NCBI GenBank assembly: GCA_001664005.1
Contig: CP016093.1
Coordinates: 248,001-312,000, forward strand
DNA length: 64,000 bases
Source: Rhizobiales bacterium NRL2
Lineage (GTDB): Bacteria > Pseudomonadota > Alphaproteobacteria > Minwuiales > Minwuiaceae
Reading direction: 5' to 3'
A program made the position numbers and the translations under genes. The notes beneath the pieces are model-generated. The model saw nothing but the letters and a program-made list of their open reading frames with translations, was not told the DNA's origin and made no database searches. Positions 1 through 64,000 of the stretch are shown here, piece after piece. Within the stretch, counting starts at the first letter, position 1. Every line of letters begins with the position of its first letter.

Positions 1-2
1 CG

Positions 3-365
3 GAGCGGCAGCGGGCGGACCTGTTCCAGCGCTTCCAGGCCCAGTTCGCCGATATCGACCTGTTCGTGACGCCGACGGTCAACACGCCGCCCTTCGACGC
101 CGATACGCGCTATCTGGAAGAACTGGAAGGCGTGGCCTTCGATAGCTACATAAGCTGGCTGATCATGACCTTCGCCCTGACGCTGACCACCTGCCCGGCC
201 ATTTCCGTGCCCTGCGGCTTCACCCCCGGCGGCCTGCCCGTCGGGCTGCAGCTGGTCGGGCCGCAACGGGGCGAGGCGTCGCTGCTCTCGGGCGCGGCGA
301 TGTTCGAGCAGGCCACCGGTCTGGCCGGCGCGACGCCGGTCATGCCGCGGGAGGCGGCGGCTTGA
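3..365 (+). CDS. Amidase family protein, C-terminal part (5' cut by window)
   Basis: About 120 C-terminal residues of an amidase-signature hydrolase. The visible part carries a 'DLFVTPTVNTPPF' segment, then 'CPAISVPCGF', then 'GLPVGLQLVG', the usual order at the C-terminal end of GatA-like and other AS-family amidases (P-A-x-S-V-P-x-G followed by G-L-P-x-G-x-Q). The family hydrolyses or transfers amide groups with a Ser-cisSer-Lys triad; that part lies outside the window, so catalytic residues and substrate cannot be judged. The stop TGA at 363-365 overlaps the TTG start of the next gene (sequence TTGA), which implies translational coupling. It could be a general amidase rather than GatA, because no gatB or gatC is adjacent on the visible side. 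Confidence 0.85.
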   Translation, partial: ERQRADLFQRFQAQFADIDLFVTPTVNTPPFDADTRYLEELEGVAFDSYISWLIMTFALTLTTCPAISVPCGFTPGGLPVGLQLVGPQRGEASLLSGAAMFEQATGLAGATPVMPREAAA

Positions 366-1093
366 TCGGCGCCGTCGTCAACGGGGCGGCCAGGGGATTC
401 CAGCAACTCGCCGCCGATCCGAAGCTGCGCAAGGTGCTGTGGAAGGCGCTGGGGCTGAGCCTGATCGCGGTGGCAGTCACCGCCGCCGCGGCCTGGTTCG
501 CGATCGACTACATCCTGGTCTACTATGTCGGCTCCATCTCCTCCTGGGCGCTGAGCCTGATCGAGGGCACCGCCGTGCTCGGCCTGCTGGCGGTGATGTG
601 GATCCTGTTCCCCGCCATCGTCACCGGCATCTGCGGCGTCTTCCTGGACGACGTCGTCACCGCGGTGGAGGCCCGGCACTACCCCGGCGACCCGCCCGGG
701 CAGGAGCCGCCGCTCTGGCCGTCGATCTGGCGCGCGGCGAAGTTCACCGCGCTGGTGCTGTCCATCAACATCCTGATCATGCCGTTCTACCTGATCGGCC
801 TGCTGATCCCGCCCATCCTGATCGTCATCTTCCTTGTCAACGGCTGGCTGCTGGGGCGGGAGTATTTCGAACTCGCCGCCTTCCACCATCTGAACGACGA
901 CGAGGTGGTGGCGGTGCGGCGCCGAAACAGCACGCCGGTGTTGCTCGGCGGCATCGCCATCGCGGTCGGATTCACCGTGCCCTTCCTGAATCTCATCGTT
1001 CCGGTGGTCGGCGCGGCGATGATGGTGCATATTTTCAAGGACCTCGGCAGACGGGGCAGACTTCGCGCGCCATCGGGGGGCGGCCGCGATTGA
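362..1093 (+). CDS. EI24/CysZ-like multi-pass membrane protein
   Basis: A 243-residue integral membrane protein with about four to six hydrophobic helices (roughly residues 26-55, 70-100, 125-165 and 190-225), including a long hydrophobic stretch 'LIMPFYLIGLLIPPILIV' and the segment 'NGWLLGREYFELAA' typical of the EI24/DUF540 domain shared with CysZ. CysZ moves sulfate across the inner membrane, but many alphaproteobacterial EI24 proteins have no known substrate. The only start fitting the N-terminus is TTG at 362, overlapping the stop of the amidase gene. Sulfate activation genes are present at 27.7-30.4 kb but not adjacent, so a sulfate role is only a family-level guess. Confidence 0.8.
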   Translation: MIGAVVNGAARGFQQLAADPKLRKVLWKALGLSLIAVAVTAAAAWFAIDYILVYYVGSISSWALSLIEGTAVLGLLAVMWILFPAIVTGICGVFLDDVVTAVEARHYPGDPPGQEPPLWPSIWRAAKFTALVLSINILIMPFYLIGLLIPPILIVIFLVNGWLLGREYFELAAFHHLNDDEVVAVRRRNSTPVLLGGIAIAVGFTVPFLNLIVPVVGAAMMVHIFKDLGRRGRLRAPSGGGRD

Positions 1094-1111
1094 CGGGAAC
1101 CGTGACGCATC

Positions 1112-1618
1112 ATGTTCAGGAAGAGGGACACGGCCGAGCCCGCGCCGCCGGTCGGGAACGTTTCCGGCCTGCCCGACCGGCCGGGTCAGCAGCAGACGAT
1201 TCCGAAGGCGCCGCCGACAGGGCGGCGCGGCCGGGACGCCGAGGATAGGGAGAGACGCGCCATGGCGGCAGAAGCCAAGACGCTGGTGATCGGCAAGGAA
1301 ATCCACGTGAAGGGGGAGATCGGCGACTGCGAACGGTTGCTGATCAACGGCACGGCCGAGGCCACGCTGACCAACTGCCGCAGTTTCGAGATCTCGGAGA
1401 CCGGCGTCCTGAAGGGCGAGGCCGAAGTGCAGCGCGCCGAGATCATGGGCCGTTTCGAGGGCACGCTGAGGGTGCGTGGGCGGCTGACGGTCCGCGCGGG
1501 CGGCCGCGCCCAGGGCAATATCGCCTATGCCGAGCTGGAGATCGAGCCCGGCGGACGCATCGACGGCGAGATCGAGATCATCGAGCCGGAACTGGTGACC
1601 TCGGCGGCGGCGGAATAG
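1112..1618 (+). CDS. Bactofilin family polymer-forming protein
   Basis: A 168-residue protein with a proline- and glycine-rich variable N-terminus (about 1-50) and a bactofilin core (about 55-160). The core shows the regular alternation of short beta-strands of a right-handed beta-helix ('VIGKEIHVKGEI', 'LLINGTAEA', 'FEGTLRVRGRLTVRAGG', 'GRIDGEIEI'). Bactofilins self-assemble without nucleotide into filaments that scaffold cell-shape and cell-wall factors. A strong Shine-Dalgarno (AGGGAGAG) lies 7 nt before an internal ATG at 1262, so a 118-residue core-only form is possible; the longer start is kept because charged, proline-rich tails are normal in the family. The spacing to the upstream gene (18 nt) suggests co-transcription. 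Confidence 0.85.
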   Translation: MFRKRDTAEPAPPVGNVSGLPDRPGQQQTIPKAPPTGRRGRDAEDRERRAMAAEAKTLVIGKEIHVKGEIGDCERLLINGTAEATLTNCRSFEISETGVLKGEAEVQRAEIMGRFEGTLRVRGRLTVRAGGRAQGNIAYAELEIEPGGRIDGEIEIIEPELVTSAAAE

Positions 1619-1622
1619 CCGC

Positions 1623-2105
1623 TTGCCCCTGCTTCGATCCGTCCTGACGGCCGCCGTCGCCGCGGCCCTGCTTTCGGCCTGCGCGGAACTGGGTCTGCGC
1701 GAGAGCGCGCCCGCCGCGCCCGAAGCCAGGAAGGCCCCGATCACCCGCTCCGACGATCTGCGCGCCGCGCTGGATGCGCGCAAGCGCCGTCAGGCGGCCC
1801 TGCCGGCGGTGGTGACGGCCAGCCCCGATACCGGCGGTGACGATCTGCCCGACGTGACGCCGGCGGCGCTGCTGGGCGCGGAAGCCGGCCAGGTGCGCGG
1901 CTGGCTCGGCCGGCCCGCCCTGGACTGGCGGGAGGGCGAGCACGCCATGTGGCAGTACGTGACCGACGACTGCGTCATCCATCTGTTCGTCAACGGCCGC
2001 AACCTGATCGAGGACGTCTCGCTCGGCCGCCGCGACGGCCAGGGCGCCGAAGGCTGCGAACACGCCATCGCCGAACGGCTGATGACGGCGAAACGGCAGG
2101 GCTAG
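1623..2105 (+). CDS. OmlA/SmpA-like lipoprotein
   Basis: A 160-residue predicted lipoprotein. The N-terminus has a hydrophobic signal ending in the lipobox LLSAC, with the lipidated cysteine at residue 20. The central part (about 85-135) reads 'LLGAEAGQVRGWLGRP' followed by 'WQYVTDDCVIHLFV', the pattern of the small SmpA/BamE-like fold in which a helix with a 'v..llG.P' turn is followed by two strands. The start is a TTG at 1623, four nt after the bactofilin stop; no ATG gives the signal peptide. It is probably co-transcribed with the bactofilin. A link to outer-membrane assembly is inferred only from the fold. Confidence 0.75.
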   Translation: MPLLRSVLTAAVAAALLSACAELGLRESAPAAPEARKAPITRSDDLRAALDARKRRQAALPAVVTASPDTGGDDLPDVTPAALLGAEAGQVRGWLGRPALDWREGEHAMWQYVTDDCVIHLFVNGRNLIEDVSLGRRDGQGAEGCEHAIAERLMTAKRQG

Positions 2106-2111
2106 GCACGG

Positions 2112-2149
2112 CGTCCGCCCGTTCCGGGATAGCCGGAGTAGGGCGGACG
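2112..2149. terminator. Hairpin between two convergent genes
   Basis: A 9-bp perfect stem (CGTCCGCCC at 2112-2120 with GGGCGGACG at 2141-2149) encloses an inner TCCGG/CCGGA stem. It lies between the convergent ends of the lipoprotein gene and the DUF805-like gene, so it could serve as a bidirectional terminator, but there is no T-run on either side. The text from 2139 (GTAGGGCGGACGAAGCGC) resembles a widespread bacterial intergenic repeat motif, and CGGTAGGGCGGGG recurs at about 2189 and 21032. Confidence 0.4.
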
Positions 2150-2214
2150 AAGCGCTGTAGGGCCCCAGTATTCCAAGGGCTTCGGACAGTCGGTAGGGCG
2201 GGGGAATGGCGAAG

Positions 2215-2634
2215 TCAGCCCGCCGGGAGAGGCGATGAGGGGCCGCCCGCGCGCGGATTGTCGCTGGGCAGCAGGCAGAGACCGACCAGGACGAAAAGTC
2301 CGATCAGGGGAATGAGGACGAGATCGGCCATCTTCTTGCGTCCGGTGGCGTCGAGGCTGCGCCGCGCGACCGCCCTGTAGAAATAGTGAACCAGACAGCC
2401 GGCGATCAGGCTGCCGACGAGCATGGTGGCGAGAGCCGGCTCGAGCTCCAGGCCGCGCGCGACATGCCGTGCGCCGCGCTCGACCAGGATGGCGGCGAAC
2501 CACGCCGGGAGGGCGCGGCGGATGAAATCCCCGCGGCTCATGCGCGCGTCGGTGTCTTCGGTCGCGATCGCGATCAGGGGTATGGCGACGATCAGGGCGA
2601 ACAGGATCAGGTATGTGACGCCGGACAAATCCAT
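2215..2634 (-). CDS. DUF805-like small membrane protein
   Basis: Probable 139-residue inner-membrane protein. The ATG at 2634 begins 'MDLSGVTYLILFALIVAIPL', a hydrophobic helix; upstream in-frame codons lie in repeat-like sequence and were not used. Landmarks are 'RMSRGDFIRRALPAWF' and 'RRSLDATGRKKMADLVLIPL' followed by 'IGLFVLVGLCLLPSDNP', which match the order of the DUF805 family (G-R-x-S-R-x-x-F, then R-L-x-D-x-G, then a hydrophobic helix and a P-G-x-x-x-N end). The family has no settled function. It is isolated, convergent with the lipoprotein gene and followed upstream by a repeat-rich gap. Confidence 0.6.
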   Translation of the reverse strand: MDLSGVTYLILFALIVAIPLIAIATEDTDARMSRGDFIRRALPAWFAAILVERGARHVARGLELEPALATMLVGSLIAGCLVHYFYRAVARRSLDATGRKKMADLVLIPLIGLFVLVGLCLLPSDNPRAGGPSSPLPAG

Positions 2635-3160
2635 CAACCGCTCCGCTTCGCGCTCGCGGGAGCTATTGGAGCAGAACTTCAACCGGCCGTCGAGACTGGG
2701 GGTCAATCGACCGGGTTCGGTCACTGGCCGAGCAGGTCCCGGCTCTCCCCCGGATCAAGTGTCCGGGGTCCGGCCGGGATGACACCAATGGAAGGGCCTC
2801 TCCCCCGGTGTCATCCCGGACCAGGCGCGAAGCGCCGGCGATCCGGGACCCCTGGAAACATTACCCGCTCCGCGTCCCGGACGGACCGCAGGTCCGATCC
2901 GGGAGCCACGCCTGAAGTTTTCCGGCAGCGTGGTGCGAGGCGGTGATGCTCCGGCATGGGTCCCGCGCCGCCGCCGATGCGGCGCGCAGGACTCGTGGGG
3001 GTCCGCGGTCCTTCGAGCGCGAATTCCCTCCCTCTTCGGGGAAGGGGGAGGGTCAGGAAGGGGGATGGCCGGACAATGGCGTGCTTGAGGACGGCGGGAT
3101 GGCAGTCAGCAGGCGCGCGGGCCGGCCAGACCATCCCCCGCGCGCCATGTGGGGGCGCTG
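2635..3160. repeat. Repeat-filled intergenic region between DUF805 gene and hslU
   Basis: No convincing gene in 526 bases. It holds at least four repeat types: a 13-bp perfect inverted repeat (CCGGGATGACACC at 2774-2786 with its complement at 2807-2819); a copy of a 'cccggatcggac..ggtccgtcc' family on the minus strand at 2871-2963 (partner at 8944-9040); a CCTCCC-type palindrome at 3026-3052; and the 3'-end hairpin at 3112-3146. Confidence 0.75.
3112..3146 (-). repeat. 3'-end hairpin element, hslU copy
   Basis: On the minus strand: stem GGCGCGCGGG, 15-nt loop GGATGGTCTGGCCGG, stem CCCGCGCGCC, all 10 pairs perfect. It starts 14 nt after the hslU stop. The same loop with a different NNN is found after uvrC, mnmE, qor and cfa. 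The intervening text (AACAGCGCCCCCACAT) resembles that at the qor copy. Confidence 0.85.
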
Positions 3161-4471
3161 TTAAAGAATGAACTTCGACAGGTCGGCGTCCTCGGCCAGT
3201 TCGCTGACCTTGTCCTTCACATAGGCGGCGTCGATGTGGACGGTCTCGCCGGCGCGGTCGGAGGCGGTGAAGCTGACCTCCTCCAGCAGCTTCTCCATGA
3301 TGGTGTGCAGCCGCCGGGCGCCGATGTTCTCGACCGAGTCGTTAACCTGCACGGCCAGGTCGGCCAGGGTCTCGATGGCGTCGTCGGTGAACTCCAGCGT
3401 GACCTCCTCGGTCGCCATCAGCGCCGTGTACTGGCGGATCAGGCTCGCTTCCGTCTCGGTCAGGATGCGCTGGAAGTCGTTCTTCGTCAGCGGCTTGAGC
3501 TCGACGCGGATGGGCAGGCGGCCCTGCAGTTCGGGCAGCAGGTCCGACGGCTTGGCGATGTGGAAAGCGCCCGAGGCGATGAACAGGATGTGGTCGGTCT
3601 TCACCGCGCCGTGCTTGGTGGAGACGGTGGTGCCCTCGATCAGCGGCAGCAGGTCGCGCTGCACGCCCTCGCGGCTGACGTCGGCGCCCTGGCGGTCGGA
3701 GCGGGCGGTGATCTTGTCGATCTCGTCGAGGAAGACGATGCCGTTGTTCTCGACCGACGAGATGGCCTCGGCCGTCAGCGTTTCCTCGTCGAGCAGCTTG
3801 TCGGATTCCTCGGCGATCAGGATCTCGTGGGATTCGTCGACCGTCATGCGCCGCGGCTTGGTGCGTCCGCCCATCATCTTGCCGAACATGTCGTTGAGAT
3901 TGAGCATGCCCATCTGCGCGCCGGGCTGGCCGGGAATGTCGAAGGTCGGCAGGTTCATGCCGCCCTGTTCCTGGACCTGCAGCTCGATCTCCTTGTCGTC
4001 GAGCTCGCCGTTTCGCAGTTTCTGGCGGAACTTCTCGCGCGTGTCGCGGCTGGCGCTCTCGCCGACCAGGGCGTCGAGCACCCGTTCCTCGGCGGCGAGC
4101 TCTGCCCGGGCCTTGACCTCGCGGCGGCGGCGCTCGCGCACCATGACCAGCGCCATCTCGACCAGATCGCGGATCATCTGCTCCACGTCGCGGCCGACAT
4201 AGCCGACCTCGGTGAACTTGGTGGCCTCGACCTTGATGAAGGGGGCCTCGGCCAGTTTCGCCAGACGGCGCGAGATCTCGGTCTTGCCGACGCCGGTGGG
4301 GCCGATCATCAGGATGTTCTTGGGCAGGACCTCCTCGCGCAGATCCTCGGGCAGCTGCTGGCGCCGCCAGCGGTTGCGCAGCGCCACCGCGACGGCCCGC
4401 TTGGCCTCGTTCTGGCCGATGATGAAGCGGTCCAGCTCGTGCACGATCTCGCGCGGGGAAAAGTTGGCCAT
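3161..4471 (-). CDS. hslU: ATP-dependent protease ATPase subunit HslU
   Basis: A 436-residue AAA+ unfoldase of the HslVU (ClpYQ) protease. It forms hexamers that recognise, unfold and feed substrates into the HslV chamber. Visible features: the N-terminal '[20 protein letters not shown]' signature, Walker A GPTGVGKT at 57-64, the long variable I-domain (about 110-240), Walker B 'IVFLDEID', and the C-terminal tail ending LSKFIL, which docks into HslV and activates it. Length matches the family. The start has AGGA upstream. It lies downstream of hslV on the same strand with a 42-nt gap, the usual operon. A perfect GC hairpin follows 14 nt after the stop. Confidence 0.98.
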
Positions 4472-4513
4472 GTCGTCCTGTACTCTCGTTTGGGTCAGGA
4501 GCGCCGGGGCGGT

Positions 4514-5068
4514 TCAGCCCTCCACCGTCTCCACGACGACGCTCTCGTTGGTGTAGACGCAGATGTCGGCGGCGACCTTCATGGCCCGGCGGGCGATCGC
4601 CTCGGCGTCCATGTCGTCGCGGTCGATCAGCGCCCGCGCCGCCGCCAGCGCGTAGTTGCCGCCCGAGCCGATGCCGATCAGGCCGTCCTCGGGCTCGAGG
4701 ACGTCGCCGGTGCCGGTCAGCACCAGCGAGACATCGGCGTTGACCACGGCCATCATCGCCTCAAGCCGGCGCAGATAGCGGTCGGTGCGCCAGTCCTTGG
4801 CCAGCTCCACCGCGGCGCGCAGCAGCTGGCCGGGGTGCTGCTCCAGGCGCGATTCCAGCCGCTCGAACAGGGTGAAGGCGTCGGCGGTGGCGCCCGCGAA
4901 GCCGCCGACGATGTCGCCCTTGCCCAGGCGGCGCACCTTGCGCGCATTGGACTTGATCACGGTGTCGCCGAGCGTGACCTGACCGTCGCCGGCCACCACC
5001 ACCTTGCCGCCCTTGCGGACCGAAAGGATCGTGGTGCCGTGCCAGAGATTGGAATTGCCGTCGTTCAT
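4514..5068 (-). CDS. hslV: ATP-dependent protease proteolytic subunit HslV
   Basis: A 184-residue proteasome-like peptidase, partner of HslU. The propeptide is short and the mature N-terminal nucleophile is Thr12 in '[14 protein letters not shown]'; the conserved 'AGDGQVTLG' follows. The C-terminal half carries the '[16 protein letters not shown]' segment. ATG at 5068 is preceded by GGAGA. First gene of the hslVU pair. The upstream region (5069-5167) separates it from an acyl-CoA ligase on the same strand; no clear heat-shock promoter could be assigned by eye. Confidence 0.98.
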
Positions 5069-5167
5069 GGGGTCTCCGCATAGCGCAGGGGCGCGGCCGG
5101 GTCGAGCGGTGGATGTATGTCTGCGGCCCCGCGCTTCAAGGCGTCGGCCTCCGCGTCCGCGGCCCGG

Positions 5168-6664
5168 TCACCCGGCGAGGCTCTCGATGATGCGGAACTT
5201 CTGCACCTTGCCCATGGGGTTGCGGGGCAGCTCGGCGGCGATCTCCACCCGACGCGGCGCCTTGTAGTGGGCCAGATTGGCGCGGCAGTGGGCGATGACG
5301 TCCTCGGCCGTCAGCGTCGCCGCGCCGCGCGGCACCACCATCGCCGTGACTATCTCGCCCCAGCGCTCGTCGGGTAGGCCGACCACGGCCGCCTCGAGGA
5401 TGTCGGGATGTTCCACCAGGATGCGCTCGACCTCGGCGGTGTAGATGTTCTCGCCGCCGGAGATGATCATGTCCTTCTTGCGGTCGACGATGCAGAGCCG
5501 GCCGTCCGGCTGCCAGATGCCGATATCGCCGGACATGACATAGCCGTTCTTCCAGGCCTCGGCGGTTTCCTCGGGGCGGCCGAGATAGCCGGAGAAGTGG
5601 GTCACCGACTTCACGCCGACCTCGCCGGGCTCGCCGACGGGGGCGGGCGTGCCGTCTTCGCGGAAGACCTGGACTTCGTTGCCGGCGGTGGGCCAGCCGA
5701 CCGAATGGGCCAGCAGGGTCTCCTTGTCCTTGACCTCGAAGGTGCACCAGCCGCCCTCGGTCCAGCCATAGGCCTCGGCGATGCGGGCCTTGGCGAACAT
5801 CTCCATCGCCTGGGTGGTCATCGACAGCGGGCCCGGGGCGCCCGACGAGATCATGAAGCGGAAGGCGCCGACCTCCGGCTTGCCGCGGGCCTTCCATTCC
5901 TCGGCGATCATGGTGGTCATGGACGGCACCAGGAAGGCGAAGGTGCAGGTCTCGGTCAGCTCGTCCAGCGCCAGCGCCGGGTCGAAGTGCTGCATGATGC
6001 GAACCCGCGCGCCGATCATCAGCGCCCCCATGGCGAGGCCGGCATAGGACAGGTGGAAGATCGGCCCCGGCACCAGCATGACCTGGTCGGCGGTCAGCCC
6101 GTATTCCCAGCCCCAGCGCATCTGCGCCGTCAGATAGTGGTCGTTCGAATAGAGCGCGCCCTTCGGGAAGCCGGTGGTGCCGGAGGTGTAGCCGACGACG
6201 CAGTCCTTCGGCCCGAATTCGTGCTCGCCCAGCACCGGCCGGTCGACGCTGGCCGGCGTCTCTATCGTGTCGGCGTCGATCACCTTCGCGCCGGTCCGCG
6301 CGCCCGCCTTCTTCGCCGCCTCCAGCCATTCGCCGGCGGCGAGGATGGTCCGGGCGCCCGAATCGGTGATCTGGAAATCGACTTCCGGCTCGGCCAGGCG
6401 CGAATTGACCGGCACCGCGGCGTAACCCAGCCACATGCAGGCGAGATAGCCCAGCACATGGTCGGCGGCGTTGGGCAGATAGAGGGCCACCATCGTGCCC
6501 TGCGGGCCGGGCTCGGCGTCGCGGATGGCCTCGGCCAGGGCGACGATGCGCGGCAGGATCTGGCCATAGGTATAGGTCGGTCCGCCCTGCAGGACCTCGA
6601 TGGCGGTCTTGTCCGGCTGGCTGATCGAACGGACGGCAATGGTCTCGGCGACCGTCAGGCGCAT
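5168..6664 (-). CDS. AMP-dependent acyl-CoA synthetase/ligase
   Basis: A 498-residue member of the ANL superfamily, which adenylates a carboxylic acid and transfers it to CoA. Motifs: 'VVGYTSGTTGFPKGALYS' (A3 P-loop), 'YGWTEGG' (A5), 'MSGDIG' and 'DRKKDMIISGGENIYTAEVE' (A7-A8), and the C-terminal catalytic lysine region 'PRNPMGKVQKFRI'. ATG at 6664 was chosen because AGGGGAGG sits six nt upstream and homologous N-termini begin close to 'MRLTVAETIA'; the frame is open further upstream but through repeat DNA. Substrate is probably a medium/long-chain or aromatic acid; not determinable here. Monocistronic by spacing. Confidence 0.93.
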   Translation of the reverse strand: MRLTVAETIAVRSISQPDKTAIEVLQGGPTYTYGQILPRIVALAEAIRDAEPGPQGTMVALYLPNAADHVLGYLACMWLGYAAVPVNSRLAEPEVDFQITDSGARTILAAGEWLEAAKKAGARTGAKVIDADTIETPASVDRPVLGEHEFGPKDCVVGYTSGTTGFPKGALYSNDHYLTAQMRWGWEYGLTADQVMLVPGPIFHLSYAGLAMGALMIGARVRIMQHFDPALALDELTETCTFAFLVPSMTTMIAEEWKARGKPEVGAFRFMISSGAPGPLSMTTQAMEMFAKARIAEAYGWTEGGWCTFEVKDKETLLAHSVGWPTAGNEVQVFREDGTPAPVGEPGEVGVKSVTHFSGYLGRPEETAEAWKNGYVMSGDIGIWQPDGRLCIVDRKKDMIISGGENIYTAEVERILVEHPDILEAAVVGLPDERWGEIVTAMVVPRGAATLTAEDVIAHCRANLAHYKAPRRVEIAAELPRNPMGKVQKFRIIESLAG

Positions 6665-6767
6665 GGCGTTCCTCCCCTGAAACCGTGCACTTGCTTTCAA
6701 CATGATGCCCCGATGCCTATCCTTGTGGCCATGAGTGATTTTGAGGCCCGTACCCTTCCCGCCGCGC

Positions 6768-6853
6768 GTCACCCCCGCCTCGTGCGGGGGTCTGGTGCGG
6801 CTGCGCCGCGAGTCCATGAATCGACCGGATGCCCGCACGGGGGCGGGCATGAC
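6768..6853 (+). repeat. Dispersed palindromic repeat (GTCACCCCCGCC...GCGGGCATGAC type)
   Basis: An 86-bp element running from GTCACCCCCGCC to GGGCGGGCATGAC, containing two GC hairpins (CCCCCGCC..TGCGGGGG and ATGCCCGCAC..GCGGGCAT). A closely similar copy, sharing GTCCATGAAT and GACCGGATGCCCGCAC, lies at 51916-52001, and a more diverged copy in reverse orientation at 38007-38107. Confidence 0.85.
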
Positions 6854-6888
6854 CCCGTGTTTCAGAACATTTCCGCAGGCGCAGCGTG

Positions 6889-8763
6889 ATGGCAGAGCGC
6901 AGCGATTCAGCGGAGGACGTCGAGCAGCAGGACGGTTTCGCCGTGCTGCAGGGGCGGCTGAAGTCCCTGCCCGAGAGTCCCGGCGTCTACCGCATGCTCA
7001 ATGACAAGGGCGACGTGCTCTATGTCGGCAAGGCGCGCAACCTGAAGGCGCGGGTGACCAGCTACACGCGGGCGCGGGGCCTCTCCATCCGCATCGCCCG
7101 GATGGTGCAGATGACCGCCGAGCTGGAGATCATCACCACCCACACGGAAGTCGATGCGCTGCTGCTCGAAGCCAACCTCATCAAGCGGCTGAAGCCGCGC
7201 TTCAACATCATCCTGCGCGACGACAAGTCCTTCCCCTATATCGAGGTCAATCTGGACCACGACTATCCGATGCTGGTTAAGCACCGGGGCGCGCGGGAGA
7301 AGGACCGGGACTATTACGGCCCCTTCGCCAGCGCCACGGCGGTCAATCACACGCTGACGGCGCTGCAGCGCGCCTTTCCGTTAAGGTCCTGTTCCGACGG
7401 GGATTTCGCCACCCGCACCCGGCCCTGTCTGCAGTACCAGATCAAGCGCTGCCTGGCGCCCTGCGTCGGCTATGTCAGCCAGGAGGACTATGCCGAGCTG
7501 GTGGGCGAGGCGCGCGACTTCCTGTCGGGCCGCAGCCAGGCGGTGCGCGACGAGCTGGGCCGCAAGATGCAGCAGTCGGCGGATGCGCTGGAGTTCGAGG
7601 ACGCCGCCATGTACCGCAACCGGCTCTGGGCGCTGGCGCAGATCCAGCAGAAACAGGGCGTCAACGTGGAGGGGCTGGAGGAGGCCGACGTCATGGCGGC
7701 GGCGGCGGCGGGCGGCCAGACCTGCGTGCAGGTGTTCTTCTATCGGGCCGGGCAGAACTACGGCAACCGCGCCTACTACCCCAGCCATGCCAAGGATGAC
7801 GACACCGCCGACGTGCTCGCCGCCTTTGTCGGGCAGTTCTACGATTCCCGGCCCGCGCCGCGGCAGGTGCTGCTGAGCCACGAGGTGGAGAACCAGGAGC
7901 TCATCGCCGAGGCGCTGGGCGTCCGCGCGGGGCGCAGGGTGCAGCTGCTGACGCCGAAGCGCGGCGGCAAGAAGGAGCTGGTCGACCAGGCCGTCCGCAA
8001 TGCCGAGGAGGCGCTGGGCCGCAAGCAGGCGGAGACCCAGGCGCAGACGAAACTGCTGAAAGGCGTCGCCGAGGCCTTCGGGCTGGATGCGCCGCCGGCG
8101 CGCATCGAGGTCTATGACAACAGCCACATCATGGGCACCAACGCAGTCGGCGGCATGATCGTTGCGGGGCCGGAAGGCTTCAGGAAAGCCGCCTATCGCA
8201 AGTTCAACATCAAGTCGACGGAGCTGACGCCCGGCGACGATTTCGCGATGATGCGGGAGGTGCTGACCCGGCGGCTGCAGCGCCTGAAGAAGGAGCATGC
8301 GAGCCGCGACGGCGACTGGCCGGACCTGCTGATCATCGACGGCGGCAAGGGCCAGCTCGGCGTTGCCGAGGCGGTGCTGGAGGAGCTGGAACTGCAGGAC
8401 GCCGTCGCCGTGGTCTCGATCGCCAAGGGCGTCGACCGCAATGCCGGCCGCGAGGAGTTCCACGTCCCCGGCAAGGCGCCGTTCCGCCTGCCCGAACGCG
8501 ATCCGGTGCTCTACTACCTGCAGCGCCTGCGCGACGAGGCGCACCGCTTCGCCATCGGCACGCACCGGGCGCGGCGCTCGAAGCAGATCGGCCAGTCGCC
8601 GCTGGACGAGATCGGGGGCATCGGCCCGAAGCGGAAGAAGGCGCTGCTGCTGAAGTTCGGCTCCGCGAAGGGCGTGGCCCGCGCCGGCCTTGCCGACCTG
8701 GAGCGCGTCGACGGCATCTCCGGCGCCATGGCGAAACAGATCTACGATCATTTCAACGGTTAG
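6889..8763 (+). CDS. uvrC: Excinuclease ABC subunit C
   Basis: A 624-residue UvrC, which makes both incisions around a lesion in nucleotide excision repair after UvrB loading. Domains in order: GIY-YIG nuclease (about 30-110; 'GVYRML' and '[14 protein letters not shown]'), a Cys-rich segment ('[19 protein letters not shown]'), the UVR UvrB-binding helix pair (about 215-250), the RNase H-like endonuclease with '[12 protein letters not shown]' and '[11 protein letters not shown]', and a C-terminal (HhH)2 domain ('[16 protein letters not shown]'). ATG at 6889 is used; a GTG directly before it (6886) is an equal alternative. The 3'-end hairpin begins 5 nt after the stop. Confidence 0.98.
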
Positions 8764-9132
8764 AGGTCGGCCCGCCGGGGATGGCATGGCCGGCCGGCGG
8801 GCCTGCTGAATCATGCTGCTGAGGTCCCGGTTCGCGCCTCGCATTGCTCGGCTTGACCGGGATGACACCAAGAGGGGAGCCGGCCCGCGCCCCTGCTGAA
8901 TCGCCCTCGTTCCGAGTCCTGTGCGCCGCGTACGCGGCGACACGGGACCCACACCGGAGCCTTTCCGGCTACAAGGCGTTGCGCGGACCTGCTCAGGCAT
9001 GGGCCCCGGATCGGATCTGCGGTCCGTCCAGGACCCGGGATTGGCCAGGACGCATGCGTCCGCCACTCTTCCCCCCCGGACCCCCGGCGCGCTAGGCTGC
9101 GGGCCGCATCTGGAGCCAGGGGAGGGCGCGTC
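8764..9132. repeat. Repeat-rich intergenic region after uvrC
   Basis: No gene in 369 bases. It contains the uvrC 3' hairpin (8769-8803), a copy of a 55-bp element ending CCGGGATGACACC at 8823-8877 (partner at 12729-12783), a right-half remnant of the hairpin element (GCCGGCCCGCGC followed by CTGCTGAATC) at about 8880-8902, and the repeat at 8944-9040 whose partner is at 2871-2963. Confidence 0.75.
8769..8803 (+). repeat. 3'-end hairpin element, uvrC copy
   Basis: Stem GGCCCGCCGG, loop GGATGGCATGGCCGG, stem CCGGCGGGCC; 10 of 10 pairs. The stem sequence differs from the GGCGCGCGGG form at hslU and mnmE on both arms, so pairing is preserved by compensation while the loop is conserved. Followed by TGCTGAATCATG, a tail also seen (as TTCTGAATCATG) at the qor copy. 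Confidence 0.85.
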
Positions 9133-9984
9133 ATGCAGAGCTGGAAGATCGGCAAGGTCAAGGTCACCAAGATCGTGGAGATGGAGGTGCCCGGCGGCAC
9201 GCGCTTCATCCTGCCCGACGCCACGAAGGAAGCCTGCCAGCCCATCGAGTGGATGAAGCCGCACTTCATGACCGAGGAGGGGCGGCTGATCATGTCGATC
9301 CACGCCCTGGTCATCGAGACGCCGGACCGCCGCATCGTCGTCGACACCTGCCTCGGCAACGACAAGAAGCGCGAAATCCCGGCCTGGTCGGACCTTTCGC
9401 TGCCCTTCCTGGAGGACATGGAGAAGGCGGGCTATCCGGCCGATTCCATCGACACGGTGATGTGCACGCACCTGCATGTGGATCATGTCGGCTGGAACAC
9501 CCGGCTGGTCGACGGCAAGTGGGTGCCGACCTTCACCGGCGCGCGCTATCTGATGGCGACGCCCGAGTTCGACTACTGGCGGGCCAAGGACGACGATCCG
9601 GCGAGCCAGCAGATCTTCGCCGATTCCGTGCAGCCGGTCTTCGATGCGGGTCTGGTCGATTTCGTCGACACGACCCATCGGATCTGCCCCGAGGTGACGC
9701 TGATGCCCACCCACGGCCACACGCCGGGCCATGTCTCGGTGCTGATCGAATCGGAAGGGGAGAAGGCGATGATCACCGGCGACTTCGTCCATCATCCCTG
9801 CCAGATGGCGCGGGTCGACTGGTGCAGCACCGCCGACTACGACCAGAAGGCCGCCCAGGCGACGCGGGAGCGCGTCTTCGCCGAGTTCGCGGAGACGCCG
9901 ACGCTGATCATCGGCACCCATTTCGCCGGCGCCACCGCGGGTTACCTCAGGAAGGACGGCGACGCCTACCGGCTGGACGTCTAG
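9133..9984 (+). CDS. MBL-fold metallo-hydrolase (lactonase-like)
   Basis: A 283-residue metallo-beta-lactamase-fold hydrolase. The dinuclear metal motif HLHVDH is at 113-118, with later ligands in 'PTHGHTPGHVSVLIE' and 'ITGDFVHHP' and a final 'IGTHFAG'. This arrangement is that of the quorum-quenching lactonase/AttM-like branch and of unassigned hydrolases; the actual ester or lactone substrate cannot be inferred. GGGAGGGCG lies before the ATG. It stands alone between two repeat-rich gaps; a 60-bp dispersed repeat begins directly after its stop. Confidence 0.9.
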   Translation: MQSWKIGKVKVTKIVEMEVPGGTRFILPDATKEACQPIEWMKPHFMTEEGRLIMSIHALVIETPDRRIVVDTCLGNDKKREIPAWSDLSLPFLEDMEKAGYPADSIDTVMCTHLHVDHVGWNTRLVDGKWVPTFTGARYLMATPEFDYWRAKDDDPASQQIFADSVQPVFDAGLVDFVDTTHRICPEVTLMPTHGHTPGHVSVLIESEGEKAMITGDFVHHPCQMARVDWCSTADYDQKAAQATRERVFAEFAETPTLIIGTHFAGATAGYLRKDGDAYRLDV

Positions 9985-10044
9985 AACGGTCCAAAGTTGG
10001 ATTGAGCCATCATATGTTGTTGCCCTTGGACTTGATCCGAGGGC
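9985..10044 (-). repeat. 60-bp dispersed repeat (partner at 56827-56886)
   Basis: On the minus strand this begins GCCCTCGGATCAAGTCC and runs through AGGGCAACAACAT; the partner begins GTCCTCGGGTCAAGTCC with the same AGGGCAACAACAT. By eye roughly 80% of positions agree over 60 nt. Both copies lie just after the end of a plus-strand gene, but in opposite orientation. Confidence 0.8.
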
Positions 10045-10317
10045 CTGTGCACCCATCCGCGCCACGACACAGGTCCTCGGGTCAAGCCCGAGGACTCCGG
10101 CATTGGGCAGGTTCAGCGTCCTGCGCGGCGCGTCAGCGCCGGCGCGGGACCCATGCCTGAGCTGGTCCGGGGGAAGCGGCGTTTCCATGATTCAGAAGGC
10201 GCGCGGGCCGGCCATGCCACCTGCGCTCGGGCGGCGACCCGGGGGTCCCCGGCGCGCCGACCGGCAATGCACGCGGGCCGGCCCAACCAACCCCCGCGCG
10301 CCATGTGGAACCGCTGT
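10045..10317. repeat. Composite repeats after the qor gene, with an enlarged hairpin element
   Basis: No gene. The proximal hairpin is at 10268-10302 (minus strand: GGCGCGCGGG, loop GGTTGGTTGGGCCGG, CCCGCGTGCA, one end mismatch and one G-U). A second right half (GGTGGCATGGCCGG, CCCGCGCGCC, TTCTGAATCATG) lies further downstream at about 10187-10222. Together they form a roughly 105-nt version of the 3'-end element. The rest is a 'tcaagcccgagga' palindrome near 10070-10095 and a 'gcgcgggacccatgcc' repeat near 10140. Confidence 0.7.
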
Positions 10318-11292
10318 CTACGGCAGCAGCACCGTCTGGCCCGTCGTCCTGCGGCCCTCGAGATCCCGGTGCGCCTGGGGCGCGTCGGCGAGCGCGTAGC
10401 GCTGGTTGATCTCGATCTTCACCTTGCCCGAGGAGACCATCTCCATCACCCGGCCGGCGGAAAGCTCCAGGTCGGCGCGGGTGGCGGTGTAGGTCATCAG
10501 CGTCGGGCGGGTCATGTAGAGCGAGCCCTTCGCCGCCAGCGTGGCCGGGGCGAAGTTCTCGATCGGGCCCGAGGCGTTGCCGAAGGTGACGTAGAGGCCG
10601 CGCGGCTGCAGGCAGTTGAGCGAGCCCTCGCAGGTCGCGGCGCCGACCGAGTCGTAGACCACCGGCACGCCCTTGCCGCCGGTCAGCTCCATCAGCTTCT
10701 CGCGGAAGTCCTCGGCGTTGTAGTCGATCACCTCGTCATAGCCGTGTTCGAGGGCGAGCTTCACTTTCTCGGGCCCGCCGGCGGTGCCGATGGCGCGCAC
10801 GCCCAGCGCCTTCAGCCACTGCCCGGCGATCTGGCCGACGCCGCCGGCCGCGGCGTGGAACAGCACCGTCTCGCCCGCCTTGCACTCGTAGGTGCGGTGG
10901 ACCAGGTACTCGACGGTCATGCCCTTCAGCATCATCGCGGCCGCGGTTTCGTCGTCGATGCCGTCGGGCACCTTCACCAGCTTGGAGGCGTCCATCACCC
11001 GCGCCTCCGAGTAGGAACCCGGCGGCGGGGCGGCATAGGCCACGCGGTCGCCGACGGCGATATGGTTCACGCCATCGCCCAGGGCCTCGACCACCGCCGC
11101 GCCCTCCATGCCGACGCCATAGGGCGCCGACTGCGGGTAGAGGCCCGTGCGGTGGTAGACGTCGATGTAGTTCAGCCCGATGGCCGTGTGGCGCACCCGC
11201 GCCTCGCCGGGACCGGGATCGGCCAGCTCGACATCCTCGAACAGCATCTTCTCCGGGCTGCCCGGCTCGTGCACGCGTATCGCCTTGACCAT
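10318..11292 (-). CDS. qor: NADPH:quinone oxidoreductase (zinc-independent MDR family)
   Basis: A 324-residue medium-chain reductase of the quinone oxidoreductase/zeta-crystallin type, which reduces quinones or alpha,beta-unsaturated carbonyls with NADPH. It has the N-terminal 'IRVHEPGSPEKMLFEDVEL', the 'GLNYIDVYHRTGLYP' segment that replaces the zinc site of alcohol dehydrogenases, the cofactor motif 'HAAAGGVGQIAGQWLKALG' and the C-terminal 'HRDLEGRRTTGQTVLLP'. No catalytic-zinc cysteine cluster is visible. GGAGAG precedes the ATG. Monocistronic; dienelactone hydrolase lies 100 nt upstream on the same strand. Confidence 0.93.
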   Translation of the reverse strand: MVKAIRVHEPGSPEKMLFEDVELADPGPGEARVRHTAIGLNYIDVYHRTGLYPQSAPYGVGMEGAAVVEALGDGVNHIAVGDRVAYAAPPPGSYSEARVMDASKLVKVPDGIDDETAAAMMLKGMTVEYLVHRTYECKAGETVLFHAAAGGVGQIAGQWLKALGVRAIGTAGGPEKVKLALEHGYDEVIDYNAEDFREKLMELTGGKGVPVVYDSVGAATCEGSLNCLQPRGLYVTFGNASGPIENFAPATLAAKGSLYMTRPTLMTYTATRADLELSAGRVMEMVSSGKVKIEINQRYALADAPQAHRDLEGRRTTGQTVLLP

Positions 11293-11394
11293 GTGGATCT
11301 CTCCTGCAACCCGTCACCGCCCGGCTCGTCCGGGCGGGTCCATGGGGGGAGGTGTGGAATGGATGGCCCGGACAAGCCGGGCCATGACGTCGGA

Positions 11395-12093
11395 CTACGC
11401 CAGCGCCGAGCGGAACAGCTCCAGCGTGCGCTGGTTGGCGAGCTGCGCCGCCTTCTCGTCGTAATGCTCGCCGCCGACGCGGGCGAAGGCGTGGTCGTTG
11501 CCCTCGTAGTCGTAGAGGGTGACGTGCTCGTGGCTGTCGAGGCCCTCGTGCATCTTCGCCTGCGCCTCCTTGTCGACGAAGCCGTCCTCGGTGGCGACGT
11601 GCAGGATCAGCGGCCGGGTGATGTTCTTCGCCTCGCCCAGCATCTTGTCGATGTTCACGCCGTAATAGCCGGAGCCGGCGTCCGCGTCGGTGCGGGTCAT
11701 GGACAGATAGGTCAGCAGCCCGCCCAGGCAGAAGCCGACCGTGCCGACCTTGCCGGTGCAGCCGTCGACGCCGCGCAGGTGGTCGATGGTGGCCTGGACG
11801 TCCTCCATGCCCTTGTCGGCGTCGAATTTCTGGAACAGTTCGAAGGCCTTGGCCCATTCCTGCTCGGTCTTGTCGGTGATCTGGATGCCCGGCTCGATGC
11901 GCCAGAACAGGTCGGGGCTGAGCGCCACGAAGCCTTCCGAGGCGAGCCAGTCGGTGATGCCGCGCATGACCTGGTTGACGCCGAAGATCTCCTGGATGAC
12001 GACGACGCCCGGGCCGCTGCCCGAGGCCGGCTTCACCAGATAGCCGCCGAAGCTGCCGCCGTCCTTCGCCTTGATGCGGATGTCCTCGCCCAT
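11395..12093 (-). CDS. Dienelactone hydrolase family protein
   Basis: A 232-residue alpha/beta-hydrolase of the dienelactone hydrolase family. The nucleophile elbow is 'GTVGFCLGGLL' (Cys), with the acid residue in 'HVATEDGFVD' and the His in 'GNDHAFARVGG', the usual Cys-Asp-His triad. True DLH opens 4-carboxymethylenebutenolide in chlorocatechol breakdown; most homologues act on other esters, and no catechol pathway genes are adjacent. The start has a perfect GGGAGG five nt upstream. A parS palindrome lies 26 nt upstream of the start codon. Confidence 0.9.
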   Translation of the reverse strand: MGEDIRIKAKDGGSFGGYLVKPASGSGPGVVVIQEIFGVNQVMRGITDWLASEGFVALSPDLFWRIEPGIQITDKTEQEWAKAFELFQKFDADKGMEDVQATIDHLRGVDGCTGKVGTVGFCLGGLLTYLSMTRTDADAGSGYYGVNIDKMLGEAKNITRPLILHVATEDGFVDKEAQAKMHEGLDSHEHVTLYDYEGNDHAFARVGGEHYDEKAAQLANQRTLELFRSALA

Positions 12094-12118
12094 GTTGTCC
12101 TCCCTTGTGCCGCGCGCC

Positions 12119-12132
12119 GTTTCACGTGAAAC
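12119..12132. other. parS site 1
   Basis: GTTTCACGTGAAAC, a perfect 14-bp palindrome identical to the core of the bacterial chromosomal parS consensus. Flanks are C and G. It lies in the intergenic region upstream of the dienelactone hydrolase gene, about 8 kb from parB. ParB binds parS and spreads as a CTP-dependent clamp. Confidence 0.95.
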
Positions 12133-12210
12133 GCGTGTCTTTGAAACCCGGCAGGGATGGTAGGGAGGGGAGACTATCCCGGCAAGGGCGGCGGACCGCC
12201 CGGAGGGGCG

Positions 12211-12669
12211 TCAGAGCAGCACGCCCTCGTGGCGCAGCAGCCAGACCTTGTCCTCGACCCCGCCGGCGGCCGAGAAGCCGCCCAGGCTGCCATTGGCCGC
12301 GACGATGCGGTGGCAGGGGATGATCACGGGGATCGGGTTCTGGCCGCAGGCCGTGCCGACCGCCCGGGCCGGGGCGCCGATCTCGCCGGCGACGTCGCCA
12401 TAGGTACGGGTCGCGCCCTTCGGGATCGCCTGCATGGCGGCCCAGACCGAGCGCTGGAAGTTCGAGCCGGCGGGGCGGAGGGGGAGGTCGAATTCATCCA
12501 GTTCGCCGGCGAAATAGGCCGCGAGCTGATCCGCGGCGCGGTCGTGCAGGCCGCAGTCTTCCGGCGCATCCGGCCAGCCGCTCTTCGACCAGCGCAGCGC
12601 GGTGATGGCCGCGCCATCGCTCTCGATCCGGATGGTCCCCAGGGGACTGTCATGCAGGGTCACGGGCAT
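12211..12669 (-). CDS. ogt: Methylated-DNA--protein-cysteine methyltransferase
   Basis: A 152-residue suicide enzyme that removes alkyl groups from O6-alkylguanine. The C-terminal domain has the helix-turn-helix 'YGDVAGEIGAPARAVGTACG' and the acceptor site PCHR at 118-121 (Cys119), followed by 'IVAANGSLGGFSAAGG'. The N-terminal domain is short, as in Ogt rather than Ada, and there is no AraC-type domain. ATG at 12669 gives 'MPVTLHDSPLGTIRIESDG', the normal Ogt start. The frame is open for another 1.4 kb upstream but only as an antisense-type artefact of the DUF255 gene. Confidence 0.95.
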   Translation of the reverse strand: MPVTLHDSPLGTIRIESDGAAITALRWSKSGWPDAPEDCGLHDRAADQLAAYFAGELDEFDLPLRPAGSNFQRSVWAAMQAIPKGATRTYGDVAGEIGAPARAVGTACGQNPIPVIIPCHRIVAANGSLGGFSAAGGVEDKVWLLRHEGVLL

Positions 12670-12728
12670 GCAACGAAGATAGGGCGGGCGCGGGTTGCCG
12701 TCATCCCGGTTGTTGCGGTGAAAGCGGC

Positions 12729-12856
12729 GGTCCCGGCTCGGGCCTTGCGCTGCTCGGGTTGGCCGGGATGACACCGATGGGGAGGGCGACCCCCTCCCGG
12801 CCCGCTGGCGCGGCCCACCCTCCCCCTTGGCCAAGGGGGAGGGGCGGGGTGGGGGA
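12729..12856. repeat. Two dispersed repeats between ogt and the DUF255 gene
   Basis: A 55-bp element (12729-12783) starting GGTCCCGG and ending CCGGGATGACACC matches 8823-8877 at about 80% by eye. It is followed by a CCTCCCCC-type palindrome (12815-12856: ACCCTCCCCCTTGGCC, then AAGGGGGAGGGG and CGGGGTGGGGG), the same family found inside cobK and at 51851. Confidence 0.8.
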
Positions 12857-12878
12857 TCGGAGATGCCATGTGGGTGCG

Positions 12879-14924
<2,046 letters not shown>

Positions 14925-14996
14925 GACGGCGGCGGCTCCCACGTTCTATGATGCGTCTTGCTTCGGGGCGTTCCCCCAGAGAATAGGTGCCAGCAC

Positions 14997-15239
14997 ATGA
15001 AAATCACCATCGACATCGACTGCACGCCCGAGGAAGCGCGGATCTTCTTCGGTCTGCCGGACGTCCAGCCCATGCAGCAGCGCCTGATGGCCGACCTCGA
15101 GGAGCGGCTGCGCCAGAACATCCAGGACCTGGAGCCCGAGGCGCTGTTCGCCAAGTGGCTGCCCATGGGCATGCAGGGCGTGGAGCAGATGCAGAAGGCG
15201 ATGTGGGCGGCCATGTCGGGCAACGGCAAGAAGGACTGA
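14997..15239 (+). CDS. DUF6489 family small protein
   Basis: An 80-residue protein beginning 'MKITIDIDCTPEEARIFFG' and continuing with 'LPDVQPMQQRLMADLEERL', the signature of a small alphaproteobacterial family of unknown function. The middle is amphipathic-helical and the C-terminus is rich in methionine ('LPMGMQGVEQMQKAMWAAM'), suggesting a membrane-surface or oligomerising helix. It directly precedes mnmE, and its stop falls between the two candidate mnmE starts, so the pair is probably translationally coupled. Confidence 0.85.
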   Translation: MKITIDIDCTPEEARIFFGLPDVQPMQQRLMADLEERLRQNIQDLEPEALFAKWLPMGMQGVEQMQKAMWAAMSGNGKKD

Positions 15240-16570
15240 CCGGGCTGTCCGGCGCCGACACGATCTACGCTCTGTCCAGCGCGCCCGGTCCCGCCGGAGT
15301 CGCGGTGATCCGCCTGTCCGGCGCGGCCTGCGACACGGTCTGCCGGGGGCTGGCCGGGGATATGCCGGAACCGCGGCGGGCCGCGCTCCGCACCCTCCGG
15401 GATGGGCAAGGCGCGGCGATCGACCGCGGGCTGGTGCTGCGTTTTCCCGGACCGGGCAGCTTCACCGGGGAGGACGTGCTGGAGCTGCACGTCCATGGCG
15501 GCCGCGCCATTGTCGAGGATCTGCTAGGTGCGCTGGGCGGTTTCGAAGGGCTGCGCATGGCCGAGCCCGGCGAATTCACCCGCCGCGCCTTCGTCAACGG
15601 CCGCATGGATCTCACCGAGGCGGAGGGCGTCGCCGATCTGATCGCCGCCGAGACCACGGCGCAGCGACGCGCCGCGCTGGACCAGGCGGGCGGGGCGCTT
15701 TCCGGCCTCTATGACGGCTGGCGCGGGCGGCTGATCCGCCATCTCGCCCATCTGGAGGCCTGGCTGGACTTCCCCGACGAGGAACTGCCCGGCGGCGTCA
15801 TGGCCGGCGTGCTGGACGACGTGGCCGCTCTCGCGGGCGAGATCGCGGCGCATCTGGCCGATGCGCGGCGCGGCGAGCGGCTGCGCCGCGGGCTGCAGGT
15901 CGCCATCGTCGGCCCGCCCAATGCCGGCAAGTCGACCCTGCTGAACACCCTGGCCGAACGCGATGTCGCCATTGTCTCGGAGACGCCGGGGACGACCCGC
16001 GACGTGCTGGAAGTCCATCTCGATCTGGGCGGCTGGCCGGTGACCCTGATCGACACGGCGGGGCTTCGGGAGACGGAGGACGCCATCGAAAGGGAGGGCG
16101 TGCGCCGCGCCGCCCAACGCATGGCCGCCGCCGACGTGGTGCTGGCGCTGCACCCGGCGGACGGGGCGGCGGGATTCTCCATGCCGTCGCATGAAACCAC
16201 GGCGGCGCTGATCGAGGCGGTGAGCAAGGCCGACCGGCTGGGCCCCGGCGCGGCGGCCGGCGGGCGGCTCCGGCTGTCCGCGGCGACCGGCGAGGGCCTG
16301 CCCGAACTGCTGGAACGGCTGACGGCGCTGGCGGCGGAGCTGATGGCGTCCGGCGGCGGGGCGATGCCGACCCGGGCGCGGCACCGGGCGGGGCTGGCGG
16401 ACTGCCGTTCGGCGCTGGAGCGGGCGGCCGAAGGCGGCCCCGAACGGCCGCCGGAACTGATCGCCGAGGACCTCCGCCTCGCCATGCGGGCGCTGGGCCG
16501 CATCACCGGCGCCGTCGACGTCGAGGACCTGCTCGACGTCATCTTCCGGGATTTCTGTATCGGGAAGTGA
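15203..16570 (+). CDS. mnmE: tRNA modification GTPase MnmE
   Basis: MnmE works with MnmG to install the cmnm5 group on U34 of certain tRNAs. Present are the N-terminal formyl-THF-binding domain ('GVAVIRLSG', 'FPGPGSFTGEDVLELHVHGG'), the inserted G domain with P-loop 'GPPNAGKST', switch 'PGTTRD' and 'DTAGLRETEDAIE', and the family-defining C-terminus CIGK. The G4 motif reads SKAD instead of NKxD. Start is uncertain: GTG at 15203 (AGAAGG four nt upstream) overlaps DUF6489, while homologues begin at the segment SGADTIYAL, which here is preceded by CTG at 15245 with AGAAGGA nine nt upstream. The GTG is used as a standard start (455 residues; 441 from the CTG). The 3'-end hairpin follows 8 nt after the stop. 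Confidence 0.95.
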   Translation: MGGHVGQRQEGLTGLSGADTIYALSSAPGPAGVAVIRLSGAACDTVCRGLAGDMPEPRRAALRTLRDGQGAAIDRGLVLRFPGPGSFTGEDVLELHVHGGRAIVEDLLGALGGFEGLRMAEPGEFTRRAFVNGRMDLTEAEGVADLIAAETTAQRRAALDQAGGALSGLYDGWRGRLIRHLAHLEAWLDFPDEELPGGVMAGVLDDVAALAGEIAAHLADARRGERLRRGLQVAIVGPPNAGKSTLLNTLAERDVAIVSETPGTTRDVLEVHLDLGGWPVTLIDTAGLRETEDAIEREGVRRAAQRMAAADVVLALHPADGAAGFSMPSHETTAALIEAVSKADRLGPGAAAGGRLRLSAATGEGLPELLERLTALAAELMASGGGAMPTRARHRAGLADCRSALERAAEGGPERPPELIAEDLRLAMRALGRITGAVDVEDLLDVIFRDFCIGK

Positions 16571-16578
16571 TGCCGGTT

Positions 16579-16613
16579 GGCGCGCGGGGGATGGCTGGGC
16601 CGGCCCGCGCGCC
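16579..16613 (+). repeat. 3'-end hairpin element, mnmE copy
   Basis: Stem GGCGCGCGGG, loop GGATGGCTGGGCCGG, stem CCCGCGCGCC, perfect pairing. It lies between mnmE and parS site 2. Followed by TTCTG as in the enlarged qor copy. Confidence 0.85.
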
Positions 16614-16638
16614 TTCTGCACCGGCCGGTGGGTCTGCC

Positions 16639-16652
16639 GTTTCACGTGAAAC
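16639..16652. other. parS site 2
   Basis: GTTTCACGTGAAAC, perfect 14-bp palindrome flanked by C and G. It sits in the 140-nt gap between mnmE and mnmG, 3.4 kb upstream of parB. Confidence 0.95.
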
Positions 16653-16710
16653 GAGCCGTCCGCCATGCGACCGCTTGAGGGCGCGGCCCGATGCGCGTAT
16701 CTAGCGGCCC

Positions 16711-18612
16711 ATGGGCACGGCCAGCGACATCGCGGACATCACCTGGGACGTCATCGTCATCGGCGGCGGCCATGCCGGCTGCGAGGCCGCGGCGGCGGCG
16801 GCGCGCACGGGCGCGGCGACCCTGCTGCTGACCCACCGCGCCGACACCATCGGCGAGATGTCCTGCAACCCGGCGATCGGCGGCGTCGGCAAGGGCCATC
16901 TGGTCAGGGAGATCGACGCCCTGGACGGCCTGATGGGGCGGGTCGCGGATGCGGCCGGCATCCAGTTCCGTCTGCTCAACCGTTCGAAGGGTCCGGCGGT
17001 GCGCGGTCCGCGGGCCCAGAGCGACCGCGCCCTCTACAAGGCGGCGATGCAGCGCGCCCTGGCCGAACAGGCGAATCTCGCTATCCACGAAGCCGGGGCA
17101 GAGGACCTGATCCTGGAGGACCGGGGCGGGGCCGCGCCGGGCGTGGCGGGCGTGGTCACCGACCGCGGCGTGCGGCTCCGGGCGGGCCGGGTGATACTCA
17201 CCACGGGCACCTTCCTGCGCGGTCTGATCCATCTGGGCGAGAAGAACTGGCCCGCCGGGCGGGCGGGGGAGGCGCCGGCCGTCGGTCTCGCCGCCACACT
17301 CGACAGGCTGGGCTTCCGTCTCGGCCGGCTGAAGACGGGCACGCCGCCCAGGCTCGACCGGCACAGCATCGACTACGCCGCGCTGGAGGCACAGCCGGGC
17401 GACGAGCCGCCCGTGCCCTTCTCCTGGATGACCGCGCGGATCGCAACGCCGCAGCTGCCCTGCCACATCACCGAGACGACGCCGGAAGCCCACGCGATCA
17501 TCCGCGCCAATCTCGCGCGCTCGCCGATGTATTCGGGCCGGATCGAGTCCACCGGGCCGCGCTACTGCCCCTCGATCGAGGACAAGGTGGTCCGCTTCGC
17601 CGACCGGGACCGCCACCAGATCTTCCTGGAGCCCGAGGGCCTGGAAAGCGATCTGGTCTACCCGAACGGCATCTCGACCTCCCTGCCGGAGGACGTGCAG
17701 CGCGCCATGATCGCGGTCCTACCGGGACTGGCGAAGGCGCGCATTGTCCGTCCCGGCTACGCCATCGAATATGATTTCGTCGACCCGCGGGAGCTGCATC
17801 CGAGCCTCGAGGCCCGACGCGTGGTCGGACTCTATCTCGCCGGTCAGATCAACGGTACGACCGGCTATGAGGAGGCGGCCGGACAGGGCCTGCTGGCCGG
17901 TCTCAACGCCGCCCGCGACGCCGCCGGCCAGGCGCCGGTGATTCTCGGCCGCGCGGACGCCTATATCGGGGTGATGATCGACGATCTGGTGACCCGCGGC
18001 GCCATCGAGCCCTATCGCATGTTCACCTCGCGCGCCGAATATCGCCTGACGCTGCGCGCCGACAACGCCGACCAGCGCCTGACCGAGATCGGCATCGGGG
18101 CCGGCGTTGTCGGCGCCGAACGCGCAGCCATGTTCCGTGCGCGGATGGCGGAGCTGGACAATGCCCGCGCGATGATGGCGGAGCGCAGCCTGACCCCGCC
18201 CGAAGCGCAGCGCCACGGCCTCTCGGTCAACGCCGACGGCCAGCGGCGCAGCGCCATGGACCTGTTGCGCTATCCGTCGATCGCATTCGCCGACCTCGCG
18301 CGCATCTGGCCGGAGCTGGCCGAAGTCGCGCCTGGCATCGTCGAGCAGCTCGAGATCGACGCCGTCTACGCCGGCTATCTCGACCGGCAGCAGGCGGATA
18401 TCCGGGCGTTCCGCAAGGACGAGGCCGTGGCCCTCCCGGCGGATCTCGACTATGGCGCCATCGCCGGACTGTCCAACGAGATGAAGGAAAAGCTGTCTGC
18501 GGCCCGGCCTTCGACCATCGGTCAGGCGGGCCGGATCCCGGGCGTGACCCCGGCGGCCCTGTCGCTGGTGCTGGCCCAGCTGCGCAAGGGCGCGCGCGCC
18601 GCGGCGGGCTGA
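16711..18612 (+). CDS. mnmG: tRNA uridine-5-carboxymethylaminomethyl modification enzyme MnmG
   Basis: A 633-residue FAD protein, partner of MnmE (GidA). The dinucleotide-binding motif '[19 protein letters not shown]' is near the N-terminus, followed by '[23 protein letters not shown]', '[13 protein letters not shown]', '[12 protein letters not shown]', the '[11 protein letters not shown]' loop and the second signature '[22 protein letters not shown]'. The C-terminal helical domain for MnmE/tRNA binding ends in a normal position. Start ATG at 16711. Followed 7 nt later by rsmG; part of the conserved mnmG-rsmG-parAB block. Confidence 0.98.
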
Positions 18613-18619
18613 GGGGCCG

Positions 18620-19246
18620 ATGGACGCAGTTGGCTTCGCGGCCCGCACCGGTGTTTCACGTGAAACGGTCGAGCGTCTGGAGATCTACGCCGCGCAGCTG
18701 CGGCGCTGGAACCGGGCGATCAATCTCGTCGCCCCGAAAACCCTGGACGCCCTCTGGTCGCGCCACTTCCTGGACTCGTGGCAGCTTCTCGATATCGCCG
18801 GCGGGATAGGCGATGCAGGCGGGCGCTGGTACGACCTGGGCAGCGGGGGTGGATTTCCGGGCCTCGTGCTGGTCGCGTGCGGCCTCGAGGGCGTGACGCT
18901 GATCGAATCGGACCGCCGCAAGACGGCCTTCCTTCGGGAGACGGCGCGGGCGATGGGCGTCGATGCGGCGATCCACGCCGAGCGGATCGAGGATCTCGAC
19001 CTGCCGCCGGCGGACACGATCACGGCCCGCGCGCTGGCGCCGCTGCCGAAACTGCTCGATCTGTCGGCGCATCTGCGCGGGCCACATACACGCTGTCTGT
19101 TCCTCAAGGGCCAAGATGTAGAGAGTGAGTTGACTGCGGCCACGAAATATTGGAAATTCACTCTCTCCAGGCACCGAAGCCTCAGCGACAAGCGCGGGAC
19201 GGTGCTGGTCATGGAGGAGCTGACGCGCCGTGACGATCCAGCATGA
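18620..19246 (+). CDS. rsmG: 16S rRNA (guanine(527)-N7)-methyltransferase RsmG
   Basis: A 208-residue SAM-dependent methyltransferase that modifies G527 of 16S rRNA. SAM motif 'WYDLGSGGGFPGLVLV', followed by 'LIESDRRKTAFLRE' and 'ARALAPLPKLLD'. The N-terminal 'VSRETVERLEIY' is encoded by an intragenic parS palindrome (18653-18666). Its 3' end overlaps the parA GTG start by 17 nt, so rsmG and parA are translationally linked. Confidence 0.97.
   Translation: MDAVGFAARTGVSRETVERLEIYAAQLRRWNRAINLVAPKTLDALWSRHFLDSWQLLDIAGGIGDAGGRWYDLGSGGGFPGLVLVACGLEGVTLIESDRRKTAFLRETARAMGVDAAIHAERIEDLDLPPADTITARALAPLPKLLDLSAHLRGPHTRCLFLKGQDVESELTAATKYWKFTLSRHRSLSDKRGTVLVMEELTRRDDPA
18653..18666. other. parS site 3, inside rsmG
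   Basis: GTTTCACGTGAAAC preceded by T, matching 15 of the 16 consensus positions. It is read in frame as Val-Ser-Arg-Glu-Thr at codons 12-16 of rsmG, so the same bases serve protein and centromere. It is 1.4 kb upstream of parB. Confidence 0.95.
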
Positions 19247-20051
19247 CATCAAGGCCCAGGCCTCCCGCCGCCCGCGCACGCTGGCGGTGGTGAACCAGAA
19301 GGGCGGGGTCGGCAAGACGACAACCGCCATCAATCTCGGCACCGCCCTCGCGGCGGTCGGCCGTTCGGTGCTGATCGTCGATCTCGACGCCCAGGGCAAC
19401 GCCTCGACCGGGCTCGGCATCGACCGCGACCGCCGCCGTACCAGCAGCTATCACGTGCTCGTCGACGCGGCCTCTGCCAGGGACGCAATCATACCGTCGG
19501 ACGTACCGCGCCTGGACATCATGCCGGCGTCGGTAGAGCTGAGTGGCTCGGAGCTGGAGCTGATCGAACTGCCGGAGCCGCAGCTCCGCCTGCGGCATGC
19601 GCTCGCCGCCCTACCGGCCAAATACGACTATGTGCTGATCGACTGCCCGCCCTCGCTCAATCTGGTGACGGTCAACGCCATGGCCGCGGCCGAGGCGGTG
19701 CTGGTGCCGCTGCAGTGCGAGTTCTTCGCCCTGGAGGGTCTGAGCCAGCTCATGTCGACGATCGACCGCGTGAAGCGTACCCTGAACCCGGAACTGGAGA
19801 TCCAGGGAATCGTGCTCACCATGTTCGACCGCCGCAACAATCTCTCCGAGCAGGTCGCCGAGGATGTCCGCCGCCACATGGGGGCGAAGGTCTACGATGC
19901 GGTGATTCCGCGCAATGTCCGCATCTCGGAGGCGCCGTCCTATGGCCGCCCGGCCCTGCTCTACGATTACCGCTGCGCCGGCAGCCAGGCCTATATCCGC
20001 CTCGCCGGCGAGCTCATCCGGCGCGAACGCGCCCGCACCGCCGCGGCCTGA
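19230..20051 (+). CDS. parA: Chromosome-partitioning ATPase ParA
   Basis: A 273-residue Walker-type ATPase that forms an ATP-dependent gradient on DNA and moves ParB-parS complexes. Deviant Walker A 'NQKGGVGKTTTAINLGTALA', Walker A' 'LIVDLDAQGNASTGLG', Walker B 'YVLIDCPPSLNLVTVNAM', and the DNA-binding/C-terminal 'PRNVRISEAPSYGRPALLYD'. The start is GTG at 19230 within the end of rsmG. Seven nt separate it from parB. Confidence 0.98.
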   Translation: MTIQHDIKAQASRRPRTLAVVNQKGGVGKTTTAINLGTALAAVGRSVLIVDLDAQGNASTGLGIDRDRRRTSSYHVLVDAASARDAIIPSDVPRLDIMPASVELSGSELELIELPEPQLRLRHALAALPAKYDYVLIDCPPSLNLVTVNAMAAAEAVLVPLQCEFFALEGLSQLMSTIDRVKRTLNPELEIQGIVLTMFDRRNNLSEQVAEDVRRHMGAKVYDAVIPRNVRISEAPSYGRPALLYDYRCAGSQAYIRLAGELIRRERARTAAA

Positions 20052-20058
20052 GGCGCGC

Positions 20059-20952
20059 ATGTCGGACCAGAACGAGCCGCCGCGCCGGCCCGGCAACAGA
20101 GGCCTCGGGCGCGGCCTGTCCGCCTTGCTGGGCGAGGCCTCGCAGGCCGATGACGAGACCCTGCAGCGCGCCCGCAACATCCGCACCATGCCCGTCGAGC
20201 GTCTGCGGCCGGGGCGCTATCAGCCGCGTCAGAGCTTCGACGACAAGGAGATGCGCTCGCTGGTGGAATCGATCCGCCGCCAGGGCATCCTGCAGCCGAT
20301 CCTGGTGCGCCGCGACCATGACGAGCCGGAGCTGTTCGAAATCGTCGCCGGCGAACGGCGCTGGCGGGCCGCCCAGGCGGCGCAGCTGCACGAGATCCCG
20401 GTGGTGGTCCGCGACCTGTCCGACGAGGACGCGCTGCGCATCGCCCTGGTCGAGAACATCCAGCGTCAGGATCTCAATCCGCTGGAGGAGGCCGAGGGCT
20501 ACCGCCGCCTGATGCAGGAGTTCGGCCACGGCCAGACCGAGATCGCCGAGGCCGTGGGCAAGAGCCGCAGCCATGTCGCCAATGCCATCCGGCTGCTGGG
20601 CCTGCCGGATCAGATCAAGGCATACTTGCGCGAGGGCAAGCTGACTGCCGGTGCGGCGCGGGCCGTACTGACCGCCGAAGACCCGGTAGGTCTGGCGCAG
20701 GAGATCGTCGAACGCGGCCTCAATGTCCGCGAGGCGGAGGCCATCCGCCGCAAGGTCACGAAAGCGGCGGAGGATGCGCCGCCGCGCGTGCAGAAGGACG
20801 CCGACACGGCGGCTCTGGAGCAGAGCCTGCGCGAGGCCCTTGGCCTGGCGGTGGATGTGCGCCACAAGGGCCAGAAGGGCGGGGAAGTGCGGATTTCCTA
20901 CCGGTCCCTGGAGCAGCTCGACGAGATCTGCCGGCGCCTGACGCGCCATTGA
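20059..20952 (+). CDS. parB: Chromosome-partitioning protein ParB
   Basis: A 297-residue CTPase clamp. N-terminal 'RGLGRGLSALLGE' (ParA-interacting tail), then the CTP-binding domain with 'LRPGRYQPRQSFDDKEMRSL', 'GERRWRAAQAAQL' and 'ALVENIQRQDLNPLEEAEGY', the helix-turn-helix 'TEIAEAVGKSRSHVANAIRLL' that reads parS, and a C-terminal dimer domain ending 'RYRSLEQLDEICRRL'-like. ATG at 20059 chosen because the frame upstream overlaps parA in another frame. Last gene of the plus-strand block, convergent with holA. Confidence 0.98.
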   Translation: MSDQNEPPRRPGNRGLGRGLSALLGEASQADDETLQRARNIRTMPVERLRPGRYQPRQSFDDKEMRSLVESIRRQGILQPILVRRDHDEPELFEIVAGERRWRAAQAAQLHEIPVVVRDLSDEDALRIALVENIQRQDLNPLEEAEGYRRLMQEFGHGQTEIAEAVGKSRSHVANAIRLLGLPDQIKAYLREGKLTAGAARAVLTAEDPVGLAQEIVERGLNVREAEAIRRKVTKAAEDAPPRVQKDADTAALEQSLREALGLAVDVRHKGQKGGEVRISYRSLEQLDEICRRLTRH

Positions 20953-21086
20953 TCCCAGGATCCTGCCGGCCTCGGGCCCATTCAGGGTCACACCGTCTGA
21001 ACGAGCCTGATCCGCCGGCCCTTCCGGCCTTCCGGTAGGGCGGGGAAAGCGCATTTGTCAAGATCGACCGGACCGTTCCGGCGGAC

Positions 21087-22118
21087 CTACCGCGAAGCGG
21101 GACGGTGCAGCGCGGCCGTGCCGAGGCGCAGCAGCAGGTTGCGGCAGACGATGCGGTCGTCGGCATCGCCGCCGCGCATGTCGATATCGGCCTCGATGCA
21201 GAGACGGCGGGCGAGGGCGCGTTTGCGCGACGGCCAGAGGCCGAGCTGACGGCGGAAGGCGGCCTGGCGGTCCTTCGGCCCGAGGCGGAGCGCGCCCACC
21301 GCCTGGTCGGTGGACTTGCCCTGCTCCATCTGGGCGTCGGCCTCGTCGAACTTCTCAATATGCCGCGCCAGCGAGAGCGTCACCAGCATCGCCGGCGTCT
21401 TCTCGGCCAGGCTCTTGTCCAGCAGGGCCAGCGCATCCGCCGTGCGGCCTTCGAAGGCGGCGAAGGCGATGGCGTCGAAACCGACCGCCGACTGGTCGCC
21501 CAGCACGGCGGCGACGTCCGGCTCGGTGACGGGGCTGTCGTCGCCCAGCTTGTAGGTGACCAGCGTCTCCAGCATCCCACGATTGGCCTGGCGGTCGGGG
21601 CCGAGCCGCCGCGCGATCATGGCCCGCGCCGCCGGATCGACGCGCAGGCCCGAAAGCGCCTCGCCGATCAGCCGGTCCAGATCCTGCGCGCCGTCCGGAT
21701 AGCAGGGCAGGGCGACCGCGGCCTTGCTGTCCTTCGCCAGCTTGCGCAGGCGATTGGAAGGCTTGATGTCGCCGGCCTCGAAGATCACCGCGGCCGCGTC
21801 GGACGGGGTTTCGAACAGGTCCGCCGCCGCCGCGCCCACGGCCGCCTGACCGGCGTCAGCGACTCGGATCACCCGCTCTCCGCCGAACATGCCGATCTGG
21901 TTCGTCTCGTCGGACAGCCGCGATGGATCGTCGGACAGCATGTCGGCGTCCAGCCGCACGATCTGGAAGGGGTCGGGGTTGTCGCCCAGCAGCCGCTTGG
22001 CGATCCGCTCCGCGCGTTCCCGCACCAGTCCGGTATCGGGGCCATAGATCACGAAGATCCGGTGCGGCCAGTCGGACCCGCTCAGATAGCGGTCGACCTC
22101 CCAGGGCTTGACCTCCAC
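21087..22118 (-). CDS. holA: DNA polymerase III subunit delta
   Basis: A 343-residue clamp-loader subunit that opens the beta clamp. N-terminal 'FVIYGPDTGLVRERAERIAK' (degenerate nucleotide-binding fold), 'RLDADMLSDDPSRLSDE', 'MFGGERVIRV', and the C-terminal collar-domain region with 'RHIEKFDEADAQMEQG' and 'CRNLLLRLGTAAL'. Length fits the family. It lies 12 nt after lptE in the DUF3576-leuS-lptE-holA block and is convergent with parB across a 134-bp gap holding only short inverted repeats (CGGTAGG with CCTACCG). Confidence 0.95.
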   Translation of the reverse strand: MEVKPWEVDRYLSGSDWPHRIFVIYGPDTGLVRERAERIAKRLLGDNPDPFQIVRLDADMLSDDPSRLSDETNQIGMFGGERVIRVADAGQAAVGAAAADLFETPSDAAAVIFEAGDIKPSNRLRKLAKDSKAAVALPCYPDGAQDLDRLIGEALSGLRVDPAARAMIARRLGPDRQANRGMLETLVTYKLGDDSPVTEPDVAAVLGDQSAVGFDAIAFAAFEGRTADALALLDKSLAEKTPAMLVTLSLARHIEKFDEADAQMEQGKSTDQAVGALRLGPKDRQAAFRRQLGLWPSRKRALARRLCIEADIDMRGGDADDRIVCRNLLLRLGTAALHRPASR

Positions 22119-22130
22119 CGGGCGCCGCTC

Positions 22131-22652
22131 TCAGTTGCGGGTGAAGTGGAAGAGCAGCCGCGTGCGGATGGCCTCGCCGACCAGCCGGCCGGCCTGTTCC
22201 GAGGCCTCGCGGCCCGCGATCAGGGTGGCGTATTCGTCATCGACGACGTTGTAGGACACCGTGCGGCGCTCGGAGCCGCTGTCCAGCACGCTCTCCCGGT
22301 CGGCGGCCAGCAGCCACCAGTGACCGGTCAGGCTGACATTGATGCGCGAGACGGTCTCGTCGGCCTGGATGCCGGCGCTTTCGCGATCCTCCAGCACCTC
22401 GAGACGGAGAAAATGTTCCGGGTCGGCGGGCTTGTCCGGCGCGCCGAGGGCGTCGAGCAGGGCGTTGCGGGTGGCGAAGGCGGCGTTGCCCTTCTGCTCC
22501 TGCACTTCGAGGCGGGAGAGCGGGCCGCGCACATCGCCCGCGCCGCCGGGCGCATAGACCGGCTGGAATCCGCAGCCCGCCAGCGCCAGCGCGCCCAGCG
22601 CCAGGAGGCCGAGCGCGGCGCGCCGCGCGATGCGGCGCTCAGACGACGACAT
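22131..22652 (-). CDS. lptE: LPS-assembly lipoprotein LptE
   Basis: A 173-residue lipoprotein that plugs the LptD barrel and helps insert lipopolysaccharide. Twin-Arg-like start '[22 protein letters not shown]' in part, lipobox ALAGC with the conserved following '[10 protein letters not shown]'. The body has '[19 protein letters not shown]' and '[21 protein letters not shown]', the usual LptE strand-helix order. ATG at 22652; its first 14 nt overlap the leuS end. The pair leuS-lptE-holA is a standard proteobacterial arrangement. Confidence 0.93.
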
Positions 22653-25200
22653 TGACGATCCTGTTCGGCACCACCACCACCTTGCGCACGGTCCTGCCCT
22701 CCATGGCGCGCTGCACGTTCGGCTCGGCCAGCGCCGCGGCCTCCACCTCGGCCGGGTCGGCGTCGCGGGCCATGTTGATCACCGCGCGCTTCTTGCCCTT
22801 CACCTGAACGGCGATGGCGACGGTCTCCTGGCGCACCAGGGCCGGATCCGCCTCGGGCCAGGGCGCGTCGACGATCATGCCCGCATGACCCAGCGCCGAC
22901 CAGCACTCTTCGGCCAGATGCGGGGTCATGGGCGCCATCAGCCGCACGATGGTTTCCACGGCGAAGCGCCGCGCGGCCCGGTCGGCCGGACTGTCGCCGC
23001 CGGTCTTCTCGATCTCGTTGGCCAGTTCGTGGACGCGGGCGACGCCGCGGTTGAAGTGGAACTTCTCCAGATCGCCGGTGAAGCCTTCGATGGCGCGGTG
23101 CGCGGCGCGGACCAGGTCGTGACCGGGGTCCGGCGCCCCGGCGTCGCCGGCCGCAGCGGTGCGGACCAGCCGCCAGACCCGCTGCAGGAAGCGCCAGGCG
23201 CCGTTGGCGCCCTCGTCCGACCATTCCAGATCGCGGTCGGGCGGGCTGTCGGAGAGCATGAACCAGCGTGCGGTATCGGCACCGAAGCGGTCGATGATCG
23301 CGCCCGGGTCGACGGTGTTGTTGCGCGACTTGCTCATCTTCTCGAGCGCGCCCTCGGTCACCGGCTCGCCGGTCTCCACATGCCGCCAGGCGCCGTCGGC
23401 GCCCTTCTCCACCTCGGAGGGATAGAGCCAGCGCCCGTCCGCCGCGCGGTAGGTCCGGTGCACGACCATGCCCTGCGTGAACAGCCCCGCAAAGGGCTCC
23501 GAAAGGTCGGTATGGCCGGTCGCGGTCATGCCGCGCATGAAGAAGCGCGAATAGAGCAGGTGCAGGATCGCGTGCTCGATGCCGCCGATATACTGATCGA
23601 CCGGCAGCCAGTAGTCGGCGTCGGCGCGACGCACGGGCTCGGTCCCGGCGTCGGCGCTGGCGAAGCGCGCGAAGTACCACGACGAATCGACAAAGGTGTC
23701 CATCGTGTCGGTTTCGCGTTCGGCGTCCGCGCCGCAGTCGGGGCAGGCGACGTGCTTCCAGGTGGGGTGCCGGTCAAGCGCGTTGCCCGGCTTGTCGAAG
23801 GTCACGTCCATCGGCAGCTCGATGGGAAGCTGCTCCGCCGGCGCCGGCACGACGCCGCAGGACGGGCAGTGGATCACCGGAATCGGGCAGCCCCAGTAGC
23901 GCTGGCGGCTGAGGCCCCAGTCGCGCAGGCGGAAGTTGACCGTGCGCTCCCCGCGGCCGGCCTGTTCCATCCGGCCCGCGACGGCGTCCTTGCCTTCCTC
24001 GATGCTCAGCCCGTCCAGGAAATCCGAATTGATCAGCCGCCCTTCGCCGGTGAAGGCCGTGTTGCCGACCTCGAAACTCGCCGGATCGGCGTCAGGCGGG
24101 CAGACGACAGGCACAACGGGCAGGCCGTACTTGCGCGCGAAATCCAGGTCGCGCTGGTCATGGGCCGGGCAGCCGAAGATCGCGCCGGTCCCGTACTCCA
24201 TCAGGATGAAGTTGGCGATGTAGACCGGCAGGGTCTCGCCCTCGACGAAGGGGTGCCTGACCCGCAGGCCCGTGTCGAAGCCGCGCTTCTCGGCGCGCTC
24301 CAGCTCCTCCTCGGAGGTGCCCATGCGCCGGCATTCCTCGACGAAGGCGGCCGCTTCGGCGCTCTCCGCCGCTGCCTGCTGCGCCAGCGGATGCTCGGCG
24401 GCGACCGCCATGAAGCTGGCGCCGAAGATGGTGTCGGGGCGGGTGGTGTAGACCGTGAGACCTTCCGCCGGGCCGCCGCCCGCGAAATCGAAGGTCATCC
24501 GCAGGCCCTCCGACCGGCCGATCCACTGGGTCTGCATGGCGCGGACCCGGTCCGGCCAGCGCTCCAGGTTCGACAGTTCGGCCAGCAGATCCTCGGCATA
24601 GCGGGTGATGCGGAAGAACCACTGGGTGAGCCGGCGCTTCTCCACCGGGGCGCCCGAGCGCCAGCCCTTGCCGTCGATCACCTGCTCGTTGGCCAGCACC
24701 GTGTGGTCGACCGGATCCCAGTTGACCCAGCTTTCCCGGCGATAGACCAGATCCTGCTTCAGGAAGTCCAGGAACAGCTTCTGCTGGTGGCGGTAGTAGT
24801 CCGCGTCGCAGGTGGCGAATTCCCTGGACCAGTCCAGGCTGAGGCCCATGGACTTCAGCTCCGCCTTCATGTTGGCGATGTTCTGATAGGTCCATTCCGC
24901 CGGATGCACCTTCTGGTCGCGCGCGGCGTTCTCCGCCGGCAGGCCGAAGGCGTCCCAGCCCATGGGGTGCAGCACGTTGAAGCCGCGGGCCCGCTTGTAG
25001 CGCGCGACCACATCGCCCAGCGTGTAGTTGCGCACATGGCCCATGTGGATGCGCCCCGAGGGATAGGGGAACATCTCCAGCACGTAATACTTCTCGCGCG
25101 ACGTGTCGGTCGCGGCGCGGAAGCACTGGCCGCTGTCCCACGCGGCCTGCCAGCGCGGCTCGACCTCGGCGGGATTGTATCTCTCGTTGATCTCGGTCAT
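22639..25200 (-). CDS. leuS: Leucyl-tRNA synthetase
   Basis: An 853-residue class I synthetase that charges tRNA-Leu. HIGH-type motif in '[20 protein letters not shown]', zinc-ribbon region with '[15 protein letters not shown]' and '[18 protein letters not shown]', the CP1 editing domain with '[20 protein letters not shown]', and '[19 protein letters not shown]' (KMSKS). C-terminal anticodon-binding and tail regions are complete. No strong Shine-Dalgarno before ATG 25200, which is 49 nt from the DUF3576 gene, so it may be co-translated. Confidence 0.98.
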
Positions 25201-25249
25201 GCGTTCGGGAACTGAAGAAGCGGAAGGGATGGGCGCCCCGGACGGGGCT

Positions 25250-25774
25250 TCAGAGACTGCCGGACTCCTGGCGCAGCACCAGGGCGCGGGCCAGGATCGA
25301 ATCCACCAGATTGGTCGGGACCGCCGGGGAGACCGGCACCTCGCGCCAGTTGCCGGCGTCGTCCAGTTCCTGGCGCTCCATCGTCAGTTCCATGGATTCG
25401 GCCCGCAGCGCGCGTGATGAAAATGCCACGTTGGCGCGGAATCTTTCGGTCGGCGCGCCGGGCGGAATGTACCATCCGGTCTCGATCACGCCGGTCAGAT
25501 CGTCGAGCTCGAGGATCGGCATGAAGCCGATGGTTTCCAGCGTCGCCTGCCACATGAACGGATTGGCCGGCACCGCTTCCGAACCCGCGGCTCCGCCGCC
25601 GCTCGAAGGCTGCGGGATAACCGTCTGATTCAAAACAGGCTGAGCCGGCGGTTCGTCGTCGCCGCCGAAGACGCCGCAGGCAGACGCAACCATGGCGAGC
25701 GCGGCGGCGAACGCCGCCCGGCGCAGGCCGGCGACCGCGCGACGCGGCCGAAGGGATGTCACGAACGGGATCAT
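25250..25774 (-). CDS. DUF3576 lipoprotein
   Basis: A 174-residue lipoprotein when started at ATG 25774 ('[10 protein letters not shown]'), giving a signal with lipobox VASAC. The mature part opens with a Gly/Pro/Ser-rich linker and then a folded domain beginning '[32 protein letters not shown]', the hallmark of DUF3576, with '[19 protein letters not shown]' following. The family is common in alphaproteobacteria directly before leuS; an outer-membrane role is likely because leuS is followed by lptE, but this is inference. A longer start at 25834 would place 20 residues before the signal. Confidence 0.85.
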
Positions 25775-25912
25775 GGCGCCTTCATATCCGAGCCCCGCGC
25801 CGCGCACAACTGCGCCGCGACGCCGTCCCGCCACGGAATTGTCAATTGATTCACGCCCCGCTCAGCCATAATAACCTGCTGTTAACACGCAACGCGGAAT
25901 CCTCGATACGCC

Positions 25913-26683
25913 ATGCCGCTTTCAAACCGCCATATCCTCGCCATCGGCCTGGGCCTGTCGTGCGCCGCCGGCGCCGCCGTCCAGGCGCAGGAAGGCACGC
26001 TGCGACTGAACCTTCAGGCGCCGGCGAAGGGCGAGTCCGTGCAGAATGCGCCGGCCGCGGCGACGCTGGACGAACTGCTGTCGATGACGCCGCGCGCCAG
26101 CGGTCTCAACCTCAATCTCGACGCCGACCGGGCTCATGCCGAGGATATGCCCGACGTCCGCCTCGACTTCGGCGATCAGGCCGCGGGCGTCGGCTATCAG
26201 ATCTTCGGCAGTGTCGGCGACGCGCGCGGCGACCGGGTCGGCATTTCCGGCCTGCAGGCGCAGGGCCTGTCGCTCGGCGCACCGGCGTCCGGGCCGCTGG
26301 CCCTGGCCGCGCCGGACGACGGCCGCGGCGGCGAATGGCGCGTCGGCGGCCGCATCGACTATGCCGGTTTCAGCTTCGGCGCCGACATGGCCCGCGAATG
26401 GCGGCTGGCCGAGGGCGCAGGTGTCCGCGACTACCGGCTGGGCATGAGCTATGGCGGCGAGGACTGGCGTGTCGGCATGCAGTACATGCGCTCGCTTTCC
26501 GGCGACCAGCAGCGCCTGACCGCGATCTCCGACGCGGTGGAGCTGGGCGGCGTGTGGAACGTCTCGCGCTCGGTCAACCTCGTCGGCGGCGTCCAGCTCT
26601 GGGACCAGGAGGACATCTCCAGCCTGGATAGCGACAGCCAGCGCGCGGCGCTGATCTTCCTGGGCACCCGCATCCAGTTCTGA
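25913..26683 (+). CDS. Predicted porin-like outer-membrane beta-barrel protein
   Basis: A 256-residue secreted protein: signal peptide ending around 'AAGAAVQAQEG', a linker to about residue 100, then repeated amphipathic strand pairs ('GEWRVGGRIDYAGFSFGADM', 'DYRLGMSYGGEDWRVGMQYM', 'ELGGVWNVSRSVNLVGGVQL') and a terminal phenylalanine ('FLGTRIQF'), the BAM-recognition signal of outer-membrane barrels. The strand count fits a partial porin-like barrel; the substrate is unknown. Divergent from the DUF3576 gene across an AT-richer 138-bp region. Confidence 0.65.
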   Translation: MPLSNRHILAIGLGLSCAAGAAVQAQEGTLRLNLQAPAKGESVQNAPAAATLDELLSMTPRASGLNLNLDADRAHAEDMPDVRLDFGDQAAGVGYQIFGSVGDARGDRVGISGLQAQGLSLGAPASGPLALAAPDDGRGGEWRVGGRIDYAGFSFGADMAREWRLAEGAGVRDYRLGMSYGGEDWRVGMQYMRSLSGDQQRLTAISDAVELGGVWNVSRSVNLVGGVQLWDQEDISSLDSDSQRAALIFLGTRIQF

Positions 26684-26716
26684 GGCGGCCGTCGGCTCCG
26701 CCGCACGGCACGGGAT

Positions 26717-27463
26717 TCAGTCCTGCAGCACGTAGCGCCGGTTGAGCGGCTGCAGCGGCCGGGCGTTCATGGCGTGGATATCCCGGAATTTCGCGATCGC
26801 CCCGTCGGACACCGCGACCGATCCTTCCATGACCGACCAGAGCACGATCTCCGAGCAGGGCGGCGTCGTCAGCGAACCCTGATAGCGGAAGAAATCGTCG
26901 TCGCCGGGCATCAGCGCCCGCGCGTCCGCCGCGCCCAGCGCCGCCTCGCCCTTGGCCGCCGGGGCAGCGTCCATCACCCGCTCGAACAGGCCGTTGGCGC
27001 CGCCGCCCGACATCATCACCCCGATCACGGCCAGCCGGCCGTCCTCGGCGGCATGGACGAAATGGACCTCCATGGGCCAGCGCTCGCCATCGATGGCATG
27101 CTCGGAAGGGCTGTGGAAGTGGAACTGCAGCAGATCGAAGCGCTCCCCGTCGATCACGGCGTGGCCCGCGTCCGGCGCCTGGACCTGGATCGTGTGGCCG
27201 TTGTTCAGCACAGTCCAGGCCGCGCCGGCGTTCCACGCGAGCTCGATTTCCTCCAGTTCCGCCTCGACGGAATCCGGTTCGACGATGTCGACCGGCGACT
27301 GCTGCACGCCGCCGCCGCAGGCTGCGAAACTCTCCGACAGCGCCGCCCATTGCGCCGGGCCGTCCGCGCCAGCGTAGCTCCAGTGCGTGTCCGCCGCCCA
27401 TGCTGCGGCGGCGCCCATCGCGGCGGCGAAGCCGATCGCCGCGAGCGGTTTTCCGATGATCAT
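26717..27463 (-). CDS. Secreted alpha-class carbonic anhydrase
   Basis: A 248-residue periplasmic enzyme that interconverts CO2 and bicarbonate. Signal peptide 1-24 ('MGAAAAWAADTHWSY' boundary). Typical alpha-CA sequence: 'QQSPVDIVEPDS', 'LNNGHTIQV', zinc ligands His115 and His117 in 'QFHFHSPSEH' and His134 in 'MEVHFVH', then 'GSLTTPPCSEIVLWSVM' and the C-terminal 'RPLQPLNRRYVL'. ATG at 27463. The frame is open far upstream over cysD but that is a shadow. Divergent from cysD; no functional tie to sulfate assimilation is evident. Confidence 0.95.
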   Translation of the reverse strand: MIIGKPLAAIGFAAAMGAAAAWAADTHWSYAGADGPAQWAALSESFAACGGGVQQSPVDIVEPDSVEAELEEIELAWNAGAAWTVLNNGHTIQVQAPDAGHAVIDGERFDLLQFHFHSPSEHAIDGERWPMEVHFVHAAEDGRLAVIGVMMSGGGANGLFERVMDAAPAAKGEAALGAADARALMPGDDDFFRYQGSLTTPPCSEIVLWSVMEGSVAVSDGAIAKFRDIHAMNARPLQPLNRRYVLQD

Positions 27464-27485
27464 CGGCGTGTCCCCCTCTGTCACG

Positions 27486-27501
27486 GGCCCGCAAACGGGC
27501 C
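27486..27501. promoter_or_regulatory. Short inverted repeat upstream of the carbonic anhydrase
   Basis: GGCCCG and CGGGCC separated by CAAA, a perfect 6-bp hairpin 22 nt upstream of the carbonic anhydrase ATG. Could be a leader hairpin or an operator; no further support. Confidence 0.3.
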
Positions 27502-27521
27502 GAACGGCGCCATGATAGCCT

Positions 27522-27537
27522 ATTTCACAGTTGAAAT
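27522..27537. promoter_or_regulatory. ATTTCA-CAGT-TGAAAT palindrome in the cysD/carbonic anhydrase divergent region
   Basis: A perfect 6-bp inverted repeat with 4-nt spacer in the AT-rich part of the 210-bp divergent region (27464-27673). Such dyads often bind LysR- or Rrf2-type regulators; which gene it would control is not clear. A TTGACA at about 27603 could be a -35 for cysD but no good -10 follows. Confidence 0.35.
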
Positions 27538-27673
27538 GGAGGTATTCAAAAGGCTTCCCACAGAAAAAATGGCTTCTATGTGACGCAGACAGCACCCCGG
27601 CGCTTGACACGCTCCTTGCACTCGTCTCTGTCTTCCGCGCCGCAACACGGAACCCGACCACGGAGCCGCCCGA

Positions 27674-28468
27674 ATGGACCATCTCGACCAGCTGGAGAGC
27701 CAGAGCATCTATATCTTCCGCGAGGCCTTCAACCGGCTCGACCGGGTCGGCATGCTCTGGTCGCTCGGCAAGGACTCCAACGTCATGATCTGGCTGGCGC
27801 GCAAGGCCTTCTTCGGCCGCGTGCCCTTCCCCGTCATGCACGTGGACACGGGCAAGAAGTTCCCGGAGATGTACGACTTCCGCGACCGCTACGCCAAGGA
27901 GTGGGACCTGACCTTCCTGCGCGGCGAGTGCCCGCCGATCGAGGAGATGGACCCGAGCCTGCCGCCGGCGGCGCGCTCGGCGGCGCGCAAGACCGAGGGA
28001 CTGAAGCGCTTCCTGGCCGAGAACCCCTTCGACGGCATTTTCGCCGGCATCCGCCGCGACGAGGAGGCGACCCGCGCCAAGGAGCGCGTCTTCAGCCCCC
28101 GCGGCGAAGGCGGGCAGTGGAACTTCCGCGACCAGCCGCCGGAGTTCTGGGACCAGTTCAACACCGAATTCCCGCCGGGCACGCACATCCGCATCCATCC
28201 CCTGCTGCACTGGACCGAGGTCGATATCTGGCTCTACACCCAGCGCGAGAAGATCCCGGTCATCGACCTGTACTTCGCGAAGGACGGCAAGCGTTACCGC
28301 AGTCTGGGCGACAAGGACATCACCAGTCCCGTCGCCTCGAACGCCACGACCATCGAGGAGATCATCGAGGAGCTCAGGACCACGAAGATCCCCGAGCGCG
28401 CCGGGCGCGCCATGGACCACGAGGCCGAGGACGCCTTCGAGCGCCTGCGCGCCGACGGGTACATGTAG
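27674..28468 (+). CDS. cysD: Sulfate adenylyltransferase small subunit
   Basis: A 264-residue PP-loop ATP pyrophosphatase subunit of ATP sulfurylase: with CysN it makes adenosine 5'-phosphosulfate from sulfate and ATP. PP-loop '[19 protein letters not shown]', then '[20 protein letters not shown]', '[19 protein letters not shown]' and '[16 protein letters not shown]', all CysD landmarks. The C-terminus ends in '[10 protein letters not shown]'; some CysD proteins are about 40 residues longer. GGAG lies eight nt before the ATG. It precedes cysN by 25 nt. Confidence 0.96.
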
Positions 28469-28493
28469 GCGCCGGCGAGAGGGGAACAGTCAG

Positions 28494-30365
28494 ATGACCA
28501 ACGGCAATATCCGCGATTTCCTGAAGATCGTCTTCGTCGGCCATGTCGACCACGGCAAGTCGACGCTGGTCGGGCGCATCTTCCACGACACCGACAGCCT
28601 GCCCGAGGGCAAGGTCGAATCCATCCGCCGCATGTGCGAGCGCCGCGGCATGCCGATGGAGTACGCCTTCCTGCTGGACGCGCTGCAGGCCGAGCGCGAC
28701 CAGGGCATCACCATCGACACCACCCAGATCTGGTTCAAGTCGGCCAGGCGCGACTACGTCATCATCGACGCGCCGGGCCACAAGGAATTCCTCAAGAACA
28801 TGATCACCGGCGCGGCCTCGGCCGACGCCGCCATCCTGGTGATCGACGCCAATGAAGGCGTGCAGGAACAGTCGCGCCGCCACGGCTACCTGCTGCACCT
28901 GATGGGCGTGCCGCAGGTCACGGTCTGCGTCAACAAGATGGACCTGGTGGGCTATTCCCGGGACCGCTTCGACGCCATCGAGCGCGAGATCCGCGGCTAT
29001 CTGCAGAGCATCGGCGTCAGCCCCGACCACGTCATTCCGGTCTCGGGCCGGGAGGGCGACCTGATCGTCGGGCCGTCGGACAACATGCCATGGTACCCCG
29101 GCCCATCGGTGGTGGACGCCCTGGACGGCTTCCGCGTGCCGGCGCCGGCGACGGACCAGCCGCTGCGCTTTCCCGTGCAGGACGTCTACAAGTTCGACGA
29201 CCGCCGCATCGTCGCCGGCCGTATCGAGAGCGGCACGCTGCGGGTCGGCGACACGCTGCTGTTCAGCCCCACCAACAAGACCGTGCGGGTCAAGTCCATC
29301 GAGGCCTGGAACGCGCCGGCGCCGCCGATGAAGGCCTCGGCCGGCCAGTCCATCGGCATCACCCTGGACGAGCAGATCTTCGTCGAGCGCGGCCATGTCG
29401 CCAGCCACGAGGCCCACCCGCCGATAGAGACGGACGTCTTCCGCGCCCATGTCTTCTGGCTGGGCCGCGAGCCGCTGAAGACCGGCAAGACCTACCGCAT
29501 GAAGCTGGCCAACACCGAGGCGCCGGTGACCGTGCAGTCCATCGACAACGTCATCGACACCGGCGACCTCAGCCAGCGCGCCGGCGAGACGGTGGAACGC
29601 AACGCCGTCGCCGAGATCACCGTGCGCTCGCGCAAGATGCTGGCGCTCGACGAGTTCCGCGACAACCAGAAGACCGGCCGTTTCGTGCTGATTGACGGCT
29701 ACGACATCTCCGGCGGCGGCATCGTCTCCATGGAGGGCTATGCCGACCAGCGCCAGATGATCACGAAGCGCGCCTCCAACATCACCCAGGTGATGCACGA
29801 TATCACCGACGCCGACCGCGCCCGGCGCAACGGCCACAAGGGCGGCGTGCTCTGGTTCACCGGCCTGTCGGGCGCGGGCAAGTCGACGCTGGCGGTCGCC
29901 ACCGAGCGGCGGCTCTTCGATCTTGGCTACCAGGTCTACGTACTGGACGGCGACAATGTCCGTTTCGGCCTCAACGCCGATCTGGGCTTCAGTCCCGAAG
30001 ACCGCGCGGAGAACATCCGCCGCGTCGGCGAGGTCGCCGCCCTGATGGCCCGGGCGGGGCTGATCGTCATCACTGCCTTCATCTCGCCCTACCGCTCCGA
30101 CCGCGACCGGGCGCGCCAGGCGGCCGGCCACGATTTCCACGAGATCTTCATCGAGGCCGATGTCGCCACCTGCGAGGCGCGCGATCCCAAGGGCCTCTAC
30201 CAGAAGGCGCGCTCCGGCGAGATCAAGGAGTTCACCGGCGTCTCCGCGCCCTACGAGGCGCCGGAGGCGGCGGAGCTGTCGGTCGACACCGCGGCGCTGC
30301 CGGTGGACGCTTGCCTCGACAAGCTGATGGCCTATGTCGAGGAGACCTTCACGCGGACCAGGTGA
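28494..30365 (+). CDS. cysNC: Bifunctional sulfate adenylyltransferase large subunit / APS kinase
   Basis: A 623-residue fusion. Residues 1 to about 430 are the GTPase subunit of ATP sulfurylase: P-loop '[10 protein letters not shown]' near 16-24, G3 'DAPGH', G4 'NKMD' and EF-Tu-like beta-barrels. From about 445 the CysC domain has '[15 protein letters not shown]', the '[11 protein letters not shown]' segment and '[13 protein letters not shown]', and phosphorylates APS to PAPS. The fusion channels the two steps. GAGAGGGGAA precedes the ATG. No cysH or sulfite reductase gene is in the window, so PAPS could serve reduction or sulfation. Confidence 0.97.
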
Positions 30366-30369
30366 CATC

Positions 30370-31053
30370 ATGGAATTCGCCCGCGCCGGCTTCGATATCG
30401 GCCTGTTCTCCAACGCCCGCGAGCCCCAGCTCGACTTCTGGGGGAAGACCGTCGGGCTGGCATATGACCACATGGGCAAGCTGGGCGGCGGCGTGCAGCA
30501 GCACCGCCACCATCTCCACGACGCGATCCTGAAGATGAACCATGCCCGCGACCCCCTGCCGGCGATGCCGCCGACGGGCTATGCGGAGCTGATCGTCGCG
30601 GTCGCGGGACGCCCGGGCACCCATTCGGAAACCGACCCGGACGGCAACCGGGTGACGCTCGCCCCGGCGGGCAAGGACGGCATCGACGGCTATGCGCTCA
30701 AGCTCTCGGCCAACGACCCGGAAGCGACCATGCGCTTCTACCGCGATGTGATCGGTCTGGAGCAGCTCGGCGATCCGAAGGTCTTCCGCCACGGCAAGGG
30801 CCGCATCCTGATCCAGCCGGGGGAGGTCCGGGTCATCGACGACGCCGACTGGCGCGGGCCGGGCTTCCGCTACATCACCTTCCAGGTCACGGACGCGAAG
30901 ACGGCCTTCCAGGAGGCGGAAGCCAAGGGCGCGGCGATCGGCGCGCCGCTGCGCGAACTGGGCGACGTTGTCCGCTTCGGCTTCCTGCGCGACCCGGACG
31001 GCAACATGATCGAGATCAGCGAACGCACCACCTTCACCGGCAAGGCGCTCTGA
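30370..31053 (+). CDS. VOC (glyoxalase/bleomycin-resistance) family protein
   Basis: A 227-residue protein with two VOC-type halves. The N-terminal half ('DIGLFSNAREPQLDFWGKTVGL') and the C-terminal half ('LKLSANDPEATMRFYRDVIG', 'RYITFQVTDAKTAFQEAEAKG', 'FGFLRDPDGNMIEISERT') each show the beta-alpha-beta-beta-beta pattern. Metal ligands expected in this fold include Glu near 'IEISE'. Substrate unknown. ATG at 30370, four nt after the cysNC stop, makes co-transcription with cysDNC likely, though a link to sulfate is only contextual. Confidence 0.85.
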   Translation: MEFARAGFDIGLFSNAREPQLDFWGKTVGLAYDHMGKLGGGVQQHRHHLHDAILKMNHARDPLPAMPPTGYAELIVAVAGRPGTHSETDPDGNRVTLAPAGKDGIDGYALKLSANDPEATMRFYRDVIGLEQLGDPKVFRHGKGRILIQPGEVRVIDDADWRGPGFRYITFQVTDAKTAFQEAEAKGAAIGAPLRELGDVVRFGFLRDPDGNMIEISERTTFTGKAL

Positions 31054-31094
31054 AACCGCGTTGCGCGCGTTCCGGGAAGACCCGGATGCAGATG

Positions 31095-31215
31095 ACGTCC
31101 CGGGGCTTGACCCCGGGACCCACAACGGCGCTGCTGCCGAAAAGGTGAAGTTCGGGCCGGAGACAAGCACCATCGCATCCCGCTGGACCCCGGGATCAAG
31201 TCCCGGGGCGGGTGA
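31095..31215. repeat. Dispersed inverted repeat 'CCCGGGGCTTGACCCCGGG'
   Basis: TCCCGGGGCTTGACCCCGGG at 31100 and its inverted counterpart CCCCGGGATCAAGTCCCGGG at 31191 flank about 80 bp. Related elements lie at 37143-37245, 10066-10100 and 56830. No gene in the 184-bp gap. Confidence 0.75.
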
Positions 31216-31238
31216 CGCGATGGAATGCCGGCGCGGCC

Positions 31239-33551
31239 TCAGCCGTGCAGCGCGGTCCAGACCTTCATCGGCGTCAGGGGCATCTCGAGGCCCTCGAGAT
31301 TGCCCTTGCCGTCGACGGCGTCGCGCACCGCGTTGACGAAGGCCGGCGGCGCGCCGATCGCGCCCGCCTCGCCCGCGCCCTTCACGCCCAGCGGATTGGT
31401 CGTGCAGCGGACATTGCGCGTGCGGAAGCGGATCGCCGGGAAATCCTCGGCCCGGGGCATCTGGTAGTCCATGAAGCTGCCCGAGAGCAGCTGGCCGTTC
31501 TCCTCGTCATAGACCGTGTGCTCGTGCCAGGCTTGGCCGATGCCCTGGACGATGCCGCCATGCACCTGGCCCTCCAGCAGGATCGGGTTCAGGGTGACGC
31601 CGAAATCGTCGACCACGGTGTAGTCCAGAAGTTCCACCTGCCCGGTCTGCGGATCGACCTCGACCTCGCAGATGTGGCAGCCGTTGGGGAAGGTCGGCTT
31701 CTCGTTGTTGTGGTTCTGCTCGTTGTCCAGGCCCGGCTCCACGCCCTCGGGCAGGTTGGCCGGGTCCTTCGCCGCCTCGGCGACCTCGTAGAGGGACATG
31801 CCCCGGTCCGTGCCGGCGACCGAGAAGCGGCCGTCGGCGAATTCGATGTCGACCTCGGCCGTCTCCAGCATCTTCGCGGCGACCTTGCGGCCCTTCTCCA
31901 GGGCGTTCTCGGCCGCGTCCAGCACCGAGGCGCCGCCCACGGGGATCGACTTGGAGCCGCCGGTGAAGCCGGGCGGCGAACGGTCGGTGTCGCCCTGGAT
32001 CAGCTCGATGTCCTCGGCGTCGATGCCCAGCTTCTGCGACAGGATCTGGGCGTAGGAGACGGCGTGGCCCTGGCCGGAATCGAGGCCGCCGGAATAGATC
32101 CGGACCTTGCCCTTCTCCTCGAAGCTGAGGCGCGCCGGGACCCCGGCGCCGCCGCCGCAACGCTCGACATAGGTCGCCATGCCGATGCCGCGCAGCCGCC
32201 CGCGGGCTTCCGACTGCTTGCGGCGCTCCGCGAAACCGGCCCAGCCGGCGTCCTTCATGGCGTCTTCCATCAGGCCGGTGAAGTCGCCGGAATCGATGAC
32301 GTCGCCCAGCCCCATGGTGTGGGGCATCTCGTCGGCGTTGGGGAAGTTGATGCGCCGGATCTCGTCGGAGCTGACGCCGGCGTCCTTCGCCGCCTGCTCC
32401 ACCAGCCGCTCGATCATGTAGGCGGCTTCCGGCCGGCCCGCGCCGCGATAGGCGTCGGTCGGCACGGTGTTGGTCATGACGCCCTTCACGTTCAGGTACA
32501 TCTTCGGGATCTTGTAGAGTCCGGTGTACATGCCGGCGCATGCGTCGGTCGGGATGAAGGGCGCGAAGTTCGCCAGATAGGCGCCCAGCGCCGCATAGGT
32601 GGTCGCCCTGAGCGCCTGGAAGCGGTTCTGTTCGTCCATCGCCACCTCCACGAAGGTGACGTGGTCGCGGCCCTGGCTGTCGGAGACGAACATCTCGCCC
32701 CGGTCGCCGGTCCAGCGCACGGAGCGGCCCAGCCGCTTCGCCGCCCACAGCGTCAGGCAGGCCTCCGGATAGAGGAACGCCTTGGTGCCGAAGCCGCCGC
32801 CGACATGGCCGGTGACCAGCCGGAGATTCTTCATGTCGATGCCCAGCATGGCCGAGAGCTGCTGCATCTGCATGGCCGGGCCCTGGCTGGGCACGTAGAG
32901 GGTGATCTTCCCGTCGCCCGGCTTCACCTCGGCCACCGCGGCGCGCGGCTCCATGGCGTTGCAGACCAGACGGTTGTTGATGATGCGGACCTTGGAGACC
33001 TTTGCGGCCTTGTCGAAGATGCCGGCGACTTCCTCCTTGTCGCCCTTCTCGTAGTCCAGGATGACGTTGTTCGGCGCCTCCTCCCAGACCTGCGGCGCGC
33101 CGTCCAGCGTGGCCTCGTAGGTGCCGGTGGCCACGGGCAGTTCGTCGAAGTCGAACTCGATCAGGTCGGCGGCGTCGCGCGCCTGCGCCAGCGTTTCGGC
33201 GATGATGAAGGCGACCGGTTCGCCGACATGGCGCACCTTGTCCTTCGCCAGGATGTGGCGCGGCGGCTTGGGATGCTTCGAGCCGTCGCCATTGCGGATA
33301 TCGGTGAGACAGGCCAGCGGCTTGACGTCGTCCTGCGTCAGTTCCTCGCCGGTGAGCACCGCGACCACGCCGGGCGCGCTGCGGGCCGCTTCGACGTCCA
33401 GCTTCGTGATCGTCGCGTGCGCCACGGGCGAGCGGAAGACATGGCCCTTCAGCGCGCCCTCCACGTGCACGTCGTCGGTGTAGCGTCCCTGGCCGCGCAC
33501 CAGGACCGGATCCTCGACCCGCCGCGGGCCGTCGCCAATGCCGAATTTCAT
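31239..33551 (-). CDS. Xanthine dehydrogenase-family molybdopterin-binding subunit (form II CoxL-like)
   Basis: A 770-residue molybdenum hydroxylase large subunit. N-terminal 'VEDPVLVRGQGRYTDDVHVEG', 'GHVGGGFGTKAFLYPE' in the first molybdopterin-binding domain, the active-site loop 'PTDAYRGAGRPEAAYMIE' (AYRGAGR is the form II signature; CO dehydrogenase form I has AYRCSFR), 'VERCGGGAGVPARLSFEEKG', 'SGQGHAVSYAQILSQKLG', and the catalytic Glu in 'GVKGAGEAGAIGAPPAFVNAV'. It would oxidise an aldehyde or N-heterocycle rather than CO. The FAD (CoxM) and 2Fe-2S (CoxS) subunits are not adjacent, so its electron partners must be elsewhere. Confidence 0.94.
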   Translation of the reverse strand: MKFGIGDGPRRVEDPVLVRGQGRYTDDVHVEGALKGHVFRSPVAHATITKLDVEAARSAPGVVAVLTGEELTQDDVKPLACLTDIRNGDGSKHPKPPRHILAKDKVRHVGEPVAFIIAETLAQARDAADLIEFDFDELPVATGTYEATLDGAPQVWEEAPNNVILDYEKGDKEEVAGIFDKAAKVSKVRIINNRLVCNAMEPRAAVAEVKPGDGKITLYVPSQGPAMQMQQLSAMLGIDMKNLRLVTGHVGGGFGTKAFLYPEACLTLWAAKRLGRSVRWTGDRGEMFVSDSQGRDHVTFVEVAMDEQNRFQALRATTYAALGAYLANFAPFIPTDACAGMYTGLYKIPKMYLNVKGVMTNTVPTDAYRGAGRPEAAYMIERLVEQAAKDAGVSSDEIRRINFPNADEMPHTMGLGDVIDSGDFTGLMEDAMKDAGWAGFAERRKQSEARGRLRGIGMATYVERCGGGAGVPARLSFEEKGKVRIYSGGLDSGQGHAVSYAQILSQKLGIDAEDIELIQGDTDRSPPGFTGGSKSIPVGGASVLDAAENALEKGRKVAAKMLETAEVDIEFADGRFSVAGTDRGMSLYEVAEAAKDPANLPEGVEPGLDNEQNHNNEKPTFPNGCHICEVEVDPQTGQVELLDYTVVDDFGVTLNPILLEGQVHGGIVQGIGQAWHEHTVYDEENGQLLSGSFMDYQMPRAEDFPAIRFRTRNVRCTTNPLGVKGAGEAGAIGAPPAFVNAVRDAVDGKGNLEGLEMPLTPMKVWTALHG

Positions 33552-33654
33552 GTTTCCGCCTCCCCGATGCGAACTGCTGCCTCTTGGCCCTGATTATGGA
33601 GCACGCGGCCGCCGGCGAACAGGGGGCGGGGCGATGTTCATGCCGCGGGGGCAG

Positions 33655-34221
33655 TCATTTCGGCCGGCCATGGGGGTCCACGGGGACGTTGCAGACCAGC
33701 AGCCGGCGCACCTCGGCGCCCTCCCCCAGCGGCAGCATCAGGCGGTGCCAGCTGCCGATCATGATGTCGTCCGGGGCTTGGTGGACGGTGTAGATCGGTG
33801 CGTGGTGGCGCTGGACGGCGATGTAGCAGGCGACGAAGAACAGCCGCGTCGGCAGGGTTGTCGGGACCTCGGTCACCAGCCGGCCGGTCATGTCGAAGCC
33901 CGCCACGCTGGCGATGCGCGAGCCGTAGAGCGCATAGCGGAACCCCTCCCCGCCCTCCAGCGCATCGACCAGCATGACATAGCCCAGCGCGCCGACGATC
34001 CGCTCCGGTTCGATGCGGAGCTGCTGGGCCACGCCGTCGATCCGGGTCATGTCCTTCCAGTATTCGTGGACCACGGCCAGGGGCCGGTAGGGCAGCTCCG
34101 CGGTGTCGGGAAAGACCGTCGCCGACGGGCCGTGCAGGGCGTCCCAGATTTCCGGCGCGCTCTCCCGCGTCAGCCGCCCGCGCGCCAGATCCTGGATCAG
34201 TCGTTCCGGCGGCTGCGTCAT
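33655..34221 (-). CDS. PAS_5-like (PF07310-type) protein
   Basis: A 188-residue protein. After an N-terminal helical segment it has 'AVVHEYWKDMTRIDGVAQQL', 'GEGFRYALYGSRIASVAGFDMTGR', and 'IGSWHRLMLPLGEGAEVRRL', the order of the alphaproteobacterial PAS_5 family: 'W...r..', a 'fryr..G......g.d.tG' sensor loop, and a final 'y.rl.lPLg..g..v..ll' strand. Binding partner is unknown. ATG at 34221 has GGAGAG six nt upstream; an upstream ATG gives an unlikely tail. A second, diverged member lies at 40700-41191. Confidence 0.75.
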   Translation of the reverse strand: MTQPPERLIQDLARGRLTRESAPEIWDALHGPSATVFPDTAELPYRPLAVVHEYWKDMTRIDGVAQQLRIEPERIVGALGYVMLVDALEGGEGFRYALYGSRIASVAGFDMTGRLVTEVPTTLPTRLFFVACYIAVQRHHAPIYTVHQAPDDIMIGSWHRLMLPLGEGAEVRRLLVCNVPVDPHGRPK

Positions 34222-34431
34222 CGGGGTCTCTCCGGCGGTTCGGGCGCCGCCGCTTTGCGCTGCCTCGGGGCGTCGGAGGATCGTGGCGGCCCGCGCGGGG
34301 GTTGTCAAACCGCCCCGGCCGCAACTCCCGGCAGGTCCGCCATGCGCATGGCGGGTGGACAGTGATCGCCCTTCGCAGTGCGGGCCGGCTGCACTAATCT
34401 CCTCCGCTGATTGGGATCAGGGGAGACTGGC

Positions 34432-36171
34432 ATGGACGCGAAGCACGATCTGGTCATCCGCGGCGGCACGGTCGTCGACGGCTCGGGCGTGAAGCCCTTC
34501 GAGGCCGATGTGGCGATCGACGGCGGCGTGATCGCGGCGGTCGGCGATGTCGCCGGCCGGGGCGCGGAGGAAATCGACGCGAAGGGCCGCATCGTCACGC
34601 CCGGCTTCGTCGACATCCACACCCACTATGACGGCCAGGCGAGCTGGGACCGGCATCTCACGCCGTCGTCCATGCACGGCGTCACCACCGCCGTGATGGG
34701 CAATTGCGGGGTCGGCTCCGCGCCCTGCCGGGCCGAGGACCATGACCGGCTGATCCGCCTGATGGAGGGCGTCGAGGATATCCCCGGCGCGGTGCTGGAC
34801 GAGGGCCTGCCCTGGAACTGGGAAAGCCTGCCGGAATATCTGGATGCGGTCGCATCCATCCCCCACGACATCGACTTCGCCGCTCAGGTGCCGCACGGGG
34901 CGCTGCGCGTCTACGTCATGGGCCAGCGCGGCGCCGACCGGGAGCCGGCGACGGCGGAAGACATCGCCGAAATGGCGCGGCTGGCGCGCGAGGGTGTGGA
35001 GGCCGGGGCGCTCGGCTTCTCCACCTCCCGGACGCTCAACCACCGCACCAGCGATGGCCAGCCGACGCCGACGCTGACGGCGGAAGCGGACGAACTCGTC
35101 GGCATCGCCAACAGCCTCGGCGCCGCCGGCAGGGGCGTGCTGCAGGTGGTTTCCGACCTCAAGGACCGGGAGGAGGAGTTCTCGATCTTCCGCCGTATGG
35201 TCACCGAGTCCGGCCGCCCGCTCTCGGTCTCGCTGGCGCAGAACGCCCGCGCGCCGGAGGCCTGGCGGACGACGCTGGACATGATCGGGCAGGCGGCGGC
35301 CGACGGCCTGCCCATCCGGGCGCAGGTCTGCGGCCGGCCCGTGGGCATCATCTTCGGCTTCGAGCTGACCATGAACCCGTTCTGCGACTTCCCGGCCTGG
35401 GACCGGGCGGCGGCCCTGCCGGTGGCGGAGCGGCTGAAGCTGGTGCAGACGGACGATTTCCGCCGCGAGCTGCTGGCCGGCGCGCCGGAGAAGCGCTCCG
35501 GCTTCGCCCGCCACACGCTGGCCGACTACGACAACATGTTCCCGCTGGGCGACCCGCCGGACTACGAACCGGCGCCGGACCGCTCCATCGGCGCGATGGC
35601 GGCGCGTCAGGGCGTCGACCCGGCGGCGCTGGCCTATGAGATGATGGCCGCCGATCACGGCCGGGGCATGCTCTACGTGCCGTTCCTCAACTTCGCCGGC
35701 CGCGACCTGCAGCCCAGCTTCGATATGCTGACCGATCCCAATACCGTGCCGGGCCTGGGCGACGGCGGGGCGCATGTCGGCCTGATCTGCGACGGCAGCT
35801 TTCCCACCACCATGCTGACCCACTGGACCCGCGACCGGAAACGCGGACCGAAGCTGGACCTGGAATGGGTGATCAAGGCGCAGTGCCGCGACACCGCCGA
35901 GGCGGTGGGCCTGCTGGACCGTGGTCTGCTGCGGCCCGGTTACCGCGCCGACCTCAACGTCATCGACCATGCGCGGCTGACCCTGCACCGCCCGGAAGTG
36001 CTCTACGACCTGCCGGCCGGCGGGCGGCGGCTGATGCAGCGCGCCAGCGGCTATGACGCGACCATCGTCGCGGGCCAGGTCACCTGGCGCGACGGGGAGT
36101 CCACGGGCGCCCTGCCCGGCCGCCTGATCCGCGGCGCGCAGGCCGCCCCTCTCGCAAGGAGCGCCGCCTGA
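34432..36171 (+). CDS. N-acyl-D-amino-acid deacylase family amidohydrolase
   Basis: A 579-residue amidohydrolase of the D-aminoacylase branch. '[20 protein letters not shown]' at the start, metal-binding '[16 protein letters not shown]' (HxH), '[18 protein letters not shown]', and the C-terminal '[20 protein letters not shown]' with the catalytic Asp/His region, ending '[12 protein letters not shown]'. Family members deacylate N-acyl-D-amino acids or act as dihydroorotase-like hydrolases; the exact substrate cannot be told. GGGAGA precedes the ATG at 34432. The stop overlaps the next start by one base (TGATG). Confidence 0.9.
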
Positions 36172-37115
36172 TGCCGTCGCGCGTGCATGTCTACTCCAAG
36201 TTCAACGACCGTATCGTAGAGCCGCTGCAGGCGGTCTTCCCCGGGGCGGAAATCATCACTCTGGACAGCGAGACCGAGTTCGCCGAGGGGCTGGGCGAGG
36301 CCGAATATCTGATGTGCCTGAAACCGCCGCGCGGCCACTGGGCGAAGGCGAAGCGGCTGAAGCTGGTGCAGAGCTTCGGCGCCGGCATCGACCATCTGGT
36401 GCCGATGGACGGTCTGCCCGACGGCGTGAAGGTCTGCAACGCCGCCGGCCTCGCCGCCGAACCCATGGGCGAATACGCCCTGACCCTGATCCTGATGTGC
36501 CTGAAGCGCGCCTGCTGGGCGGTCACCGGCCATCGCTCCGCCACCTGGCGGCAGTACATGCCGGGCTCGGCCAGCGGCGCCACGGTCTGCATCCTGGGGC
36601 TGGGCCGGATCGGCGAATCCACCGCCGCGAAATGTGCCGCGCTGGGCATGCGCGTCACCGGCACCCAGCGCCGCCCGCGCGAAGTGGCGCATGTCGACCG
36701 GATCTGGCCCGCGGAGCAGACGAAAGAGGCCGTGGCCGATGCCGATGTCGTCGTCTCCATCCTGCCGCTGGTGCCGGAGACGGAGAACCTGATCGACGAG
36801 GAACTGATGCGGGCGATGAAGCCCGGCAGCTACGTCATCAATCTGGGCCGCGGCGGGCAGGTGGACGAGGCGGCGCTGATGAAGCTGCTGGAGGAAGGTC
36901 ACCTTGCTGGCGCGGCGCTCGACGTCTTCGCGCAGGAACCGCTGCCGGCCGACAGCCCGCTCTGGACGACGCCGAACCTGATCATCACGCCCCATGTCGC
37001 GGGCGGTTTCCCCGACTACATGGGCGGGATCAGCCGGCTGTTCGCCGACAACGTCGGGGCCTTCGAGGCCGGCCAGCCGCTGAAGACCGAAGTCGACCTC
37101 GCGCGCGGGTACTGA
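36171..37115 (+). CDS. D-isomer 2-hydroxyacid dehydrogenase family protein
   Basis: A 314-residue NAD(P)-dependent dehydrogenase. Rossmann motif 'VCILGLGRIGESTAAKCAALG', preceded by 'VKVCNAAGLAAEPMGEYAL', then 'DVVVSILPLVPETENLIDEE', 'VINLGRGGQVDEAAL' (catalytic Arg), 'ALDVFAQEPLPADSPLW' (Glu) and 'ITPHVAG' (His). The triad of the D-2-hydroxyacid dehydrogenases is complete. Translationally coupled to the upstream amidohydrolase, so the pair may process an N-acylated or hydroxy acid; this is inference from context. Confidence 0.93.
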   Translation: MPSRVHVYSKFNDRIVEPLQAVFPGAEIITLDSETEFAEGLGEAEYLMCLKPPRGHWAKAKRLKLVQSFGAGIDHLVPMDGLPDGVKVCNAAGLAAEPMGEYALTLILMCLKRACWAVTGHRSATWRQYMPGSASGATVCILGLGRIGESTAAKCAALGMRVTGTQRRPREVAHVDRIWPAEQTKEAVADADVVVSILPLVPETENLIDEELMRAMKPGSYVINLGRGGQVDEAALMKLLEEGHLAGAALDVFAQEPLPADSPLWTTPNLIITPHVAGGFPDYMGGISRLFADNVGAFEAGQPLKTEVDLARGY

Positions 37116-37142
37116 GACGGGGGCCGGGGAGGTTCAGGAGAG

Positions 37143-37245
37143 CTGGCGTCCTGGGGCTTGACCCCAGGACCCAGTCCTTCGGTTCGCTGGGCCCTTGGAT
37201 CAAGCCTGCCCCGGACGGCGATCCGGGGTCCAAGGGCGTCAGAGG
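37143..37245. repeat. Dispersed inverted repeat after the hydroxyacid dehydrogenase
   Basis: CTGGGGCTTGACCCCAGGACCCAG near 37151 (written here in two parts: CTGGGGCTTGACCCCAG, GACCCAG), then TGGGCCCTTGGATCAAG and GGGGTCCAAGGGC; nested palindromes of the same class as at 31095. Confidence 0.65.
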
Positions 37246-37277
37246 TTTGAATGGCTCGACCTGGCGCTTGTGCCGCT

Positions 37278-37985
37278 TCAGGCCGCCAGTTCGACGTCGG
37301 GCAGGGTCAGGCCCAGCTCCTGGCAGACTTCCGTCGCGCGGCGGACATAGTCGTCGCGCATCTCCGCATTGGTGCGCTGCTTGATCCCCCATTTGCGGAA
37401 GATCTCGTTGTTCCTCGATTTCGGCCGGCCGAAGAAGGCGGGCAGATAGGGATAATACCGGTTCACCGCGTCCTGGATGGCCGTGCGGCCTTCTTCCGTC
37501 TCCAGCATCTCCTTCGTGAAATCCTTGCCGAACTGGGCGTGAAAGCGCTCCTCCGGCATGGTCATCCGGGCGAGATTGCGCAGCGGGTGGAAGGAGCACA
37601 TGGCGAGATCCTCGACCTGGATGATCTCCGCCAGATCGGCCAGCAGCTTGATGACGCAGAACTCGGCCCAGGTTTCCAGCGGGAATTCGAAGATCGAGAG
37701 CGGGCGCTTGCCGCTTTCGGGCACCATGCGCGCCGGTTCGATACCCATTTCCTCGCCCAGTTCGCGGAAGCGGACGTGATGGCCGTACTCCTCCATGGCC
37801 ACCCGGCAGGTGAGCCACTTGGCGTAGGGCGTCGGCGCCAGCGCGATGGCGGGCTCGTCGAAGACGCGCGCGCCGTGCAGCTCGTTGACGGCGTGGGAGA
37901 TGACGATCTTTTCCAGCGCCTCGACATATTCCGGGTCGAGCCCCTTCAGCTCGGCCGCGGTCTTGACCTGCGGGATCTCGGTCAT
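37278..37985 (-). CDS. PaaA/PaaC-like diiron oxygenase component (PF05138-type)
   Basis: A 235-residue ferritin-like helical protein with a diiron ligand set: E35, E66-x-x-H69 ('AMEEYGHHVRFRELGEEMG'), a second-pair Glu at 120 or 125 and E146-x-x-H149 ('MPEERFHAQFG'). This is the pattern of the phenylacetyl-CoA epoxidase A/C family, in which a diiron centre activates O2 to attack a CoA thioester. It is shorter than PaaA and there is no PaaB, C or D nearby. It heads downstream of an SDR and a PaaE-like reductase on the same strand, which would be the matching electron donor. Substrate unknown. Confidence 0.8.
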   Translation of the reverse strand: MTEIPQVKTAAELKGLDPEYVEALEKIVISHAVNELHGARVFDEPAIALAPTPYAKWLTCRVAMEEYGHHVRFRELGEEMGIEPARMVPESGKRPLSIFEFPLETWAEFCVIKLLADLAEIIQVEDLAMCSFHPLRNLARMTMPEERFHAQFGKDFTKEMLETEEGRTAIQDAVNRYYPYLPAFFGRPKSRNNEIFRKWGIKQRTNAEMRDDYVRRATEVCQELGLTLPDVELAA

Positions 37986-38006
37986 GGCTCAGTCCTCCAC
38001 GGAGAT

Positions 38007-38107
38007 GTCATGCCCGCCTTGTGCGGGCATCCGGTTTGCGTCGAAACATCCTTCGTCGCGGCGTGGCCGGAACGGTCGTCCGGACCCCCGCACAGGGCGG
38101 GGGTGAC
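38007..38107 (-). repeat. Dispersed palindromic repeat, third copy
   Basis: Reverse-oriented, diverged copy of the elements at 6768 and 51916: GTCATGCCCGCC...GTGCGGGCAT at one end and CCCCCGCAC..GGCGGGGGTGAC at the other. Confidence 0.7.
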
Positions 38108-38143
38108 GGCAAAGGTTACGGAAGCGATCCGGAGCCGCCGGCA

Positions 38144-39085
38144 TCAGACGAAGGGCTCGGTATTGAACGCCTCGAGATCGGTTTCGAGGGGCGTGTAGTC
38201 GCTTTCGAAGGCCTGCGCTGCCTCGGCCAGGCTTTCGGGCGTCCAGTCGGCGTCCTCCTTCACCAGCCGGGCGACGGGTCGGGGCTGGCTGAACAGGAAG
38301 ATCTCGCGGCCGCGCACGCCGAACAGCTGCCCGGAGACATCCTGCGCCGCCGGGCCGCAAAGCCAGGCGACCGCCGTGGCGACGTGCTTCGGGTCGAGTT
38401 TCAGCGCGCGTTCCTTGTAGGACGCCTGGGCGTCGTTGGCGGGCTGGATGATGTCGGTGACCCGGGTGCGGGCGAAGGGCGCGAGCGCGTTGGCGGTGAT
38501 GCCGGAGCGGGCGAGGTCCATCGCCGCGACGCGGGTCAGGCCGACCAGCCCGGCCTTGGCGGAGGCGTAGGGCGACTGGCCGAAATTGCCGTAGAGCCCG
38601 GCGGTGGAGACGATGTTGACGATGCGGCCCCGGTCGTAGCTGTCGCCCCCGCCCCGGCCGGTCTTCGCGTTCTCGCGCAGGATCGGCGCGGCGGCGTTGA
38701 TCAGGTAGAAGGCCGCCGACAGATTGGTGCGGATCACCGCCTCCCAGTCCGCCGGATCGGCCTTGAAGATGAAGGCGTCGCGCAGGATCGCGGCGTTGTT
38801 GACGACGATGTCGAGGCCGCCGAAGCGGTCCACGGCCATGTCGACGGCCTGCCGCGCTGCGCCGGGGCTGGCGATGGAATCGGTGAATGCGGCTGCATCG
38901 GCCCCCAGTTCGCCTGCGGCCCGGCGGGCCACGTCCGGGTCGCCGCCCTCGCCCGCGATGCCGCCGCCATGATCGGCGATCAGCACCTTCGCGCCCGCCT
39001 CGGCGAGGCCCCGCGCGATGGCGAGGCCGATGCCCCGGCCGCCGCCGGTGACGATGGCGACGCGTCCCTCCAGGCTTGCGCTCAT
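38144..39085 (-). CDS. Short-chain dehydrogenase with C-terminal extension
   Basis: A 313-residue SDR. Cofactor motif 'VTGGGRGIGLAIARGLAEAG', 'VNNAAILRDAFIF', and catalytic Ser-Tyr-Lys in 'IVSTAGLYGNFGQSPYASAK'. The last 60 residues ('PRPVARLVKEDADWTPESLA') form an extension like that of the 17-beta-HSD4/multifunctional-enzyme dehydrogenases, which act on 3-hydroxyacyl-CoA. ATG overlaps the reductase stop by four bases (ATGA), so it is tightly coupled to the ferredoxin-reductase upstream and probably acts in the same pathway as the PaaA-like oxygenase. Confidence 0.88.
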   Translation of the reverse strand: MSASLEGRVAIVTGGGRGIGLAIARGLAEAGAKVLIADHGGGIAGEGGDPDVARRAAGELGADAAAFTDSIASPGAARQAVDMAVDRFGGLDIVVNNAAILRDAFIFKADPADWEAVIRTNLSAAFYLINAAAPILRENAKTGRGGGDSYDRGRIVNIVSTAGLYGNFGQSPYASAKAGLVGLTRVAAMDLARSGITANALAPFARTRVTDIIQPANDAQASYKERALKLDPKHVATAVAWLCGPAAQDVSGQLFGVRGREIFLFSQPRPVARLVKEDADWTPESLAEAAQAFESDYTPLETDLEAFNTEPFV

Positions 39086-40125
39086 GCCCGCTTCCTTTCC
39101 TGTTCGGCCAGTTCGCCGGCGCTGTAGAAGGCGTCGGCGTGGCAGTCGGCTTTCGCCAGGCCCATGTCGGCCAGCGCCTCGACCGAGCTCTCCACCATGA
39201 CCGGCGGGCCGGCCAGATAGGCCTTCCAGCCGTCCAGCGGGAACTGCCGCATCAGGTCGGCGCGCAGCACGTCCATCATCATCCCCGTGCGCCGCGCCGT
39301 CGGGCCGGACGGCTCCGACAGGGCGAAGCTCACCGACATGTCCCCGTGCGTCCCGGCCAGCGCCATCAGTTCGTCTTCCATGTAGACGTCGCGTTCGTCG
39401 CGGACGCCGACGAAGACGCGGATCGGCTGACCCAACCCGGCATCGACCGCGCGCCTGACGATGGCGCGGATCGGGGCGAGGCCGGAGCCGCCGGCGACCG
39501 CCACGATCGGACCGGTATGCTTCTCGCGCAGATACGAGACCCCGAGCGGGCCTTCGACGCGGACCCGGTGGCCGGGCCGGAGGTCGCGGCGGACGAAGCT
39601 GCTGACCCCGCCCTCGCCCGAATCGCGGATGTGGAACTCCAGCGCCGGCTCGTCGGGACTGTTGGCCATGGAATAGTCGCGCGCCGGCCAGCCGCCCTCG
39701 AAGCGGACCGAGGCGTACTGCCCGGCGGAAAAGTCGAACGGCCCGCCGGCCAGGATCTCCAGCCGGACCCGCGCGGTGTCGTGGGTCAGGGCCTCGACGC
39801 TCTCGACGGCGCAGTCCAGCTTGCGCAGCGGATGGGCGACGGTCTCGTCCTGATCCTGCCAGGTCACCTCGGCGTCGGACCAGGGCACGGCCCGGCAGGC
39901 CAGAATCAGGCCCTGGCGCTGTTCGGCGCCGGTCAGGGCGTACTCGGAGAAGGGCGCCATCTCGACCTCGCCCGAAGCCAGCGCCGACTTGCAGGCGCCG
40001 CAGTTCCCGGACTGGCAACCGCACGGATAGGCGATGCCGTGACGAAGCGCGGCCTGGAGAATGGTCTCCCCCATGTCCACGTCGATGGTCTTCTCGACAT
40101 TGGCGATGCGGACGGTGAAGGCCAC
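39082..40125 (-). CDS. 2Fe-2S ferredoxin / FAD-NAD reductase (PaaE/NdoR-like)
   Basis: A 347-residue one-chain oxygenase reductase. N-terminal plant-type ferredoxin with cluster cysteines C37, C42, C45 and C77 ('GCQSGNCGACKSALASG', 'LILACRAVPW'), then a ferredoxin-NADP reductase-like FAD domain ('RDYSMANSPDE', 'GPLGVSYLRE') and a NAD domain ('VAVAGGSGLAPIRAIVRRAV', 'YLAGPPVMVESSVEALADMG'). It passes electrons from NAD(P)H to a partner oxygenase, here most likely the PaaA-like protein. First gene of the minus-strand operon; a palindrome lies 18 nt upstream and MarR is divergent. Confidence 0.92.
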   Translation of the reverse strand: MAFTVRIANVEKTIDVDMGETILQAALRHGIAYPCGCQSGNCGACKSALASGEVEMAPFSEYALTGAEQRQGLILACRAVPWSDAEVTWQDQDETVAHPLRKLDCAVESVEALTHDTARVRLEILAGGPFDFSAGQYASVRFEGGWPARDYSMANSPDEPALEFHIRDSGEGGVSSFVRRDLRPGHRVRVEGPLGVSYLREKHTGPIVAVAGGSGLAPIRAIVRRAVDAGLGQPIRVFVGVRDERDVYMEDELMALAGTHGDMSVSFALSEPSGPTARRTGMMMDVLRADLMRQFPLDGWKAYLAGPPVMVESSVEALADMGLAKADCHADAFYSAGELAEQERKRA

Positions 40126-40142
40126 GGACGCTCCCCGGGAAT

Positions 40143-40165
40143 TATTGTTTGGTTACCCAACAATA
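40143..40165. promoter_or_regulatory. 23-bp palindrome, candidate MarR operator
   Basis: Arms TATTGTT (40143-40149) and AACAATA (40159-40165) are perfect complements; the middle TGGTTACCC pairs except for one position. It is AT-rich in a very GC-rich neighbourhood and sits in the 57-bp space between the divergent starts of the ferredoxin-reductase and marR, so binding there could repress both. Confidence 0.75.
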
Positions 40166-40182
40166 TCGTTCAAGGTGCGTTC

Positions 40183-40617
40183 ATGATCAAGCGTCAGGAA
40201 TTGAACCGGGGCATCCTGCCCTCACTCGTGGGCTACAATCTGCGTCAGGCTCAGATCGCCGTGTTCAAGGATTTCGCGGACAGCGTCGGCCGGCTGGGGA
40301 TCACGCCCGGTCAATTCGGGGTGCTGGAGCTGATCGCCAACAATGAAGGGCTCAGCCAGTCGGCCCTGGCCCGGGCGCTGGACGTCGACCGCTCGACCAT
40401 CGTCGGCGTGCTGGACCGCCTCCAGGAAGCGGGGCTGGTGCAGCGCCGCCCCTCCCCCCGCGACCGCCGCTCCCACGAGCTGCATCTCAGCCCGCGCGGG
40501 GCCGAACGGGTGGGCGAGGTGCGCCGCGCCATCGCCGAACATGAGGGCCACATGCTGCGCCGGCTGTCGGCCGAAGAGCGGGCGCGGCTGCTCGATCTGC
40601 TGGGCCGCATCCGTTAA
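40183..40617 (+). CDS. MarR-family transcriptional regulator
   Basis: A 144-residue winged-helix regulator. 'ILPSLVGYNLRQAQIAVFKDF' (N-terminal dimer helix), recognition helix-turn-helix in 'LSQSALARALDVDRSTIVGVLDRL', wing 'GLVQRRPSPRDRRSHELHLS' with the conserved Asp-Arg-Arg, and C-terminal helices. MarR proteins of aromatic-degradation loci often sense an aryl-CoA or phenolic intermediate. The divergent arrangement and the shared palindrome make it the likely local repressor of the oxygenase operon and of itself. Confidence 0.92.
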   Translation: MIKRQELNRGILPSLVGYNLRQAQIAVFKDFADSVGRLGITPGQFGVLELIANNEGLSQSALARALDVDRSTIVGVLDRLQEAGLVQRRPSPRDRRSHELHLSPRGAERVGEVRRAIAEHEGHMLRRLSAEERARLLDLLGRIR

Positions 40618-40699
40618 CGGGTTGTTCGACTTCTCAACCGACTATTGCCAGCCGTCCCGATTCCGCAACAATGCGACAGGGCGAAGGAGCTATCCCGTA

Positions 40700-41191
40700 G
40701 TGGAACTGCCGGAGCACAGCAGCCGTTACGTCACCGTACTGGCCGAAGGCGAGGACGCCCTGGCCCGTGCCCACGGGCATTTCGCCCCGGCCATCGAGAT
40801 GTGGCGCGCGGGCGGCGGGCCGCTGCCCGACCGGCGCACGCTGGATCCGGCGCGGCTCGGCCGGCTGCTGGACAGCGTGCTGCTGCTGAAGCGCGAGGGC
40901 GAGGATCTGATCCACCGCATCGCCGGCGACGGCTTCATCGCCAGCAATGGCGACTTCAACCCCACCAGCCACGGCATCGGGGAACTGTCGGCGACGCGCC
41001 GCGTGGCCCGCGTGCTGGCGCCGGTCTATTTCGACGTGGTGCAGCGGCCCAGGCCGGTGCTGGTCGACATCGTCTACGCCGACGATGGCGAAACCCTGGC
41101 CGATGCCGAGATGCTGATGCTGCCCTATGGCGAGGGCGAGGCCGATGGCCGCCTCAGCCACGTGCTCTCGGTCTACCGCTTCCGGGAGTAG
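40700..41191 (+). CDS. PAS_5-like (PF07310-type) protein, second copy
   Basis: A 163-residue protein starting at GTG 40700, with GAAGGAG ten nt upstream (no ATG fits). It has 'RLLDSVLLLKREGEDLIHRIAGDGFIAS', 'TRRVARVLAPVYFDVVQRPR' and 'AEMLMLPYGEGEADGRLSHVLS', matching the order of the protein at 33655-34221, including the final 'LPygEG' strand. Probable cytoplasmic sensor or adaptor of unknown ligand. It follows marR by 82 nt on the same strand and might be read from the same transcript. Confidence 0.7.
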   Translation: MELPEHSSRYVTVLAEGEDALARAHGHFAPAIEMWRAGGGPLPDRRTLDPARLGRLLDSVLLLKREGEDLIHRIAGDGFIASNGDFNPTSHGIGELSATRRVARVLAPVYFDVVQRPRPVLVDIVYADDGETLADAEMLMLPYGEGEADGRLSHVLSVYRFRE

Positions 41192-41345
41192 AGCGCGCGT
41201 CGTCGGAATCCGGCCCCGCACCGGTGCTACGCGCCGCGCAGGACTCGGTGATCGATTCAGGAGGTGCGCCCGGCCGGCTTCGGGCCGTCGGGGATGACGT
41301 CACGGTGGGCAACGCCTGGGCATGACTTCCGGGCGATAACGCCCC

Positions 41346-42143
41346 TCAGGGGCAGCCGGCTTCCGCCCAAGCCCTCAGCGCGCCGCGCGAACCGGGTCCG
41401 AAGGCGCCGTCGATCGGTCCCTTGTAGTAGCCGGCGCGCTTCAGATAGCTCTGCGCCACCGTCGCGCGGATGACGCCGCGGGAGATCAGGTCGACATTGT
41501 CCTTCACCGTGATCTCGGGCTCGCCGGCCCGGCAGGCCGCGCCCGCGCGGTTGATCAGGGCCTTGCGATGGGTCGGGTTGAGGGTGATCGCCTTGCTGAA
41601 GTCGGCCAGCGCCTCCTGGTCGCGGCCCAGCCGGGCCAGCTCCCAGCCGCGCCAGTAGAAGCTGTCGGCCAGCTTGGGCTCCTTCTTCATGGAGACCTCA
41701 TAGGCCTTCATCGCCGCGTCGGTGCGGCCGAGACGCGAGAGCGCGACCGCGCGGGAAAGGTAGACGCCGTCGGTTTCGTGGCCGCGCTCCAGGGCGCGCT
41801 CGACGTCTTCGAGGGCCTCGCCGGAGCGGTTCAGTTCCATCAGGGAGACGGCGCGGCGGTGGAAGTGCAGCCCGTTGGCCGGGTCGTGGCGGGTGGCCGA
41901 GTCCAGATCCGGCAGCGCGAGGTGATAGTATTTCTTCTTGTTGTAGGCGTGGCCGCGGCTGGAATACAGCGTCGCCAGCATCACGCCCTTGTAGTCGCCC
42001 GTTTCGATCAGGGCCGTGCAGGCCTTGACCCGCGCGTCCCAGTTCTGGGACTGCTGGCAGACGTCCATGTTGGCGGCCTGCGCTGTGCCGAACCCGGCCA
42101 GCACGGCGACCGCTGCCGCGGCGAGGAAACTACGTACGTTCAT
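41346..42143 (-). CDS. TPR protein with C-terminal peptidoglycan-binding-like domain
   Basis: A 265-residue secreted protein. ATG at 42143 gives the signal 'MNVRSFLAAAAVAVLAGFG'. The body is a series of tetratricopeptide repeats ('LYSSRGHAYNKKKYYHLALPDLDSA', 'LHFHRRAVSLMELNRSGEALED', 'VYLSRAVALSRLGRTDAAMKAY', 'SFYWRGWELARLGRDQEALADFSKA', each shown only in part), and the end 'SYLKRAGYYKGPIDGAFGPG' with 'SRGALRAWAEAGCP' is a peptidoglycan_binding_1 module. A periplasmic scaffold is likely. Monocistronic. Confidence 0.88.
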   Translation of the reverse strand: MNVRSFLAAAAVAVLAGFGTAQAANMDVCQQSQNWDARVKACTALIETGDYKGVMLATLYSSRGHAYNKKKYYHLALPDLDSATRHDPANGLHFHRRAVSLMELNRSGEALEDVERALERGHETDGVYLSRAVALSRLGRTDAAMKAYEVSMKKEPKLADSFYWRGWELARLGRDQEALADFSKAITLNPTHRKALINRAGAACRAGEPEITVKDNVDLISRGVIRATVAQSYLKRAGYYKGPIDGAFGPGSRGALRAWAEAGCP

Positions 42144-42259
42144 CGTTGTCTGACTCCACAGGATACCGAACGCTTCTTCGGGAGCGGTTGATCGTACAGT
42201 TCGCATGCGGACCCGGCCGCCCCTGTGCGGCCGCGCCCCTCTGGTGTCCCCTCCGCCGG

Positions 42260-43468
42260 TCAGGCTCCGTGCAGGCCGACGATCGCGATGGACGACACGT
42301 TCTGATGCGGAAACCCGCCCAGATTATGTGTCAGACCGATGGTGGGATCGTCAAGCTGCCTCGCGCCCGCGCGGCCGAGAAGCTGATTGTACATCTCGTA
42401 GAGCATGCGCAGGCCGGACGCGCCGATCGGGTGGCCGAAGCACTTCAGGCCGCCGTCGATCTGCGCCGGCACGCCGCCATCGGCGTCGAAGAAGCCGTCG
42501 AGGAAGTCCTTCCAGGCCTCGCCCTCCTTCGAGATGAACAGGTCCTCCGCCGTCACCAGTTCGGTGATCGAGAAGCAGTCATGGCACTCGAACATCGAGA
42601 CTTCCTTGCGGGGGTCCTTGATGCCGGCTTCCTGATAGGCGCGCTTCGCCGCGTGCCGCGTGGTCAGGAAATAGCTGCCGTCCCAGTCGTTGTAGCTCGC
42701 CTCCAGGCCGTTGGAGACGGCGAGCTGCAGCGCCTTGACCGAAACCATCTCGGCGCGCTTGCGGCCCAGCTTCTCGGCCATCTCGGTGGTGCAGACGATC
42801 GCCGCCGCCGCGCCGTCGGAGACGCCGCAGCAGTCGTAGAGGCCCAGCGGCTCGGCCACCATCGGCGCGTTCAGCACCGTGTCGGTGTCGACCGCCTTCT
42901 GCAGATGGGCCTTGGGGTTCTTCGCGCCGTTGGCGTGGCTCTTGACCGAGACCTGGGCCATGGCGCGCTTCAGGTCGTCGGCCGCGACGCCGTGCTTCTT
43001 GCTGTAGGCGGAGGCAAGCTGCGCGAAGGAGCCGGGCGCGGAGGCGTTGGCCCAGTACATGTTGGCGACGGGTCCGGCCATGTTCTGCGGCAGGCCGCCA
43101 TAGCCGGTGTCTTTCAGCTTCTCGACGCCGCAGGCCAGCGCGATGTCGGCGGCTCCGGAGGCGACGGCATAGACCGCGCCGCGGAAGGCCTCGGTGCCCG
43201 AAGCGCAGTAGTTCTCGACCCGGGTCACCGGGATGTAGGGCAGGCGCAGCGCCGTCGCCAGCGGCAGGGCCGACTTGCCCACGTGGATCTCCTCCAGCGC
43301 GGTCGAGAACCACGCCGCCTCGATCTGATTGGTCTCGACGCCGGCGTCGGCGAGGCATTCTTCATAGGCTTCGACAATGAGGTCGTCGGCGTCGCAGTCC
43401 CAGCGCTCCCCGAACTTCGAGCAACCCATCCCCAGAATGGCGACCTTGTCGCGGATACCCGACGGCAT
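42260..43468 (-). CDS. Thiolase-family acetyl-CoA acyltransferase (SCP-x-like)
   Basis: A 402-residue thiolase superfamily protein. Nucleophilic Cys in 'VENYCASGTEAFRGAVYAV', the middle 'LGLYDCCGVSDGAAAAIV', 'SMFECHDCFSITELVTAEDL' and the C-terminal 'GGLKCFGHPIGASGLRMLYE'. This is the SCP-x/thiolase branch that acts on branched or steroid-like 3-oxoacyl-CoAs, or has no degradative role. ATG at 43468 has GGAG eight nt upstream; upstream in-frame Met codons lie in poorly conserved sequence. It is not close enough to the diiron operon to assume a shared transcript, but a shared CoA pathway is possible. Confidence 0.9.
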   Translation of the reverse strand: MPSGIRDKVAILGMGCSKFGERWDCDADDLIVEAYEECLADAGVETNQIEAAWFSTALEEIHVGKSALPLATALRLPYIPVTRVENYCASGTEAFRGAVYAVASGAADIALACGVEKLKDTGYGGLPQNMAGPVANMYWANASAPGSFAQLASAYSKKHGVAADDLKRAMAQVSVKSHANGAKNPKAHLQKAVDTDTVLNAPMVAEPLGLYDCCGVSDGAAAAIVCTTEMAEKLGRKRAEMVSVKALQLAVSNGLEASYNDWDGSYFLTTRHAAKRAYQEAGIKDPRKEVSMFECHDCFSITELVTAEDLFISKEGEAWKDFLDGFFDADGGVPAQIDGGLKCFGHPIGASGLRMLYEMYNQLLGRAGARQLDDPTIGLTHNLGGFPHQNVSSIAIVGLHGA

Positions 43469-43708
43469 TTGGCGTTCTCCCCAGTCAAACAGCGGCCGAT
43501 GAAATTTCGTTCGCATGTGTATCATATCGCCGCGCCGGGCGGAACGGTGCATGCGTCACACGGGCTGAGAAATGATCGGGGGCCCCGCGGTGATGTTATC
43601 CCCGATGGCCGGTGGGCCACTCGGGGACCGGGCGAAGCCGAACGCCGACGTCCTTCCGTCACCCGATGCCCGCGCGCCTTCGGCGGCCGGCAGGACAACA
43701 AGGGAAAC

Positions 43709-45292
43709 TCACTCCCCGATCAGCGCCTCCAGCGTCTCCAGGCGGTCGGCCTCCGCCGCCGGCTTGTCCCAGCGGATGCGGGCGATGCGCGGGAAGCGCA
43801 TGGCGACGCCGGACTTGTGGCGCTTCGAGCGGTGGATGCCGTCGAAGGCGATCTCCAGCACCAGCTTCGCCTCGACGGCGCGGACCGGGCCGTAGCGCTC
43901 CACCGTGTGGTTGCGGACGAAGCGGTCGAGCTCGGCCAGCTCCGCGTCGGTGAAGCCGAAATAGGCCTTGCCCACGGGCACCAGCTCCGCGCCCGTCGCG
44001 CCGCCGCGCCAGGCGCCGAAGGTGAAGTCGGAGTAGAGCGAGGAGCGCTTGCCGTGGCCGCGCTGGGCGTAGAGCAGGACGCAGTCCACGGTCATCGGAT
44101 CGCGCTTCCACTTGTACCAGAGGCCTTTCGGCCGGCCGGCGCGGTAGGGGCTGTCGGCGCGTTTCAGCATCACGCCCTCGATCGCCGGATGCGGCGGGTC
44201 CATGCGCCGGGCCTCCAGTTCGTCCAGGTCGCGGAAGGGCACGAGCGGCGAGAGGTCGAGGCGCGGATGCGGCCTGGCCCGCGCCCAGGCCTCCAGGCGC
44301 GTGCGCCGGTCGTCGAAGCCGAGGCCGCGCAGATCCACCGCGCCGTCGAACAGGATGTCGTAGAGCCGGACGCCCGCGGGGAAGTCGGCCATCAGCTTCT
44401 TCGTCACCGTCTTGCGGTTGAGGCGCTGCTGCAGTTCGTTGAAGCGCCCGAGGGCGCCCTCGCGCATGACCAGCAATTCCCCGTCGAGCACGCCCTCGCC
44501 TTCCAGGCTCTCCAGCAGGTCGGGGAAGGCGGCGGAGATGTCGTCGCCGGTGCGCGAGAACAGCCGCCGCTCGCCGCCGCGCAGCGCGAGCTGGACGCGG
44601 ATGCCATCCCATTTCCATTCGGCCCGGAAATCGGCCGGGTCGAGCCTCGGGCGCTCGGCGTCGTCGAGCGCATGCGACAGCATCAACGGGCGGAAGACCA
44701 CCGCTCCGGAGAGGTCGGGCTTGGGCGCGCGGCCCTCGATCCAGTCGAACAGCGGGCCGTAGGGCGGCGCCAGCGCGTGCCAGACCTCCTCGATCTCGGC
44801 CGTGTCCGGCGCGCCCAGCTCGGCCAGCGCCGTCCGCGCCAGCCGCGCCGACACGCCGACGCGGAGCCCGCCGGTGATCAGCTTCAGCAGCGCCCAGCGG
44901 CCATTGGCGTCGAGGCGGTCCAGCAGGTCGGCGACCAGCGCCGGCGCGTCCTTCCGCGCCGCGGCCTCCAGCCGTTCGACGGTCTCGGCCAGGCCCGGCG
45001 CGGCGTTGGGCCGGACATCCGCTTCGGGCCAGATCAGCGCCACCGTCTCGGCCAGGTCGCCGACATAGTCGTAGGACAGGCGGAACAGCTCCGGGTCGGT
45101 GCGCGCGCCGGCCAGTTCGCGCACCAGCGCCGGCTTGACCGTCTTCAGGTTCAGCTCCCCGGCCAGGGCGGCCAGCGCCACGCCCCGGTCCGGGTCGGGC
45201 GTGCGGCGCATGTAGTCCGCGATCAGCCGCAGCTTGACGTTGCGCGCGCCGACATGGCTCAGCCGGTCGAGCAGTTCGGCGAAGGCTTCCAT
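43709..45292 (-). CDS. ATP-dependent DNA ligase (Lhr/Exo-associated type)
   Basis: A 527-residue ATP-dependent ligase. An N-terminal DNA-binding helical domain ('MEAFAELLDRLSHVGARNVK', 'LLKLITGGLRVGVSARL') precedes the adenylation domain with motif I 'EWKWDGIRVQLALRGGER' (K of KxDG), motif III 'LDGELLVMREG', motif IV 'IEGVMLKRADSPYRAGR' and motif V 'KWKRDPMTVDCVLL', then an OB domain. It seals nicks with AMP. This class is usually encoded with an MBL exonuclease, an Lhr-type helicase and a phosphoesterase; only the exonuclease is found here (46174-47187), with one gene between. Confidence 0.94.
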   Translation of the reverse strand: MEAFAELLDRLSHVGARNVKLRLIADYMRRTPDPDRGVALAALAGELNLKTVKPALVRELAGARTDPELFRLSYDYVGDLAETVALIWPEADVRPNAAPGLAETVERLEAAARKDAPALVADLLDRLDANGRWALLKLITGGLRVGVSARLARTALAELGAPDTAEIEEVWHALAPPYGPLFDWIEGRAPKPDLSGAVVFRPLMLSHALDDAERPRLDPADFRAEWKWDGIRVQLALRGGERRLFSRTGDDISAAFPDLLESLEGEGVLDGELLVMREGALGRFNELQQRLNRKTVTKKLMADFPAGVRLYDILFDGAVDLRGLGFDDRRTRLEAWARARPHPRLDLSPLVPFRDLDELEARRMDPPHPAIEGVMLKRADSPYRAGRPKGLWYKWKRDPMTVDCVLLYAQRGHGKRSSLYSDFTFGAWRGGATGAELVPVGKAYFGFTDAELAELDRFVRNHTVERYGPVRAVEAKLVLEIAFDGIHRSKRHKSGVAMRFPRIARIRWDKPAAEADRLETLEALIGE

Positions 45293-45313
45293 GTCCCCGG
45301 CGCCCGTGCGGCG

Positions 45314-46072
45314 TCAGCGCCCGCCCGCGTAGAGCCAGTCGAACAGCGCCGCGTCGGTCCCGGTTAGCCGGCCCGTTCGCGCGATGGCCGTCGCCGCCTC
45401 GTTGCGCTTCATCGGGTCGGTGGCGTAGAGCGAGTCCCCCGGCGGTTGGGCCGTGAACTCGACGTGCAGGAATGCCGACGCCAGGGCGATGGCGATCTTG
45501 GCCTCGGGCCGCACGCCCTCGATGGCGTAGGGATTGTCGATCGAGATGTAGAACACCGTTTCCGTGCGCGTCGGGCGGTCGCCGGGGCCCAGGCCGACGG
45601 AGCGGCGCTGGTCGACGAGCTGCCCCGATTCCACGGTTTCCGTCCATGAGGCCACGAAATCCTCGGCGCTGCGCCCGCCCGACGCGCTCGCCCAGACGCG
45701 CTCGAAGAACGGCCGCCAGTCCGGGTGGCGCAGCAGGAACTCCGGATGATCGGTGAAGAACAGCAGCATTTCGGGCTGGCAGCCCGGCGCGAACTCGATC
45801 TCAGGCAGGTTCGGGGCGGCGGACCGGAGCGCGTCCTCGTAGACCCGCTTCACGTCGCCCGGCCGGATCGGCTCGTGCTCCTGGAACAGCGCCACCGAAC
45901 CGACGCAGACGGGATCGTACCAGCGGTCGTAGAGGGCGATCTCCGCGCCCTCGAGCTCGGGCGGGCGCTCGCCTTCCTGCGCCGCGGCGCCGGCGGCAAG
46001 CCCCGTGGCGACAAGGCCGGCCGCGAGCAGGGCGGGCAGCCGGAACGGACGGCGGGCGGGTTCGGCGGTCAC
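45314..46072 (-). CDS. Predicted secreted protein of unknown function
   Basis: A 252-residue protein starting at GTG 46072 with AGGAGAG before it. Signal peptide 'LPALLAAGLVATGLAAGAAA', mature start 'QEGERPPELEGAEIALYDRW'. The rest, e.g. 'CQPEMLLFFTDHPEFLLRHP', 'FVASWTETVESGQLVDQRRS' and 'TETVFYISIDNPYAIEGVRP', is not recognised; the regular Asp-Pro/Trp pattern suggests a folded periplasmic domain. It is 21 nt upstream of the ligase and 101 nt downstream of the exonuclease, so it probably shares their transcript. No catalytic motif is evident. Confidence 0.7.
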   Translation of the reverse strand: MTAEPARRPFRLPALLAAGLVATGLAAGAAAQEGERPPELEGAEIALYDRWYDPVCVGSVALFQEHEPIRPGDVKRVYEDALRSAAPNLPEIEFAPGCQPEMLLFFTDHPEFLLRHPDWRPFFERVWASASGGRSAEDFVASWTETVESGQLVDQRRSVGLGPGDRPTRTETVFYISIDNPYAIEGVRPEAKIAIALASAFLHVEFTAQPPGDSLYATDPMKRNEAATAIARTGRLTGTDAALFDWLYAGGR

Positions 46073-46173
46073 GGCGTCTCTCCTGTGTCGGCCTGGGAAC
46101 TCCGTTCGAATGTGGGCGATCGCCGCCGGCCTGTCACCCCGCAAGCCCCCCGGTCCCCGGGGCCGGGCGCGGT

Positions 46174-47187
46174 TCAGGCGGCTTCCTCGTCCTCCTCGCG
46201 GCCGACGAGATGCAGCGCGCGGGCGTCGCGGCCGATGGAGCGGGCGTAATGGACCAGCGCGTCCTCCCGGCCATGCGTGACCCAGATCTCTGGGGCTTCG
46301 ACCTCTTCGATGGTGCGGGTCAGTTCGTCCCAGTCGGCATGGTCGGAGATGATCAGCGGCAGCTCCGCGCCGCGTTGCCTGGCGCGGGCGCGGACCCGCA
46401 TCCAGCCCGAGGCGACCGCGGTCACCGGGTCCGCCATGCGCCGCGACCAGCGGTCGGCGATGGCCGAGGGCGGGCAGAGCACCAGCTTGCCCCTGAGCGC
46501 CGAACGCGGCAGGCCGGCGACGGGCGCGGTCGGGCCCATGTCGATACCGAAGCGTTCGTAGAGCTTGCAGAGGTTCTGCAGCGCGCCGTGCAGATGGATG
46601 GTCTGGTCGAAGCCCGCTTCCCGGATCAGGCGGATGACCCGCTGGCACTTGCCGAGCGCGTAGACGCCCAGCAGGTGCGTGCGCTCGGGGAAGCGTTGTA
46701 TGGAGGCCAGCAGCTTCGCGATCTCGTCCGCGTCGGGCGGATGGCGGAAGACCGGCAGGCCGAAGGTCGCCTCGGTGACGAAGACGTCGCAGGGCACGAC
46801 CTCGAAGGCTTCGCAGGTGGGATCGCGGCGGCGCTTGTAGTCGCCGGAGACGACGATGCGCTCGCCGCCGTGCTCGATCACCGCCTGGGCGCTGCCCAGC
46901 ACATGGCCCGCCGGGGCGAGGCGGAGCGTGGCGTCGCCGATGGTCAGCGTCTCGCCGAGGCGGAGCGGCTGCAGGCTGCGGCCGGCGCGCTCGCCGTAGC
47001 GCGCCTCGGCGATGGCCAGCGTCTCCGGCGTCGCCAGCACCGCCCCGTTGCCGGGACGGGCATGGTCGGCATGGCCGTGGGTGACCACGGCCCGGTCCAC
47101 GGGGCGGACGGGGTCGATGTAGAAGTCGCCGGCATGGCAGTAGAGTCCCGCGGGGCGCGGCTCCAGCCAGGACCGGCGGCGGCTCAA
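46174..47187 (-). CDS. Ligase-associated DNA-damage-response exonuclease (MBL/beta-CASP-like)
   Basis: A 337-residue metallo-beta-lactamase-fold nuclease. Metal motif 'VTHGHADHARPGN' (HxHxDH), then 'VSGDYKRRRDPTCEAFEVVP', 'VFVTEATFGLPVFRHPP', 'LLGVYALGKCQRVIRLI', 'ISDHADWDELTRTIEEV' and 'VTHGREDALVHYA', the pattern of the Exo partner of Lhr-Core/ATP-ligase gene sets. The start is TTG at 47187 overlapping the thioredoxin stop (TTGA), since no ATG or GTG gives the conserved 'WLEPRPAGLYC' N-terminus. It likely trims 3' or 5' ends before sealing by the ligase. Confidence 0.9.
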   Translation of the reverse strand: MSRRRSWLEPRPAGLYCHAGDFYIDPVRPVDRAVVTHGHADHARPGNGAVLATPETLAIAEARYGERAGRSLQPLRLGETLTIGDATLRLAPAGHVLGSAQAVIEHGGERIVVSGDYKRRRDPTCEAFEVVPCDVFVTEATFGLPVFRHPPDADEIAKLLASIQRFPERTHLLGVYALGKCQRVIRLIREAGFDQTIHLHGALQNLCKLYERFGIDMGPTAPVAGLPRSALRGKLVLCPPSAIADRWSRRMADPVTAVASGWMRVRARARQRGAELPLIISDHADWDELTRTIEEVEAPEIWVTHGREDALVHYARSIGRDARALHLVGREEDEEAA

Positions 47188-48110
47188 CTGAGCAGCAGCG
47201 CCGACAGCCGGCGGCGGGTCGGACGGGTCAGCGGATCCTTCGGACCCCAGGCCTCGAACAGCTGCACCAGCTTCTTGCGCGCGGCGTCCTCGTTCCACTC
47301 GCGGTCGTGCTCGAAGATGTGCAGCAGGTGCTCGACCGCTTCCTCGCGCCGGCCGGCCGACAGCAGCGCCTCGGCCAGGTCGTAGCGTACCTGCGAGTCG
47401 GACGGCTTCCCGTCCAGTTCGGCCTGCAGCCTGTCGACTTCCTCCGATCCCGCCGGGTCGCCGGTATTGCGCGCCAGATCCAGCGCCGCCTTGGCGCCGG
47501 AGATCTCGCCATGGAGGGAGATCGCCACCGGCACCTGGTCCAGCACCTCCTGGGCGGCGTCCAGTTCGCCCAGCTCGACATAGCAGCGGATCAGCCCGGC
47601 GAAGCCCTCGGGGCTTTCCGGCTGCTCCTGCAGCAGCTGCGCATAGGCGCGCGCCGCGGTGGCGAAGTCGCCTTCCTCGCGCGCGGCGTTGGCCGCTTCG
47701 ATGAGCTGTTCGGCGGGGCTCGGGCCGATGCCGCCGGCGATGCGGTCGATGAACTCCCGGATCTGGCTCTCCGGCAGGGCGCCCATGAAGCCGTCCACCG
47801 GCTGGCCGTCCTGGAACGCGAACACCGCCGGGATCGACTGGATGCGCATCTGCTGGGCGATCTGCTGGTTCTCGTCGACGTTGATCTTCACCAGTTTGAC
47901 CTTGCCGCCGGCCTGCTGGACCACCTTCTCCAGGATGGGCGTGAGCTGCTTGCAGGGGCCGCACCAGGGGGCCCAGAAGTCGACCAGCACCGGCTGTTCG
48001 CGCGACGCCTCGATCACGTCGGCCATGAAATTGCGGGTATCGGTGTCCTTGATCAGATCGCCGGCCGCGGGTGCCGCGCCGCTGTCGGCGCCGCCAATTA
48101 TCGTTTCCAT
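47184..48110 (-). CDS. cnoX: CnoX/YbbN-type thioredoxin with TPR domain
   Basis: A 308-residue protein: an N-terminal thioredoxin domain with the active site C50-G-P-C53 ('VDFWAPWCGPCKQLTPILEK') and 'FAFQDGQPVDGFMGALPESQI', followed by tandem TPR-like helices ('AEQLIEAANAAREEGDFATA', 'RYDLAEALLSAGRREEAVEH'). CnoX proteins are chaperedoxins that protect clients from oxidative damage and hand them to GroEL/DnaK; E. coli CnoX lacks redox activity, whereas CGPC here implies a redox-active form. Located directly before the exonuclease gene, with TTGA overlap. Confidence 0.9.
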   Translation of the reverse strand: METIIGGADSGAAPAAGDLIKDTDTRNFMADVIEASREQPVLVDFWAPWCGPCKQLTPILEKVVQQAGGKVKLVKINVDENQQIAQQMRIQSIPAVFAFQDGQPVDGFMGALPESQIREFIDRIAGGIGPSPAEQLIEAANAAREEGDFATAARAYAQLLQEQPESPEGFAGLIRCYVELGELDAAQEVLDQVPVAISLHGEISGAKAALDLARNTGDPAGSEEVDRLQAELDGKPSDSQVRYDLAEALLSAGRREEAVEHLLHIFEHDREWNEDAARKKLVQLFEAWGPKDPLTRPTRRRLSALLLS

Positions 48111-48195
48111 CTGCTTCGATCCCCGTGGTTCATGTCGTGTCCCGTGATGTAGAACGTCCGGAGCTTCAGGGCAATCGGGGGGGGCGCGCGCGGCC

Positions 48196-49284
48196 ATGGC
48201 GGAGGAAAGGACGGGACGGCTGAGGTCCGGCTGGACCACCGGCGCCTGCGCGACCGCCGCGGCCAAGGCGGCCTTCACCGCGCTGCTGACCGGGCGTTTC
48301 CCCGATCCCGTGACCATCACCCTGCCGAAGGGGCAGACGCCCGCCTTCGCGCTGGCCTTGCAGGGACTTGCCGAAGGGGCCGCCAGCGCCGGGGTGATCA
48401 AGGACGCCGGCGACGACCCGGACGTCACCCACGGCGCACTGGTGATCGCGACGGTGCGCCGCCTGCCGGCCGGTTCGGGCGTCCGCTTCCGCGCCGGCGA
48501 GGGCGTCGGCACGATCACGAAGCCGGGCCTGCCGCTGCCGCCCGGGGAGCCGGCGATCAACCCCGTGCCGCGCGACATGATGCGGGCCGCCATCTTCGAG
48601 ACGGCGAGCGCCCTTGGCGCGGCGGGCGACGCGGAGATCGAGATTTCCATCCCCGGCGGGGAAAAACTGGCCGAGCGCACCTGGAACGGCCGGCTGGGCA
48701 TCGAGGGCGGGCTCTCCATCCTCGGCACCACGGGCATCGTCAAGCCGTTTTCCTGCGCCGCGTGGATCGCCTCCATCCACCGCGGCGTCGACGTCGCGGT
48801 GGCAAACGGCTTCGCGCACGTCGCCGCGGCCACGGGCTCGACCTCGGAAGCGGCGGTCCGCGCCCGCTACGGCCTGGACGAAAGCCATGTCCTCGACATG
48901 GGCGACTTCATCGGCGGCACGCTGAAATACCTGAAGGCCCATCCCGTGCCGCGGCTCACCATCGCCGGCGGTTTCGCCAAGCTGCTGAAATTCGCGCAAG
49001 GGGCCAACGACCTGCATTCCGGCCGCAGCCAGGTGGATTTCGCCCAGCTTGCGGCGACGCCGGGCCTGCCGGAGGCGCTGCGGGCGAAGGTCGCCGCGGC
49101 CAACACGGCCAAGCAGGCGCTGGACCTCTGCCGCGATGGCGGCTTCGATCTGGCCGGGCCGGTGGCGGAGACGGGACGGGCGCGCGCGGCGGAAATGCTG
49201 GCGGGCAGAGGGGTCCGGGTCGGCGTGATGATCGTCGACCGACAGGGCGGGATCGCCGCGCTGGCGGAAGATGCAGACGCATGA
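48196..49284 (+). CDS. cbiD: Cobalt-precorrin-5B (C1)-methyltransferase
   Basis: A 362-residue CbiD, which methylates C1 of cobalt-precorrin-5B in anaerobic-type cobalamin synthesis. N-terminal signature 'RLRSGWTTGACATAAAKAAF', 'GVGTITKPGLPLPPGEPAIN', 'GTTGIVKPFSCAAWIASIHR' and 'DMGDFIGGTLKYLKAHPVPR'. The stop overlaps the cobK ATG by four bases (ATGA). There is no cobalamin riboswitch in the 85-bp leader. The pair cbiD-cobK is isolated from other cob/cbi genes in the window. Confidence 0.95.
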   Translation: MAEERTGRLRSGWTTGACATAAAKAAFTALLTGRFPDPVTITLPKGQTPAFALALQGLAEGAASAGVIKDAGDDPDVTHGALVIATVRRLPAGSGVRFRAGEGVGTITKPGLPLPPGEPAINPVPRDMMRAAIFETASALGAAGDAEIEISIPGGEKLAERTWNGRLGIEGGLSILGTTGIVKPFSCAAWIASIHRGVDVAVANGFAHVAAATGSTSEAAVRARYGLDESHVLDMGDFIGGTLKYLKAHPVPRLTIAGGFAKLLKFAQGANDLHSGRSQVDFAQLAATPGLPEALRAKVAAANTAKQALDLCRDGGFDLAGPVAETGRARAAEMLAGRGVRVGVMIVDRQGGIAALAEDADA

Positions 49285-49756
49285 AGCGGCTCTTGTTGCT
49301 GGCCGGCACGGGGGAGGCGCGGGAAATCGCGGCGGCGCTGAAACATCGCTTCGCGGTCACCGCCTCACTGGCCGGCGCGACGGCGCGGCCGGCCGATCTC
49401 GGTGTCGCCACCCGGACGGGCGGCTTCGGCGGGGCCGAGGGGCTGCGGCGGTTCATCGAGGCCGAAGCGATCGACCTGCTGATCGACGCGACGCACCCTT
49501 TCGCCGCGCGGATGAAGGCGAATGCGGCGGCGCAGACGGCGCCGGTGCTCCATGTCATCCGCCCGCCCTGGCGGCCCGGCCCGGACGAGCGCTGGACCCT
49601 GGTCCCCGATCTGGCGGCGGCGGCCCGGGCGCTCCCGGCGGACGCCCGCGCCTTCCTGGCGCTGGGCGCGCGCCATCTCGACGCCTTCCGCGGCCACCCG
49701 GCGCACATGCTCGTGCGCAGCGTGGATGCGCCGGAAAGCACGGCGTCTTCCGCCGT

Positions 49757-49880
49757 TTTCCCCTCCCCCTTGATGGGGGAGGGCCGGGGTGGGGGTGAGA
49801 GACCCGGCGCCGGTGGTGTTTCCCCCCACCCGGCGCTGCGCGCCGACCTCCCCCACCAGGGGGGAGGAATGGCGACGGAG
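49757..49880. repeat. Inverted pair of CCTCCCCC-type palindromic repeats inside cobK
   Basis: First unit CCCCTCCCCCTTGATGGG, GGAGGGCCGGGGTGGGGG (49760-49796), near-identical to 51851-51889. Second unit is its inverse (49819-49867: TCCCCCCACCCGGCGC... then CTCCCCCACCAGGGGGGAGG, shown in parts). Together they form a BIME-like structure that could fold as a long cruciform. Confidence 0.85.
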
Positions 49881-49897
49881 GGAGGGAGAAAGACGTC

Positions 49898-50146
49898 GTG
49901 CCCTTTGTGTTCATCCGGGGCGTCCCCGGCACCGTGGCGGACGAGACGGCGCTGCTGCGCAACCACCGCATCACGCATCTGGTCTGCCGCAATTCCGGCG
50001 GCGGCGCCGGGCGGGCCAAGCTGGATGCGGCGCACGCGCTCGGGATCGCGGTTATCGTGATCGGCCGCCCGCCCCGGCCTTCCGGCGAGATCGTGGAATC
50101 CCCGGAAGACGCCATCCGCTGGGCGCTCGCCCGCGCGGGCGATTGA
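49898..50146 (+). CDS. C-terminal half of CobK as a separate reading frame
   Basis: An 82-residue frame from GTG 49898 with GGAGGGAG nine nt upstream. It encodes 'GVPGTVADETALLRNHRITH' and 'GIAVIVIGRPPRPSGEIV', the C-terminal part of precorrin-6A reductase. The ribosome-binding site lies at the edge of the inserted repeat, so the half-gene might be translated on its own; alternatively it is a dead fragment. See the cobK entry. Confidence 0.55.
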   Translation: MPFVFIRGVPGTVADETALLRNHRITHLVCRNSGGGAGRAKLDAAHALGIAVIVIGRPPRPSGEIVESPEDAIRWALARAGD

Positions 50147-50204
50147 CGCTCCCGCCCCCTCGCCGCACTCTCCGGCAACGGACGATGTCACCGGGGAGGA
50201 CAGC

Positions 50205-51824
50205 ATGAACGCGGGCGGGGCCGGGCGGCCGGACTATCACGACTTCATGGCCAACTTCGATCCCGACAGCCTGGTGCGGGAGCTGGCCGGCGACATGACC
50301 GCGCTCAACGCCTGCGTCGAGTGCTGCGACCGGCACGCCGGATCCGGCCGGGTGGCGGTGAACTACGAGGGCGCGGACGGGACCAGCCGCGCCATCACCT
50401 TCGAGGAACTGCGGGACCGCTCGGCGCAGGTGGCGAGCCTGCTGGCGAAGCACGGCGTCGGCCCCGGCGACCGGGTTTCCGGCCTGCTGCCGCGCATTCC
50501 CGAACTGGTGGCGCTGGTGCTCGGCGTCTGGCGCGCGGGCGCGGTCTACCAGCCGCTGTTCACCGCCTTCGGGCCGAAGGCGATCGATCACCGCCTGAAG
50601 ACGAGCGGCGCGAAGGTCGTGGTCACCGACCCGGAGAACCGGCCCAAGCTGGACGAGGTCGAGGAACGCCCCGTCATCATGACCATCGGCGGCCATGGCG
50701 GGGACGTGGACTTCAACGCCGCCGCCGACGCCGAGCCGGCCCGCTTCGAGCCGGTGATGCGCAAGGGTTCCGACGGCATGCTGCTGATGGCGACGTCGGG
50801 CACGACGGGCCTGCCCAAGGGGGTGAAGGTGCCGCTTTCGGCGCTGCCCGCCTTCGCCGCCTACATGAAGTTCGGCCTGGAGCTGCTGCCCGACGACGTG
50901 TTCTGGAACATCGCCGATCCGGGCTGGGCCTACGGCCTCTACTACGCCGTCACCGGGCCGCTGCTGCTGGGTCACCAGACGACGCTGCACGACGGCCCGT
51001 TCAGCGTCGACAGCACCGTGCGCATCGTGAAGAAGCTGGGCGTCACCAACTTCACCGGCGCGCCCACCGCCTACCGCATGATCGCCGCCGGCGGCGGCGA
51101 GGCGCTGGCGACGATGAAGGGGCAGATCCGCGTCGCCTCCAGCGCCGGGGAGCCGCTCAACCCCGAACTGATGCGCTGGTGGGAGGCCAATGTCGGCAGC
51201 CACCTGTTCGACCAGTACGGTCAGACCGAATGCGCCATGGTGCTGATGAACCATCACGGGCTCGGCCATGATGTCCATCCGGGCGCCGCCGGGTTGCCCA
51301 TGCCGGGCTTCGCGCTGGCCGTGGTCGACGACGAAGGCCGCCCGGTCGAAAAGGGGCGGCATGGCATCCTGGCGGTGGACCTGAAGCGATCGCCCTACAT
51401 GTTCTTCGAGGGCTATCTGGGCCGCGAGGGGCAGGACTGGGTCGGCGATTACTACCTCACCGGCGACACGGTGGAGGAGAACCAGGACGGCACCATCAGC
51501 TTCGTCGGCCGCTCCGACGACGTCATCACCTCGGCCGGTTACCGCATCGGCCCCTTCGACGTCGAAAGCGCCCTGCTGGAGCACCCGGCGGTGGCCGAGT
51601 CGGCGGTGGTCGGCAAGCCGGACCCGGAGCGCGGCGAGATCGTCAAGGCCTTCGTCATCCTGACCGCGGGCCATGACGGCACCGACGCGCTGGCCGAGGA
51701 ACTGCGCCAGCACGTCCGCCAGCGCCTCGGCAAGCACGCCTATCCGCGCGAGGTCGCCTTCCCCGACAGCCTGCCCAAGACGCCGTCGGGCAAGATCCAG
51801 CGCTTCCTGCTCAGGAAGGAATAG
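50205..51824 (+). CDS. AMP-binding acyl-CoA synthetase (acetyl-CoA-synthetase-like)
   Basis: A 539-residue ANL-family enzyme. 'LLMATSGTTGLPKGVKVPLS' (P-loop), 'FDQYGQTECAMVLMNHHGLG' (A5), 'YYLTGDTVEENQDGTISFVG' and 'DDVITSAGYRIGPFDVESAL' (A7-A8), and the catalytic-lysine end 'SLPKTPSGKIQRFLLRKE'. The N-terminus resembles AMP-forming acetyl/propionyl-CoA synthetases and medium-chain acyl-CoA ligases. GGGGAGGACAGC precedes the ATG. Alone on its strand; the second such ligase in the window (first at 5168). Confidence 0.94.
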   Translation: MNAGGAGRPDYHDFMANFDPDSLVRELAGDMTALNACVECCDRHAGSGRVAVNYEGADGTSRAITFEELRDRSAQVASLLAKHGVGPGDRVSGLLPRIPELVALVLGVWRAGAVYQPLFTAFGPKAIDHRLKTSGAKVVVTDPENRPKLDEVEERPVIMTIGGHGGDVDFNAAADAEPARFEPVMRKGSDGMLLMATSGTTGLPKGVKVPLSALPAFAAYMKFGLELLPDDVFWNIADPGWAYGLYYAVTGPLLLGHQTTLHDGPFSVDSTVRIVKKLGVTNFTGAPTAYRMIAAGGGEALATMKGQIRVASSAGEPLNPELMRWWEANVGSHLFDQYGQTECAMVLMNHHGLGHDVHPGAAGLPMPGFALAVVDDEGRPVEKGRHGILAVDLKRSPYMFFEGYLGREGQDWVGDYYLTGDTVEENQDGTISFVGRSDDVITSAGYRIGPFDVESALLEHPAVAESAVVGKPDPERGEIVKAFVILTAGHDGTDALAEELRQHVRQRLGKHAYPREVAFPDSLPKTPSGKIQRFLLRKE

Positions 51825-51850
51825 AGCGGGGGCAGGGTCTGGTGGTGTTC

Positions 51851-51889
51851 TCCCTCCCCCTCAATGGGGGAGGGCCGGGGTGGGGGTGA
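51851..51889 (+). repeat. CCTCCCCC-type palindromic repeat
   Basis: TCCCTCCCCCTCAATGGGGG, AGGGCCGGGGTGGGGGTGA. Near-identical to the first unit inside cobK; related to 12815-12856 and 3026-3052. Confidence 0.85.
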
Positions 51890-51915
51890 CCTTGAAACCG
51901 CCCCCCTCACAGCGT

Positions 51916-52001
51916 GTCACCCCCGCCTCTGTGCGGGGGTCCGGAGCGGCTTCGCCGCCTGTCCATGAATTGACCGGATGCCCGCACGAGGCGGGCATGA
52001 C
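51916..52001 (+). repeat. Dispersed palindromic repeat (partner at 6768-6853)
   Basis: Same 86-bp length as the 6768 copy; shares GTCACCCCCGCCT, GCGGGGGTC, GTCCATGAAT, GACCGGATGCCCGCAC and GCGGGCATGAC in the same order. No gene in the surrounding 251-bp gap. Confidence 0.85.
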
Positions 52002-52030
52002 GACTCGCGTACCTTCCGGATCCTGGAGAC

Positions 52031-52065
52031 GGCGGGCTGGCCGGCCCGGCCATCCCCGGCCCGCC
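52031..52065 (-). repeat. 3'-end hairpin element, cfa copy
   Basis: On the minus strand: stem GGCGGGCCGG, loop GGATGGCCGGGCCGG, stem CCAGCCCGCC (one C-A mismatch). It starts 12 nt after the methyltransferase stop. A third stem sequence, the same loop. Confidence 0.8.
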
Positions 52066-52077
52066 TGCACCAGGAGC

Positions 52078-53307
52078 TCAGCCCGGCTTCGTCAGGCGGA
52101 AATGGCCGACGTCGATGACGCCGTGCTGGAAGCCTGCGGCGCAGTAGGCCAGGTAATAGTCCCAGAGCCGCCGGAAACGCTGATCGAAGCCCGGCATGGC
52201 CTGGATGTCCCCCCAGGCGCCGTGGAAGCGTTCGCGCCAGTCCAGCAGCGTCCGCGCGTAGCACTGGCCGAAGAAGCGTTCGGCCCGGGCCTCCAGCCCC
52301 GCCGCGCCCGCCGCGCGCACCAGACGCTCGGCGCTGGGCAGCATGCCGCCGGGAAAGACGAAGCGCTGGATGAAGTCGGCGCGGCGGCGGTAGCTCTCGA
52401 AGGCCGCCTCGTCGATGGTGATGGACTGCACCACGGCCCGCCCGCCGGGCTTCAGCCGTTCGCGGACGGTGTGGAAGAAGGCCGGCCAGTGTTCCTCGCC
52501 CACGGCCTCGAACATCTCGATGGAGACCACGCGGTCATAGGCGCCCGCGGTCTCGCGGTAATCGGTGAGGTGGAAGCTGGCGCGGTCGGCGAAGCCGCCC
52601 TCGGCCGCGCGCCGCCTGGCCCATTCGAGCTGCTCGGTGGAGAGGGTGACGCCCTCGACGGTGGCGCCGTATTCGCGCGCGGCGAACGCCGCGAAGCCGC
52701 CCCAGCCGCAGCCGATCTCGAGCACCCGGCAGCCGGGCCGGAGCTCCGCCAGCTCGGCGATGGCGCGGTACTTGGCTTCCTGCGCGCGCTCCAGACTGTT
52801 GGCGCCGTCGGCGTAGAGGGCGGCGGAATAGGTCATCGAGGGGTCGAGCCAGCGGGCGTAGAAGTCGTTGCCCAGATCATAGTGCTCGGCGATGTTGCGC
52901 CGGCTGCCGCGGCGGCTGTTGCGGCGACGGCGGTGGGCCAGCAGGTTGACCACCCGCGACAGGGCCGAGCCCTGCAGCGCGTCGTGCAGCGCCGTGCGGT
53001 TGGCCTGGATCACCCGGAACACCGCCAGCAGGTCCGGCGTCGTCCATTCGCCATCCAGAAAGGACCGGGCGACGCCGATCTCGCCGCCGAGCGCCAGCCG
53101 TCTCAGCGCCCGCCAGTCGCGGATCGCGACCTCCGCCGTCTCGCCGCCGGCGCCGCCTTCCAGCACCCGCCCGTCGGGCAGGGTCACGCGGATGCGGCCG
53201 CACTCCATGCGCGCCAGCAGCCCGGCCAGCAGCCGCGGCCAGAGCCGTCCCGCCAGCCCCGCGCCCTCGCGGCGGCCGGCGTTCCCGAGATCCAGGTCCA
53301 TCGTCAT
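52078..53307 (-). CDS. cfa: Cyclopropane-fatty-acyl-phospholipid synthase family methyltransferase
   Basis: A 409-residue SAM-dependent lipid methyltransferase. N-terminal domain with 'RIRVTLPDGRVLEG' and 'GVARSFLDGEWTTPDLLAVF', the 'IAEHYDLGNDFYARWLDPSM' segment, SAM motif 'VLEIGCGWGGFAAFAAREYG', 'GVTLSTEQLEWARRRAAE', 'VSIEMFEAVGEEHWPAFF' and 'FPGGMLPSAERLVRAA'. These match Cfa-type enzymes acting on unsaturated acyl chains in situ; the same gene set in relatives includes furan-fatty-acid methylases, so the product is not certain. Overlaps the DUF1365 gene by four bases. Confidence 0.93.
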   Translation of the reverse strand: MTMDLDLGNAGRREGAGLAGRLWPRLLAGLLARMECGRIRVTLPDGRVLEGGAGGETAEVAIRDWRALRRLALGGEIGVARSFLDGEWTTPDLLAVFRVIQANRTALHDALQGSALSRVVNLLAHRRRRNSRRGSRRNIAEHYDLGNDFYARWLDPSMTYSAALYADGANSLERAQEAKYRAIAELAELRPGCRVLEIGCGWGGFAAFAAREYGATVEGVTLSTEQLEWARRRAAEGGFADRASFHLTDYRETAGAYDRVVSIEMFEAVGEEHWPAFFHTVRERLKPGGRAVVQSITIDEAAFESYRRRADFIQRFVFPGGMLPSAERLVRAAGAAGLEARAERFFGQCYARTLLDWRERFHGAWGDIQAMPGFDQRFRRLWDYYLAYCAAGFQHGVIDVGHFRLTKPG

Positions 53308-54071
53308 CCCCGAACGGTTCCCGCCGCGCCGCCATTGCGGCCGATGAAGGGAACGCCCTTCAGCCAGAGCCGCGCCGCCTCCCAGTGAATACCGCCGATC
53401 ACCTTGTAGGTCATCAGCGGATGACGCAGCGCCGCGCCGAGCAGCGCCCGGTCGGTCAATGGCCGGCGGCGGCCGGTGAAGGCCGCGCCCAGCACGGGTC
53501 CGTCGGCATCGGAATGGCGGATCACCACGGCGACGTCCTCGCCGGGCGGACGGACCTGGAAGCGGTACTGGCCTTCCATGGTCAGGAAGGGGGAGACGAG
53601 AAAGTCCTTGTCGGCGCGCTGGCGGATCAGGGCGCCTTCGCGTGCGCCATCCACGGGCAGGACATAGGCGTGGCGTTCGCCGAAGGTGTTGTGCACCTCG
53701 TAGACCGTGGCCGTCACCGCGTCCCGGCTGTCGCGGCAGAAATAGACCGTCAGCGGATTGAAGACGTAGCCCATCAGCCGCGGATAGCAGAGCATCTCGA
53801 CCCTGGCCGGGCGCTCGACGCCGATCCCGGCGACGGCCCGGTCGATCCATTGGCGCAATGTGCCCTCGCGCTCCTTCGGTCCGTGATCGCGGCTCCGGAT
53901 CGACATCAGACCCGCCCGGTCATGGGCGAACAGCCTGAGATCCCGGTCGAGTTCGTCCAGCCGGTCGATGTCCGCCAGCAGGGTGAAGACGCGGTAGGAC
54001 AGCCGATGGCGGCGCGGTCTCAGACGCTGGTGGACCACGCGGCCTTCATATATGGCGCCGGCATCGGCCAT
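53304..54071 (-). CDS. DUF1365 protein
   Basis: A 255-residue protein. 'IYEGRVVHQRLRPRRHRLSYRVF' is the family start, then 'RLFAHDRAGLMSIRSRDHG', 'VEMLCYPRLMGYVFNPLTVYF', 'VYEVHNTFGERHAYVLPVDG' and 'LMTYKVIGGIHWEAARLWLK' (each shown in part), all typical. DUF1365 is a conserved companion of CFA-type synthases and amine-oxidase-like FAD proteins; its own reaction is not established. ATG at 54071 overlaps the FAD gene stop by one base. Middle gene of a coupled three-gene operon. Confidence 0.9.
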   Translation of the reverse strand: MADAGAIYEGRVVHQRLRPRRHRLSYRVFTLLADIDRLDELDRDLRLFAHDRAGLMSIRSRDHGPKEREGTLRQWIDRAVAGIGVERPARVEMLCYPRLMGYVFNPLTVYFCRDSRDAVTATVYEVHNTFGERHAYVLPVDGAREGALIRQRADKDFLVSPFLTMEGQYRFQVRPPGEDVAVVIRHSDADGPVLGAAFTGRRRPLTDRALLGAALRHPLMTYKVIGGIHWEAARLWLKGVPFIGRNGGAAGTVRG

Positions 54072-55426
54072 CAGGCGGCCCGCCGCCTGGCGGCCAGCAG
54101 TTCGGGCCAGCCGGCCGGAATCTGCAGCCGGCCGGATTCGTCGTCGACCCGCCAGGGCCGCCTCAGTCCGCTCAGTCCCTCGGCCACGGCGAGGCCGGAC
54201 TGGATGCCGTCTTCGTGGAAGCCGTAACCCAGATGCGCGCCGCAGAACCACAGGCCCCGCGCGCCCTGGATGTTCCAGACCATCTTCTGCATCGCCGCCG
54301 CTTCTCCGTCGAACACGGGATGATCATAGGGGAAACTGCGCAGCACCGTCCCGTCTGCCGGCTGGTCCGCAGGGTTGAGGGTGACGAACAGCTCGCGCCG
54401 CGTCGCCAGCGGCTGCAGGCGGTTCATCCAGTAGGTCACCGAGGGCGCGCGGTTGTCCGCGTCCTCGCCCAGCAGGTAGTTCCAACTCGCCCAGGCCCGC
54501 CGCCGCCGCGGCATGAAGGCCGGGTCGCTGTGCAGCACCGCCAGGTTGCGCTGGTAGCGGAAGCCGCCGAGGACGCGGCGTTCGGCGCCGTCGGCATCCT
54601 TGATCAGGCCCAGCGCCTCGTCGGCGTGGCAGGCCATGATCACCGCGTCGTGGATCTCGACGCCGTCCTGGCGGTCCTCGACGCGCACGCCCTCTGGCGT
54701 GCGGGTGATGGCCTCGACGCCGGTGTTCAGACGCACGCGATCGCGGAATCCTTCGGTCAGCGCCTCGACATAGGCCCGGCTGCCGCCGCGGACGGTGCGC
54801 CAGCGCGGCCGGTCGGCCAGGCCCAGCAGGCCGTGATTGTCCATGAAGCGGAAGAAGGCGGCGGCCGGGAAGTCCAGCATCCGCGCCGCCGGCGTCGACC
54901 AGATCGCCGCGCCCATGGGCAGCACGTGCCGGCTGACCAGTTCCGGGCCGAAGCCGTGGCGGTCCAGGAACTGGCCCAGCGTGGCCTCGCCGCCGCCGGC
55001 GAGATGGGCCCTGCCGGCGCGATGGAAGCGGCCGATGTCGCGCAGCATGCGGTAGAAGCGCGGGCTGGCGAGATTGGACGTCTGGGCGAACAGCATGGAG
55101 GGCCGGGCGGCGCCATATTCGAAGCGCCCGCCCTCGGCGGAAACCGAGAAGGACATGTCCGACGGCGCGGTGTCGACCCGGAGCATGTCGAACAGGGCGC
55201 AGAGATTGGGGTAGTTGCGGTCGTTGTAGACGATGAAGCCGGTATCGACAGGCACGGCGCTGCCGCCATCGTCGACGTCGACCGTGTTGGCGTGGCCGCC
55301 GGCGTACTCGGCGCGGTCATAGACCGTGACCCGGTAGTTGCCGGCCAGCAGCCAGGCGGCCGACAGGCCGGAGATGCCGGCGCCGACGACGGCGATGCGG
55401 GAGCCGAAAGGAAGGCCGGCGGTCAT
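54071..55426 (-). CDS. FAD-dependent amine-oxidase-like oxidoreductase
   Basis: A 451-residue flavoprotein. N-terminal 'VVGAGISGLSAAWLLAG' and 'EYAGGHANTVDVDDGG', then 'VDTGFIVYNDRNYPNLCALF', 'RWRTVRGGSRAYVEAL', 'VIMACHADEALGLI' and the C-terminal FAD-contacting 'LWFCGAHLGYGFHEDGIQSG'. The set FAD protein-DUF1365-CFA methyltransferase next to rpoE-chrR is known in Rhodobacter-type singlet-oxygen regulons, where such flavoproteins take part in unsaturated/furan fatty acid formation. First gene of the operon; a 12-codon reading frame ends in the overlap ATGA at its start. Confidence 0.9.
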   Translation of the reverse strand: MTAGLPFGSRIAVVGAGISGLSAAWLLAGNYRVTVYDRAEYAGGHANTVDVDDGGSAVPVDTGFIVYNDRNYPNLCALFDMLRVDTAPSDMSFSVSAEGGRFEYGAARPSMLFAQTSNLASPRFYRMLRDIGRFHRAGRAHLAGGGEATLGQFLDRHGFGPELVSRHVLPMGAAIWSTPAARMLDFPAAAFFRFMDNHGLLGLADRPRWRTVRGGSRAYVEALTEGFRDRVRLNTGVEAITRTPEGVRVEDRQDGVEIHDAVIMACHADEALGLIKDADGAERRVLGGFRYQRNLAVLHSDPAFMPRRRRAWASWNYLLGEDADNRAPSVTYWMNRLQPLATRRELFVTLNPADQPADGTVLRSFPYDHPVFDGEAAAMQKMVWNIQGARGLWFCGAHLGYGFHEDGIQSGLAVAEGLSGLRRPWRVDDESGRLQIPAGWPELLAARRRAA

Positions 55427-55469
55427 GGGGCGGACATCGTGAACAGTTTCATTTCGATCATGGCCCCAC

Positions 55470-55495
55470 TACGTCTGCCTCTCGGCGGCGGATCA
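55470..55495 (-). promoter_or_regulatory. Candidate RpoE promoter for the FAD-DUF1365-cfa operon
   Basis: TGATCC (55495-55490, minus strand), 16-nt spacer, CGTAGTG from 55473. Mirrors the element facing rpoE. Confidence 0.5.
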
Positions 55496-55511
55496 CAGCG
55501 CCGCCCGGCGG

Positions 55512-55539
55512 TGATCCACTGGCCGCCGGGGCCGTAGAA
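55512..55539 (+). promoter_or_regulatory. Candidate RpoE promoter for rpoE-chrR
   Basis: TGATCC (55512-55517), 15-nt spacer, CGTAGAA from 55533. TGATCC is the -35 known for RpoE of the ChrR-linked class. The implied transcript start falls at the rpoE ATG, so either the mRNA is nearly leaderless or the -10 assignment is off. Confidence 0.5.
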
Positions 55540-55545
55540 GGGATC

Positions 55546-56145
55546 ATGAGGGCAATGGCGACAGTGCGCAGCGACGGACCGACAGGCGCTATGGCCGCAC
55601 CGGAGATCGACGGCGTCGCGCTCCTGGCGCGGGTTGCCGAGGCGCGGTGCCGGCTGAGCTTTGCCGACCTGTTCGGCCATTTCGGTCCGCGCATCAAGGG
55701 TTTCATGATGCGCTCCGGCGCATCCGAGGATCTGGCCGAGGAAGTGGTGCAGGAAACCATGGTGACCGTCTGGACCAAGGCGCATCTGTTCGATCCGGTG
55801 AAGGCCGGCGCCAGCACCTGGATCTTCACCATCGCCCGCAACAAGCGCATCGACCTGATCCGCCGCCGCAACCGCCCGGAGCCGGACCCGAACGATCCCA
55901 TGTTCGTGCCCGACCCGCCGGAGAGCGGCATCGAGACGGTGACCCGCAAGCAGGACGAACGGCGCATCCGCCAGGCGATTTCCGAACTGCCGCCGGAGCA
56001 GGCGCAGATCGTGATGCTGTCCTTCTTCGAGGAGCTACCCCATTCCGCCATCGCCGAACGGCTGGACCTGCCGCTCGGCACCGTGAAATCGAGGCTGCGG
56101 CTCGCTTTCCGCAAGGTGCGTGATTCCGTGGGAGAGGATTCGTGA
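55546..56145 (+). CDS. rpoE: ECF sigma factor RpoE (ChrR-linked class)
   Basis: A 199-residue group 4 sigma factor. Region 2 'FADLFGHFGPRIKGFMMRSG', 'AEEVVQETMVTVWTKAHLFD' and 'ASTWIFTIARNKRIDLIRRR'; region 4 'ISELPPEQAQIVMLSFFEEL', 'HSAIAERLDLPLGTVKSRLR'. The sequence resembles Rhodobacter RpoE, which answers singlet oxygen. AGAAGGG precedes the ATG at 55546; a later Met (55591) would also be acceptable. The stop overlaps the chrR start (TGATG). Confidence 0.95.
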   Translation: MRAMATVRSDGPTGAMAAPEIDGVALLARVAEARCRLSFADLFGHFGPRIKGFMMRSGASEDLAEEVVQETMVTVWTKAHLFDPVKAGASTWIFTIARNKRIDLIRRRNRPEPDPNDPMFVPDPPESGIETVTRKQDERRIRQAISELPPEQAQIVMLSFFEELPHSAIAERLDLPLGTVKSRLRLAFRKVRDSVGEDS

Positions 56146-56798
56146 TGTCGATCCGACACCATCCGGCCGAGACGACCCTGATCGCCTACGCCGCCGGCCA
56201 TCTGGACGAGGCCCTGTCGGCCATCGTCGCCAGCCATCTGGCCGTCTGCCCGCGCTGCCGCGGGCGCAGCCGCCTGGCCGAGGGCATCGGCGGCGAGCTG
56301 CTGGACTCTGCCGAGCCCGCCGCCCTGCGCGACGATGCGCTGGACGCGGTGCTGGCCCGCATCGCCGGCGCGGGGACCGAGACCGCCGAACCGGCGCCGC
56401 GGGCCGGCCGCCACGGCGTGGCCGCGCCGCTGGGCCAGCTCCTGCCCGAACGGCTTTCGGACATCCGCTGGCGCACCGTCGGGCCCGGCATCCGCCAGGC
56501 CCGCCTGGGCGAGACGGGCCGCGACCCGGAAGGGCTGAAGCTGCTGAAGATCGCGCCGGGCCGCTCGGTGCCGCGCCATACGCACCGGGGCCACGAGATG
56601 ACCCTGATCGTCTCCGGCTCCTACACCGACGAGCTCGGCCGCTTCCAGGCCGGCGACATCGCCGACCTGGACGGCGAGGTGGATCACCAGCCGGTCTCCG
56701 ACACCGGCGAGGACTGCATCTGCATCATCGCCACCGACGCCCCGCTCCGCTTCGAGGGCTGGGTGCCCCGGCTGATGCAGCCCTTCGTGCGCATCTGA
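56145..56798 (+). CDS. chrR: Zinc anti-sigma factor ChrR with cupin domain
   Basis: A 217-residue anti-sigma factor. With ATG at 56145 the N-terminal zinc ligands fall at H6, H31, C35 and C38 ('HHPAETTLIAYAAG', 'ASHLAVCPRC'), the same numbers as in Rhodobacter ChrR, which supports this start over the GTG at 56142. The C-terminal cupin has H144, H146, E150, H180 ('RHTHRGHEM', 'VDHQPV') and a C190-x-C192 pair ('DCICII'), all offset by three from the Rhodobacter residues. It binds RpoE until singlet oxygen or peroxide stress triggers its loss. Confidence 0.95.
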   Translation: MSIRHHPAETTLIAYAAGHLDEALSAIVASHLAVCPRCRGRSRLAEGIGGELLDSAEPAALRDDALDAVLARIAGAGTETAEPAPRAGRHGVAAPLGQLLPERLSDIRWRTVGPGIRQARLGETGRDPEGLKLLKIAPGRSVPRHTHRGHEMTLIVSGSYTDELGRFQAGDIADLDGEVDHQPVSDTGEDCICIIATDAPLRFEGWVPRLMQPFVRI

Positions 56799-56826
56799 TC
56801 CGGCCGCGGAGATCGAAACCGTTGAA

Positions 56827-56886
56827 GTCCTCGGGTCAAGTCCGAGGGCAACAACATTGGGTGGTTCAATCGAACAGTGGAACGCT
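56827..56886 (+). repeat. 60-bp dispersed repeat (partner at 9985-10044)
   Basis: Starts GTCCTCGGGTCAAGTCCG and continues AGGGCAACAACATTGGG. Lies 28 nt after the chrR stop. See the partner entry. Confidence 0.8.
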
Positions 56887-56986
56887 CCGGGCCGGCGCAG
56901 TGCCGATTTCTGTTGTGCGGCGCTGATTTCGGGGTAAACGGGAACGGCGCTCTCTGATTTCGGGGCGCTTTGGGAACCCCGAGCCC

Positions 56987-58147
56987 ATGACCGGCTACGC
57001 CAATCTGATGACCGGCGATCCCGCGCCCTGGTTCCATCAGCGCTCCTTCGCCAACCCGCGCTACGCCTTCGACACGGCGGCGGGCCGCTACATCGTGCTG
57101 TGCTTCTTCGCCTCCGCCGGCGACGACCATGCGAAGGCCGCCATTGCCGGGGTCCGCGCCCGCCCCGACCTGTTCGACGACACCATGGCCTCCTTCTTCG
57201 GCGTCAGCGCCGACCCGGCCGACGAGCGGGGCCGGCGCGTGGCCGAGAGCTATCCGGGCTATCGCTTTCTCTGGGATTTCGACGGCCTGATCGGCCGTCT
57301 CTACGGCGCGTTGCCGAAGGAGCCGGCGGCGGACACGGCCCCTGTGGTGCGCCGGCGCTGGGTCGTCCTCGACCCGACGCTGAGGGTGCTGAAGGTGCTG
57401 CCCTTCCGCGGCGACCGGGGCGACATCGCCGAACTGCTGGCCTTTCTCGACGGCCTGCCGCCGCCGTCGCGCCATGCCGGCGTGGAGCTGATGGCGCCGG
57501 TGCTGGTGCTGCCCAACGTCTTCGAACCGGCTTTCTGCGCGAAGCTCATCGGCCTCTACGAGGAGCATGGCGGCGAGGAATCGGGCTTCATGCGCGAACG
57601 CGACGGCCGCACCGTCGCCACCTACGACAACGCCCACAAGCGCCGCCGCGACCACGTGATCGAGGACGAGGCCGTGATCCAGCAGGCCCGGGCGCGGATC
57701 GCGCGCCGCGTGGTGCCAGAAATCCGCAAGATCCACCAGTTCGAGGTGACGCGGATGGAGCGCTACATCGTCGCCTGCTACGACGCCGAGGAGGGCGGAC
57801 ATTTCCGCGCCCACCGCGACAACACGACCCGGGGGACGGCGCACCGGCGTTTCGCCGTCTCGGTCAACCTGAATGACGGGTTCGAGGGCGGCGAGGTCGG
57901 CTTTCCCGAATACGGCCCGCGCGGCTTCCGGCCGCCGGCGGGCGGGGCGCTGGTGTTCTCGTGCTCCCTGCTGCACCGGGTCTCGACGGTGACGCGGGGC
58001 CGGCGCTACGCCTTCCTGCCCTTCCTCTATGACGACGCCGCGGCGCGCCTGCGGGAGGCCAACAGCCGCTTCCTGGAGGACGGTCAGAGCCGATACCGCG
58101 CCACCCCGGCGAGCGAGCCGGAAACCGAAGGGGCGCGTCAGGCGTAG
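56987..58147 (+). CDS. Redoxin-like domain fused to a prolyl-4-hydroxylase-type 2OG-Fe(II) oxygenase
   Basis: A 386-residue two-domain protein. Residues about 1-160 have a peroxiredoxin-like fold pattern ('TGDPAPWFHQRSFANPRYAF', 'YIVLCFFASAGDDHAKAAIA', 'LWDFDGLIGRLYGAL', 'RRRWVVLDPTLRVLKVLPF') but no cysteine at the peroxidatic position; the nearest is Cys39. Residues about 170-350 are a P4H-like dioxygenase with iron ligands H276, D278 and H330 ('HFRAHRDNTTRG', 'FSCSLLHRVSTVTRG') and R340 for 2-oxoglutarate. The target is unknown, probably a protein or peptide side chain. It follows the chrR gene by about 190 nt. Confidence 0.9.
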   Translation: MTGYANLMTGDPAPWFHQRSFANPRYAFDTAAGRYIVLCFFASAGDDHAKAAIAGVRARPDLFDDTMASFFGVSADPADERGRRVAESYPGYRFLWDFDGLIGRLYGALPKEPAADTAPVVRRRWVVLDPTLRVLKVLPFRGDRGDIAELLAFLDGLPPPSRHAGVELMAPVLVLPNVFEPAFCAKLIGLYEEHGGEESGFMRERDGRTVATYDNAHKRRRDHVIEDEAVIQQARARIARRVVPEIRKIHQFEVTRMERYIVACYDAEEGGHFRAHRDNTTRGTAHRRFAVSVNLNDGFEGGEVGFPEYGPRGFRPPAGGALVFSCSLLHRVSTVTRGRRYAFLPFLYDDAAARLREANSRFLEDGQSRYRATPASEPETEGARQA

Positions 58148-58231
58148 GGCAGCTTCGCCTTGCCGGCCCCCGGCCGCCCGCCTATCTTCCGCCACACGCC
58201 GACATTCACGGACCGAGGTCAGGGCGAACCC

Positions 58232-61200
58232 ATGCCGATCCACGCGGCTCTCAACCACAAGACGCTGTACGACTACGACCGCAAGGTCTCGCTCTCGCCG
58301 CAGGTGATCCGGCTGCGGCCGGCCGGCCATTGCCGCACGCGGATCATCGGCTATTCGCTGAACATCTCGCCGAAGAATCACTTCATCAACTGGCAGCAGG
58401 ACCCGCTGGGCAACTATCTCGCCCGCGTGGTCTTTCCCGATCCGGTGGACCATTTCCACGTCGAGGTCGACCTGACCGCCGAGATGGCGGTGCTCAACCC
58501 CTTCGACTTCTTCGTCGCCGAGCATGCCGAGACCTACCCCTTCGCCTATGAGGGCGAGGAGGCCGAGGAACTGGAGCCCTATCTGGACCCGGAGCCGGCG
58601 GGGCCTCTGCTGCAGGAATACCTCGCGAAGGTCGACCGTTCGGAACGCCACATCGTCGACTTCCTGGTGGCGGTGAACCAGGACCTGGAACAGCGCATCG
58701 ACTACATCGTGCGCATGGAGCCCGGCGTGCAGACGCCGGAGGAGACGCTGGAGAAGAACCGCGGCTCGTGCCGCGACTCGGCCTGGCTGATGGTCCAGAT
58801 CCTGCGCCATTGCGGCCTGGCGGCGCGTTTCACCTCGGGCTACCTGATCCAGCTCACGCCGGACCAGAAGGCGCTCGAAGGCCCGACCGGACCGGAGGCC
58901 GACTTCACCGACCTGCACGCCTGGGCCGAGGTCTACTTGCCCGGCGCCGGCTGGATCGGTCTCGACGCCACCTCCGGGCTGCTGGCCGGCGAGGGCCACA
59001 TTCCGCTGGCCTGCGCCGCCGTGCCGACCAGCGCCGCGCCGATCACCGGCAATGTGAGCCGCTCCGAGGTCGATTTCCGCCACGAGATGTCGGTCCAGCG
59101 CATCTACGAGAGCCCGCGGGTGACCAGGCCCTACACGGGCGCGCAGTGGGCGGCGATCGATGTTCTGGGCGAGGCCGTCGAGACGCGCCTGACGCAGGGC
59201 GACGTGCGGCTGACCATGGGCGGCGAGCCGACCTTCATCTCCATCGACGACATGGACGGCGCGGAGTGGAGCACCGCCGCGCTGGGTCCGACCAAGCGCA
59301 AGCTCGCCTACAATCTGATCCAGCGCCTGCGCAAGCGCTTCGCGCCGGACGGTCTGCAGACCTTCGGCCAGGGCAAGCAGTACCCCGGCGAGCCGCTGCC
59401 GCGCTGGGCCTTCGGTCTCTACTGGCGGGGCGATGGCCGGCCGCTGTGGAACGAGGAGCGGCTGATCGCGCGCGAGGACGTGGACTACAAGCCGACGCCG
59501 GTGGACGCGAAGCGCTTCATCATCTCGCTCTGTGAGCGGCTGGAGGTCGACCCGGACTACGTGATGCCGGCCTACGAGGATCCGCTGGAGCACGTCCAGG
59601 CGGAACAGGGCCTGCCCGTGAACCTGGACCCCGATGCGCCGGAACTGCAGAAGGACCAGGACCGCGCGCGGCTGGCCCGGGTGCTGCGTCAGGGCCTGGG
59701 CAATCCGGTGGGCTATGTCCTGCCGCTGCAGGCCTGGCAGGCCAAGGCCGGTCCGTCCTGGATCACCGGCCGCTGGCCGTTCCGCGGCGAGCATCTGTTC
59801 CTGCTGCCCGGCGATTCGCCGGTCGGCTTCCGGCTGCCGCTGGAATCGCTGCCCTACATCCCGCCCGGCCGCTATCCCTACTATTTCCCGGCCGACCCGT
59901 TCTCCATCGAGGGGCCGCTGCCGGAGCCGGACCTGAAGCGCCAGCCCTTCCGCCGCGGCGAGACTGCGCCCGCCGGTGAGGCGCAGTCGGCGCAGCGCCT
60001 GCCGGATCCGGCGACCCAGCGCGAGCCGACGGAAGGCGACGTCGGGCTGGTCAGCAAGGACGTGCGCACGGCCCTGGCCGTGGAGCCGCGAGGCGGCCGG
60101 CTCAACGTCTTCATGCCGCCGACCAGCCAGGCCGAGCAGTATCTGGAGCTGGCGGCGGCCTGCGAGGACGTCGCCGCCGAGATGGACATCCCGATCCACC
60201 TGGAAGGCTACGACCCGCCCCACGATCCGCGGCTCAACGTCATCAAGGTGACCCCGGACCCTGGCGTGATCGAGGTGAACATCCACCCCTCGGCCAGCTG
60301 GGGCGACCTGCGCGACGTGACCATGGCGCTCTACGAGGAGGCCCGCCAGTCCCGGCTGGGCACCGAGAAGTTCATGGTCGACGGCCGCCATATCGGTACC
60401 GGCGGCGGCAATCACATCGTCTGCGGCGGCAAGTCGCCGGCCGACAGCCCGTTCCTGCGCCGCCCCGACCTGCTCGGCTCGCTGATCCGCTACTGGCAGA
60501 ACCATCCGAGCCTCTCCTATCTGTTCTCCGGGCTGTTCATCGGCCCGACCAGCCAGGCGCCCCGGGTCGACGAGGGCCGCGACGACATCCTCTACGAACT
60601 GGAGATCGCGCTGGCGCAACTGCCCGGTCCCGGCGAGAACGCTCCGCTGTGGCTGGTCGACCGCATCCTGCGCAACCTGCTGATCGACCTGACGGGCAAT
60701 ACCCATCGCGCCGAGATCTGCATCGACAAGCTCTACTCGCCGGACGGGCCGTCGGGGCGGCTGGGACTGGTGGAGTTCCGCGCCTTCGAAATGCCGCCGC
60801 ATGCGGAGATGAGCCTGGCGCAGCAACTGCTGCTCAGGGCGCTGATCGCGCGCTTCTGGGATCATCCCTACACCAAGCCGCTGGTGCGGCACGGCGACCG
60901 GCTGCGCGACCGCTACATGCTGCCCCACTACATCTGGCAGGACTTCCGCGGCGTGCTGCAGGAAATGCGCGAGAGCGGCATTCCCGTGCAGGACGACTGG
61001 TACGCGCCGCATTTCGAGTTCCGCTTCCCGCGCTGCGGCGACGTCAGCTATCGCGGCATGAACATCGAGATCCGCACCGCGCTGGAGCCCTGGCACGTCA
61101 TGGGCGAGGAGCCGGGCGGCGGTGGCACGGTGCGCTATGTCGACAGCTCGGTGGAACGCCTGCAGGTCAGGATCGACGGGCTGACCCATCCCGAGCGCTA

Positions 61201-61585
61201 TGTCATCGCCTGCAACGGCCGCCGCGTGCCGCTGCAGGCCACCGAGACCGCGGGCGAGTACGTCGCCGGGGTGCGGTTCCGCGCCTGGCAGCCGTCCTCG
61301 GCCCTGCACCCGACGATCGGCGTGCATTCGCCGCTGGTCTTCGACCTGATCGACAGCTGGAACGGCCGCGCGCTCGGCGGCTGCCGCTATCATGTCGCCC
61401 ACCCCGGCGGCCGCTCCCACGAGACCACGCCCGTCAATGCCGAGGAGGCCGAGGGCCGGCGGCTGGCCCGCTTCGACGCGCACGGGCACACGCCCGGCGT
61501 CGCCGGCGTGCCGGTGCGCGAGCACAATCCGAGTTATCCGCACACGCTCGACCTGCGCGCGCCGGTCATGCGATCGGACGTGTGA
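58232..61585 (+). CDS. Transglutaminase-like protein with DUF2126 C-terminal domain
   Basis: An 1117-residue protein. Transglutaminase_N-type start 'HKTLYDYDRKVSLSPQVIRL', the papain-like core with Cys in 'TLEKNRGSCRDSAWLMVQIL', His in 'TDLHAWAEVYLPGAGWIGLD' and Asp in 'GLDATSGLLAGEGHIPLA'. Residues from about 330 on are DUF2126 ('VRLTMGGEPTFISIDDMDG', 'QGKQYPGEPLPRWAFGLYW', 'GGGNHIVCGGKSPADSPFL'). DUF2126 proteins are found next to ATP-grasp/Alpha-E genes and are predicted to work in peptide modification. ATG at 58232. Its stop is at the start of the next gene. Confidence 0.93.
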   Translation: MPIHAALNHKTLYDYDRKVSLSPQVIRLRPAGHCRTRIIGYSLNISPKNHFINWQQDPLGNYLARVVFPDPVDHFHVEVDLTAEMAVLNPFDFFVAEHAETYPFAYEGEEAEELEPYLDPEPAGPLLQEYLAKVDRSERHIVDFLVAVNQDLEQRIDYIVRMEPGVQTPEETLEKNRGSCRDSAWLMVQILRHCGLAARFTSGYLIQLTPDQKALEGPTGPEADFTDLHAWAEVYLPGAGWIGLDATSGLLAGEGHIPLACAAVPTSAAPITGNVSRSEVDFRHEMSVQRIYESPRVTRPYTGAQWAAIDVLGEAVETRLTQGDVRLTMGGEPTFISIDDMDGAEWSTAALGPTKRKLAYNLIQRLRKRFAPDGLQTFGQGKQYPGEPLPRWAFGLYWRGDGRPLWNEERLIAREDVDYKPTPVDAKRFIISLCERLEVDPDYVMPAYEDPLEHVQAEQGLPVNLDPDAPELQKDQDRARLARVLRQGLGNPVGYVLPLQAWQAKAGPSWITGRWPFRGEHLFLLPGDSPVGFRLPLESLPYIPPGRYPYYFPADPFSIEGPLPEPDLKRQPFRRGETAPAGEAQSAQRLPDPATQREPTEGDVGLVSKDVRTALAVEPRGGRLNVFMPPTSQAEQYLELAAACEDVAAEMDIPIHLEGYDPPHDPRLNVIKVTPDPGVIEVNIHPSASWGDLRDVTMALYEEARQSRLGTEKFMVDGRHIGTGGGNHIVCGGKSPADSPFLRRPDLLGSLIRYWQNHPSLSYLFSGLFIGPTSQAPRVDEGRDDILYELEIALAQLPGPGENAPLWLVDRILRNLLIDLTGNTHRAEICIDKLYSPDGPSGRLGLVEFRAFEMPPHAEMSLAQQLLLRALIARFWDHPYTKPLVRHGDRLRDRYMLPHYIWQDFRGVLQEMRESGIPVQDDWYAPHFEFRFPRCGDVSYRGMNIEIRTALEPWHVMGEEPGGGGTVRYVDSSVERLQVRIDGLTHPERYVIACNGRRVPLQATETAGEYVAGVRFRAWQPSSALHPTIGVHSPLVFDLIDSWNGRALGGCRYHVAHPGGRSHETTPVNAEEAEGRRLARFDAHGHTPGVAGVPVREHNPSYPHTLDLRAPVMRSDV

Positions 61586-61596
61586 GCAGGACCGGC

Positions 61597-64000
61597 ATGG
61601 GCGACGGCGAGCGGGCGGCGCCCCGGAATCCCTGGAGCAGCGACTTCCGCCTGGGCTACGGGCCCGAGCCGGGCGTCCATGACGAGATGACCGAATCCCA
61701 TGGCGGTCTCAGGCCGGCCTGGGGGGAGATCGCCGACTTCATGGCGGAGCTGTCGGAGGAGGACTGGCGGCGGCGCTGGGACCGCGGCCTGCGCACCCTC
61801 CGCGAGCATGGCGTCACCTACAACGTCTATCACGGCCGCCAGTCGGAGGCGGACCGCTGGCGGCTCGATCCGGTGCCCATGGTGCTGCGCGCCGACGAGT
61901 GGGGCATGCTGTCGGCCGCGCTGGCGCAGCGCGCCAAGCTGCTGGATCTGATCCTGCGCGACCTGCTGGGGCCGCAGACCCTGCTCGCCAGCGGCCTGAT
62001 CCCGCCGCCGCTGGTGTTCGGCCATCCGGGCTTCTTCCGACCCACCGTCGACGCCGCCGGCGGCGACCGCCAGCGGCTGTTCCTCTACGGCGCGGATCTC
62101 GCCCGCACCCCGGACGGCCAGTGGCGCATCATGATGGACCGCACCGAGGCGCCGTCGGGCTTCGGCTATGCGCTGGAGAACCGGGCGATCCTGGGCCGGG
62201 TGTTCCCGGAACTGATGCGCCGCGCCAATGTGCGGCCGGTCTCCGCCTTCTTCGCGGCGATGCGGGAGGGTCTGGGCGCGGCCGCCCCCGGCAAGGACGA
62301 TCCGCGCATCGTCGTGCTGACGCCGGGGCCGCGCAACGAGGCGCATTTCGAACACGCCTATCTGGCGCGGCGGCTGGGCTGCCCGCTGGTTGAGGCCGAC
62401 GACCTGACCGTGCGCGGCGGCGAGGTATTCCTGAAGACCCTGCAGGGTCTGCGCCTGGTCGACGTCATCCTGCGCCGCACCGACACCGCCTTCTGCGACC
62501 CGCTGGAGCTGCGCGGCGATTCGGCGCTGGGCGTCGCCGGCCTGACCCATGCGGCCCGCGAGGGCGCGGTCGCGGTGGTCAACGCGCTGGGCTCGGGCGT
62601 GGTGGAATCGCCGGGGCTGATGCCCTTCATGCCGGGCCTGTGCCGCAGCCTGCTGGACGAGGAGCTGCGTCTGCCGTCGGTCGCCACCTGGTGGTGCGGC
62701 CAGACGCAGGAGCGCGCCCATGTGCGCGAAAGCCTGGACTCGCTGGTGGTCAAGCCCGCCTTTCCTTCCGATCCGGGCGAGCCCGTCTTCGGGGCCAGGG
62801 CGGACGCCGCGCGGCTGGCGGCGCTGGAGACCGCCATCGGCGAGCGCCCCGAACGCTTCATCGGTCAGGAATATGTCCGCCTGTCGACCGCCCCCACCTG
62901 GTCCGATCACGGGCTGGAGCCGCGGGCGATCATGCTGCGTATGCTGCTCTGCTGGACGCCCGAGGGCTGGACGGTGATGCCCGGCGGCATGGTCCGCGTC
63001 GCCCCCGACCGCCACGACCCGGTCGTCTCCATGCAGCGCGGCGGCGGCGCCAAGGACGTCTGGGTGCTGGGTCAGGTCGGCCCGGAGGGCGGGGAGAGCG
63101 AGCCCGCCGAGCGCCCGCCCGAGATCCGCCGCGGCCGCGGCAACCTGCCGTCGCGCACCGCCGACGGCATGTACTGGTTCGGCCGCTATCTGGAGCGCGC
63201 GACGGCCATCGCCCGGCGCTTCCGCGGCGCGGTCAACAGCGTCGACGAACGGCTGCTGCCGCTGGCCACGGGCGAGGAGGCGGAGGTCGTGCGCGGCCTG
63301 CTCGGCTCCGGCGTCTTCAGCGCGCCCGAGACGGAGAAGGCAACGCCGGCCCGGCTGCTGGATCACGCCTCGGGGCTGCTGTTCGATCCCGATCATCAGG
63401 GCGGGCTGCTGCACGCGCTGACGCGGCTGCGCGATTCGGCGGAGACCGTGCGTCACGTGATGTCGAACGACACCTGGCTGGCGGTCACGCGGGTGCACGA
63501 GGCGCTGGGCGCGACCCGGCGCGCGCCGCGCCGCCCGACCCTGCTGGGGGAACGGATGGACGACGTCGTCTACGCCCTGCAGGCGGCCAATGGCTCCACC
63601 AACGAGACCATGGACCGCGGCCACGCCTGGCGCTTCTACGATCTCGGCCGGCGGCTGGAGACGGGGCTGCAGATGCTGGAGCTGTTCTCCGCCACCGTGC
63701 TGCAGCCCAGCGGCGGTTCGCGGCTGATGCTGGAGACGCTGCTGGAGGTCTGCGACTGCGTCACCACCTATCGCGGGCGCTACCGCGACCGCCCGGAATT
63801 CACCACGGTCCTCGACCTGCTGATCTCCGACCTCGACAATCCCCGCTCGCTGGGCCATCAGCTCCGCCGCATCACCGGGCATGTGGAGGCCCTGGCCGAA
63901 CTGCGCGGGCCGCTGGTGGGCGACGACGAGCGCCTTGCGGTCTCGGCCTTCGCCGCGGTCAGGACCGCCGATGCGGCGCAGCTCGCGCTGCTGGAAGACG
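61597..64000 (+). CDS. Circularly permuted ATP-grasp / Alpha-E protein (3' cut by window)
   Basis: The visible 801 residues are the CP_ATPgrasp_2 domain ('GVTYNVYHGRQSEADRWRLD', 'LLGPQTLLASGLIPPPLVFG', 'GFGYALENRAILGRVFPEL', 'VVLTPGPRNEAHFEHAYLAR', 'GSGVVESPGLMPFMPGLC') and the start of an Alpha-E domain ('NLPSRTADGMYWFGRYLERA'). ATP-grasp ligases join a carboxylate to an amine with ATP. The frame is still open at the window edge. ATG at 61597 is preceded by AGCAGGA; a GTG at 61582 overlapping the previous stop (GTGA) is an alternative. Known gene partners are transglutaminases, as here. Confidence 0.92.
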   Translation, partial: MGDGERAAPRNPWSSDFRLGYGPEPGVHDEMTESHGGLRPAWGEIADFMAELSEEDWRRRWDRGLRTLREHGVTYNVYHGRQSEADRWRLDPVPMVLRADEWGMLSAALAQRAKLLDLILRDLLGPQTLLASGLIPPPLVFGHPGFFRPTVDAAGGDRQRLFLYGADLARTPDGQWRIMMDRTEAPSGFGYALENRAILGRVFPELMRRANVRPVSAFFAAMREGLGAAAPGKDDPRIVVLTPGPRNEAHFEHAYLARRLGCPLVEADDLTVRGGEVFLKTLQGLRLVDVILRRTDTAFCDPLELRGDSALGVAGLTHAAREGAVAVVNALGSGVVESPGLMPFMPGLCRSLLDEELRLPSVATWWCGQTQERAHVRESLDSLVVKPAFPSDPGEPVFGARADAARLAALETAIGERPERFIGQEYVRLSTAPTWSDHGLEPRAIMLRMLLCWTPEGWTVMPGGMVRVAPDRHDPVVSMQRGGGAKDVWVLGQVGPEGGESEPAERPPEIRRGRGNLPSRTADGMYWFGRYLERATAIARRFRGAVNSVDERLLPLATGEEAEVVRGLLGSGVFSAPETEKATPARLLDHASGLLFDPDHQGGLLHALTRLRDSAETVRHVMSNDTWLAVTRVHEALGATRRAPRRPTLLGERMDDVVYALQAANGSTNETMDRGHAWRFYDLGRRLETGLQMLELFSATVLQPSGGSRLMLETLLEVCDCVTTYRGRYRDRPEFTTVLDLLISDLDNPRSLGHQLRRITGHVEALAELRGPLVGDDERLAVSAFAAVRTADAAQLALLED

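Follow-up and report, generated by a model that had tools for sequence, protein, structure and literature searches.

A hairpin behind five genes

The window analysed here (the whole stretch of DNA that was examined, 64,000 nt) contains five copies of a 35-nt hairpin, each located a short distance past the stop codon of a gene and in the same orientation relative to that gene. The initial annotation had reported these copies from the letters alone, 5–15 nt behind the stops of hslU, uvrC, qor, mnmE and cfa; the five positions, the spacing and the orientation were all confirmed, the identities of the host genes agree with Pfam, and no T-run follows the hairpins. The features concerned are the following.

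3112..3146, minus strand: hairpin copy of subfamily A, stem GGCGCGCGGG, loop GGATGGTCTGGCCGG, 14 nt past the hslU stop
3147..3160, minus strand: leader between the hslU stop and the stem, of the 'CCACAT' type common to further copies
3161..4471, minus strand: hslU-like host gene (Pfam AAA_2, HslU-like AAA)
6886..8763, plus strand: uvrC host gene (Pfam UvrC)
8769..8803, plus strand: hairpin copy of subfamily A, stem GGCCCGCCGG, 5 nt past the uvrC stop
10198..10258, minus strand: degenerate second tandem copy downstream of the qor copy, its loop split by extra sequence (limits by eye)
10268..10302, minus strand: hairpin copy of subfamily A, loop GGTTGGTTGGGCCGG, 15 nt past the stop of the qor-like gene
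10318..11292, minus strand: qor-like host gene (Pfam zinc-binding dehydrogenase)
15305..16570, plus strand: mnmE host gene (Pfam MnmE; the called start may be too short)
16579..16613, plus strand: hairpin copy of subfamily A, 8 nt past the mnmE stop
51994..52015, minus strand: putative decayed inverted A hairpin beyond the B tail of the cfa copy (by eye, limits approximate)
52031..52065, minus strand: hairpin copy of subfamily B, stem GGCGGGCCGG with one C.A mismatch, 12 nt past the cfa stop
52078..53307, minus strand: cfa host gene (Pfam CMAS)

The 10-bp stem that had been attributed to every copy is perfect in three of the five; the outermost pair of the qor copy is a mismatch and the same stem has one G.U, and the cfa copy carries the C.A mismatch. 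Read by eye, 51994..52015 would be what is left of the partner with which the cfa copy once formed a dimer. The pattern GGNTGGNNNGGCCGG was found six times in the window, as compared with a mean of 0.37 after shuffling, the sixth match, at position 1899, being absent from the list of perfect palindromes. Folded alone, the five hairpins have predicted energies of -23.3 to -27.8 kcal/mol. When 40-nt flanks are included, the hairpin as drawn is the predicted optimum in two of the five (the uvrC and mnmE copies), and another pairing is predicted for the hslU, qor and cfa copies. Membership in an Rfam family was discarded, with 0 matches in the window at the curated score. The window also contains three GTTTCACGTGAAAC palindromes (12119-12132, 16639-16652 and 18653-18666), the second of them 25 nt past the mnmE hairpin, which we take to resemble parS, the site bound by ParB.

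Size and distribution of the family

The pattern GGATGGNNNGGCCGG has 28 matches in the genome from which the window derives (G000; 4,700,671 bases in one contig), and a covariance model gives 59 matches there at E ≤ 1. A search of the genome and its relatives with such a model, suggested along with the initial annotation, recovered at E ≤ 0.01 51 matches in G000 and 55 in the sister species G004, a member of the same genus that is about 95% identical (92–97% in most aligned stretches). The congeners G001, G002, G003 and G005 have 3–6 matches each, and G006, a draft of 660 contigs that is 89% complete, has zero. The expansion is thus a lineage-specific burst, with 51 and 55 copies in the two sister species versus 0–6 in five congeners. 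Very little was found beyond the genus: single weak matches in two of the 53 other genomes among 60 searched with the model; at E ≤ 1e-4, matches in four genomes of the genus, G000 among them, and in a single genome from outside it, out of 385 of the class; in 80 uvrC loci from named bacteria whose UvrC is 57–63% identical (the closest, at 63%, being that of Thalassospira), three matches at E ≤ 1, with 0.022 as the lowest value; and, in a plasmid search, a sole, partial match over 36/89 bases from Azospirillum.

Gene context was analysed with gene calls from a codon-score script, independent of external annotation, for 124 of the 133 matches in the genus (56/59 in G000, 55/55 in G004 and 13/19 in the other congeners), the remainder being G000 4188742, G000 419841 and 419887 (plus strand) and 6/19 congener matches. 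Copies with at least eight of the ten pairs in register were regarded as credible; 21 of the 124 were dropped, which left 103, namely 44 in G000, 50 in G004 and 9 in other congeners. Carriers represent roughly 1% of the genes in two closely related species. Of the 44 credible copies in G000, 31 are at 0–1.3 Mb and 10 beyond 3.4 Mb, with 3 in the intervening 2.1 Mb; this uneven spread (p about 4e-8) places the bulk of the family in the chromosomal region to which the window belongs. Since the copies of G000 and G004 are largely orthologous, tests that pool the two species are non-independent.

Anatomy and conservation of pairing

The repeated unit consists of a leader of about 3–15 nt, the 35-nt hairpin (10-bp stem, 15-nt loop) and a tail of about 6–9 nt. 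The loop GGNTGGNNNGGYYGG, with the consensus GG N T GG NNN GG Y Y GG, is common to the subfamilies, and the leader, stem and tail vary between them. As judged by eye, subfamily A has the leader CCGGTY or CCACAT, the stem GGCGCGCGRG or that of the uvrC copy, and often the tail TTCTGAATC; subfamily B has a leader ending in CA, the stem GGCGGGCYGG and often the tail GTCTCC; and subfamily C has the leader GAAACC, a stem that begins with GC and has a highly variable interior in which pairing is kept, and the tail GGCTC. Among the loops, that of G003 2605667 is conserved except that its central part is one base longer (TCAA); in a G001 copy (L070) that follows a closely similar gene end, this part reads CCG.

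The differing stems of the five window copies, which had been read as both arms changing together, belong to different subfamilies; variation that preserves pairing is seen within subfamilies. In an alignment of 22 copies (17 others besides the five of the window), 97.7% of the cells of a 14-pair structure are paired, and two-sided change occurs in 7/14 pairs, above all 500 shuffles. Within subfamilies, pairing reaches 96.7% in A, 95.7% in B and 98.3% in C, versus 88.6%, 92.7% and 67.2% after shuffling, and the count of two-sided pairs was equalled in 0, 5 and 5 of 500 shuffles, respectively, the test for C being based on 12 copies, one of which (C81:19016) is an A copy misplaced by the automatic sorting. 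RNAalifold predicts an additional 4-bp inner helix within the loop, between columns 17-20 and 24-27. Columns 25 and 26 hold only C or T in all 103 copies, their partners G18 and G19 are invariant, and the six departures from the eight loop Gs all fall on the four Gs that are unpaired in this model; the predicted helix is supported by the C/T-only columns and by the placement of these departures.

Selection on the stem as RNA should yield an excess of G.U pairs, and the outer stems of 82 stop-proximal copies have 10 G.U as compared with 12 A.C, which counts against it. Watson-Crick pairing is only slightly better in stop-proximal copies (788/820) than in distal credible ones (195/210), and the idea that proximal stems are clearly better paired was rejected on these figures. 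In folding of the isolated copies the outer stem is kept in 94/103 and the inner helix in 81/103; once 40-nt flanks are added, the predicted optimum contains the outer stem in 59/103 and has lost it in 44/103.

Besides single hairpins, the family forms inverted dimers in which a B hairpin and an inverted A hairpin, joined by a 17-nt linker, occupy the space between convergent genes. Their distances from the two stops are 4 and 9 nt at 4342637/4342689, 6 and 5 nt at 957252/957304, and 9 and 25 nt at 482165/482217. At 44303 and 757922, tandem arrays and 3'-arm stubs with tails occur downstream of a stop-proximal copy; three arrays from congeners were viewed, and in these the full stem is kept only in the copy next to the stop.

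Anchoring to stop codons

The copies are not scattered irrespective of gene ends and strand, the outcome that the initial annotation had set against its own reading. Rather, 82 of the 103 credible copies start at most 17 nt past a same-strand stop (81 within 15 nt, one overlapping the stop). Eight others are located further behind a same-strand gene; of those that follow an opposite-strand gene, 12 are more than 17 nt away and a single one is close. One credible copy lies inside a called gene. Counted as clusters, 79/91 are anchored (34/39 in G000, 40/46 in G004) and 12/91 are not. In long stretches of G000, 20 of 25 elements are anchored versus 4.9% expected for uniform intergenic placement of a 35-nt stretch, and other palindrome families in the same stretches are anchored in 1/23 (one of these 23 being inside a gene), 0/15, 1/11 and 0/7 cases. 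Dispersed palindromes of the window and the G000 stretches that are not stop-anchored include CCCTCCCCCTT..AAGGGGGAGGG, GTCCTGGGGTCAAGCCCCAGGAC, TCATGCCCGC..GCGGGCAT and CCGGGATGACA. For perfect palindromes that have a stop next to them, the distance is 17 nt or less in 25/31 elements versus 15/80 others, the latter including one element with an altered loop (345464). At G000 192052, 16 nt from a stop, there is a 61-nt palindrome whose 24-bp stem is perfect and whose loop has 13 nt.

TGA stops are rarer in genes with the element, with 15/36 versus 330/444 in G000 and 11/41 versus 305/396 in G004. When genes are matched for the length of the downstream gap, with gaps of 110 nt as the minimum, TAG/TAA are favoured over TGA with odds ratios of 2.8 (p 0.02) in G000 and 4.3 (p 0.0008) in G004, the two species being non-independent. 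Predicted structure peaks at +5 in 45 genes with a nearby element, and exceeds that of shuffled sequences at about +10 to +55 in 159 element-free genes.

Comparison with the sister species and congeners

For 16 of the 56 G000 matches (8 of them credible), there is no G004 match near the mapped place or the place could not be mapped. The other 40 G000/G004 pairs include three with a match in the other orientation only and five with non-credible alignments, which leaves 32 credible orthologous pairs. The arms are identical in 14 of these, 6 differ in both arms in a balanced manner, and 12 show one-arm or uneven change. The balanced differences, all of which keep pairing, are at 44303, 256766, 482165, 757922, 766373 (with an uncertain G004 partner) and 4147858. 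At all of these except 766373 the position of the stop is kept and both stem and leader differ, and at four (44303, 256766, 757922 and 4147858) the type of stop codon differs as well. As leader and stop codon type differ alongside the stem, the pattern looks like exchange of a block instead of stepwise compensation, and the comparison of the sister species gives no support to the view that stems diverge mainly by compensating one base at a time. One G004 copy (C53) nearly matches another (C65) in the stem and the start of the loop. At the uvrC site the sister species has the stem GGGGCGCGGG/CCCGCGCCCC, with leader and stop codon differing too, and at the mnmE site its TAG stop runs into the stem; at the uvrC end in other congeners the element is absent.

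Three sites occupied only in G004 were compared with G000 (C4:43440, C15:111045 and C15:72300). At C4:43440, G000 holds a stub made of the leader and 5' arm; at C15:111045 it has a CGTC-REP-like hairpin past the same stop (window 11363-11385). At 212741, no such hairpin is present in G004. The TAG that precedes the hairpin at G004 C81:19016 corresponds to CAG at G000 3744813, where the hairpin may consequently be entered by the open frame.

At two loci shared among congeners, conservation of the hairpin is close to that of the coding sequence. In the first, common to G001, G002 and G003, the hairpin region is alike at 46-48 of 49 positions and the coding sequence at 562-566 of 600, and 300–700 nt downstream 46–51% of the aligned columns agree, about as in unrelated sequence; the spacer right behind this hairpin is also much alike, and hence conservation extends beyond the hairpin. 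In the second, the values are 46/47 for the hairpin, 572/600 for the coding sequence and 75 for the next 99 nt.

Relationship to REP elements

The family is best read as REP-like dispersed palindromes with no RAYT detected. In the broad definition given in part of PMC12306157, REPs are extragenic, palindromic, short, mutually similar and multi-copy, and the present elements are extragenic palindromes of 35 nt with 44 credible copies in their own genome. As far as the relevant portions of that source go, 446 of 4,072 REPs in an E. coli survey lie within 15 nt of a stop, earlier work quoted there gives 260/496, and an effect of REPs less than 16 nt from the stop on translation termination or mRNA stability of the upstream gene has been reported. 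The likeness to E. coli REPs, to the extent that those portions describe them, is that of short, multi-copy intergenic palindromes, one class of which sits close behind stops. The present family is unlike them in that 81/103 hairpins are within 15 nt, the distance associated with translation-linked REPs (a class that also reduces upstream-gene translation), and in its large conserved loop and exchangeable stems.

According to excerpts of PMC3733652, CGTC REPs are mostly alphaproteobacterial, form dimers with complementary stem variants, lack a dedicated transposase and occur near ORF 3' ends, at less than 20 bp when between convergent genes in S. wittichi. Features in common, insofar as these excerpts cover them, are the alphaproteobacterial host, the formation of dimers, stem variants that keep complementarity, a position at ORF 3' ends and the absence of a detected dedicated transposase. 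The same excerpts describe an 8-9 bp stem, a 4-5 nt loop and an unpaired CGTC tag, and mention further REP-like families that carry no tag; on that description, the family studied here differs by its 10-bp stem, its 15-nt loop and the lack of a tag across subfamilies. The sequence CGTC does run across the 3' end of the stem in 28/103 copies, nearly all with subfamily B stems, with its C paired, an arrangement that is not that of CGTC REPs, and the CGTC-like palindromes of the own genome are stop-anchored in 1/23 cases. GTAG REPs and BIMEs, in the extracts of PMC2817692 and PMC3733652 that treat them, are associated with a RAYT transposase, occur as single, inverted and tandem hairpins, and are said to often provide the TAG stop of flanking ORFs by their ends. 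Single, inverted and tandem arrangements, as outlined in these extracts, are found here too; a GTAG tag within 7 nt 5' of the stem is present in 1/103 copies and GTAG or CTAC on the 3' side in 1/103, and the copies are not GTAG REPs by this feature. The RAYT family (Y1_Tnp, PF01797) was detected in 0/7 genomes of the genus (the own genome and six congeners, some of them drafts), which disfavours a RAYT-driven REPIN; among the 10 genomes searched, PF01797 has one occurrence, in a genome of another genus (G008), and 6/14 control genomes were positive.

The present family has a conserved larger loop and neither GTAG nor CGTC as a common tag. It is unusual among known REPs in this large conserved loop, in its exchangeable stems and in its strict stop anchoring, and no report recognised as describing it came up in the open-access literature searched by general terms other than the loop sequence.

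Possible roles and origin

The hairpins are genuine members of a small, mostly stop-anchored repeat family, which probably acts in the region of the mRNA end. Our preferred reading, which we hold tentatively at a probability of roughly 0.47, is that of a stop-anchored REP-like family whose hairpin, once transcribed, would tune termination and mRNA 3'-end stability. Short REP-like palindromes have spread in one bacterial lineage and occur mostly 3–15 nt past stops on the coding strand, where the hairpin, abutting the terminating ribosome, would mark the 3' boundary of the message and modulate translation termination and 3'-end stability of the upstream gene. A hairpin 3–15 nt past the stop sits where the message enters the ribosome during termination, and together with the reports on E. 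coli REPs this location leads us to favour such a role. As no Y1/RAYT transposase was found, spread is assumed to occur by conversion between copies or through another enzyme acting in trans.

The anchoring, the keeping of pairs, the inner helix, the conservation at congener loci, the retention of the stop position despite stem exchange and the peak of predicted structure at +5 in genes with an element are in favour of this explanation. A functional RNA 3' end, as the initial annotation had proposed, thus remains the favoured interpretation, backed by anchoring, orientation, conservation at two loci and pair-keeping within subfamilies; what does not fit its simplest form is that the element is a dispersed repeat with dimers, arrays and a burst, has no G.U excess, shows 12 one-arm or uneven versus 6 balanced changes in 32 pairs and retains its stem in the flanked optimum of only 59/103 copies. 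One-arm changes, the parity of G.U and A.C and the folding with flanks speak against strong selection on the stem at the RNA level. The 85 clusters of G000 and G004, many of them orthologous and some stem-exchanged, form a compact natural set that allows a gene-by-gene test of whether REP-like hairpins close to stops affect translation termination or 3' ends, and the family raises the question of how REP-like repeats spread without a RAYT.

The copies might instead be a selfish or neutral REP-like repeat that a mobility system inserts near gene ends, with nothing in it for the host, an explanation we regard as somewhat unlikely. The burst seen in G000 and G004, the occurrence of 3'-arm stubs, tandem arrays and inverted dimers, and the frequency of one-arm stem change are all compatible with it, as is the report of CGTC REPs without a dedicated transposase in the pertinent part of PMC3733652. 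Against it, the four other palindrome families in the same stretches are not stop-anchored, and the hairpin is conserved about like coding sequence at the two congener loci. A target motif made of the stop codon appears unneeded as well: in the 20 nt before the stem, TAA, TAG and TGA are all absent from 9/14 unanchored copies and present in 5/14, and we rejected the stop codon as a required insertion target.

A bolder version, in our view improbable, is a movable 3'-end cassette in which stop codon, leader and hairpin together replace the gene end behind the last sense codon; this would supply a standard termination hairpin, recognised via its constant loop and spread by a non-RAYT system. Hints in this direction are the change of stop type together with leader and stem, the TAG/TAA enrichment and the older 3'-arm stubs downstream.

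Position and orientation behind genes and a strong GC hairpin in the five copies when folded alone would also suit a transcription terminator, either intrinsic without a U-tract or a post-Rho end left after exonuclease trimming, and where G004 has the element at C15:111045 the own genome has a different hairpin past the same stop. Terminators require neither a distance of 3–15 nt from the stop nor a conserved loop, and the tails (TTCTGAATC, GTCTCC, GGCTCC) contain no T-run; the canonical intrinsic type was rejected for its absence in the copies inspected, despite the GC hairpin, and termination as the main function seems to us decidedly unlikely.

Very unlikely, finally, is a DNA-level element in which the GGN2GGN3GGN2GG loop, spaced as in the thrombin-binding aptamer, forms a duplex-closed two-tetrad quadruplex for a DNA-binding protein or recombinase: the outer stem lacks a G.U bias and 97/103 credible loops fit the eight-G pattern, a figure inflated by the use of a model built from the loop, but all six departures are on the four Gs unpaired in the inner helix and none on the other four, and columns 25/26 are C or T only. 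A CsrA-type GGA loop was dropped because its A is replaced by T, C or G in 32/103 copies.
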